A stretch of DNA of 35,587 bases. It comes from an uncultured Alistipes sp. (lineage in GTDB: Bacteria; Bacteroidota; Bacteroidia; Bacteroidales; Rikenellaceae). Position numbers and translations under genes: made by a program. Of this stretch, positions 1-35,587 are shown in pieces; position 1 is the stretch's first letter; every line of letters begins with the position of its first letter. The stretch is from assembly GCA_944320985.1 (NCBI GenBank), contig CALUJN010000069.1, positions 1-35,587 of the forward strand, given 5' to 3'. The notes beneath the pieces are model-generated. The model saw only the letters and a program-made list of their open reading frames with translations. It did not search any database and had not been told where the DNA came from.

Positions 1-36
1 GATTTACAGGGATTTGCAATCTTTTGCGTTGTTTCT

Positions 37-114
<78 letters not shown>

Positions 115-123
115 TTGCGGGTG

Positions 124-155
124 CAAAGATAAACGTAAATTTTAATTTACACAAT
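124..155 (-). promoter_or_regulatory. Promoter of tRNA-Ala
   Basis: On the minus strand, TATCTTTG (plus 124-131) matches the Bacteroides -7 consensus TAnnTTTG. ATTG (plus 152-155) lies 20 nt further upstream, one base off the -33 TTTG. Transcription would start about 4-6 nt before the tRNA 5' end at 113, which fits a tRNA promoter. Confidence 0.65.
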
Positions 156-201
156 TTTTGGGCAAAAAAAATGCACCCGGAGCCGAATTGTTTTTCAATT
201 G

Positions 202-1083
202 CTATTCAAATCGTGTCAACTCTTCGGGCAGACGGGGCGTCGCACCCTTGCATGTACATACGTAGGCTGAAACCGCTACAGCCCGGGCGTGGGCTGTGGC
301 TATGTCGCATCCGTGCAGCCATGCGGCGCAGAAACCCGCCGTGAAGGAGTCTCCGGCCCCAACGGTATCCGCAACCCGGACCTGCGGTGTCGGAAGATCC
401 GAAACGCCGCCTTCATAAAGGACGTGGCTGCCGCGGCTTCCGCAGGTTAGAATCGTAGCGTACAGCCCGTAGTCCTTGCGCAGCCGGTCGGCGATATGAA
501 GGATCTCTCCGGATTCCATCCCAAGCATCCGGGATATGATGAGGGCCTCTTCGTCGTTTATCTTCAGTATGTTGCACCGTTTCAACGACTCTGCGACAAC
601 CTCCCGGTCGTAGAAATGCTGCCGCAGATTGATGTCGAAGACCCGCAGCGCCTCTTTCGGCGCATCATCCAGGAACGACGTGATCGTACGCCGGGATTCC
701 CCGCAACGTTGGGCCAGTGATCCGAAGCAGATGCAACGCGCCGAGCGGGCAAGTTGCCGGAGTTGTTCCGTGTAGGGTATGTGATCCCAAGCCACGTCGG
801 TGAGGATTTCGTATTGTGGAATTCCCTCCCGGTCCAGTGTCACCTCCACGCGTCCCGTCGGATATTTCACGCGGGCAATATCGGCTTGAAGAGCTCGCTC
901 CGACAAGTTGCGCAGGATCTCTTCACCGTCCGCATCGCTCCCTACTGCACTGACAACGTGGGCGTCGTATCCGAATTGTGCCATGTGCCAGGCGAAGTTG
1001 CCCGGAGCTCCGCCGATCTTACGTCCTTCGGGGAGCATGTCCCAAAGGATCTCTCCCAATCCGATGATGCTGTCGTGTTTCAT
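202..1083 (-). CDS. PfkB-family carbohydrate kinase, fructokinase-like
   Basis: This 293-residue protein belongs to the ribokinase/PfkB family of cytoplasmic sugar kinases, which phosphorylate a sugar with ATP. The N-terminal GLGEILWDMLPEG followed by GGAPGNF (about residues 24-30) resembles bacterial fructokinases. The C-terminal signature DTVGAGDSFTAGF (about 239-251) is the PfkB anion-hole and catalytic-base motif, with Asp245 as the likely base. Length is normal. It lies 84 nt downstream of korB on the same strand, separated by a strong stem-loop, and no clear promoter was seen, so co-transcription with korAB is possible. The substrate cannot be fixed from sequence. Fructose is the best guess; 2-keto-3-deoxygluconate would suit the nearby kdu genes, but the N-terminus looks more like fructokinase. 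Confidence 0.88.
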   Translation of the reverse strand: MKHDSIIGLGEILWDMLPEGRKIGGAPGNFAWHMAQFGYDAHVVSAVGSDADGEEILRNLSERALQADIARVKYPTGRVEVTLDREGIPQYEILTDVAWDHIPYTEQLRQLARSARCICFGSLAQRCGESRRTITSFLDDAPKEALRVFDINLRQHFYDREVVAESLKRCNILKINDEEALIISRMLGMESGEILHIADRLRKDYGLYATILTCGSRGSHVLYEGGVSDLPTPQVRVADTVGAGDSFTAGFCAAWLHGCDIATAHARAVAVSAYVCTCKGATPRLPEELTRFE

Positions 1084-1112
1084 GATGTTTTATCAGTCTC
1101 TCTTTTTACATA

Positions 1113-1146
1113 ACGGCCGGATTCTCCCTGCGGAGAGCCCGGCCGT
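1113..1146. terminator. Stem-loop between korB and the sugar kinase
   Basis: ACGGCCGG (1113-1120) pairs with CCGGCCGT (1139-1146), and inside it TCTCC (1123-1127) pairs with GGAGA (1132-1136) around a CTGC loop. A T-run follows only on the plus side (1151-1156). No T-run follows on the minus side, the direction of both flanking genes. It may be a leaky terminator or a processing or stability element within a korAB-kinase transcript. Confidence 0.5.
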
Positions 1147-1167
1147 CGTCTTTTTTCCGTGGAGAAG

Positions 1168-2199
1168 TCACTCTACCTCCCAGGTGGCACCCGATCGCAG
1201 CAGATCATCCACACAGTGGATCTTGCTCGAGGCCTTGACCTCCTCGACCTGGCGTTCCACGGCGCGGTCGTAGACGGCATCGTCCTCCACGGCGCGGATC
1301 ACACCCAGAGCGACCGGATAGTCGGGGTATTTCATGCCGGCGAGCATCATGTGCAGCGTCGTGTCCTTTTCGTGTGCGTCGTGCGTCAGCACGTCGTCCA
1401 GCGTATAGCCGTCCTGGCCCACCGTTACGACCTTGAGCTTCATGTTTTCGAAGACCAGACCCTTTTCGCGGTTGGCCCCGAAGAGCATCTTCTCGCCGTG
1501 GCGCAACACGACCGTATGTTCGGCCCGCGTAGCCTTGTCACCGGCATATGCAGCGTGGGTCTTGTCGTTGAAGATCACGCAGTTCTGCAATGCCTCGACC
1601 ACCGACATGCCCTTGTGTTTGGCCGCCTCCACAAGGCACTCCTTCGTGAGCTGCACCTCCATGTCGACCGTACGGGCGAAGAACGTGCCTTTGGCCCCGA
1701 TGACCAGCTCGCCCGGGTTGAAGGGCTTCTCGACCGTACCGTAAGGCGACGTCTTGGTGATTTTTCCCAACTTCGACGTGGGGGAGTATTGGCCTTTCGT
1801 CAGACCGTAGATCTCGTTGTTGAAGAGGATGACGTTCAGGTCGACATTGCGGCGGATGGCGTGGATGAAGTGATTGCCGCCGATGGCCAGCGAGTCGCCG
1901 TCGCCGGTTGCCACCCAGACCGAAAGGCGCGGGTTGGCCACTTTGACGCCCGTAGCCACGGCATTGGCGCGTCCGTGTACGGAGTGGAAACCGTAGGTCT
2001 TCATGTAGTAGATGAAGCGCGACGAGCAGCCGATTCCCGACACGAAGGTGAAGAGGTTGTGGGGGGTATCGAGCGCGTCGGCCACTTCGGGCAGTGCGCG
2101 CTGTACGGCGTTCAGGATGGCGTGGTCGCCGCATCCGGGGCACCAGCGTACCTCCTGGTCGCTTTTGAAATCCGCAGGGGTGTATTTGTAGTCTGCCAT
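1168..2199 (-). CDS. korB: 2-oxoglutarate:ferredoxin oxidoreductase, beta subunit
   Basis: This is the thiamine-pyrophosphate-binding beta subunit of a 2-oxoacid:ferredoxin oxidoreductase. With KorA it oxidatively decarboxylates 2-oxoglutarate (or a related 2-oxoacid) to the acyl-CoA and reduces ferredoxin in the cytoplasm. Visible motifs are CPGCGDH (20-26), IGCSSR (56-61), the TPP/Mg motif GDGDS (99-103) and NNEIYGLTKGQYSPTS (from 127). The length of 343 residues is typical. Its start lies 4 nt after the korA stop, so the two form one operon. No 4Fe-4S ferredoxin-type subunit was seen next to it, which is common for two-subunit Kor enzymes. Substrate choice (2-oxoglutarate rather than pyruvate or branched-chain acids) is by family resemblance only. 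Confidence 0.93.
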   Translation of the reverse strand: MADYKYTPADFKSDQEVRWCPGCGDHAILNAVQRALPEVADALDTPHNLFTFVSGIGCSSRFIYYMKTYGFHSVHGRANAVATGVKVANPRLSVWVATGDGDSLAIGGNHFIHAIRRNVDLNVILFNNEIYGLTKGQYSPTSKLGKITKTSPYGTVEKPFNPGELVIGAKGTFFARTVDMEVQLTKECLVEAAKHKGMSVVEALQNCVIFNDKTHAAYAGDKATRAEHTVVLRHGEKMLFGANREKGLVFENMKLKVVTVGQDGYTLDDVLTHDAHEKDTTLHMMLAGMKYPDYPVALGVIRAVEDDAVYDRAVERQVEEVKASSKIHCVDDLLRSGATWEVE

Positions 2200-2203
2200 G
2201 GCG

Positions 2204-4048
2204 TTATTTCAGTAAGGATTCGAATTTTTCTTTCAGCTCGACCACCGTGAAGGGCTGGCCTTCGCACTTGTTGTACTGTTCGTATTGGAACTCCTGGAAG
2301 TTCTGGCGCAGGTAGTTGGCGAACTGTCCTTCGTTGAGCTCGCAGACGACGATCCGGCGGAATCGTGCGAAGATTTCGCGTACGCCGTGCGGCAGCGGGT
2401 TGATGTAGTTGAAGTGGCAGAGCGAGACCTTGTGGCCCTCTTTGCGCATCTCGTCGACGGCATTCTGGAGATGTCCGCGTGTGCCGCCCCATCCTACGAC
2501 GAGCAGATCGCCCTCCTCGTCGCCCCAGACCGTCTGTGCAGGGATGTCGTCGATCACCTTGGCGACTTTTGCCGCACGCGTGTCGACCATCTTCTGGTGG
2601 TTGGCCGGATCGTGCGAGATGCTGCCCTTGACGGCATCCTTTTCGAGGCCTCCGACGCGGTGTTCGAGTCCGACTTTTCCGGGGAATGCCCAGCCGCGTG
2701 CGAGGTTTTCGTTCCGCACGTAGGGCATGAATCCGCCCTCGGGGGCCTTGTCGACGATCGGCGGGCAGATCGTCGGATAGTCTTTCATCGAGGGGATGCG
2801 CCAGGGTTCGGAACCGTTGGCGATGAAGCCGTCGGAGAGCAGCACCACGGGGGTCATGTGCTCCATGGCCAGACGTCCGGCTTCGAATGCGTAGTGGAAG
2901 CAGTCGCTGGGCGACGAGGCTGCCACGACGATCACCGGGCACTCTCCGTTACGGCCGTAGAGAGCCTGCGCCAGGTCGCTCTGTTCGGTTTTGGTCGGGA
3001 GACCCGTCGAGGGGCCGCCGCGCTGTACGTCGACGACGACCAGCGGCAGTTCGGTCATGACGGCCAGTCCGAGGGCTTCGCTCTTGAGCGAGAGACCGGG
3101 TCCGGAGGTGGTCGTTACGGCGAAGTTGCCGGCGAAGGCGGCGCCGATGGCCGTACAGATTCCGGCGATTTCGTCTTCGGCCTGCACGGTCTTCACGCCG
3201 AGGTCCTTTCGTTTGGCCAGCTCTTCGAGGATGACCGTCGCGGGGGTGATGGGGTACGAACCGCAGAAGAGCGGCAGCCCGGCCTTTTCGGCGGCGGCAC
3301 AGAGTCCCCATGCCGTGGCGACGTTTCCGCTGATCGAGCGGTAGGTTCCCTTCTCACGCGGAGCCGGAGCCACGGTGTAGTTGTTTGCGAACTGGTGGGT
3401 ATTTGCGGCGTAGTTGTACCCGGCCTTGATGGCGAGTTTGTTGGCCTCGGCCACGACGGGGTTTTTCTTGGCGAATTTCGAGTCGAGGTAGCGGAGAGCA
3501 TACTCTTCGGGACGGTCGAAGAGCCAGAAACAGATGCCCAGAGCGAACATGTTCTTGCACTTCGTAACGGCCTTGTTGTCGAGGCCGGTCTCCTTGAGTG
3601 CCTCGCGGGTCATGGAGGTGATGTCAGGTACGACGACGTTGTACTCGTCGAGTTTGAGTTCAGCCAGCGGGTCGAGGGTTGCGAATCCGGCCTTTTTGAG
3701 GTGTTCTTCCGTAATCGAATCCCCGTCGATGATGACCGTGGCGCCGGGTTTGAGCCATTTCCGGTTTGCCTTGAGCGCCGCGGGGTTCATGGCTACCAGG
3801 ACGTCGCAATAGTCTCCGGGGTTGAGTTCTCGGTGGTCGCCGTATCATTAAAAAAAAAAGGAGACGCCGGCTACGGTACCTTGCGGAGCGCGGATTTCGG
3901 CCGGATAGTCGGGGAATGTCGAGATTCCGTTACCCAGCAGAGCCGACGTGTCGGAAAAGAGCGTGCCCGTGAGCTGCATTCCGTCGCCCGAATCCCCGGA
4001 GAATCGAATGACCACATCCTGCAACTCCCTCACTTTGGTTTGTTCCAT
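2204..4048 (-). CDS. korA: 2-oxoacid:ferredoxin oxidoreductase, fused gamma-alpha subunit; reading frame broken by a probable sequencing artefact
   Basis: The natural gene starts at 4048 and reads in one frame to 2204 (614 codons). Residues 1-63 ([28 protein letters not shown]) are the start of the gamma domain that Bacteroidetes fuse to the alpha domain. The rest carries the alpha-domain signature [11 protein letters not shown] and [12 protein letters not shown]. Codons 67-68 are TAA TGA (3845-3850), inside an 18-nt block (3842-3859) where homologues, from memory, read roughly G-F-Q-V-H-I. The frame is kept on both sides: after the block it continues [19 protein letters not shown]. That block plus the next 14 nt equals the Illumina P5 surface oligo, so the stops are probably not real. 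An automatic annotation would start at 3790 and lose the first 86 residues. Operon with korB. Confidence 0.85.
3828..3859 (-). other. Illumina P5 flow-cell oligo sequence embedded in korA (probable artefact)
   Basis: Read on the minus strand, 3859-3850 is exactly ten T, 3849-3842 is AATGATAC and 3841-3828 is GGCGACCACCGAGA. Together these are the first 32 nt of the surface-grafted P5 oligo as I recall it. Identity ends exactly where the oligo has its cleavable U. The last 14 nt also make sense as korA codons (GDHRE), so they are probably genomic. Only the upstream 18 nt appear foreign, and they replace the native bases without changing length. Confidence 0.85.
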
Positions 4049-4091
4049 GATTTGGGTATGATTTAGAGGTAACTGATTAACATCGTTTCGA

Positions 4092-4099
4092 CAAATATA
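4092..4099 (-). promoter_or_regulatory. -7 promoter box upstream of korA
   Basis: The minus strand reads TATATTTG, matching TAnnTTTG. The expected start of transcription near 4085 gives a leader of about 37 nt to the korA ATG at 4048. A TTTG occurs upstream (plus 4113-4116), but only 13 nt away instead of about 19, so the -33 element is doubtful. Confidence 0.5.
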
Positions 4100-4348
4100 G
4101 GAAATAAATCTTCAAAACGATCTTTTCCGGGCGTATTTTTCCGCATTTCTGTCGGTTGAAATGCCTTGTTTCGTATGAATTTTGCTTAAAGGATGTGATT
4201 TTGGCAGGGCAGAACCTCTTTTTTCGTAATGAAAAGCGCTGAAAAATGTATCGATCTGGAACCGTGGGAGTTATTAAATTTTTTATCGAACTTCCCGCGG
4301 CCGGGGGCGTGGCGGCCGGAAACGGCCCGGCTCTGCACGTAAGAAATC
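4100..4348. other. Intergenic stretch, no gene recognised
   Basis: Between korA and the kduD terminator there is no convincing reading frame. The left part is AT-rich and the right part has GC-rich self-complementary sequence around 4300-4335 (GCCGGG near 4300 against CCCGGC near 4330). I see no known RNA family. Confidence 0.4.
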
Positions 4349-4379
4349 AAAAAGGCTGTCCCGTCGGGACAGCCTTTTT
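4349..4379 (-). terminator. Rho-independent terminator of kduD
   Basis: A perfect 14-bp stem (4349-4362 with 4366-4379) has core GGCTGTCCC, a GTC loop and A/T arms, giving a T-run on both strands. It lies 32 nt after the kduD stop. No plus-strand gene precedes it, so it serves kduD. Confidence 0.9.
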
Positions 4380-4411
4380 CAGATGAGGACCGCACGAGCG
4401 GTTTTGGGCGG

Positions 4412-5206
4412 CTACTGCGGCTGCTTGCCGATGTAGGCCAGAATACCGCCGTCGACGTAGAGAATGTGACCGTTGACGAAGTCCGAGGCCTCCGAAGCGA
4501 GGAACACGGCCGGACCCATCAGATCTTCGGGCGTACCCCAACGGGCAGCCGGCGTCTTGGCCACGATGAACGAATCGAACGGATGGCGGGAACCGTCCGG
4601 CTGACGCTCGCGCAGCGGAGCGGTCTGCGGCGTGGCGATGTAGCCGGGGCCGATGCCGTTGCACTGGATGTTGTATTCGCCGTACTCGGAAGCGATGTTG
4701 CGGGTGAGCATCTTCAGACCGCCCTTCGCGGCAGCGTAGGCCGATACGGTCTCACGGCCCAACTCGGACATCATCGAGCAGATGTTGATGATCTTGCCGT
4801 GTCCCTTCTTGATCATCGAGGGGATGACGGCCTTCGAGACGATGAACGGACCGTTGAGGTCGATGTCGATCACCTGGCGGAAATCCTTGGCGCTCATCTC
4901 GACCATCGGGATGCGCTTGATGATTCCGGCGTTGTTCACAAGGATGTCAATCACGCCGACCTCCTTTTCGATCTGTGCGACCATGGCATTGACCTGCTCC
5001 TCGTTGGTTACGTCGCAGACGTATCCTTTGGCGTCGATGCCCTCTTCCTTATAAGCGGCGAGACCTTTGTCGACGAGTTCCTGTTTGATGTCGTTGAAGA
5101 CGATCTTGGCACCCTGGCGTGCAAAAGCGGTGGCCAGCGCGAAGCCGATTCCGTAGGAGGCGCCCGTTACGAGGGCTACCTTGCCTTCCAGTGAAAAGTT
5201 TACCAT
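4412..5206 (-). CDS. kduD: 2-dehydro-3-deoxy-D-gluconate 5-dehydrogenase (SDR family)
   Basis: A classical short-chain dehydrogenase of 264 residues. The Rossmann motif TGASYGIG is at 14-21 and NNAG at 91-94. The catalytic set is Ser144 (ICSMMS), Tyr157 and Lys161 (YAAAK). In the unsaturated-uronate pathway, KduD reduces 2,5-diketo-3-deoxygluconate to 2-keto-3-deoxygluconate with NAD(P)H in the cytoplasm. Homologues are often labelled gluconate 5-dehydrogenase, and sequence alone does not separate the two. The kduI gene 127 nt upstream on the same strand decides for KduD. It is likely co-transcribed with kduI, since no promoter box was found in the gap and a strong terminator follows. Confidence 0.9.
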   Translation of the reverse strand: MVNFSLEGKVALVTGASYGIGFALATAFARQGAKIVFNDIKQELVDKGLAAYKEEGIDAKGYVCDVTNEEQVNAMVAQIEKEVGVIDILVNNAGIIKRIPMVEMSAKDFRQVIDIDLNGPFIVSKAVIPSMIKKGHGKIINICSMMSELGRETVSAYAAAKGGLKMLTRNIASEYGEYNIQCNGIGPGYIATPQTAPLRERQPDGSRHPFDSFIVAKTPAARWGTPEDLMGPAVFLASEASDFVNGHILYVDGGILAYIGKQPQ

Positions 5207-5333
5207 TTTTGAATAGGTATTAGTGTTAATTGGTTTGTCTTGTTTGTCGGCATTGGGTTTTCGAAAATCTTTTCCCGGTGCTCCGTGTCCGGGAGTTCCG
5301 GCGGAGAGCCCCTCCTGAGAATGGTCCGAAGAA

Positions 5334-6176
5334 TTATTTCAGATCGGTAATTTTCGAGAAATCCTGGTCGCCGTAGTCGAGGTTCTCACCACCCATACCC
5401 CAGATGAAGGTGTAGTTGTGGGTTGCGGCGGCGCTGTGGATCGACCACTCGGGCGAGAGGACGGCCTGGTCGCCCTTCATCCAGATGTGGCGCGTCTCGT
5501 CGACCTCGCCCATGAGGTGGCAGACGGCGTGCTCCTCGGGTACTTCGAAGTAGAAGTAGGCCTCCATGCGGCGTGAGTGGACGTGTGCGGGCATGGTGTT
5601 CCAGACGCTTCCGGGAAGCAGCTCGGTCATACCCATCTGCAGCTGGCAGGTCGGCAGCACCTGGTTGACGATCATCTTGTTGATGTTGCGGTCGTTCGAC
5701 CCCTCGAGCGAACCCATGTGGGCTACGACGGCATCGGCCTTGGTGACTTTCTTGTCGGGGTAGGAGCAGTGGGCCGTCGTGGAGTTGAAGTAGAATTTGG
5801 CGGGATTCTTCGGGTCCTTGCTTGCGAAGGTGACTTTGCGGTCGCCGGCGCCCAGATAGAGCGCCTCCTTGTAGTCGAGGTCGAAGGATTTGTCGCCGGA
5901 TGTCACGATGCCGGGGCCTCCGACATTGAAGATGCCCAGTTCGCGACGGGTCAGGAAGTAGGGAGCCTTGAGCGGGTCGATGGCCTCGAGTTCGAGGGTC
6001 TCCTGCACGGGCATGGCCCCTCCGACGATCATACGGTCGTACATCGAGTAGACCATGTTCACCTCATCGGCGGCGAATACTTTTTCGATCAGGAAGTCGC
6101 GGCGCAGACGGGCCGTGTCGTAATGCTTGGCATCTTCGGGATGCGCGGCGTAACGGATTTCGTAGTTGGTCTTCAT
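5334..6176 (-). CDS. kduI: 5-dehydro-4-deoxy-D-glucuronate isomerase
   Basis: KduI isomerises 5-keto-4-deoxyuronate, the product of pectin, alginate-like or glycosaminoglycan lyase action, to 2,5-diketo-3-deoxygluconate, the substrate of KduD. The cupin zinc ligands are visible as His198, His200, Glu205 ([14 protein letters not shown]) and His247 (EWSIHSAA). This is the family set, shifted by two from the E. coli numbering I recall. The length of 280 residues is normal. It is the first gene of kduI-kduD. Its leader contains a perfect inverted repeat next to a -7 box, suggesting repression by a uronate-responsive regulator. The polysaccharide lyases that would feed it are not in the window. 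Confidence 0.95.
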
Positions 6177-6206
6177 ATATTCGATTTATGTTATATGTGC
6201 ATTTTT

Positions 6207-6222
6207 CGAGGCTTCGGCCTCG
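6207..6222 (-). repeat. Small hairpin in the kduI leader
   Basis: CGAGGC and GCCTCG flank a four-base loop (CGAA on the minus strand). It lies between the predicted transcription start and the kduI ATG, so it would be in the mRNA leader. No T-run follows on the minus strand, so it is not a terminator. Confidence 0.5.
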
Positions 6223-6228
6223 GGCGGA

Positions 6229-6246
6229 AAATTGGCTAACCAATTT
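6229..6246. promoter_or_regulatory. Putative operator of kduI-kduD
   Basis: AAATTGG-CTAA-CCAATTT is a perfect 7-bp inverted repeat at the predicted transcription start of kduI. It resembles the TTGGTnnACCAA-type operators of FadR-subfamily GntR regulators such as ExuR/UxuR, which control hexuronate genes in gammaproteobacteria (from memory), differing at one core base. No such regulator gene is in the window. The role is inferred from position and symmetry. Confidence 0.55.
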
Positions 6247-6255
6247 CTATCTCCG

Positions 6256-6263
6256 CAAAGATA
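6256..6263 (-). promoter_or_regulatory. -7 promoter box of kduI
   Basis: The minus strand reads TATCTTTG, an exact TAnnTTTG. Transcription would start near 6249 with a leader of about 73 nt. No TTTG is found at the -33 distance, which fits a promoter that may need an activator or is weak. Confidence 0.55.
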
Positions 6264-6323
6264 ATAAAAAAATCGGAATTGTTTGATCCGGAGTCGAAAT
6301 AATTTGAAGGGGAGGATGTTGAT

Positions 6324-6995
6324 TCAGCGGATGGAGTTCATGCGGATGCTGGCCTTGACCAGGGCGATGGCTCGGATTCGCGTGATTTCGACCTCCTTGT
6401 CGGCGTGATGGGGGTTCTGGCTGACGAGTTTGACGCAGCCCGGGCGGTCTGATTTCTGAATGTACTTGACGGTGATGTACTCCTCGCCGTCGATGTCGAT
6501 CGAGAGCAGGTACATGTCCCCCCAGAAGATGTCGGGGATGTGCCGGGGCTGTTTGTAGGGGGCGGTGGCGGCGGTTTTGGGCAGGGGATACATCGAGTCC
6601 CCGACAATGTAGATGGCGCCGTCGCACTTCGGGAGGTTGGGGATGTGGATGTAGTTGACGGGTTTCTGCTGCTGCTGGTCGGTGAACAGGGGGACGAGCC
6701 CGGCTGTTCCCTCGATGGAGTAGAGGGGGACGCTCTGCAGCGGAAGCGAGTTGTCGGTGCGATGTCTGTAAGCGGTCAGATCGGGTTCGGCGTTGAACAT
6801 GTTGCCGGTTCCGGATTCGAGCCATTCGGGGTTTACGTTCAATTCTTGAACCAGGATGTTGCGGTTGCGGGCCGAGAGGGCGGCTTTCCCGGTTTCGATC
6901 ATCGAGAGGGCTGCTTTCCCGATTCCAAGGTGCTGAGCCAGTTGTTCTTGGGTCATCCCGAGCTGCTTGCGTATCAATTTTACCCGTTCGTTCAT
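6324..6995 (-). CDS. XRE-family repressor with S24 (LexA/CI-like) peptidase domain
   Basis: A 223-residue protein built like a phage CI or LexA repressor. An N-terminal helix-turn-helix of XRE type spans about 5-60 (LGMTQEQLAQHLGIGKAALS). A linker follows, then a C-terminal S24 self-cleaving domain. Ser134 in GDSMYP and Lys177 in ITVKYIQK fit the Ser-Lys dyad. An Ala98-Gly99 bond (GTAGLVPLF) lies about 35 residues before the Ser, the same spacing as the LexA cleavage site, so damage-induced autocleavage is plausible. It is divergent from a small gene and a phage terminase gene and has its own promoter overlapping theirs, so it probably represses them. It could instead be a host stress regulator, but the terminase context favours phage origin. 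Confidence 0.9.
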   Translation of the reverse strand: MNERVKLIRKQLGMTQEQLAQHLGIGKAALSMIETGKAALSARNRNILVQELNVNPEWLESGTGNMFNAEPDLTAYRHRTDNSLPLQSVPLYSIEGTAGLVPLFTDQQQQKPVNYIHIPNLPKCDGAIYIVGDSMYPLPKTAATAPYKQPRHIPDIFWGDMYLLSIDIDGEEYITVKYIQKSDRPGCVKLVSQNPHHADKEVEITRIRAIALVKASIRMNSIR

Positions 6996-7046
6996 GGCAG
7001 ACTATCAAAAAAAAATATATAAAAAATTTAACTCGATCTGTATAAA

Positions 7047-7061
7047 ATTCAAATTTTGAAT
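7047..7061. repeat. Palindrome near the repressor/terminase switch
   Basis: ATTCAAA-T-TTTGAAT has perfect 7-bp arms around one base. Its centre is 19 nt from the centre of the second palindrome at 7066-7080, about two helical turns. It may be an additional operator for the S24 repressor, but AT-rich DNA makes such palindromes fairly likely by chance. Confidence 0.4.
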
Positions 7062-7062
7062 A

Positions 7063-7070
7063 TATCTTTG
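7063..7070 (+). promoter_or_regulatory. -7 box of the rightward promoter (small gene and terminase)
   Basis: TATCTTTG matches TAnnTTTG exactly. Transcription would begin near 7077, about 57 nt before the ATG at 7134. There is no TTTG at the usual -33 distance, so this promoter should be weaker than the leftward one. Its last bases are part of the palindrome at 7066-7080. Confidence 0.55.
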
Positions 7071-7080
7071 CATTGCAAAG
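7066..7080. promoter_or_regulatory. Putative operator between face-to-face promoters
   Basis: CTTTGCA-T-TGCAAAG is a perfect inverted repeat with 7-bp arms. It overlaps the ends of both the rightward -7 box (7063-7070) and the leftward -7 box (7076-7083) and covers both predicted start points. A dimeric repressor bound here would block both promoters. The XRE/S24 repressor encoded next door is the natural candidate, so autoregulation is expected. Confidence 0.6.
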
Positions 7081-7106
7081 TTAAACAATTTATTTCTGTT
7101 TACAAA
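7076..7106 (-). promoter_or_regulatory. Complete promoter of the S24 repressor gene
   Basis: On the minus strand, TTTG (plus 7103-7106), 19 nt and TAACTTTG (plus 7076-7083) match the full Bacteroides consensus in both sequence and spacing. Transcription would start near 7069, giving a 74-nt leader before the ATG at 6995. It runs head-on into the rightward promoter. Confidence 0.7.
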
Positions 7107-7133
7107 AGAATCTGCTAAAAACCTTTCTTGTCA

Positions 7134-7421
7134 ATGATGTATTCGGTATCAACGGAACTTTACGAGGAGGTGGCCGCCCGACTATCGGAGGCCATCGGCG
7201 GCGGAAGTTACTTTTCGGGGAGTCTGACGTTCGAATGGGCGGGGATCACGTGCCGGCTGACGGCGTCGGTGATCGTCTACCACAAGCGGGTTTGCTTTCC
7301 GGAGGGGGATCGGGACGAGATCTCGGATCTGGTTCCCGTCTGGTGGGAGTTCCACACGACGGGCTGCGAGGGCGAGATGCTGAACGACTTCACGTTTTCC
7401 GAGGTGCGGGCTCTGTTCTGA
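7134..7421 (+). CDS. Small protein of unknown function, phage-cassette associated
   Basis: I do not recognise this 95-residue protein. ATG at 7134 is preferred over an in-frame TTG at 7128. It has no signal peptide or membrane segment. The sequence suggests a small alpha/beta fold, with an N-terminal helix (TELYEEVAARLSEAI), a glycine-rich turn, strand-like stretches (SLTFEWAGITCRLTASVIVY) and an acidic C-terminal half with WWEF and ending in FSEVRALF. It sits between the divergent S24 repressor and the terminase gene, behind the rightward promoter, so it is probably an early gene of the phage-derived cassette. Its high GC content matches the genome. Antirepressor, terminase partner or plain structural roles are all open. 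Confidence 0.7.
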   Translation: MMYSVSTELYEEVAARLSEAIGGGSYFSGSLTFEWAGITCRLTASVIVYHKRVCFPEGDRDEISDLVPVWWEFHTTGCEGEMLNDFTFSEVRALF

Positions 7422-7453
7422 GAGACGCACGGCTCCGGACCGCCATTCCCGGG

Positions 7454-7522
7454 CGCGGCGCCGCCCGCCGGAGCCCTACCCATTTTTCACAGAGACCGGA
7501 ACCTGCCCGTCGCGGCGCCGCC
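7454..7522. repeat. 12-nt direct repeat between small gene and terminase
   Basis: CGCGGCGCCGCC occurs at 7454-7465 and again at 7511-7522. The 138-nt gap that contains them has no reading frame I can support and is very GC-rich. The first copy lies inside a larger self-complementary stretch (GGGC...GCCC). Confidence 0.45.
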
Positions 7523-7559
7523 AGCACCGGGTTCACGGTCTTCGATCAACCCAAACATC

Positions 7560-9062
7560 ATGGTTAAAACAAAAGAACCGATCTCTGCGGGTGAACGTCC
7601 CGCAGAGATTTTTGTTCCCGACATCGGGGAACTTTTTCACCCCGAACCGGTCGAACCGCCCTCGTTCGCGGAGTTTGCCCTGGGTGTCTACCCTTTTCTC
7701 GAGCTGCAGCCCTTCCATCGGGCCTATTATCGTGTATTGGAGTCCTTTGCGCGGGGCGGTGTACGGCGCCTGATCGTGACGATGCCACCGCAGCACGGCA
7801 AGAGTGTCGGAGCGACGACCCTCCTTCCGGCCTACATGCTGGGGCTGGATCCCGACCTGCGGGTGGCGATCGCCTCCTATTCGGGGTCTCTGGCTTCGAA
7901 GTTCAACCGCCGGGTGCAGCGGATCCTCGATTCGCGCGAATACGGGGGCTTTTTCCCCGGAACCTGCATCAAGCAGGGGACCAAACCGCCGGGTTATATC
8001 CGCACCTCGGAAGAGGTCGAGATCATCGACCGCCGGGGCGGTCTGCTCTCCGTGGGGCGCGAGGGGGCGCTGACGGGCAACCGCGTGGACTGTTTCATCC
8101 TGGACGACCTCTACAAGGATGCCATGGAGGCCAATTCGCCGCTCGTGCGGGCCAACTGCTGGGAGTGGTATACCTCGGTGGTGCGGACGCGGATGCACAA
8201 TGCGTCACGAGAGTTGATCGTCTTCACGCGCTGGCACGAGGAGGATCTCATCGGTACGCTTCTTCGCCGCGAACCGGTCGAGGCGCTGCGTTCGTGGTCG
8301 CAGCTCGACGCTCCGGCGCCGGATGTCTGGCTGCACCTGAATTTCGAGGCGCTGAAGAGCTCTCCGCCCTCGGAACTGGATCCGCGCCAGCCGGGCGAGG
8401 CGCTCTGGGAGGCGCAGCACGGGGCGACGCTGCTGGCGGCCAAGCGGCGGCTGGATCCCGTACAGTTCGAGGCGATGTATCAGGGGCATCCGACTGTCCG
8501 CGAGGGGCTGCTCTACGGGCTGAATTTCGGCGAATACGATGATCTGCCGCATGAGATCGTCCGCCGGGGTAACTACACCGATACGGCTGATACGGGCGAC
8601 GACTACCTCTGTTCGATCTCCTATGTGGTGGATGCCGACGGACTGGTTTACGTGACGGATGCGGTCTATTCGCGGGCTCCGATGGAGGAGACCGAGCCGA
8701 TGGTGGGGGATCTGCTCGTGCGGTCGGGGACGCGGCAGGCCGTGATCGAGAGCAACAACGGCGGGCGGGGTTTTGCCCGGGCGGTTCAGGCGTTGGCGCC
8801 GGAGGTGCGGGTAGAGTGGTTCCACCAGAGCGGCAACAAGGAGGCTCGGATCCTGTCGAATGCCGCCACGGCGCTGCATCTGGTGCGTTGGCCGCGGGGC
8901 TGGAACCTGCGTTGGCCGGATCTCTACGCCCACTTGACGACTTACCGGCGGAAATTTCGGGCCAATCGCTGGCACGATGCGGCGGATGTGGTGACGGGTA
9001 TCGTCGAGCGGGAGTTCTCCGACCGGAGCCGCAAGCGCCTCCGGGGTGTACGCTTTGCGTGA
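7560..9062 (+). CDS. Phage terminase large subunit (TerL)
   Basis: This 500-residue protein is a DNA-packaging ATPase/nuclease. The ATPase half shows a Walker A variant PPQHGKS (76-82), a Walker B CFILDDL (178-184) and a coupling motif VFTRWHEED (221-229). The C-terminal half has the acidic residues of an RNase H-like nuclease: the Asp cluster YTDTADTGDD (339-348), Glu397 in VIESNNGG and Asp473 in HDAADV. Length is typical and nothing looks broken. The gene stands alone: no small terminase, portal, capsid, tail or integrase gene lies within the window. It shares the S24-repressor control region through the small gene upstream. Its base composition matches the host, pointing to long residence. 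It could be a prophage remnant or a retained, domesticated gene. Confidence 0.93.
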   Translation: MVKTKEPISAGERPAEIFVPDIGELFHPEPVEPPSFAEFALGVYPFLELQPFHRAYYRVLESFARGGVRRLIVTMPPQHGKSVGATTLLPAYMLGLDPDLRVAIASYSGSLASKFNRRVQRILDSREYGGFFPGTCIKQGTKPPGYIRTSEEVEIIDRRGGLLSVGREGALTGNRVDCFILDDLYKDAMEANSPLVRANCWEWYTSVVRTRMHNASRELIVFTRWHEEDLIGTLLRREPVEALRSWSQLDAPAPDVWLHLNFEALKSSPPSELDPRQPGEALWEAQHGATLLAAKRRLDPVQFEAMYQGHPTVREGLLYGLNFGEYDDLPHEIVRRGNYTDTADTGDDYLCSISYVVDADGLVYVTDAVYSRAPMEETEPMVGDLLVRSGTRQAVIESNNGGRGFARAVQALAPEVRVEWFHQSGNKEARILSNAATALHLVRWPRGWNLRWPDLYAHLTTYRRKFRANRWHDAADVVTGIVEREFSDRSRKRLRGVRFA

Positions 9063-9100
9063 GAGGGTGCGCCTCGGTGCCGTTCCGTCTCTCTCGGATC

Positions 9101-9262
9101 CGCCGGTGCCGCCCCGGCCTGCCTCTCCCGTCTTCCCCGGGGCCGGATTCCGATGCCGCCCCGGCCTGCCCCTCCCGTCTTCCCCGGGGCCGGATTCCGG
9201 TACCGCCCGGCCTGCCCGTCCCGTCTTCCCCGGGGCCGGATTCCGGTGCCGCCCCGGCCACC
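9101..9262. repeat. About 47-nt tandem repeat, three near-perfect copies
   Basis: Units start at 9127, 9174 and 9220, each beginning CCCGTCTTCCCCGGGGCCGG, with a partial unit before and after. Each unit contains the palindrome CCCCGGGG. The copies are contiguous with no spacers, so this is not a CRISPR array. It fills the gap between terL and the shared terminator and is rich in C and T on the plus strand. Confidence 0.85.
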
Positions 9263-9280
9263 TTGCCCCCCCCCTGATGA

Positions 9281-9315
9281 AAAAACTCCCGATCCATATG
9301 AGGACCGGGAGTTTT
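9281..9315. terminator. Bidirectional terminator between terL and the lipoprotein gene
   Basis: AAAACTCCCG pairs with CGGGAGTTTT (outer stem), then an A-C mismatch and TCC/GGA around an ATATGA loop. T-runs follow on both strands. It lies 20 nt after the lipoprotein stop codon (minus) and about 220 nt after the terL stop (plus). Confidence 0.85.
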
Positions 9316-9335
9316 CCGTGAATAGACCGGAGCGG

Positions 9336-9992
9336 TTACGATTCCGGCACCGTATAGGTCAGCACGAGTTTGGCGGGCTGGGCATTCTTGCCGGTGAGGA
9401 CCGTAAGCCGGTAAGCGGTATTCGCCGTTGGGGCAAGTAACGTGAAGGTCATGCCCGAACCCTCTTCGGCAAAGTCGAGCGAGTGGGCCTGACTGTCACC
9501 AGCCGTGGTCTGGATGTCGAACTCCGGAAGTTCTCCGGCTCCTTTCGAGTAGACGTATTCGATGGTCGAAAGCGCGAGCTTTTCGATGGCCGGGAACTCA
9601 ACATAGGCCCCGATATTGCTGAAGTAGAGCGCAAGGTTGGGCTCCGGTATGCCGTATTGGGCCTGATCGCTCCAAAAGAACTTGCCATTGGCAGCCGCAT
9701 CGGCGAAGATGGCGAACGTACGTCCGTCGATCGTATATTCGTGGCGCCCCGTGAGGGCCTCTTTCGAGGAGCCCGGGAGGGCCGGTGTGGCGATTTCGGG
9801 GCCGCGGGCGAAGTCGAGGGTCAGGGTGATCGGCTCCGCGGATTCGGTGGGCGGATTGGGTTCGCCGCTATCACCGTTGTCGTCCTTGTTGTCGCTGCTG
9901 CATGCGGGGACAAGCGCCAGGAGGAGCGCCGCCAGCAGGGCCGTCAGACCTTTTCCTGCCAGTCGAAATCCCAATGTCCGAAAAAGTTTCAT
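9336..9992 (-). CDS. Putative lipoprotein of unknown function
   Basis: A 218-residue exported protein. The first 30 residues are a lipoprotein signal peptide with charged start (FRTLGFRLAGK), hydrophobic stretch (LTALLAALLLALVPA) and Cys31 as the lipidation site. CSSDNKDDNGDSGEPNPP after it is the acidic tail that can direct Bacteroidetes lipoproteins to the surface. The remainder looks beta-rich and resembles no family I can name. It lies 28 nt downstream of tsaD on the same strand and is probably co-transcribed with it; a functional link is not implied. A strong terminator follows. Confidence 0.8.
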   Translation of the reverse strand: MKLFRTLGFRLAGKGLTALLAALLLALVPACSSDNKDDNGDSGEPNPPTESAEPITLTLDFARGPEIATPALPGSSKEALTGRHEYTIDGRTFAIFADAAANGKFFWSDQAQYGIPEPNLALYFSNIGAYVEFPAIEKLALSTIEYVYSKGAGELPEFDIQTTAGDSQAHSLDFAEEGSGMTFTLLAPTANTAYRLTVLTGKNAQPAKLVLTYTVPES

Positions 9993-10020
9993 AGGGGTAA
10001 ATTTTTGAAAGTGAGGTTTT

Positions 10021-11043
10021 CTACAGATCTTCGAGACGGGCTACGGGGGAGACTTCCAGTGAGGCGAACTCACCCTTGCGGTAGTGGTAGTACCCGGCCA
10101 TGGCGATCATGGCGGCATTGTCCGTCGTGAATTTGAACTCCGGGAGGAAGGTTCTCCAGCCGCGTCGCCGTCCGGCCTCCACGATACCGTTGCGCAGTCC
10201 GGAGTTTGCCGAGACGCCGCCGGCGATGGCGATGTCGCGGATTCCCGTCTCCTTCGAGGCGCGGATCAGCTTGTCGAGCAGGATCTCGACGATCGTGGCC
10301 TGCAGCGAGGCGCACAGATCGGCCTTGTTGCGCTCGATGAAGTCGGGGTCGTCGGCCACGGCGTCGCGCAGCGTGTAGAGGAACGAGGTCTTCAGCCCCG
10401 AGAACGAGAAGTCGTAGCCGTCGACATGCGGGCGGGCGAAGCGGAAGGCCTTGGGGTTGCCCTCCTTGGCCAGGCGGTCGATGACCGGTCCGCCCGGGTA
10501 GGGGAGTCCCATCACCTTGGCGCACTTGTCGAAGGCCTCGCCGGCGGCGTCGTCGATCGTCGTGCCGATGATCTGCATCTCGAGCGGGGAGTCGACGCGT
10601 ACGATCTGCGTGTGCCCGCCGCTCACGAGCAGACACAGGAACGGGAAGTCGGGATGGGGCAGCTGGCGGTCGGGGAGGTCGATGAAGTGGGAGAGGATGT
10701 GTCCCTGGAGGTGGTTGACCTCGACCATCGGGATGTTGCGGGCGATGGAGAGCCCCTTTGTAAAGGAGACTCCGACGAGCAGCGATCCGACCAGCCCGGG
10801 TCCGCGCGTGAAGGCGATGGCGTCGATCTCCGCCGCCGAGATCCCGGCTTCACGCAGTGCGGTGTCCACTACGGGGATGATGTTCTGCTGATGGGCGCGT
10901 GAGGCCAGTTCGGGGATGACGCCGCCGTATTTGACATGCACGGCCTGGGAGGCGATGACGTTCGACAGCAGGACGTTGTTTCGCAGGACGGCCGCCGAGG
11001 TGTCGTCGCAGGAGGATTCGATGCCGAGAATTGTAATATCCAT
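10021..11043 (-). CDS. tsaD: tRNA N6-adenosine threonylcarbamoyltransferase
   Basis: TsaD transfers the threonylcarbamoyl group from TC-AMP to A37 of ANN-decoding tRNAs, acting with TsaB and TsaE (not in this window). The 340 residues match the usual size. Visible hallmarks are ILGIESSCDDTSAAV at the N-terminus, GGVIPELASRAH (40-51), the metal-binding HLQGH (His111, His115), LLVSGGHTQ and the late GGVSANSGLR. It is divergent from tamB with a 61-nt gap, a pairing that is common in Bacteroidetes as far as I recall. No clear TAnnTTTG box was seen on the minus strand in that short gap. Confidence 0.97.
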   Translation of the reverse strand: MDITILGIESSCDDTSAAVLRNNVLLSNVIASQAVHVKYGGVIPELASRAHQQNIIPVVDTALREAGISAAEIDAIAFTRGPGLVGSLLVGVSFTKGLSIARNIPMVEVNHLQGHILSHFIDLPDRQLPHPDFPFLCLLVSGGHTQIVRVDSPLEMQIIGTTIDDAAGEAFDKCAKVMGLPYPGGPVIDRLAKEGNPKAFRFARPHVDGYDFSFSGLKTSFLYTLRDAVADDPDFIERNKADLCASLQATIVEILLDKLIRASKETGIRDIAIAGGVSANSGLRNGIVEAGRRRGWRTFLPEFKFTTDNAAMIAMAGYYHYRKGEFASLEVSPVARLEDL

Positions 11044-11076
11044 CGGTTTTTTCGCTGATGTTTTTAACTTTTTCGC

Positions 11077-11084
11077 TAACTTTG
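11077..11084 (+). promoter_or_regulatory. -7 promoter box of the tamB operon
   Basis: TAACTTTG matches TAnnTTTG. Transcription would start near 11091, about 14 nt before the tamB ATG at 11105. The upstream region is T-rich but has no exact TTTG at the -33 distance. Confidence 0.5.
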
Positions 11085-11104
11085 CCCGTTATAACGGTGT
11101 TCCG

Positions 11105-14100
11105 ATGCGCAAAGGTATAAAAATATTGGGAATGGTGTTCTCGGCGACGGTTTTGTTGCTGATAATTCTTCCCTTGGGTCTGTCGCTGCTGCTCGACATC
11201 CGCAGCGTGCAGAACTTTGTGGTGGACCGCCTTGCGGAGGCGGCCTCGCGGCACCTGGAGACCACCGTGTCGATCGATCACGTGGATATCGGTCTTTTCT
11301 CGAAGATCCGCATCGACGGATTCTATGTCGAGGATTACCAGCGCGATACGCTGTTGTACGTAGGCCATCTGAATGCCTACGTGACGCGTCTCGGCCTTTT
11401 GGGTGGAGGGCTGGAGTTCAGCCGCGGGGAGATTGCCTCGGCGAAGCTGTATCTTCGTCAGACCCCTTCCGGGGAGATGAATATCAAACAGATCGTCGAC
11501 CGCATATCGGATCCCGACCGTGAGAAGAAGGGCAATTTCCGGCTGCGGCTGCGCAAGGCCTCGATCGACGGCATGGACCTCTGCCTGGAACGCCTCGACC
11601 GTCGGGATCCGGAGTTCGGGATCGACTTTTCGCACATGCATCTCTATGATATGCGGGCCTTTGTCGAGGATCTTACGATCGACGGACAGGCGATCTATAC
11701 CACGATCGAACGCCTTGCGGCCCGCGAACGGAGCGGGTTCGAACTCGAACGCCTCTCGGGCCGCTTCTACATGACGCAGGGGTGCCTGGGCTTTTCCGAT
11801 GCGCGGATCGTCACGCGGGAGTCGGACATCCGCATTCCCTACATCTCGCTTGTCGGGAATTCGTGGGAGGAGTACCGGGATTTCATCGGCGAGGTGCGCA
11901 TCGAAGCAGCCATTCGCAATTCGAGCTTCTCGAGCGACGACATCGCCTGCTTTGCGCCGCGTCTGCGCGACTGGCACATGACCTTCTCGGATGCGGATCT
12001 CGAACTGACGGGAACGGTTGCCGACTTTACGGGCCGGATCCGCAGTTTGACCCTCAATGACGATACGCACCTGGCTTGCGACCTTGCCCTGAAGGGACTC
12101 CCGGAGATTCGCGACACGCGTTTCGAGGTGACGCTTTCGGATCTGCGCTCCACGCCCGATGCCCTCAACCGGCTGGCTCTCGGCATTACGGGTCGTCGTC
12201 TGCCCGAATCGGTCGTCTCCGTGGCCCGGAATTCGGGCTATCTGGACCTTGCGGCCCGGTTTACGGGTCGTCTCACGGATTTCGACCTGCGCCTGGAGGC
12301 CTTGACCGGAGTCGGCGACGTGATGTGCGAGATGCGGATGACCCCGCTCAAACGGGGGCTGAATTCGATCCGCGGACGGGTTGAGACGAAGGGTTTCCAC
12401 CTGGGCAAACTGCTCGACCGGCGCGATCTGCTGGGCGACGCCACCCTGACGGCCCGGGTCGACGGGATGATCGGCCGGGGGCTTGCCGTCGCTGACATCG
12501 AAGCAGACGTCTCGGATCTGGGCTTCAACGGGTATGTCTACGATTCGCTGCGTCTGGACGGACGCCTGCACAACCGCGGATTCGACGGACTGATCACGGC
12601 CCGGGATCCGAATCTGGATTTCGATTTCTTCGGCAAGGTCGATCTCAACGACTCGGTGCCCCGATATAACTTCACGCTGGGTCTGAACCATGCCGACCTT
12701 GCGGCGCTCCATGTCAACCGCCGGGATTCGGTTTCGCAGCTCTCGGCCTTCCTCGAGGCCGACGCCAGCGGACGGTCGCTCGACGACCTGAACGGCTCGA
12801 TCCGTATCACCGACGCCCTTTACCGCTACAACGACAAGGAGGTTACGGCCTCCCAGATCCGGCTTCGCGGCGAGAACTCCGCCGAGAGCAAATTCGTCGA
12901 GCTGCGTTCGGACTTTGCCGATGCGACGTTCCGTTCGAAGACGAGCTACCGCACGGTTTTCGAATACCTGCGGCGGAGTGCGTGGCGCTACCTTCCGATC
13001 CTTGGACGTGCGGAATCCGAGATGAGCCGTTCGTCGCGCAAGACCGCCGTGGCGAACGACTATTCGCTGTTGTCGGTCAACATCCGCAATTTCAATCCCA
13101 TTGCGGATGCGGTGGCTGCCGGGCTTCAGATTGCCGACGGTTCGTCGCTCCAGCTGCTCTTCAATCCGGCGAGCGACCAGCTTTCGCTCCAGGCCTCGTC
13201 GGAGTATGTCGAGCGGCGGCGGATGCTGGCCACGCGTCTGACGGTCAATGCCTCGAACCGGGGGGATTCGCTGGCGGTGTACGCCTCTGCGGAGGATCTC
13301 TATGCGGGGATTCTTCATCTGCCCCGGCTCTCGCTCACGGGCGGAGCCAAACAGGGGCGCGTACAGCTTTCGGCCGGCTTCACCGATACGGCGCGGCAGG
13401 CTTCGGGTCTTGTCGGCTTCCAGGCGGGTGTTGCCGACGAGAACGGACCCAACGGCCGGGTTGTCGAGCTGCACATCCAGCCCTCGCACATCACCCGCGG
13501 CACGAAGACGTGGCAGATCTTTGCACATCGGATCCTGCTGGATACGACGCAGGTGCGGATCGACCGTTTTCTGGTGATGAATGACCAGCAGGAGCTGCTG
13601 CTCGACGGCGTTGCCTCGCGCAGCCGGGAGGATTCGCTGACGCTGACGCTGCAGAACTTCGACCTGTCGCCCTTCACGCAGATCGCCGAGCGGATGGGCT
13701 ATTACATCGAGGGTCGCACGAACGGCTCCGCGACGATGAAATCGGTGCTCCGAGGTGCGGAGGTGACGGCCGACATCCTGCTGGACAGCGTTGAGGTGAA
13801 CGACATTCCGGCTCCGCCGATGCGTCTGGCGTCGCGTTGGGACTTTGCCCGCAACCGGGCCGGCGTGACCGTCATCAACCGGGAGAAGCGCGACACGCTG
13901 ATTCGGGGTTTCTACGCCCCGTCGCGCAACCGCTACTATGCACGGATGAAGGTCGACAGCCTCGACATGGGGCTCTTGGATCCGCTGCTTTCGGGGGTGA
14001 TCTCCTCGACCGACGGCCTTGCGACGGCCGATCTGGTGTTGCAGGGCACGGGGCGTGCGGCCGACCTGGGGGGTGAGATCCGGGTGAAGGACCTCCGCAC

Positions 14101-15808
14101 GACGGTCGACTATACGCGGGTGGGCTATACGATGCCCGAAGCCGTTCTCATGGTGAAGAACAACCGCTTCCAGGCCGAGAATGTGCCGATCTTCGATCCG
14201 CAGGGCAACCGGGGGCGTTTTGATTTCGACCTGAACCTGCAGCACCTGTCGAATATCTCGTACGACGTGCGTGTCGCGCCGCAACGGATGCTTGTCCTGA
14301 ATACGACCTCCGAGGACAACGACCTCTTCTACGGGGCGGTCTATGCCACGGGCCAGGCCCGCATTACGGGAGACAAGGGTTCGGTGAATATGGAGATCGC
14401 GGCGTCGACCGACGGGAACTCGACCTTCGTGATGCCTCTTTCGAGCAAGGCGAACATCTCGAGTGCGGATTTTGTGGTCTTCGTGCAGCCTCAGAAGCGG
14501 GATACGCTGGATGCCGTGGCGCGGCGCAAACTGTCGTTCGAACGTCGGCGCCGTCAGGAGTTCAACGCCGGCAGCCGCATGAACATCAACATGGCACTTG
14601 ACGTGCGTCCCAACGTGGAGGTGGAGCTCGACGTGGCGGGCAATACGGTGAAGGGGCGCGGTGCGGGCGCGCTGAACCTGCAGATCAACCCCCGGGACAA
14701 CATCTTCATGATCAACGGCGACTATACCATCTCGGAGGGTAGTTTCCTGCTCTCGCTGCAGCAGATCATCAACAAACGCTTCACGATCGAGAGCGGATCG
14801 TCGATCCAGTGGACCGGTTCGCCGATGAACGCCCTGCTGAATATCGATGCCGTCTACAAGGTCAAGGCGTCGTTGCAGCCGCTGCTGCAGGGCACCTCGG
14901 AGAATCTGGGCGGGGACCGTTCGGTTCCCGTGGAGTGTGTGATCCACCTCGGGGAGCAGCTGTCGAATCCGAGCATCTCGTTCGACGTGCGGGTGCCGGG
15001 GTCGGATCCCGAGACGGCGGCCGTGGTGGCCAGTGCGCTGTCGACGCCCGAGACGGTCGATACGCAGTTCCTCTACCTGCTGCTGTTCAACAGCTTCATG
15101 TCGGAGAGCACTACGCAGTCGTCGTCGAACATCGGCAGTTCGGTCTCGGCGGCCACGGGAATGGAGTTCGTCTCGAACATGGTGAGCAACTGGCTTTCGT
15201 CGTCGGACTACAACGTGGTGATCCGCTACCGGCCCAAGTCGGAACTGACGAGCGACGAGGTGGACTTCGGACTGTCGAAGAGTCTGATCAACAACCGCCT
15301 TTTCGTGGAGATCGAGGGCAACTACCTGATCGACAACAAACAGGCCGTGAATAACAATACGATGTCGAACTTCATGGGCGAGGCCTATATCACCTACCTG
15401 ATCGACCGGGCGGGGACGCTCAAGCTGAAGGCCTTCACGCAGACGATCGACCGCTTCGACGAGAACCAGGGTCTGCAGGAGACGGGCATGGGCGTCTATT
15501 TCAAGGAGGATTTCGACAATCTTCGGGACCTTCGGGACCGGATCCGGGAGCGTTTCACGAACAAGCGTCGCAAGGCGAAACGGATTGCGCGTCGGACGGC
15601 CCGGGAGGCGGAGCGTGCGGAACGGCAGGCCCGGGAGGCCTCCGCAGAGACTCCGGGGGCGTCGTCTGATGCCGCGACCCCGTACCGGGATGTGTTCCTG
15701 ACTCCGGAGGAGCCGCTTCCGGAGGATCTGCACCCGACGGAGGGCGAGGAGCAGGAATCGGTTGAGAACAATTCACAAAAAATACCAAAATCACACAAAA
15801 AGCTATGA
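11105..15808 (+). CDS. tamB: Translocation and assembly module / AsmA-like protein TamB
   Basis: A 1567-residue envelope protein with an N-terminal signal anchor (MRKGIKILGMVFSATVLLLI and following hydrophobic residues). A very long beta-rich body follows, then the conserved C-terminal TamB/DUF490 domain (about residues 1100-1500). Members span the periplasm. TamB works with an Omp85 partner in outer-membrane protein insertion, and the wider family is implicated in lipid transport. The C-terminus after about 1480 is a charged, low-complexity tail (KRRKAKRIARRTAREAERAE). The start at 11105 is chosen because upstream in-frame codons run into the promoter and tsaD. Its stop overlaps the exbB start by four bases (ATGA), so translation of the two is coupled. 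No Omp85-type TamA gene is adjacent. Confidence 0.92.
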   Translation: MRKGIKILGMVFSATVLLLIILPLGLSLLLDIRSVQNFVVDRLAEAASRHLETTVSIDHVDIGLFSKIRIDGFYVEDYQRDTLLYVGHLNAYVTRLGLLGGGLEFSRGEIASAKLYLRQTPSGEMNIKQIVDRISDPDREKKGNFRLRLRKASIDGMDLCLERLDRRDPEFGIDFSHMHLYDMRAFVEDLTIDGQAIYTTIERLAARERSGFELERLSGRFYMTQGCLGFSDARIVTRESDIRIPYISLVGNSWEEYRDFIGEVRIEAAIRNSSFSSDDIACFAPRLRDWHMTFSDADLELTGTVADFTGRIRSLTLNDDTHLACDLALKGLPEIRDTRFEVTLSDLRSTPDALNRLALGITGRRLPESVVSVARNSGYLDLAARFTGRLTDFDLRLEALTGVGDVMCEMRMTPLKRGLNSIRGRVETKGFHLGKLLDRRDLLGDATLTARVDGMIGRGLAVADIEADVSDLGFNGYVYDSLRLDGRLHNRGFDGLITARDPNLDFDFFGKVDLNDSVPRYNFTLGLNHADLAALHVNRRDSVSQLSAFLEADASGRSLDDLNGSIRITDALYRYNDKEVTASQIRLRGENSAESKFVELRSDFADATFRSKTSYRTVFEYLRRSAWRYLPILGRAESEMSRSSRKTAVANDYSLLSVNIRNFNPIADAVAAGLQIADGSSLQLLFNPASDQLSLQASSEYVERRRMLATRLTVNASNRGDSLAVYASAEDLYAGILHLPRLSLTGGAKQGRVQLSAGFTDTARQASGLVGFQAGVADENGPNGRVVELHIQPSHITRGTKTWQIFAHRILLDTTQVRIDRFLVMNDQQELLLDGVASRSREDSLTLTLQNFDLSPFTQIAERMGYYIEGRTNGSATMKSVLRGAEVTADILLDSVEVNDIPAPPMRLASRWDFARNRAGVTVINREKRDTLIRGFYAPSRNRYYARMKVDSLDMGLLDPLLSGVISSTDGLATADLVLQGTGRAADLGGEIRVKDLRTTVDYTRVGYTMPEAVLMVKNNRFQAENVPIFDPQGNRGRFDFDLNLQHLSNISYDVRVAPQRMLVLNTTSEDNDLFYGAVYATGQARITGDKGSVNMEIAASTDGNSTFVMPLSSKANISSADFVVFVQPQKRDTLDAVARRKLSFERRRRQEFNAGSRMNINMALDVRPNVEVELDVAGNTVKGRGAGALNLQINPRDNIFMINGDYTISEGSFLLSLQQIINKRFTIESGSSIQWTGSPMNALLNIDAVYKVKASLQPLLQGTSENLGGDRSVPVECVIHLGEQLSNPSISFDVRVPGSDPETAAVVASALSTPETVDTQFLYLLLFNSFMSESTTQSSSNIGSSVSAATGMEFVSNMVSNWLSSSDYNVVIRYRPKSELTSDEVDFGLSKSLINNRLFVEIEGNYLIDNKQAVNNNTMSNFMGEAYITYLIDRAGTLKLKAFTQTIDRFDENQGLQETGMGVYFKEDFDNLRDLRDRIRERFTNKRRKAKRIARRTAREAERAERQAREASAETPGASSDAATPYRDVFLTPEEPLPEDLHPTEGEEQESVENNSQKIPKSHKKL

Positions 15809-16479
15809 CAACATTTTTGCAGGCCGCCGAAGCGGTGGTCGTAAGTGAGGAGACCCGGATGGGTTTGTGGACGCTCTTTACCAAGGGCGGCTGGTTGATG
15901 TGGCCTCTGCTGGCGCTGGGGGGAGTCACGATTTTCATCTTCGTGGAGCGCTTCCTGGCCATCCGCAAGGCCTCGGTGCTGGACATGAACTTCATGAACC
16001 GGATCCGGGACTACATCTCGGACGGCAAGATCTCGACGGCCGTCAACCTGTGCAAGAAGACCGACACGCCGATCGCGCGGATGATCGAGAAGGGCATCGA
16101 GCGGATCGGACGCCCGATGAGCGACGTACAGACGGCCATCGAGAATGTGGCGAACCTCGAGGTTTCGAAGCTCGAGAACGGGCTTCCGTTCCTTGCGACG
16201 ATCGCCGGCGGAGCGCCGATGCTGGGTTTCCTCGGTACGGTGCTGGGTATGGTGCAGACCTTCATGGACATGTCGGCGGCGGGCGGCACGGTGGATCTGG
16301 CGCTGTTGGCCAGTGGCATGTACGTGGCGATGGTGACGACCGTGGGCGGTCTGATCGTGGGCATTCCGGCCTACTTCGGCTACAACTACCTGGTGGCGCG
16401 TATCGAGAAGCTGGTTTTCCAGATGGAGGCCAACTCGATCGCCTTCATGGACATCCTGAATCAACCCGTTCAAAAATAG
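15805..16479 (+). CDS. exbB: ExbB/TolQ-family proton channel protein
   Basis: A 224-residue inner-membrane protein of the MotA/TolQ/ExbB family. It has a first membrane segment near 27-47 (LMWPLLALGGVTIFIFVE), a cytoplasmic loop, and two more segments in the conserved C-terminal half (GGAPMLGFLGTVLGM and VAMVTTVGGLIVGIPAYF). With ExbD it forms the proton-motive-force motor that energises TonB. The start codon lies within the tamB stop (ATGA), so the gene is translationally coupled to tamB. The ExbD gene follows after 6 nt. Family assignment is firm; the exact partner (TonB here, by context) is inferred. Confidence 0.93.
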   Translation: MTTFLQAAEAVVVSEETRMGLWTLFTKGGWLMWPLLALGGVTIFIFVERFLAIRKASVLDMNFMNRIRDYISDGKISTAVNLCKKTDTPIARMIEKGIERIGRPMSDVQTAIENVANLEVSKLENGLPFLATIAGGAPMLGFLGTVLGMVQTFMDMSAAGGTVDLALLASGMYVAMVTTVGGLIVGIPAYFGYNYLVARIEKLVFQMEANSIAFMDILNQPVQK

Positions 16480-16485
16480 GCGGCC

Positions 16486-16893
16486 ATGGCAATCAAACAC
16501 GGATCGAAAGTCGATAAATCGTTCTCGGCGTCGTCGATGACCGACCTGATGTTCCTGCTGCTGCTGTTCCTGCTGATCGCGACGACGCTGATCAACCCCA
16601 ACGCACTGAAACTGATGCTTCCGAAGAGCTCGAACCAGCTGAAGGACAAGGCGATGACGACGGTTTCGGTGCAGGATGCGGGGAGCGGCCGCTACCGCTA
16701 CTACGTGGAGTTGGAGGAGGTCGGATCGATCGAGGGTGTGGAGCGGGCGCTGAAGACGCGTCTCGACGGACAGAAGGATGCCACCGTATCGCTGCATTGC
16801 GACAAGTCGGTGGCCGTGGACGAGGTGGTCAAGGTGATGAACATCGCCAAGGACAACAATTACAAGCTGATACTGGCTACAACGCCGCGATAG
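16486..16893 (+). CDS. exbD: ExbD/TolR-family biopolymer transport protein
   Basis: A 135-residue protein with a short cytoplasmic N-terminus, one membrane segment (about 20-42, MTDLMFLLLLFLLIATTLI) carrying the conserved Asp of the ExbD/TolR proton path at its start, and a periplasmic domain. It pairs with ExbB to couple proton flow to TonB. It lies 6 nt after exbB and 10 nt before the TonB gene, so the three form one unit. Confidence 0.92.
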   Translation: MAIKHGSKVDKSFSASSMTDLMFLLLLFLLIATTLINPNALKLMLPKSSNQLKDKAMTTVSVQDAGSGRYRYYVELEEVGSIEGVERALKTRLDGQKDATVSLHCDKSVAVDEVVKVMNIAKDNNYKLILATTPR

Positions 16894-16903
16894 CGTATGT
16901 ATT

Positions 16904-17593
16904 ATGTATTATTATGATCCCGATAACAAGTCCCCGCGCCGGTGGGCGATTGTGGCGGCCGCGGCCTATGGGTTGCTGCTCATAGGGTCGTTCGCCCTGG
17001 TGACGTTCGACTTTACGCCGGCGCTCGAGAAACCGGGCGACACGATTCTGGTCGACTTCACGGAGCCTCCGGTCGTGGAGCCGCCCCGACCTCCGGTGCA
17101 GGTGGCCACGGAGCCGCGTGTACACGACGAGGCGGCCGTTGAGGAACAGGTGGCACAGGCTGCGGGCAAGGACGAAGTGACACAGACTCCGAACCCGAAG
17201 GCGCTCTTCAAGATGAACCGGGGCGGGTCGGACGAACCCGACAATGCGGGGAATCCGCGGGCTCCGGAGGGTGAGGACAAGGCCTCGGGAACGGGCCCGG
17301 GGCTGAATCCCGACGGACTGGACCAGCTGGACAAGGGGCTGCAGGGACGCGGCCTTGTGGGTGATCTTCCGCGTCCGGCCTATCCGGACGGGAAGAGCGG
17401 CAAGGTGGTGATCCGGGTGACGGTGGATGCCGACGGTCGGGTCACGGGGGCCTCCTACGAGCCGAAGGGCTCGACGACGGATGCTTCGGAACTGATCGCT
17501 GCGGCGCGTGCTGCGGCGCTCAAGGCCCGTTTCACGGAGAGCCGGGCCACGGTGCAGGGCGGCACGATCACCTATGTATTCAAACTCAATTGA
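16904..17593 (+). CDS. tonB: TonB-family energy transducer
   Basis: This 229-residue protein has a cytoplasmic start, one membrane anchor (about 13-36), a proline- and acid-rich periplasmic linker (EPPVVEPPRPPVQV) and a C-terminal TonB-like domain (LPRPAYPDGKSGKVVIRVTV, then ADGRVTGASYEP). TonB passes energy from ExbBD to outer-membrane receptors. ATG at 16904 is chosen, since an ATG at 16897 is out of frame and soon stops. Its direct linkage to exbBD and tamB suggests a dedicated set, although Bacteroidetes carry many TonB paralogues. Confidence 0.88.
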   Translation: MYYYDPDNKSPRRWAIVAAAAYGLLLIGSFALVTFDFTPALEKPGDTILVDFTEPPVVEPPRPPVQVATEPRVHDEAAVEEQVAQAAGKDEVTQTPNPKALFKMNRGGSDEPDNAGNPRAPEGEDKASGTGPGLNPDGLDQLDKGLQGRGLVGDLPRPAYPDGKSGKVVIRVTVDADGRVTGASYEPKGSTTDASELIAAARAAALKARFTESRATVQGGTITYVFKLN

Positions 17594-17606
17594 CGCTGAA
17601 GAACCG

Positions 17607-18074
17607 ATGAAAAGGATTTTGATGATGCTGTTCGGGGTCGGGCTTGTTCTGGGCGCGGCCCGGGGACGCTGTGCGACGCCGGATCAGGAGAGTGCGGAGG
17701 GCTCGGGAGCGCACCTTCGTCTGGAGGAGACGTCGTGGAATTTCGGTGACGTCCCGCGCCGTGGCGGCGACCTGGTTCATGAATTCCGCTTCGTGAACGA
17801 CGGAACGAAGCCGTTGGTGCTGGTCCGGGTCATCACGTCGTGTTCGTGCATCAAGGCGTCGTATTCGAAGCGTCCGGTGGCCCCGGCCGATTCGGGCGTG
17901 ATCCGCATCGTTTACGAACCGCACAAGAGCGAACCGGGCTCCTTCAACAAGGTGATCCAGATCTACTCGAACTCGATCGACGGGCGCGATATCCTGACCG
18001 TTCAGGGCAACTCTTTCGATGAGGAGGATATGCCGCGGAGCCGGGAGGAGCGTCCGAAATCGAAAAACAAATAA
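17607..18074 (+). CDS. DUF1573 domain protein, exported
   Basis: A 155-residue protein with an N-terminal signal sequence (MKRILMMLFGVGLVLGAARG) followed by one DUF1573 immunoglobulin-like domain (WNFGDVPRRGGDLVHEFRF ... SCSCIKASYSKRPVAP). The SCSC pair before the proline-rich loop is typical of the family. It is common in Bacteroidetes; its biochemical role is not established. ATG at 17607 is chosen because it begins the signal sequence, while a longer in-frame opening upstream overlaps tonB. It is 13 nt after tonB, so probably in the same operon. The C-terminus is highly charged. Confidence 0.85.
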   Translation: MKRILMMLFGVGLVLGAARGRCATPDQESAEGSGAHLRLEETSWNFGDVPRRGGDLVHEFRFVNDGTKPLVLVRVITSCSCIKASYSKRPVAPADSGVIRIVYEPHKSEPGSFNKVIQIYSNSIDGRDILTVQGNSFDEEDMPRSREERPKSKNK

Positions 18075-18085
18075 ATTCTATCTAT

Positions 18086-19399
18086 ATGGCACTACTCTTT
18101 TCAAATGCCACGATTCTGCCGATGACGGCCGACGAGGCCCGTCCCCGCACCTTTACGGGCTGGGTCGGGGTCGACGGGCGGCGGGTGACGCTGGTTTCGG
18201 ACTCGGAGCAGGCTGCGGCGGCCTTTCGTCGGAGCCATGCGACGCTTCGCGAGATCGACTGCCGCGGGAAACTCGTCATGCCGGGTCTGATCAACACCCA
18301 TTGCCATGCGGGCATGACCCTGCAGCGGAGCTATGCCGACGACATCACGCTCATGTCGTGGCTCAACGACTATATCTGGCCCTTCGAGTCGCGGCAGACG
18401 CCGGACGAGGTGGCCCTGGGCATGACGCTGGGCATTGTGGAGATGCTTTTGGGCGGAGTGACGTCGTTCGTGGACATGTACTATGATGAGGATCGTTGTG
18501 TGGAGGTTGCCGAGCGGTTGGGTATCCGTGCGGTGCTGGGCTGTAACTACTTCGATTCGAACATCGAAGAGGTGTTCCCGCAGGTGGAGCGTGCCGTTTC
18601 GCGGGCTGCGGCGGGGAGCGGGCGTGTGCGGATCGCCGTGGCGCCCCATTCACCCTATACGGTCTCTCCCGAAAACCTCGTGCGGGGCCGGGAGCTGGCC
18701 GAACGTCTGAACCTGGGGCTGATGACCCACATCGCCGAGACGCGTGACGAGCTGCGCATCGTGCGGGAGCGCTACGGCCGTACGCCGGTCGAACACCTCG
18801 ATGCCCTGGGACTGCTCGGAGCGCGTACGATCGGGGCACACTGTGTCCACGTGACGGATTCCGACATCGAGACGCTTGCGGCCCGCGGCGTGACCGTTTC
18901 GCACAATCCGCAGAGCAACATGAAGATCTCGAGCGGTGTGGCTCCCGTCGAGAAACTGCGTCGGGCCGGAGCTCTGGTGACGGTCGCCACGGACGGCACC
19001 TGTTCGAACAACGACCTGGACATGTGGGAGGAGTTGCGTACGGCGAGCTTCCTGCAGAAGTCCGCAACGGGGGATCCGACGGTGCTTCCGGCCTGGGAGG
19101 TGCTGCGCATGGCCACGGCCAACGGAGCCCGGGCCATGGGGTATGCCGACGGGGAGCTGGGCGTGTTGCGGGAAGGCGCTTTGGCCGACCTGATTGTCGT
19201 GGATCTTCAGAAGCCCCACCTCCAGCCGATCCACGATGTGGTTTCGAATCTGGTCTACTGCGGCAAGGCTGCAGACGTCGAGACGGTAGTAGTCGACGGG
19301 CGGATTGTTGTCGAAGAACGCCGGATCGAAGGGGTCGATCTTGCGGAGCTTTACGGACGGGTTGCCGCGGCGGTGCGCCGGATAACGTCGGTGCGCTGA
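18086..19399 (+). CDS. Amidohydrolase, 5-methylthioadenosine/S-adenosylhomocysteine deaminase-like
   Basis: A 437-residue metal-dependent amidohydrolase. The metal-binding motif THCHAGM is at 71-77 (His72, His74). Further ligands are visible in MTHIAET, GAHCVHVT and the late ATDGTCSNNDLD. These match the TrzN/ATZ/MtaD group, which deaminates MTA, SAH or related adenosine derivatives to the inosine forms in the cytoplasm. Length is typical. It lies 11 nt after the DUF1573 gene and is the last gene of the tamB run. No purine or methionine-salvage neighbour confirms the substrate, so other purine or guanine-like substrates remain possible. Confidence 0.85.
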   Translation: MALLFSNATILPMTADEARPRTFTGWVGVDGRRVTLVSDSEQAAAAFRRSHATLREIDCRGKLVMPGLINTHCHAGMTLQRSYADDITLMSWLNDYIWPFESRQTPDEVALGMTLGIVEMLLGGVTSFVDMYYDEDRCVEVAERLGIRAVLGCNYFDSNIEEVFPQVERAVSRAAAGSGRVRIAVAPHSPYTVSPENLVRGRELAERLNLGLMTHIAETRDELRIVRERYGRTPVEHLDALGLLGARTIGAHCVHVTDSDIETLAARGVTVSHNPQSNMKISSGVAPVEKLRRAGALVTVATDGTCSNNDLDMWEELRTASFLQKSATGDPTVLPAWEVLRMATANGARAMGYADGELGVLREGALADLIVVDLQKPHLQPIHDVVSNLVYCGKAADVETVVVDGRIVVEERRIEGVDLAELYGRVAAAVRRITSVR

Positions 19400-19600
19400 T
19401 TGGCTCTACTCGTCGGTCTCCCGTTGCTCGGCCCGGCTCGTTGCGGCTCCGTTCCGCCCGTTGGCCTTCCGCTGCTCGGCCCGGCTCGTTGTGGCTCCGT
19501 TCCGCCCGTTGGCCTCCTGTTGCTCGGTACGGCTCCGTTCCGCCCGTTGGCCTTCCGTTGCTCGGTACGGCTCGTCGCGGCTCCGTTCCGCTGCCCCTCC
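19400..19600. repeat. About 48-nt tandem repeat downstream of the amidohydrolase
   Basis: GGCTCCGTTCCGCCCGTTGG occurs at 19445, 19493 and 19531, and a shortened copy at 19579, with spacings of 48, 38 and 48 nt. A diverged copy precedes them. Copies are contiguous without spacers. The stretch starts at the stop codon of the amidohydrolase gene and ends before tpx. It has no coding frame I can support and is rich in C and T on the plus strand. Confidence 0.85.
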
Positions 19601-19663
19601 CCCGAAGACCCTGGCGGGGCTGGCACCGGATTTGCGGGTCGGAGGTTACAAATTCTACGAATC

Positions 19664-20176
19664 ATGGAATATCAGGTGACATTTGGCGGCAAGCCCGTGA
19701 CGCTTGTCGGCCGGCATTGTGAAGTGGGGGAGAAGGCCCCGTCGTTTACGCTTGTGGACAGCGCCCTGCAAACGGTTTCTTCGGAACGTTTTCACGGCAA
19801 GGTGCGCATATATAGCATTTTCCCGTCTGTCGACACGCCGGTCTGCTCGTTGCAGAACATCCGCTTCAACCGTGAAGCCGTCCAATTGGGCGATGAGGTG
19901 GTCGTGTTGTCGATCTCGGTGGATTTGCCCTTTGCGCAGAAACGTTTCTGTGCGGCCGAAGGGATCGACCGGGTGCACGTCCTCTCGGACTACCGCGATC
20001 TGGACTTCGGACTGAAATATGGATTTGTGATGGATGGACTTCGGCTGTTGGCGCGGGGTGTGGTGGTCGTTGACCGTGACGATACGGTCCGCTACGTGGA
20101 GTATGTCTCCGAGGTGTCGCACGAACCGAACTACGTTGAGGCTTTGGCTGCCGTGCGCGATCTGGTAAGGCGATAG
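19664..20176 (+). CDS. tpx: Thiol peroxidase (atypical 2-Cys peroxiredoxin)
   Basis: A 170-residue Tpx-type peroxiredoxin that reduces hydroperoxides using thioredoxin as donor. The peroxidatic Cys61 is in FPSVDTPVCSLQ and the resolving Cys96 in KRFCAAEG, essentially the positions of E. coli Tpx (61 and 95). ATG at 19664 gives the family's normal N-terminus (the start MEYQVTFGG, then VTLVG). The longer open frame upstream runs through the tandem repeat and is rejected. An additional cysteine at 19 is not part of the known mechanism. No promoter box was recognised in the 60 nt upstream. Confidence 0.93.
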   Translation: MEYQVTFGGKPVTLVGRHCEVGEKAPSFTLVDSALQTVSSERFHGKVRIYSIFPSVDTPVCSLQNIRFNREAVQLGDEVVVLSISVDLPFAQKRFCAAEGIDRVHVLSDYRDLDFGLKYGFVMDGLRLLARGVVVVDRDDTVRYVEYVSEVSHEPNYVEALAAVRDLVRR

Positions 20177-20390
20177 CCCGAAAGCCTTTCTTTCGGACCT
20201 TTGCTCTCGGCTTCCGCTTTGGGTGCTCGGTCCTTTGCTTTCGGTTGTATCTCTTCCGCTCTTGACGCTTGGCTTTCGACCTCTGCTTTTGGCATTCGAC
20301 CCTTCACTTTCGGTTCTCGGACCTTCGCTTTGGGTCCCGACCTTCGCTTGCGGCTCTCTGCTTTCTCCCCTCCCGAGGTGTGTATCTTTT
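20177..20390. repeat. Degenerate about 21-nt pyrimidine-rich repeat downstream of tpx
   Basis: A loose unit close to CTTTCGGTTCTCGGACCTTCG recurs, with variants such as CTTTGGGTGCTCGGTCCTTTG and CTTTTGGCATTCGACCCTTCA. The plus strand is strongly C/T-rich and poor in A. It begins right at the tpx stop. Open frames across it on the minus strand are lysine/proline repeats created by the sequence bias. Confidence 0.65.
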
Positions 20391-20466
20391 TTGGACACAC
20401 TTCCCGATCGCTGTTACTCTCCCTCTCGCGGGACGTTCCTCTTCCCGAGGCCCCTCTCCGTATGAC

Positions 20467-20499
20467 AAAAAGCGGCGGCCCTGTATGGACCGCCGCTTT
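20467..20499 (-). terminator. Terminator of the branching enzyme gene
   Basis: AAAGCGGCGG (20469-20478) pairs with CCGCCGCTTT (20490-20499). A run of T follows on the minus strand. It lies 14 nt after the branching-enzyme stop codon and could also stop transcription arriving from tpx. Confidence 0.85.
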
Positions 20500-20513
20500 C
20501 TTCATGTCACCCT

Positions 20514-22559
20514 TTACCGTTTGCGGAGATAGACCGTTGCGGTGCGGGAGGTGTTGTAGATGCGGATGCGGGGGTATTTGTTCCCCTGCTCGTCCTCGAC
20601 GTTGAACGAGAAGTGCTCGGAATCCATCGCCTGCCGCTCCTGTCCTCCGAAGCGCTTTTCGTCGGTCGAGAGGATCGGTACGTACTTGCCCGGCCCCTGT
20701 ACGGGAAGCTCGTAATCGGGAATCGACGCCGAGGGGTGCCAGTTGAAGACGAACAGCAGCCTTCCGTGCGAGAAGACCATCGTTTTGTTCTGCTCGTCCA
20801 TCAGGAGGTTCCAGGCATATCCGTCGGCGAGGACCTTGTACTTTTTGACCAGCCGGATCATCGCACGGTCGAAATCTCCGAGCCAGACGTACCGCAGCAA
20901 CCCGTTTCGGGCGAGCGACCACTGCCTCCGGGCGTGGGCATAGCTCCATCCGTTCCCTTCGCGCGGGAAATCGATCCATTCGGGGTGTCCGAACTCGTTT
21001 CCCATGAAGTTGAGGTAGGCCTGTCCGCCGGTGGAGATGGTCATCAGACGGATCATCTTGTGCAGGGCCATGCCGCGGTCGATGACGAGGTTCTCCGAGG
21101 CCCGGTCCATGTGAAAATACATCTCCTTGTCCATCAGGCGGAATGCGATGGTCTTGTCGCCTACGAGGGCCTGGTCGTGCGATTCGGCATAAGCCACGGT
21201 CTTGACGGCGGGCAGGCGGTTTGTCATCACCGACCACATCTCCCAGATGTTCCACTCCTCGTCGGGTACGTCCTTGAGGAGCTTGATCCAGAAGTCGGGG
21301 ATGGCCATGCCGAGCCGATAGTCGAATCCGATTCCACCGTCGTCTATGGGGATGCACATGCCGGGCATTCCGCTGACATCCTCGGCGATGGTTACGGCCG
21401 ATGGCCGGAAATCGTGGATGAGGCGGTTTGCGAGCGAGAGGTAGACGATGGCATCCTCATTGACCCCATCGTCGAAGAAACGGTCGCGGGAGTCGAACGA
21501 GACATATCCGTGGTGGTGATAGATCATCGAGGTCACGCCGTCGAAGCGGAAACCGTCGAAATGGAACTCGTCGAGCCAGTATTTGACGTTTGAGAGCAGG
21601 AAATGCTGCACCTCCTCCTTTCCGTAGTCGAAGAGCTTCGAGTCCCAGTAGGGCTGGTTCCCCGCCTCGCCGGGCCGGGAGTAGAGGTGGTCCGTACCGT
21701 CGAGTTCGTTGATTCCCTCGTTGAGGTTCTTGACGTAGTGGGCGTGCACGAGGTCCATGATGACGGCCAGTCCGAGCTCGTGGGCGCGGCGTATGAGCTC
21801 CTTCAACTCTTCGGGCGTTCCGCAGCGGGATGTGGGTGCGAAGAAGCTCGAGACGTGGTACCCGAACGACCCGTAATAGGGGTGTTCGGCGATGGCCATG
21901 AGCTGCACGGCGTTGTATCCGTCGCGCTTGATGATCGGGAGGATCTTCTCGGTGAATTCGCGATAGGTCCCGACCCCCTCCCTCTCCTGGGCCATGCCGA
22001 CGTGCGCCTCATAGATCAGCAGACTGCCCACCTTCGAGGCGTCGAATGCGTCGCCCCGCCAGTCGAAGGGCTCGGCGGGTTGCCAGAACTGTGCGGTGTA
22101 GTTTTTCGTCGTATCGTCCTGGACCACACGGCGGGCATAGGCCGGGATTCGGTCGAGCCAGCCGTTGTCGCCATGAACGTGAATCTTGTAGAGCGACCCG
22201 TGGGTGAGGCGGTCCCGGTACATGGCCGCGGGGAAGAAGGCGCTCCAGACTCCGGCCTCGTCCTTGTGCATGCGGATCTCGGTTCGCTGCCAGTTGTTGA
22301 AATCCCCGAAGACATAAACATCCTGAGCTCCGGGGAGCCATTCGCGCAGCCACCAGCCGTCGAGCGTGTCGTCCCATTGCCAACCGAAATAGCGGTATCC
22401 GTTTGCGTAGTCGACGATCGAGCCGGCGGCTTTTCGGATCTTCTCCATCTTGGCCTCGTATCGATCGTGGCGTTGGTTCATCCGCTCTTCGACGGGCTGC
22501 AGCCACTCGTCGTTTTCGACGATCGGGAGTCGATGCTTTATTTTTTCAGTTTTTTCCAT
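20514..22559 (-). CDS. glgB: 1,4-alpha-glucan branching enzyme, eukaryote-like (GH13)
   Basis: A 681-residue branching enzyme that cuts an alpha-1,4 glucan and re-attaches the piece through an alpha-1,6 bond. An N-terminal CBM48-type domain (REWLPGAQDVYVFGDFNNW, 72-90) precedes a GH13 barrel. Catalytic residues are visible: Asp340 nucleophile (DGFRFDGVTS), Glu393 acid/base (IAEDVSGMPG) and Asp462 (YAESHDQALVGDK). A C-terminal all-beta domain follows. The layout resembles the eukaryotic GBE1 subgroup (GH13_8) more than E. coli GlgB. ATG at 22559 is chosen, since a longer frame runs into the divergent promoter. No glycogen synthase gene is adjacent. It is divergent from a peptide transporter. 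Confidence 0.93.
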   Translation of the reverse strand: MEKTEKIKHRLPIVENDEWLQPVEERMNQRHDRYEAKMEKIRKAAGSIVDYANGYRYFGWQWDDTLDGWWLREWLPGAQDVYVFGDFNNWQRTEIRMHKDEAGVWSAFFPAAMYRDRLTHGSLYKIHVHGDNGWLDRIPAYARRVVQDDTTKNYTAQFWQPAEPFDWRGDAFDASKVGSLLIYEAHVGMAQEREGVGTYREFTEKILPIIKRDGYNAVQLMAIAEHPYYGSFGYHVSSFFAPTSRCGTPEELKELIRRAHELGLAVIMDLVHAHYVKNLNEGINELDGTDHLYSRPGEAGNQPYWDSKLFDYGKEEVQHFLLSNVKYWLDEFHFDGFRFDGVTSMIYHHHGYVSFDSRDRFFDDGVNEDAIVYLSLANRLIHDFRPSAVTIAEDVSGMPGMCIPIDDGGIGFDYRLGMAIPDFWIKLLKDVPDEEWNIWEMWSVMTNRLPAVKTVAYAESHDQALVGDKTIAFRLMDKEMYFHMDRASENLVIDRGMALHKMIRLMTISTGGQAYLNFMGNEFGHPEWIDFPREGNGWSYAHARRQWSLARNGLLRYVWLGDFDRAMIRLVKKYKVLADGYAWNLLMDEQNKTMVFSHGRLLFVFNWHPSASIPDYELPVQGPGKYVPILSTDEKRFGGQERQAMDSEHFSFNVEDEQGNKYPRIRIYNTSRTATVYLRKR

Positions 22560-22577
22560 GACGGGGATCGTTTTATA

Positions 22578-22585
22578 CAAATGTA
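22578..22585 (-). promoter_or_regulatory. -7 box of glgB
   Basis: The minus strand reads TACATTTG, matching TAnnTTTG. Transcription would start near 22571 with a leader of about 12 nt. It stands back-to-back with the POT promoter box 14 nt away. Confidence 0.5.
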
Positions 22586-22598
22586 ATAAAAATTTTTT

Positions 22599-22606
22599 TA
22601 TCTTTG
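22599..22606 (+). promoter_or_regulatory. -7 box of the POT transporter gene
   Basis: TATCTTTG matches TAnnTTTG. Transcription would start near 22613, leaving an A- and C-rich leader of about 39 nt before ATG 22652. No exact -33 TTTG was found. Confidence 0.55.
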
Positions 22607-22651
22607 TCGACGAAGAAAAACAAACCATTTCAAAAACCAAAACACAACACA

Positions 22652-24340
22652 ATGTTTAAAGGACAACCCAAAGGTTTGTATGCCCTGTCGTTGGCCAATA
22701 CGGGCGAGCGCTTCGGCTACTATACCATGCTTGCGATCTTCACCTTGTTTCTGCAGGCAAAATTCGGTTATACGGAGGCCGTAACGACTCAGATTTACGG
22801 CATATTCCTTGCCGCGGTCTATTTCATGCCCTTCTTCGGGGGAATTCTTGCCGACCGGTTCGGATTCGGGAAGATGGTCACGCTGGGCATCTTCGTGATG
22901 TTTGCGGGGTACGCGCTGCTCTCGATCCCTACGGGAACGGGTTTCACCGGGCAGGCGATGATGTTCGGGGCTTTGGCGCTGATCGCCTGCGGTACGGGCC
23001 TTTTCAAGGGCAATCTGCAGGTGCTGGTCGGCAACCTCTATGACGATCCGGCCTACCAGTCGAAGCGCGACAATGCCTTCTCGATCTTCTATATGGCGAT
23101 CAACATCGGCGCGATGTTCGCTCCGGGTATGGCCAAATGGATCACGAACCACTTCCTGGCCCAGGACGGTCTGGTCTATAACGGCCAGATTCCGGCCCTT
23201 GCGCACCAGTACCTCGAACTGGGTGACAAGATGCCTGCCGAGCCGCTGGCCAAACTTCAGGAGCTGGCCGCCTCGATGGGAACGTCGATCAGCGACCTGG
23301 GTGAGTTCTCGCAGCATTATATCGACAAGCTCTCGACGGCCTACAACATGGGCTTCGGAGTGGCCTGCATCTCGCTGGTGATCTCCTATCTGATCTACGT
23401 GGGCTTCCGTCGCACCTTCAAGCATGCCGACGTGACGGCCAAGCAGCAGGCTGCAGCCGCTACCTCCGCCGGGGTGAAACCCGTTGAACTGACTCCGGCC
23501 CAGACCAAGTCGCGCATTACGGCGCTGATGCTCGTCTTCGCGGTGGTGATCTTCTTCTGGATGGCCTTCCACCAGAACGGTTCGACGATGACCTTCTTTG
23601 CCCGCGACTATACGACTTCGGAGGCAACGGGCATTACGCGTATGGGCTTCGATATCTTCAATCTGGTGCTGGTTCTTGTGGGTGTCTACGGTATTGTGGG
23701 CTTCTTCCAGTCGGAGAAGAGCCGGGGCAAGTGGATCAGTGCCGCAGCCTTTGTCGTAGCCGTCGCTGTTTTGATCTACCGCTATACGCTGACTCCTGAT
23801 CCGGTTCATATCCTGCCGCAGGAGTTCCAGCAGTTCAACCCCTTCTACGTGGTTGCCCTGACCCCGATTTCCGTAGCGATCTTCTCGGCGCTGGCCCGCA
23901 AGGGCAAGGAGCCGTCGGCTCCGCGCAAGATCGGTCTGGGAATGATCATTGCGGCTTTCGGCTTCCTGATCCTGACGGTCGGCTCGCTGGGGCTGATGTC
24001 GCCCGTGGAGGTAAAGGCCGCCGGAGCGAGCGATACGTTTGTTTCGCAGAACTGGCTGATCTCGACCTACCTGGTGCTGACCTTCGCCGAGCTGCTGCTC
24101 TCGCCGATGGGTATCTCGTTCGTTTCGAAGGTGGCGCCTCCGAAATACAAGGGTATGATGATGGGCTGCTGGTTCGCCGCCACGGCTATCGGCAACTACG
24201 CCACCTCGCTCATCGGCTACCTCTGGGGCAGCGGCATGGCGCTGTGGATGGTATGGAGCGTGCTGATCGTGCTGTGCCTGCTTTCGGCGCTGTTCATCTT
24301 CTCGATCATGCGCAAACTCGAGAATGCCACGGCGGCCTGA
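22652..24340 (+). CDS. Proton-dependent oligopeptide transporter (POT/PTR, MFS)
   Basis: A 562-residue inner-membrane protein of the POT family, which imports di- and tripeptides with protons. It shows the ERFGYYTMLAIF motif in the first segment, the PTR signature in FYMAINIGAMFAPG and the conserved Glu/Ser-Pro stretch TFAELLLSPMGISF in a late segment. In the usual ExxERF motif the first Glu is replaced by Asn (NTGERF); as I recall, Bacteroidetes relatives also lack it, so this looks like a subgroup trait. A large loop around residues 170-230 and a Lys/Ala-rich loop near 265-280 lie between segments. ATG 22652 is preferred over an in-frame TTG at 22604 that lies inside the promoter. A strong terminator follows. 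Confidence 0.92.
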   Translation: MFKGQPKGLYALSLANTGERFGYYTMLAIFTLFLQAKFGYTEAVTTQIYGIFLAAVYFMPFFGGILADRFGFGKMVTLGIFVMFAGYALLSIPTGTGFTGQAMMFGALALIACGTGLFKGNLQVLVGNLYDDPAYQSKRDNAFSIFYMAINIGAMFAPGMAKWITNHFLAQDGLVYNGQIPALAHQYLELGDKMPAEPLAKLQELAASMGTSISDLGEFSQHYIDKLSTAYNMGFGVACISLVISYLIYVGFRRTFKHADVTAKQQAAAATSAGVKPVELTPAQTKSRITALMLVFAVVIFFWMAFHQNGSTMTFFARDYTTSEATGITRMGFDIFNLVLVLVGVYGIVGFFQSEKSRGKWISAAAFVVAVAVLIYRYTLTPDPVHILPQEFQQFNPFYVVALTPISVAIFSALARKGKEPSAPRKIGLGMIIAAFGFLILTVGSLGLMSPVEVKAAGASDTFVSQNWLISTYLVLTFAELLLSPMGISFVSKVAPPKYKGMMMGCWFAATAIGNYATSLIGYLWGSGMALWMVWSVLIVLCLLSALFIFSIMRKLENATAA

Positions 24341-24364
24341 TGCCGGACGTGCCATCCGATACGG

Positions 24365-24396
24365 AGAGCCCGGGCAATCGCCCGGGCTCTTTTTTT
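24365..24396 (+). terminator. Rho-independent terminator of the POT gene
   Basis: AGAGCCCGGGC (24365-24375) and GCCCGGGCTCT (24380-24390) form a perfect 11-bp stem around AATC, followed by a T-run to 24396. It lies 25 nt after the POT stop. Confidence 0.93.
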
Positions 24397-24454
24397 GCGA
24401 CCGGACGCCTGCCGCCCGGGAATCCCTTCTTACACAAAAACACCGGAAAACTCT

Positions 24455-24485
24455 TTTGGTTTTTCGGGTTTTGTTTTTATATTTG
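24455..24485 (+). promoter_or_regulatory. Complete promoter of the tetR-RND efflux operon
   Basis: TTTG (24455-24458), 19 nt and TATATTTG (24478-24485) match the full Bacteroides consensus. Transcription would start near 24492, about 27 nt before the tetR ATG. No clean palindromic operator is obvious to me in the leader. Confidence 0.75.
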
Positions 24486-24518
24486 TATTCATATCGACAA
24501 CACACACTCTCGATCAGG

Positions 24519-25145
24519 ATGGACCAAAAGGAGCGGATCGTCGCGCAGGCGATGCAGATGTTTGTCTCGGAAGGGATCAAGTCGGTGCGCATGGATGACA
24601 TTGCCCGGCAGCTGGGCGTTTCGAAACGTACGCTCTATGAACTTTTCGGAGACAAGGAGAGTCTGCTTTATCTGGCGCTGGAGCACTGGTTCGAGTGCAA
24701 ACGGCTCGAGCGCGAACGGGTGAGTGCCGACGCGGAGAACGTGCTGGAGGCGATGTTCCGGGTGCTGGGGTGCGTAATGGATGATTCGGAGTCGATCCAG
24801 CGGTTGTTGGGCAATCTGCGGAAATTCTATCCGGGGGTTTACGGTCGTCTTTTGCGCGAGGGTTCTTCGAAGAGCCGTCAGGATCTGCGTTCGATGCTCG
24901 AGCGGGGGATCTCGGATGGCCTGTTTGTTGCAACGATCAACATCGATCTGGCCATTTCGGTCCTTTACTATACGGCTTCGGCGATCACCGACCGCAAGGA
25001 TCTCCTGCTGCCCGCGGGGATGAGCGAACGGGAGGCCTTCGTGCAGATCGTCAGCAACTTTTTCCGGGGCATTTCGACCCCCGAGGGAGCCCGTCTGGTC
25101 GATGACTATCGCAAACGTTACGATCCGGCCGGATCCCGGAGATGA
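24519..25145 (+). CDS. TetR/AcrR-family transcriptional regulator
   Basis: A 208-residue TetR-type regulator. The N-terminal helix-turn-helix (about 5-50: ERIVAQAMQMFVSEGIKSV, then MDDIARQLGVSKRTLYELF) is unmistakable. The C-terminal ligand-binding region is helical and diverse. It is the first gene of an efflux operon, 36 nt before the TolC-type gene, with a full promoter upstream, so it most likely represses its own operon and is relieved by a pump substrate. ATG 24519 starts just before the DNA-binding domain; a longer upstream frame crosses the terminator and promoter and is rejected. Confidence 0.92.
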   Translation: MDQKERIVAQAMQMFVSEGIKSVRMDDIARQLGVSKRTLYELFGDKESLLYLALEHWFECKRLERERVSADAENVLEAMFRVLGCVMDDSESIQRLLGNLRKFYPGVYGRLLREGSSKSRQDLRSMLERGISDGLFVATINIDLAISVLYYTASAITDRKDLLLPAGMSEREAFVQIVSNFFRGISTPEGARLVDDYRKRYDPAGSRR

Positions 25146-25181
25146 GGCCTTCGGATCAAATGAAAACTATCGGATGATATC

Positions 25182-26501
25182 ATGAAAGGATTTCTATTCA
25201 GACTCACGGTGCTGGCGCTCGGGCTTGCGGCGGGTGCATGGCGGGTTTCGGGTCAGATGCGACTGACGCTGCCCCAGGCTCTGGAGCTGGCGCTGAGCGA
25301 GAACCCGACCGTCCGGGTAGCGGAGATGGAGGTCGAGCGCTACGACTACGTAAAACGTCAGACGTGGGGCAGTCTGCTTCCGCAGTTGACGGCTTCGGGC
25401 AACTACACGCGGTCGATCATCAAGTCGGAGATGCGAGGCGGGCTGTCGTTCGGCGCCGACAACACCTTTGCACTGCAGGGCGACCTGACGCTGCCGCTTT
25501 TTGCACCGTCGGTCTACCGGACGCTGAAGATGAACGACACGCAGCGTGCTGCGGCGGTCGAGTCGGCGCGGGCATCGCGTATCGACCTGGTTGCCGAGGT
25601 GCGCAAGGCCTTCTACAATATCCTGCTGGCCGAGCAGTCGCTTGCGGTGCTGCGCGAGTCGGAGGCGACGGTGCAGCGGACGGTCGATGACACGCGCGTT
25701 CAGTATGAACACGGCCTGGCCTCGGAGTACGATCTGCTGACGGCCCAGGTGCAGCTGAGCAATCTGCGTCCGACGATTCTGCAGACGGAGAACTCGATCA
25801 AGCTGGCCAAGCTGATGCTGAAGATGTACCTTTCGATCCCCGAGGAGGTTGAGATCGAGGTGGAGGGCGAGCTGGATGCCATGCGCGACGAGGTGCTGGC
25901 CGGGACCGACGGTCTGACGTCCGATGTATCGCAGAACAGCAGCCTGCGGTCGCTGGAGTTGCAGGAGGAGCTGTTGCGACGGTCGCTCCGTGCGGCCAAT
26001 GCGGGACGTCTGCCGACGCTGGCGGCCTTCGGCACGGCCTCCTGGACGGGCAACGACATGGAACCCTTCATGGGCTTCGGCGACGGGGATGACTCGCGCT
26101 ACTTCTGGACGCATCCGATCTCGGTGGGGATCCAGCTGTCGGTTCCGATCTTCGCGGGGCTGACGCGGATGAACAAGTCCCGGGAGCTGAAGAACCAGAT
26201 CTCGCAGACCACGCTCCAGCGGATGTACGCCCGCCAGCAGCTGGACGTGCAGGTGCGCTCGGCGCTGAACGATCTGCTGACGGCCCGGGAGACGATGTTT
26301 GCGCAGGAGCTGACCGTCGAACAGGCGCGCAAGGCCTACCGGATTTCGGATACGCGCTACCGGGCGGGTGCGGGTACGATCCTCGAACTGAACAGTGCGC
26401 AGCTGGCGCAGACGCAGGCACAGCTGAACTTTTCGCAGGCGATCTACGACTACCTGGCGGCCAAGGCCGAGTACGACCGGATCGTGGGACGCGAAGAATA
26501 G
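25182..26501 (+). CDS. TolC-family outer-membrane efflux protein
   Basis: A 439-residue outer-membrane factor with a signal peptide (MKGFLFRLTVLALGLAAGAW, cleavage near residue 25). It has the two-fold TolC/OEP repeat, with helical stretches beginning LTLPQALELALSENP and, in the second half, RVSDT-like motifs (VEQARKAYRISDTRYRAG). It forms the trimeric exit duct for a tripartite pump with the adaptor and RND permease that follow. The adaptor gene starts 24 nt after its stop. Confidence 0.92.
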   Translation: MKGFLFRLTVLALGLAAGAWRVSGQMRLTLPQALELALSENPTVRVAEMEVERYDYVKRQTWGSLLPQLTASGNYTRSIIKSEMRGGLSFGADNTFALQGDLTLPLFAPSVYRTLKMNDTQRAAAVESARASRIDLVAEVRKAFYNILLAEQSLAVLRESEATVQRTVDDTRVQYEHGLASEYDLLTAQVQLSNLRPTILQTENSIKLAKLMLKMYLSIPEEVEIEVEGELDAMRDEVLAGTDGLTSDVSQNSSLRSLELQEELLRRSLRAANAGRLPTLAAFGTASWTGNDMEPFMGFGDGDDSRYFWTHPISVGIQLSVPIFAGLTRMNKSRELKNQISQTTLQRMYARQQLDVQVRSALNDLLTARETMFAQELTVEQARKAYRISDTRYRAGAGTILELNSAQLAQTQAQLNFSQAIYDYLAAKAEYDRIVGREE

Positions 26502-26525
26502 AAACGGAAAACAGAGAATCACGAT

Positions 26526-27539
26526 ATGAAGAAGATCCTGCTGATGATGGCGACGGCAGCCGTGGTTTGCGGCTGCGCGGGCAAGGGAGGCTCGGCCTCG
26601 GACACGACGACGAAAAGGGTGCTGACGCGGAGCGCAACGGCCGAAAGCGCGACGGTGCGGCTTACGGAGGAGTTCACCTCGGAGATTGAACCCTACAAGG
26701 AGAATGACATTACGCCGGCGGCGACGGGCGTGCATATCGATCGGATCTGGGTCGATGTGGGGGATGCGGTTGCCGAGGGGCAGCTGGTCGTGTCGCTCGA
26801 CCCGACGCAATATACGCAGCAGCTCGTGCAGCTGCAGACCATCGAGAGCGACTACAACCGTCTGTTGCCGGTCTATGAGGCCGGAGGTATCTCGGCGCAG
26901 CAGATCGAACAGGCGAAGGCCCAGCTGGATGTGCAGCGCGAGGTGGTCTCCAACCTGAAGAAGAACATCGAGGTGCGTTCGCCGATTTCGGGCGTCGTGA
27001 CGGCGCGCAATTACGAATCGGGCGACCTCTTCGCACAGCAGCCGGTCCTCCATATCATGCAGATCGACCCGCTGAAGGTGATCGTCAACATCTCGGAGCA
27101 GTTTTTCCCGCAGGTGAAGGTGGGCATGCCGGTTTCGCTGCATGTGGATATCTTTCCCGAGGAGACCTTTTCGGGGACGGTTTCGCTGATCTATCCGGCG
27201 CTGGATCCCGCGACGCGGACCTTCAAGGTGGAGGTGCGTGTTCCGAACGCCTCGCGGACGCTGCGCCCGGGGATGTACGCCCGTACGACCTTCGACATGG
27301 GCAGCAAGGCGGGTGTGATGGTTCCCGACGTTGCGATTCAGAAGCAGGTGGGCTCGGCGGAGCGCTACCTCTATGTCATCGTCGGAGACACGCTTGCCGA
27401 GCGGCGTTCGGTGGAGGTGGGGCGCCAGGTGGGCGACCGGGTGGATATTCTTCGCGGGGTGGCGCCCGGGGAGCAGGTGGCCATAACGGCGCTGTCGAAA
27501 CTCTACGACGGAGCGCCGGTTGAAGTCAAACAGGAATAA
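26526..27539 (+). CDS. RND efflux periplasmic adaptor (membrane fusion protein), lipoprotein
   Basis: A 337-residue adaptor that bridges the RND permease and the TolC duct. The signal peptide ends in VVCGC, with Cys17 as the likely lipidation site. A barrel-sandwich (lipoyl-like) domain appears as PAATGVHIDRIWVDVGDAV and SPISGVVTARNYESGDL, enclosing a short helical hairpin. A beta-barrel part and a membrane-proximal part follow. Size is at the short end for the family. It lies 24 nt after tolC and 14 nt before the permease. Confidence 0.93.
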   Translation: MKKILLMMATAAVVCGCAGKGGSASDTTTKRVLTRSATAESATVRLTEEFTSEIEPYKENDITPAATGVHIDRIWVDVGDAVAEGQLVVSLDPTQYTQQLVQLQTIESDYNRLLPVYEAGGISAQQIEQAKAQLDVQREVVSNLKKNIEVRSPISGVVTARNYESGDLFAQQPVLHIMQIDPLKVIVNISEQFFPQVKVGMPVSLHVDIFPEETFSGTVSLIYPALDPATRTFKVEVRVPNASRTLRPGMYARTTFDMGSKAGVMVPDVAIQKQVGSAERYLYVIVGDTLAERRSVEVGRQVGDRVDILRGVAPGEQVAITALSKLYDGAPVEVKQE

Positions 27540-27553
27540 AAGGAGAATTCCCG

Positions 27554-30500
27554 ATGAAAATATACGAGAGTGCGGTACGCAAACCGATCTCCACGGCGCT
27601 GATCTTCATCGGCGTGATGGTCCTGGGACTCTTTTCGCTGAGGAACCTGGCCGTGGACCAGTATCCGGAGATCGAGATACCTCAGATTTCGGTCATCACG
27701 ATGTACCCGGGGGCGAATGCCGCCGAGATCGAGACCAACATCACGCGCGTGCTGGAGGACAACCTCAATACGGTGAGCAACCTCAAGAAGCTGACCTCCA
27801 AGTCGCAGGACAACGTGTCGATGATCACCGTCGAATTCGAGTACGGCTCGGACCTGGACGAGGGTGCCAACGAGATCCGCGATGCGGTCTCGCGCGTGCA
27901 GTCGATGCTTCCGGACGGGATCGAATACCCGACGATCTTCAAGTTCTCGTCGTCGATGATGCCGATCATGATGCTTGCGGTGACGGCCGAGGAGAGCTAC
28001 CCGGCGCTGAACAAGATCCTGGACGACAAGCTGGTCAACGTTCTGAACCGGGTTGACGGCGTGGGCGCCGTCTCGGTGATCGGGGCCCCGGAGCGCGAGG
28101 TGCAGGTCAACGTTGATCCGAAGCGCCTGGAGGCCTACAACCTGACGGTCGAGCAGCTGGGTCAGATCATCGCCGCGGAGAACGTGAATATCCCGAGCGG
28201 CACGATCGATATCGGCAACAATACGTTCAACATCAAGGCCGACGGGGAGTTCCAGCTGTCGGACGAGCTGCGCAAGGTGGTCGTCTCGAACGCCGGAGGA
28301 CGCACGGTGATGCTTTCGGACGTTGCCGAGATCCGCGATACGCTGGAGAAGGCGACGATGGATGAGCGGGTCAACGGTCAGCTGGGCGTCCGCGTGATGT
28401 TCCAGAAGCAGTCGGGAGCCAATACGGTGAACATCGTCCATGAGATCCAATCGCGTCTTCCCGAGATCCAGAAGAGCCTGCCGCGGGACGTGAAGATGGA
28501 GCTGATCTTCGAGGGCTCGCAGGAGATCACCGACGCGATCGGTTCGCTGTCGGAGACGATCCTCTACGCCTTCATCTTCGTGGTGCTGGTTGTGATGATC
28601 TTCCTCGGGCGGTGGCGTGCGACGCTGATCATCTGTATGACGATCCCCGTTTCGCTGATCTGTTCGTTCATCTACCTCTTCGCCACGGGGTCGACGATCA
28701 ACATCATCTCGCTCTCGTCGCTGTCGATCGCCATCGGTATGGTTGTCGACGATGCGATTGTGGTGCTGGAGAACATCACCACGCACATCGAGCGGGGTTC
28801 GAACCCGAAGGAGGCGGCGATCTATGCCACCAACGAGGTGTGGCTGTCGGTCATCGCCACGACGCTGGTTGTCGTTGCGGTGTTCCTTCCGCTGACGATG
28901 GTCCCGGGCATGGCGGGCATCCTGTTCCGCGAGCTGGGGTGGATCGTGACGATCGTGGTGTGCGTCTCGACGGCGGCGGCCCTTACGCTGACGCCGATGA
29001 TGTCCTCCTACATGCTCAAACTCGAGGGGGGCATCCATACCTACAAGGGCCTCGGAGTGGTCTACAAGCCCATCGACCGGGCCCTGGCATGGCTTGACAA
29101 CGCCTATGCGCGGTCGTTGGACTGGGTGGTCCATCATCGTCGGATTACGGTCTTTACGATGATGTCGGTCTTCGTGCTGTCGCTGGGGCTGCTGACACAG
29201 GTTCCGACGGAGTTTTTCCCGCCGTCGGACAACAGCCGTATTGCGGCGACGGTCGAACTCGAACAGAATCTTTCGGTGGAGTACACCTCGCGCATCGCGC
29301 GGCAGATCGACAGCATCATCTATGCGAAATATCCCGAAGTGGAGCTTGTCTCGGCTTCGGCCGGAGCGAACTCTTCGGACAACGCCTTTGCGGCGATGCA
29401 GACCACCGGATCGCACATCATCAACTACAACCTTCGTCTGACCGATGTCGAGGATCGCGAACGCTCGATCTACGTCATTTCGGACCTGTTGCGCCGGGAT
29501 CTTGATGCGATTCCCGAGATCCGGCAGTATACGCTGACGCCGGGCGGTTCGATGGGTGGCATGAGCGGCGCATCGACGGTCGACATCAAGGTCTTCGGCT
29601 ACGACATGGACCTCACGAACACGGTAGCCAACGACCTGAAGATGCGGATGCGCGAATTGCCGGGCGTGCGGGACGTGAAGCTTTCGCGCGACGATCTGCG
29701 TCCGGAGTTCAACGTGGTTTTCGACCGCGAGCGTCTGGCCTATTACGGAATGAACAGCTCGACAGCCTCGCAGGCCGTCCGGAACCGCATCGATGGACTC
29801 GTGGCGTCGAAATACCGCGAGGACGGCGATGAATACGACATTGTGGTGCGTTATGCCGAGCCGTTCCGCACGCGGGTGGAGGATGTCGAGGAGATCACGC
29901 TCTACAATGCGCAGGGACGGCCCGTGAAGCTCAAGGAAGTGGGACGCGTGGTCGAGGAGTACGCCGCGCCGATGATCGAACGGGAGAACCGCCAGCGGGT
30001 CATTTCGGTGAAGTCGACGCTCGGAGCGGGCGTGGCGCTGGGTGAAGTGGTCGCGGAGGTGCGACGTCTGCTTGCCGCCTATCCGACGCCGGACGGCGTG
30101 GATCTTGAGGTGGGCGGAACGGTCGAGGATCAGGGAGATGCCTTCTCGGATCTGATGACGCTGTTCATCCTGATCGTCATTCTGGTTTACATCGTCATGG
30201 CCACGCAGTTCGAGTCGCTGAAGTTCCCGTTCATCATCATGTTCACCATTCCGTTTGCCTTTACGGGGGTCTTCCTGGCGTTGTGGCTGACCTCGACGCC
30301 GCTGTCGCTCATCGCCCTGATCGGAGCGATCATGCTGGTGGGCATCGTGACGAAGAACGGTATCGTGATGGTGGACTACATGAACCTGCTGGTTGAGCGC
30401 GGTTCGGGGGTCTTCGACGCGGTGATTGCGGGCGGCAAGAGCCGACTGCGTCCGGTGTTGATGACCTCGTTCACGACGGTATTGGGCATGCTGCCGCTGG

Positions 30501-30694
30501 CGATCGGCACGGGAGCCGGATCGGAGACGTGGCAACCGATGGGTATTGCGGTGATCGGGGGTCTGACCTTCTCGACGATTCTGACGCTCTTCATCGTGCC
30601 GGTTCTCTATTCGATCCTGGTTCACCGTTCGCAGCGCAAGGAGCAGGAACGCCTGGCCCGTCTTGCTGCGGCGCATCAGGCCAGCCGCCATTGA
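27554..30694 (+). CDS. RND-family efflux permease (AcrB/HAE1-like)
   Basis: A 1046-residue inner-membrane proton/drug antiporter. It has 12 expected membrane segments and two large periplasmic loops. The N-terminus (YESAVRKPISTALIFIGVMV) and the loop motif ITMYPGANAAEIE are typical. The proton-relay pair is visible in IGMVVDDAIVVLEN (about 396-409), and a conserved segment in the second half reads GIVTKNGIVMVDYMN. It pumps lipophilic or cationic compounds out through the adaptor and TolC-type partners encoded upstream; the substrates are unknown. Full length and intact. A PG0541-like small protein gene follows. Confidence 0.95.
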   Translation: MKIYESAVRKPISTALIFIGVMVLGLFSLRNLAVDQYPEIEIPQISVITMYPGANAAEIETNITRVLEDNLNTVSNLKKLTSKSQDNVSMITVEFEYGSDLDEGANEIRDAVSRVQSMLPDGIEYPTIFKFSSSMMPIMMLAVTAEESYPALNKILDDKLVNVLNRVDGVGAVSVIGAPEREVQVNVDPKRLEAYNLTVEQLGQIIAAENVNIPSGTIDIGNNTFNIKADGEFQLSDELRKVVVSNAGGRTVMLSDVAEIRDTLEKATMDERVNGQLGVRVMFQKQSGANTVNIVHEIQSRLPEIQKSLPRDVKMELIFEGSQEITDAIGSLSETILYAFIFVVLVVMIFLGRWRATLIICMTIPVSLICSFIYLFATGSTINIISLSSLSIAIGMVVDDAIVVLENITTHIERGSNPKEAAIYATNEVWLSVIATTLVVVAVFLPLTMVPGMAGILFRELGWIVTIVVCVSTAAALTLTPMMSSYMLKLEGGIHTYKGLGVVYKPIDRALAWLDNAYARSLDWVVHHRRITVFTMMSVFVLSLGLLTQVPTEFFPPSDNSRIAATVELEQNLSVEYTSRIARQIDSIIYAKYPEVELVSASAGANSSDNAFAAMQTTGSHIINYNLRLTDVEDRERSIYVISDLLRRDLDAIPEIRQYTLTPGGSMGGMSGASTVDIKVFGYDMDLTNTVANDLKMRMRELPGVRDVKLSRDDLRPEFNVVFDRERLAYYGMNSSTASQAVRNRIDGLVASKYREDGDEYDIVVRYAEPFRTRVEDVEEITLYNAQGRPVKLKEVGRVVEEYAAPMIERENRQRVISVKSTLGAGVALGEVVAEVRRLLAAYPTPDGVDLEVGGTVEDQGDAFSDLMTLFILIVILVYIVMATQFESLKFPFIIMFTIPFAFTGVFLALWLTSTPLSLIALIGAIMLVGIVTKNGIVMVDYMNLLVERGSGVFDAVIAGGKSRLRPVLMTSFTTVLGMLPLAIGTGAGSETWQPMGIAVIGGLTFSTILTLFIVPVLYSILVHRSQRKEQERLARLAAAHQASRH

Positions 30695-30797
30695 TTTTGG
30701 CGAAGAGGGCCCCCGGAAGCCTGCGGAGGGCCTCGAAAACGCGTGAAAACGTCCCGTCCGGTTGGTCCGGGCGGGTCATCCAAAACGAAAGAAAGGT

Positions 30798-31091
30798 ATG
30801 AAAGCCGTATTTTTATCCTATAACCAGGCCCTGACGGACCGGGTTCATGCGATCCTCGATGAACAGGGGATCCGAGGTTTCACGAAATGGGCCTTGACGC
30901 AGGGGCGGGGCTCGGTCGACGGAGAGCCCCACTACGGGACGCACGCCTGGCCGTCGATGAACGCTTCGATCCTTGCGATCGTCGAGGACGAGCAGGTCGC
31001 CCCCTTGCTGGAAGCCTTCCGGGCGATGGATGCCGCGACGAAGATGCAGGGTTCGCGGGCCTTCTACTGGAACATCGAAGGGGGCTTCTGA
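30798..31091 (+). CDS. PG0541-family transporter-associated protein
   Basis: A 97-residue cytoplasmic protein. The pattern MKAVFLSYNQALTDRVHAIL, then GIRGFTKWALTQGRG, HYGTHAWPSMN and ILAIVEDEQVAPLLEAF resembles the small PII-like proteins found after RND pumps in Bacteroidetes (PG0541 type). A role in sensing or modulating the pump is inferred from this association only. ATG 30798 is chosen because it starts the first beta strand. It is 103 nt after the permease stop, with no terminator seen in between, so it is likely part of the efflux operon. Confidence 0.82.
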   Translation: MKAVFLSYNQALTDRVHAILDEQGIRGFTKWALTQGRGSVDGEPHYGTHAWPSMNASILAIVEDEQVAPLLEAFRAMDAATKMQGSRAFYWNIEGGF

Positions 31092-31397
31092 GCACGTGCG
31101 CGGCATGACGGTTGAGGCTTGTCCGTCTCTCTTGGGTGTTGCGGATCGGCTTTTCGGGTTGTCTTGTCCGTCCCGGCTTCATGACCGGTGGCTTCGGCTC
31201 GATAGTCAGCCCTGCCTTGATTGTCTCGTTTTGTCCGTTAAGGCTTCCTGATTCACAGGCTGCTCCGGCCTGATCGCCCGCCTCCTCGGACGATGCCCCG
31301 GTTCCCTGAACTGCGGATCCGACCTGGCATCCCTCTCCGCCCCTCCGCTGGCTGTTCCCTCCTTCCGAATGCCCCTTCCTTCCCGCACTCCACTTAC
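31092..31397. other. Pyrimidine-rich gap after the efflux operon
   Basis: This 306-nt stretch is C/T-rich and A-poor on the plus strand and holds no gene I can support. Unlike the gaps after terL and the amidohydrolase it shows no regular repeat. It ends at the GH97 terminator. Confidence 0.6.
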
Positions 31398-31436
31398 GAA
31401 AACCCCTCGCCCGAATTGTCCGGACGAGGGGTTTTC
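31398..31436 (-). terminator. Terminator shared by the GH97 gene and the efflux operon
   Basis: AAAACCCCTCG pairs with CGAGGGGTTTT, with an inner CCG/CGG extension. A/T arms give T-runs in both directions. It lies 20 nt after the GH97 stop codon on the minus strand. Confidence 0.88.
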
Positions 31437-31456
31437 ATGTCGGCCCGAGCGCCTTG

Positions 31457-33445
31457 CTATCGGGTCTCGATCTTCAGCGTGAATCCGCCGCCGGGGGCCA
31501 GATGCACGGCAAACGGTTCCGCCGTATCGATTCGGATCTCCTCCCGGCTGTAATCGGATGCTTTGCGGTCGGCATTCACGCCGTCCCGGAACACCTCGGC
31601 CGAGTGAACTCCTCCGAGGAACGAAAGATCGATCTTCAGATCCCGGGGCGTCCAGTCGGTGATGCCACCGATATACCAGGTCGATCCTTTGCGGCGTGCC
31701 GTGACGATGTACTCGCCGATCTCACCTGCGAGGATCCGGGTTTCGTCCCACACCGTGGGGATCGAGGCGATGAAGCGCGTGCTCTCCTCTTCCCGGAGGT
31801 AGTTCGACGGCGAGTCGCAGAGCATGTTCAGCGGAGAGTCCAGCACGACGTAGAGCGCCAGTTGATGACAGCGCGTTCCCTGACTCATCGGTTCCGAATT
31901 GCTCGGATGGTAATTCGCCCGTGTGGCGTTGATCATGGCACCCTGCGTGTAGTCCATCGGCCCGGAGATCTGGCGGATGAAGGGGATCATGACGTCGTAC
32001 TTCACCTGGTCGTGCACGGCGGGGCGCCATTTGAGCTGCTCCAGACCGTGTACCCCTTCGATATTCAGTACATTGGGCCACGTGCGGTTTATTCCGGCGG
32101 GTTTGTGTGTTCCGTGCAGGTCGAGGACGAGCCGGTATTTTGCGGCGGTTTCGGCCGCGCGGTAGTTGAAGGCGGTCATCTTCTGATCGTCGCGATCCAT
32201 GAAATCGACCTTGAATCCCTTGACGCCCATTTCGGCATAGTGTCGGCACACCTGCTCCATGTCGCGGTTGAAGGCGTGGAACCCGGCCCAGAGGATGATC
32301 CCGACGTTTTTCGAGGCTCCGTATCGGACGATCTCCCGGAGGTCGATCTCCGGAACGACCTGCATCAGATCGGCCTGGAGATTGACGGCCCAACCCTCGT
32401 CCAGGATGACGTATTCGATACCCTGTTCGGCGGCGAAATCGATGTAATACTTATAGGTTTCGGTATTGATTCCGGCGCGGAAGTCCACCCCCGTGATGTT
32501 CCAGTCGTTCCACCACTCCCAGGCAACCTTTCCGGGCCGGATCCACGACAGATCGTCGATTTTCGAGGGTGCGGCGAGCAGATAGCTCAGCGTTGAGGCC
32601 GCGAGCTGCGTGTCGCTGCCTACGACGGCCATGCGCCAGGGAAACGGGCGGGGACCCTGCACCCGGGCGATGTATCCCTCCCGTTCGCGGACGAGCATCT
32701 CCAGTTGGTTGTGTCCGCCCTGTTCTTCGCGTGCGGGGCAGGCTGCGAAGACTCCGCTCAGGGTCTTCCCGCCGTCGGCATTGCGGAGATAGAGCCCGGG
32801 ATAGTCGCAGAGGTCGCTCTCCGAGAGGCAGATCTTCATCCCCTGTCCGGCATCGACGGCCAGCGGCAGAAAGGCCAGGCGCCCGGGATTCATCTCCGAA
32901 AGGGGCGCTACGGTGTAGATATTTTCGAACGAGTTGTGGAATTGCGATTCGAAATCTCCGTCCTTCCCTACGGTCACATAGGGTACCGCAGCCTGGAAGT
33001 TCTCCGGAAAGCGGTATTCGACCTTTTCGTTTACGATGGCGAAGGGTCTTTTTCCGCGGTTGATGAAGCGGTATGCCACACCGTCGTCATAGGCCCGGAA
33101 TTCGATCTCCCAGTCACCCTTCATGCGGAGCGTCAGGGCGTTGTAGTGTTCGCGGATCGAGTCTGCGCGATACAGCGGCGAGGCAATCCATCCGTCGACG
33201 GAGGTGCGGAGCGCCTTTGTAACACGGGCCTGAGGCCCCCATGCGGTGCCGTTGTCGAGCGTCAGGGCGATCGGCGAAGGCTCCAGCAGCGTCCGGCCGT
33301 TGCATGCGATGTCGTAGGTAAGTTCCGGACCGGTTGTGACGGTTGTTTTCAAGGTTCCGTTCGGCGACTCGAGCGTATAGCTCTTCTGGGCCGCCGCGGC
33401 TGCGACGGAGAGGAGTGCCGCAGCGAAGAGAAGTGTTTTCTTCAT
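31457..33445 (-). CDS. Glycoside hydrolase family 97, probably retaining type
   Basis: A 662-residue exported glycosidase with a signal peptide (MKKTLLFAAALLSVAAAAAQ). The layout is that of GH97: an N-terminal beta-sandwich (about 20-290), a catalytic barrel (about 290-560, WNDWNITGVDFRAGINTETY) and a C-terminal beta domain. Asp414 in GFKVDFMDRDD lines up with the nucleophile Asp415 of the retaining alpha-galactosidase BtGH97b, and Glu469 in EGVHGLEQ with its acid/base Glu470 (numbers from memory). SusB-type inverting members lack that Asp. Thus alpha-galactosidase or another retaining activity is more likely than alpha-glucosidase. It is a single gene, not within a visible SusCD locus. Confidence 0.92.
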   Translation of the reverse strand: MKKTLLFAAALLSVAAAAAQKSYTLESPNGTLKTTVTTGPELTYDIACNGRTLLEPSPIALTLDNGTAWGPQARVTKALRTSVDGWIASPLYRADSIREHYNALTLRMKGDWEIEFRAYDDGVAYRFINRGKRPFAIVNEKVEYRFPENFQAAVPYVTVGKDGDFESQFHNSFENIYTVAPLSEMNPGRLAFLPLAVDAGQGMKICLSESDLCDYPGLYLRNADGGKTLSGVFAACPAREEQGGHNQLEMLVREREGYIARVQGPRPFPWRMAVVGSDTQLAASTLSYLLAAPSKIDDLSWIRPGKVAWEWWNDWNITGVDFRAGINTETYKYYIDFAAEQGIEYVILDEGWAVNLQADLMQVVPEIDLREIVRYGASKNVGIILWAGFHAFNRDMEQVCRHYAEMGVKGFKVDFMDRDDQKMTAFNYRAAETAAKYRLVLDLHGTHKPAGINRTWPNVLNIEGVHGLEQLKWRPAVHDQVKYDVMIPFIRQISGPMDYTQGAMINATRANYHPSNSEPMSQGTRCHQLALYVVLDSPLNMLCDSPSNYLREEESTRFIASIPTVWDETRILAGEIGEYIVTARRKGSTWYIGGITDWTPRDLKIDLSFLGGVHSAEVFRDGVNADRKASDYSREEIRIDTAEPFAVHLAPGGGFTLKIETR

Positions 33446-33600
33446 TCGGTTTCAGGTTGGTGTTTAAGATTTTGTAAAATTAATGAATAATTCCAGATCC
33501 TGCAAATGATGTGTCGTTGATACGCTAACACCGAGCGTTTGAGGCGATGATTTTGAATGCCGCGTGTGCGTGTTTTCGTGAAAATGCTTACCTTTGGAGC

Positions 33601-34386
33601 ATGAAACTCACCTTTTTGGGAACCGGCACCTCACAGGGTGTGCCGGTGATCGGCTGCCGCTGTCGGGTCTGCGCGTCGTCGGATCCGCGGGACCACCGCC
33701 TCCGCACCTCGGCGATGGTCGAGACCCGGGGTGTGCGTCTGGTGATCGATGCCGGGCCGGATTTCCGCTATCAGATGCTCCGAACCGGGGTTCGGCACCT
33801 GGACGGCATCCTGCTGACCCACGAACACAAGGACCATATCGGCGGATTGGACGACGTGCGGGCCTTCAATTTCGTGGACTATCCTCCGACGATCCACAAG
33901 GTTGACATCTACGCCTCGCCGCGGACGCTGGCGTGTGTGCGCAAGGATTTCGACTATGCCTTCGCCCAGGACAAATACCGCGGGGTTCCGGAGATCGAAC
34001 TGCATGAGATCGATGTGACTCGCCCCTTTACGGTCCGGGGTGTGGAGATCGTTCCGGTCTCGGGACACCACTCCGAGCGCTTCACCGTGACGGGCTACCG
34101 GATCGGGCGTCTGGCCTACCTGACGGATTTCAAGACGATTGAGGATGGCGAGGTGGAAAAACTGCGCGGGGTGGATACGTTGGTTGTCAATGCGCTGCGT
34201 TTCAAGGAGCACTATTCGCATTTCAATGTGGCGGAGGCGCTGGCGTTGATTCGCCGGGTTGCACCTCGCGAAGCGTGGCTGACGCACATGTCCCACGACA
34301 TCGGGCTGCACGCCGAGACGGAGCCGACCCTGCCCCGGGGCGTGCGGATGGCCAGCGACCGGCTGGAGGTCGAGATCGAAGAGTGA
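33601..34386 (+). CDS. MBL-fold metallo-hydrolase, PhnP-like
   Basis: A 261-residue metallo-beta-lactamase-fold hydrolase. The metal motif HEHKDH (His74, His76, Asp78, His79) is followed by GGLDDVRAFNF. Later ligands are visible in VSGHHSE, YLTDFKTI and LTHMSHDIG. An N-terminal cysteine set GCRCRVC (Cys19, 21, 24) recalls the extra zinc site of PhnP, a cyclic phosphodiesterase. Bacteroidetes homologues are sometimes named as octanoyltransferase-linked or general MBL hydrolases; the substrate is unknown. ATG 33601 begins the first strand (KLTFLGTGTSQG). The next gene begins 17 nt downstream, so they are probably co-transcribed. Confidence 0.9.
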   Translation: MKLTFLGTGTSQGVPVIGCRCRVCASSDPRDHRLRTSAMVETRGVRLVIDAGPDFRYQMLRTGVRHLDGILLTHEHKDHIGGLDDVRAFNFVDYPPTIHKVDIYASPRTLACVRKDFDYAFAQDKYRGVPEIELHEIDVTRPFTVRGVEIVPVSGHHSERFTVTGYRIGRLAYLTDFKTIEDGEVEKLRGVDTLVVNALRFKEHYSHFNVAEALALIRRVAPREAWLTHMSHDIGLHAETEPTLPRGVRMASDRLEVEIEE

Positions 34387-34403
34387 AAACATACGGAAAG
34401 AAT

Positions 34404-35219
34404 ATGAAGACATTGAAAGATCGCGTGATCGTCATCACGGGCGCTTCGTCGGGCATCGGCGAGGCGATGGCAAAGGTATATGCAGCGCAGGGCGCGCGCG
34501 TTGTTCTCGGGGCGCGGAGTGTCCAGAAACTGCAGTTGTTGGCCGGTGAGATCCGAGCTCAGGGGGGCCAGGCCGCCTACTGCGGGGTCGACGTGACAAA
34601 GCCCGCGGAGTGCCGCGAATTGATCGAGACGGCCATTCGGGAGTTCGGACGCCTGGACGTGCTGATCTGCAATGCCGGGATCTCGATGCGGGCGTTGTTC
34701 GACGACGTGGACCTCGAGGTGCTCCACCGGCTGATGGACGTGAACTTCTGGGGTACGGTCAACTGTTGCAAATATGCGCTTCCCTACCTGCAGCAGACGC
34801 GGGGCTCGATCGTCGGCATCTCGTCGGTGGCCGGACTGCACGGGCTGCCGGGCCGTACGGGCTATTCGGCCTCGAAATACGCCATGACGGGATTTCTGGA
34901 GACGCTGCGCATCGAGAATCTCAAGAAGGGGCTTCACGTGATGATCGCCTGCCCGGGCTTTACGGCCTCGAACGTGCGTTTTTCGGCATTGACGGCCGAC
35001 GGTTCGCAGCAGGGCGAGACGCCGCGTGACGAGTCGAAGATGATGACGGCCGAGGAGGTGGCGCGGATCGTCGGGCGGGGAATCCTGCGCCGCAAGCGCT
35101 TGTGCCTGATGGAGGCGGAGGGACGTGCAACCCATTTCGTGAAGAAGTTCGCCCCGGGTTTCCTCGATCGGATGTTCTACCTGGTGATGGCCCGCGAGCC
35201 GGATTCACCGCTCAAATAA
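34404..35219 (+). CDS. SDR-family oxidoreductase
   Basis: A 271-residue classical short-chain dehydrogenase with TGASSGIG (12-19), NAG (90-92), a Ser pair at 140-141 (GISSVAGLHG) and Tyr154/Lys158 (GYSASKYA). The C-terminal extension after about 200 (RDESKMMTAEEVARIVGRGI and beyond) is typical of the DHRS7-like group acting on lipophilic substrates. The specific substrate is unknown. ATG 34404 starts just before the Rossmann fold; a longer frame overlaps the MBL gene. Terminator hairpins follow. Confidence 0.9.
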   Translation: MKTLKDRVIVITGASSGIGEAMAKVYAAQGARVVLGARSVQKLQLLAGEIRAQGGQAAYCGVDVTKPAECRELIETAIREFGRLDVLICNAGISMRALFDDVDLEVLHRLMDVNFWGTVNCCKYALPYLQQTRGSIVGISSVAGLHGLPGRTGYSASKYAMTGFLETLRIENLKKGLHVMIACPGFTASNVRFSALTADGSQQGETPRDESKMMTAEEVARIVGRGILRRKRLCLMEAEGRATHFVKKFAPGFLDRMFYLVMAREPDSPLK

Positions 35220-35244
35220 CCCCCCCCCTGCAACGCTTCGGACA

Positions 35245-35277
35245 AAGGGAGTTTTCAGCAATGAAGACTCCTTTTTT
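35245..35277 (+). terminator. Rho-independent terminator after the SDR gene
   Basis: GGAGTTTTC pairs with GAAGACTCC (one G-U) around a six-base loop, followed by a T-run. It lies about 30 nt after the SDR stop. Confidence 0.8.
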
Positions 35278-35333
35278 GTGTTGGGACGTATGTTTGTAGG
35301 CTTCGAGGTCTTTTGGCTTATGATATGAACCGA

Positions 35334-35362
35334 CGGTTCCGCTTTCAGAACCGGATTTTTTA
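35334..35362 (+). terminator. Second, weaker terminator-like hairpin
   Basis: CGGTTC (35334-35339) pairs with GAACCG (35348-35353) around an eight-base loop, followed by GATTTTTT. With only six base pairs this is a backup terminator at best. Confidence 0.4.
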
Positions 35363-35383
35363 TGGGATTCGGATTTTTGGAAC

Positions 35384-35413
35384 AAAATCGGTCGATGGAT
35401 CGACGGATTTTTT
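35384..35413 (+). terminator. Hairpin with T-run overlapping a promoter box
   Basis: AAAATC, a mismatched G and GTCGA pair with TCGAC, G and GATTTT around TGGA. The T-run runs straight into TAACTTTG at 35414. It can act as a third terminator for the leftward-lying genes while sitting in the upstream part of the next promoter. Confidence 0.6.
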
Positions 35414-35421
35414 TAACTTTG
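35414..35421 (+). promoter_or_regulatory. -7 promoter box for the gene entering at the right edge
   Basis: TAACTTTG matches TAnnTTTG. Transcription would start near 35428, giving a leader of about 130 nt to the ATG at 35559. No TTTG is present at the -33 distance; the upstream hairpin occupies it. Confidence 0.5.
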
Positions 35422-35558
35422 TAAAAAAGTGGAGACTCCGGGTTCTCCGATGTGTGAATCCCGGCATCGCGCTTTTTGCGGATGTCGGTTTTGCGCGACG
35501 CACCGGCGATCCTCCGACAAGCCGATAACCAGACAAACCGCCCAACCAGCCCCTGTTT

Positions 35559-35587
35559 ATGAACCGTACCAACTCCGCTGTTTTGAC
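35559..35587 (+). CDS. Possible start of a further gene, cut by the window edge
   Basis: ATG at 35559 opens a frame reading MNRTNSAVL to the window end. A promoter-like box and about 130 nt of leader precede it. Only nine codons are visible, so neither family nor reality of the gene can be judged. Confidence 0.35.

What the first reader, a model, noticed from the sequence alone, without database searches (positions are those of the whole stretch)
3828..3859. Illumina P5 flow-cell oligo embedded in korA creates two false stop codons
On the minus strand, ten T, then AATGATAC, then GGCGACCACCGAGA are the first 32 nt of the surface-grafted P5 oligo including its T10 tail, and identity ends exactly at the cleavable U. 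The korA frame is open on both sides, and the length of the foreign 18 nt equals the six codons expected there. The final 14 nt also fit korA coding, so a genomic 14-nt match probably primed or mis-joined with the cleaved P5 oligo, and the error passed into the consensus. A core metabolic gene would be wrongly called truncated or a pseudogene.
Basis: partly seen in the sequence, partly recalled or inferred. Interest (0 to 1): 0.85.

Follow-up and report, generated by a model that had tools for sequence, protein, structure and literature searches.

The report
Sequencing-machine oligo inside a metabolic gene
A 32-letter stretch in a bacterial gene matches the DNA anchor of an Illumina sequencing chip; it most likely replaced 18 true letters in the assembly and makes a healthy metabolic gene look broken.

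Summary
Confirmed: on the minus strand, window 3828-3859 reads exactly ten T and then AATGATACGGCGACCACCGAGA, the grafted Illumina P5 oligo up to its cleavable U. It puts TAA TGA at codons 67-68 of a 2-oxoacid:acceptor oxidoreductase alpha subunit (korA-type). All 29 same-genus copies aligned have 15 nt between the two gene pieces, exactly as here, so T10-AATGATAC overwrites 18 nt without changing length. The remaining 14 nt fit the gene: 8 of 29 relatives match 13 of 14.

Two collection scans (one capped) gave 199 further hits, mostly adapter at contig ends. Of all 200, 16 are internal: oligo identity ends at 39 in 13 (intact 3' end), at 32 in the window and L114 (cleaved 3' end), at 34 in one. 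Relatives of four other internal cases mostly show length-neutral replacement; for three they also partly match the oligo's 3' end.

Best explanation: mispriming by cleaved P5 at paired-end turnaround, fixed by a mapping-type consensus step. The oligo origin is close to certain; the steps are inferred, as no reads were available. It is an artefact, not biology, but a searchable class of assembly error.

The parts
3828..3859 (-). T10 + first 22 nt of the Illumina grafted P5 oligo (32 nt, the USER-cleaved form)
   Evidence: exact match; the same 32-mer is printed as an immobilised primer of a home-made chip in PMC11123353 (passages); that Illumina's own oligo has this form is recalled
3850..3859 (-). 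T10 surface linker of the oligo (exactly ten T)
   Evidence: 13 of 17 internal cases have exactly ten T, the others 11, 11, 12 and 13
3842..3849 (-). AATGATAC; with the T10 it makes the 18 nt that overwrite genomic sequence
   Evidence: the 18-nt block matches relatives at 4-9 of 18 positions against 74-92% identity outside the 32 nt (some of these alignments hold gaps)
3828..3841 (-). GGCGACCACCGAGA: 3' end of cleaved P5 and also plausible korA coding (G-D-H-R-E), the presumed mispriming site
   Evidence: 8 of 29 relatives match 13 of 14, the two closest among them
3845..3850 (-). false stop codons TAA TGA (codons 67 and 68)
2204..4048 (-). 2-oxoacid:acceptor oxidoreductase subunit alpha gene interrupted by the artefact (63 aa piece 3860-4048, 546 aa piece 2207-3844)
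   Evidence: TIGR03710 on both pieces; PF01558, PF01855, PF17147 on the long piece
1168..2199 (-). next gene downstream, TPP-binding beta-subunit-like protein, open frame of 343 aa
   Evidence: PF02775; ORF list

Best explanation
The stretch is a piece of the Illumina flow cell, not of the genome. At the paired-end turnaround the surface carries USER-cleaved P5 (T10 + 22 nt, 3' end GAGA) whose 3' phosphate has been removed. Its last 14 nt annealed to korA template inside a cluster and were extended. The resulting strands begin with T10-AATGATAC instead of the true 18 nt and lack the Read 1 primer site, so only Read 2 sees them: it runs from korA through P5' into A10 and ends. A consensus or mismatch-correction step that laid these reads on the contig without clipping then overwrote 18 true bases, and true sequence resumes where the oligo ends. 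Shown: oligo identity, exact length neutrality, the fit of the 14 nt to korA, and the same pattern in independent assemblies. Inferred: cleaved rather than intact oligo, mispriming as the physical step, Read 2 only, and the consensus step.
For: Exact 32-mer with ten T. Zero length change against 29 of 29 relatives, with the clear disagreement confined to 18 nt. The two pieces are 100% and 96% identical in protein to L196, so the gene has not decayed. Of 200 hits (window plus loci) 16 are internal; identity ends at 39 in 13, at 32 in the window and L114, at 34 in L140. Relatives given for L062, L093, L107 and L114 show net zero length change in 2 of 4, 5 of 5, 8 of 8 (some with compensating gaps) and one gapless alignment. 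Relatives of L062, L093 and L107 partly match the oligo's 3' end. The open frame keeps register strictly in 9 of 16 internal cases, ties in 4 and does not in 3. PMC10963267 (passages): the 3' phosphate on grafted P5 is removed and P5 is extended at paired-end turnaround. PMC11123353 (passages): the same 32-mer used as immobilised primer on a home-made chip.
Against: No reads to show Read 2 origin or strand. A second exact GGCGACCACCGAGA in the same genome (C15:18516) carries no artefact, so the site alone is not enough. L114's relative matches only 4 of 14 in the seed block. Two of four L062 relatives, the more distant ones, show net length change within 60 nt, -3 and +15. Three of 16 internal cases do not keep register. 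L107 has two letters and L114 one inside the oligo part that are not the oligo's and are not explained. That Illumina's own grafted oligo carries T10 and a U at this place is recalled.
Confidence: 0.88

Rival explanations
1. Same origin, but the intact P5 oligo misprimed during bridge amplification, and the last seven letters (TCTACAC) were lost or outvoted in the consensus.
For: 13 of 16 internal cases end at the intact 3' end. The next seven korA letters (ACTCAAC) match TCTACAC at 4 of 7, including the last two. L107 and L114 show that single oligo letters can differ in a consensus.
Against: In those 13 cases TCTACAC is kept whole; here none of its mismatching letters appear, and the closest relatives read on as the window does.
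Confidence: 0.1
2. Ordinary adapter read-through of a short insert, joined into a contig by mis-assembly.
For: The commonest context of this string: 174 of 200 hits are followed by Read 1 or Nextera adapter.
Against: No sequencing-primer or index sequence follows; korA continues on both sides with exact spacing. The hit is 3.8 kb from the start of contig C69.
Confidence: 0.01
3. Real mutation or real insertion: korA is a true pseudogene or is read through two stops.
For: Only that it stands in the assembly.
Against: The 32 letters equal a synthetic oligo with its T10 linker; the string occurs in records of unrelated taxa; the rest of korA is 96-100% identical in protein to L196.
Confidence: 0.005

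Closest known systems
Illumina adapter contamination of assemblies (read-through of short inserts)
   Same: Foreign letters come from P5; T10 is visible because the read reaches the surface end (inference).
   Different: Read-through carries Read 1 or Nextera primer sequence after P5 (174 of 200 hits) and mostly sits near contig ends. Here the oligo alone sits inside a gene and overwrites equal length.
PCR or sequencing-primer mispriming artefacts
   Same: A primer 3' end anneals to a partial genomic match and its 5' part replaces genome.
   Different: The primer is the surface-bound oligo, as T10 suggests, which library primers lack (recalled). In the passages I saw, PMC3163567 mentions mispriming for mixed sequencing primers (its one occurrence).

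Membership tests
Illumina grafted P5 oligo, USER-cleaved form | T10 linker followed by AATGATACGGCGACCACCGAGA | tested here: met
   exact over 32 nt
Illumina grafted P5 oligo, USER-cleaved form | identity stops at the U (position 33) | tested here: met
   next base is A, and the sequence continues as in the closest relatives
Surface-oligo mispriming artefact | oligo 3' end matches the true genome at the site | tested here: inconclusive
Surface-oligo mispriming artefact | length-neutral replacement up to the 5' end of the T10 | tested here: met
   15 nt between pieces in 29 of 29 relatives, by extrapolation over one codon in 7 of them
Surface-oligo mispriming artefact | seen only in Read 2 and on one strand | not testable with these tools
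   no reads held
Adapter read-through contamination | Read 1 primer or Nextera sequence after P5, at a contig end | tested here: not met
   korA follows directly; internal
2-oxoacid:acceptor oxidoreductase subunit alpha (TIGR03710) | family score above cut-off | tested here: met
   546-aa piece 575.9 bits, cut-off 482.75; 63-aa piece 44 bits, below cut-off as a fragment

The most novel reading that the evidence does not exclude
Surface oligos of the flow cell write themselves into the interior of published short-read assemblies as a distinct class of silent, length-neutral substitution with two fixed end points, one per physical state of the oligo (intact, cleaved). It breaks genes without changing contig length, so length-based checks miss it, and the end point tells at which chemistry step the error arose.
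Probability: 0.7. Interest if true: 0.5.

Novelty: not a real feature. Interest (0 to 1): 0.4.

Why it matters
A core gene that is probably intact would be annotated as a 528-aa truncated protein or a pseudogene. The signature (T10-AATGATAC or T10-CAAGCAGAAGACG inside a contig, no sequencing-primer sequence after it) is short and can be screened for in any assembly. The string was found in 2 of 180 same-genus genomes, one of them only as contig-end adapter, and in 2 of 395 genomes of a phylum sample, the window included, both internal. So it is rare per genome but recurrent.

Tried and rejected
Record names of loci were not in the box files. Megablast of the 32-mer against phages, plasmids and E. 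coli genomes gave no match; I hold this uninformative, because the T-run may be masked and 22 letters are below the 28-base word. I hoped for a chemical mark, G to T at the (position recalled) 8-oxoG of P7: 4 of 122 show it, but 7 of 122 show changes at the next A, so it is weak. No P7 string with up to two mismatches lies in the own genome. Literature: nine searches ran; I saw listings, and passages of PMC11123353, PMC3163567, PMC10963267 and PMC4655332. In what I saw, none described surface-oligo mispriming in assemblies; the library lacks most subscription papers. The genome-contig scan stopped at 120 stretches, and the 80 rows shown come largely from a few MAG projects, so counts are not prevalence. 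In one search I dropped 10 of 26 non-adapter hits for having under 150 nt on a side (L066, which ends at 32, among them); L150 was counted as adapter. In one search I gave 4 loci for L062, 5 of 11 for L093 and 8 of 11 for L107; by the coordinates the ones left out for L093 and L107 end before the site.

Full report
What is there. On the minus strand, positions 3859 to 3828 read TTTTTTTTTT AATGATAC GGCGACCACCGAGA. The 22-mer has one hit in the window with up to three mismatches and none in 100 shuffles; T10AATGATACGGCG occurs once in the 2.66 Mb genome. The base after it is A where P5 has the cleavable U (recalled; the T10 + 22 nt form is printed as an immobilised primer of a home-made chip in PMC11123353, passages).

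The gene. Pieces 3860-4048 (63 aa) and 2207-3844 (546 aa) both match TIGR03710, 2-oxoacid:acceptor oxidoreductase subunit alpha; the long piece holds PF01558, PF01855 and PF17147, and the next gene has PF02775. From ATG at 4048 the foreign codons 64-69 read FFF**Y. The mechanical ORF list gives 2204-3790, 528 aa.

Relatives. 57 of 61 genomes searched in the genus, the own one included, gave a DNA match to the region. Loci were held for 29 of the 56 matching relatives, the best-scoring ones, and these 29 were aligned. In 29 of 29 exactly 15 nt separate the two pieces, coding GFQVH (28) or GFQLH (1); in 7 of them the start of the second piece is extrapolated by one codon. In the DNA alignments, some with gaps, the 18-nt block agrees with relatives at 4-9 of 18 positions while the surroundings are 74-92% identical. 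The following 14 nt agree at 13 of 14 in 8 of 29, the two closest relatives included; the one difference is in the Arg codon, and the window's letter there could be native or from the oligo. Thus T10-AATGATAC overwrites 18 nt with no change of length, and the 3' 14 nt lie on a natural near-match.

The same string elsewhere. Searches (genome contigs, stopped at 120 stretches; viral contigs, 73 stretches) gave 126 and 73 hits. With the window this makes 200; 174 are followed by Read 1 or Nextera adapter, 26 are not, and 16 of these have at least 150 nt held on both sides. Among the 16, identity ends at 39 in 13 (L107 with two mismatches), at 32 in the window and L114 (one mismatch), and at 34 in L140. 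L066, dropped for its short flank, also ends at 32. Position 39 is the 3' end of the intact oligo and 32 that of the cleaved one (recalled). L140's two extra letters could be chance.

Independent replacement tests. For L093, 5 of 5 relatives given show net zero length change; for L107, 8 of 8 (both sets with compensating gaps); for L062, 2 of 4, the two more distant ones showing -3 and +15 within 60 nt. Relatives carry partial matches to the oligo's 3' end (L362 13 of the last 15; L387 GATCTACAC). For L114 one relative aligns without gaps across the site, but matches the 14-nt block at only 4 of 14. Open reading frames keep register strictly in 9 of 16 internal cases, tie in 4, and do not in 3 (L058, L104, L173).

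Mechanism. The grafted P5 bears a 3' phosphate that is removed, and it is extended, at paired-end turnaround (PMC10963267, passages). A cleaved P5 that anneals inside an insert would make a strand starting with T10-AATGATAC and lacking the Read 1 site, so only Read 2 would show it, ending in A10. Length neutrality then needs a consensus step that overlays these reads on the contig without clipping; a graph assembler alone would leave a dead end. These last steps are inference.

Limits. A second exact 14-mer in the same genome is clean, so local depth or chemistry must matter too. Of 2 of 180 same-genus genomes with the string, G007's is a contig-end Nextera adapter, which leaves the window as the one internal case. 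In the phylum sample 2 of 395 had the string, the window and L397, the latter internal and ending at 39.

Verdict. It is an artefact; its interest lies in the searchable, two-ended, length-neutral signature.

Noticed in passing
L286:7361-7394 (+): Internal T10-P7 in a viral contig, frame kept, with G to T at the recalled 8-oxoG position; 4 of 122 P7 hits share this change, too few to be conclusive.
   Followed up: partly
L355, L357, L360 (near 1507): One genome (G224) has three places, identical over the 140 nt printed, with T6-P5 (intact end) inside; perhaps an artefact carried into a repeat.
   Followed up: no
L150:4483-4504 (-): Internal T10-P5 followed by a Nextera-like index and a partial transposon end, then other sequence of the viral contig.
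   Followed up: no
loci from DRR09300x and ERR712384 MAGs: Many contigs of these MAG sets end in untrimmed P5 adapter with often T-rich noise on its outer side.
   Followed up: no
window 4349-4379: Hairpin AAAAAGGCTGTCCC-GTC-GGGACAGCCTTTTT upstream of korA and past the end of the ORF at 4412-5206 (-); looks like a bidirectional intrinsic terminator (read by eye).
   Followed up: no
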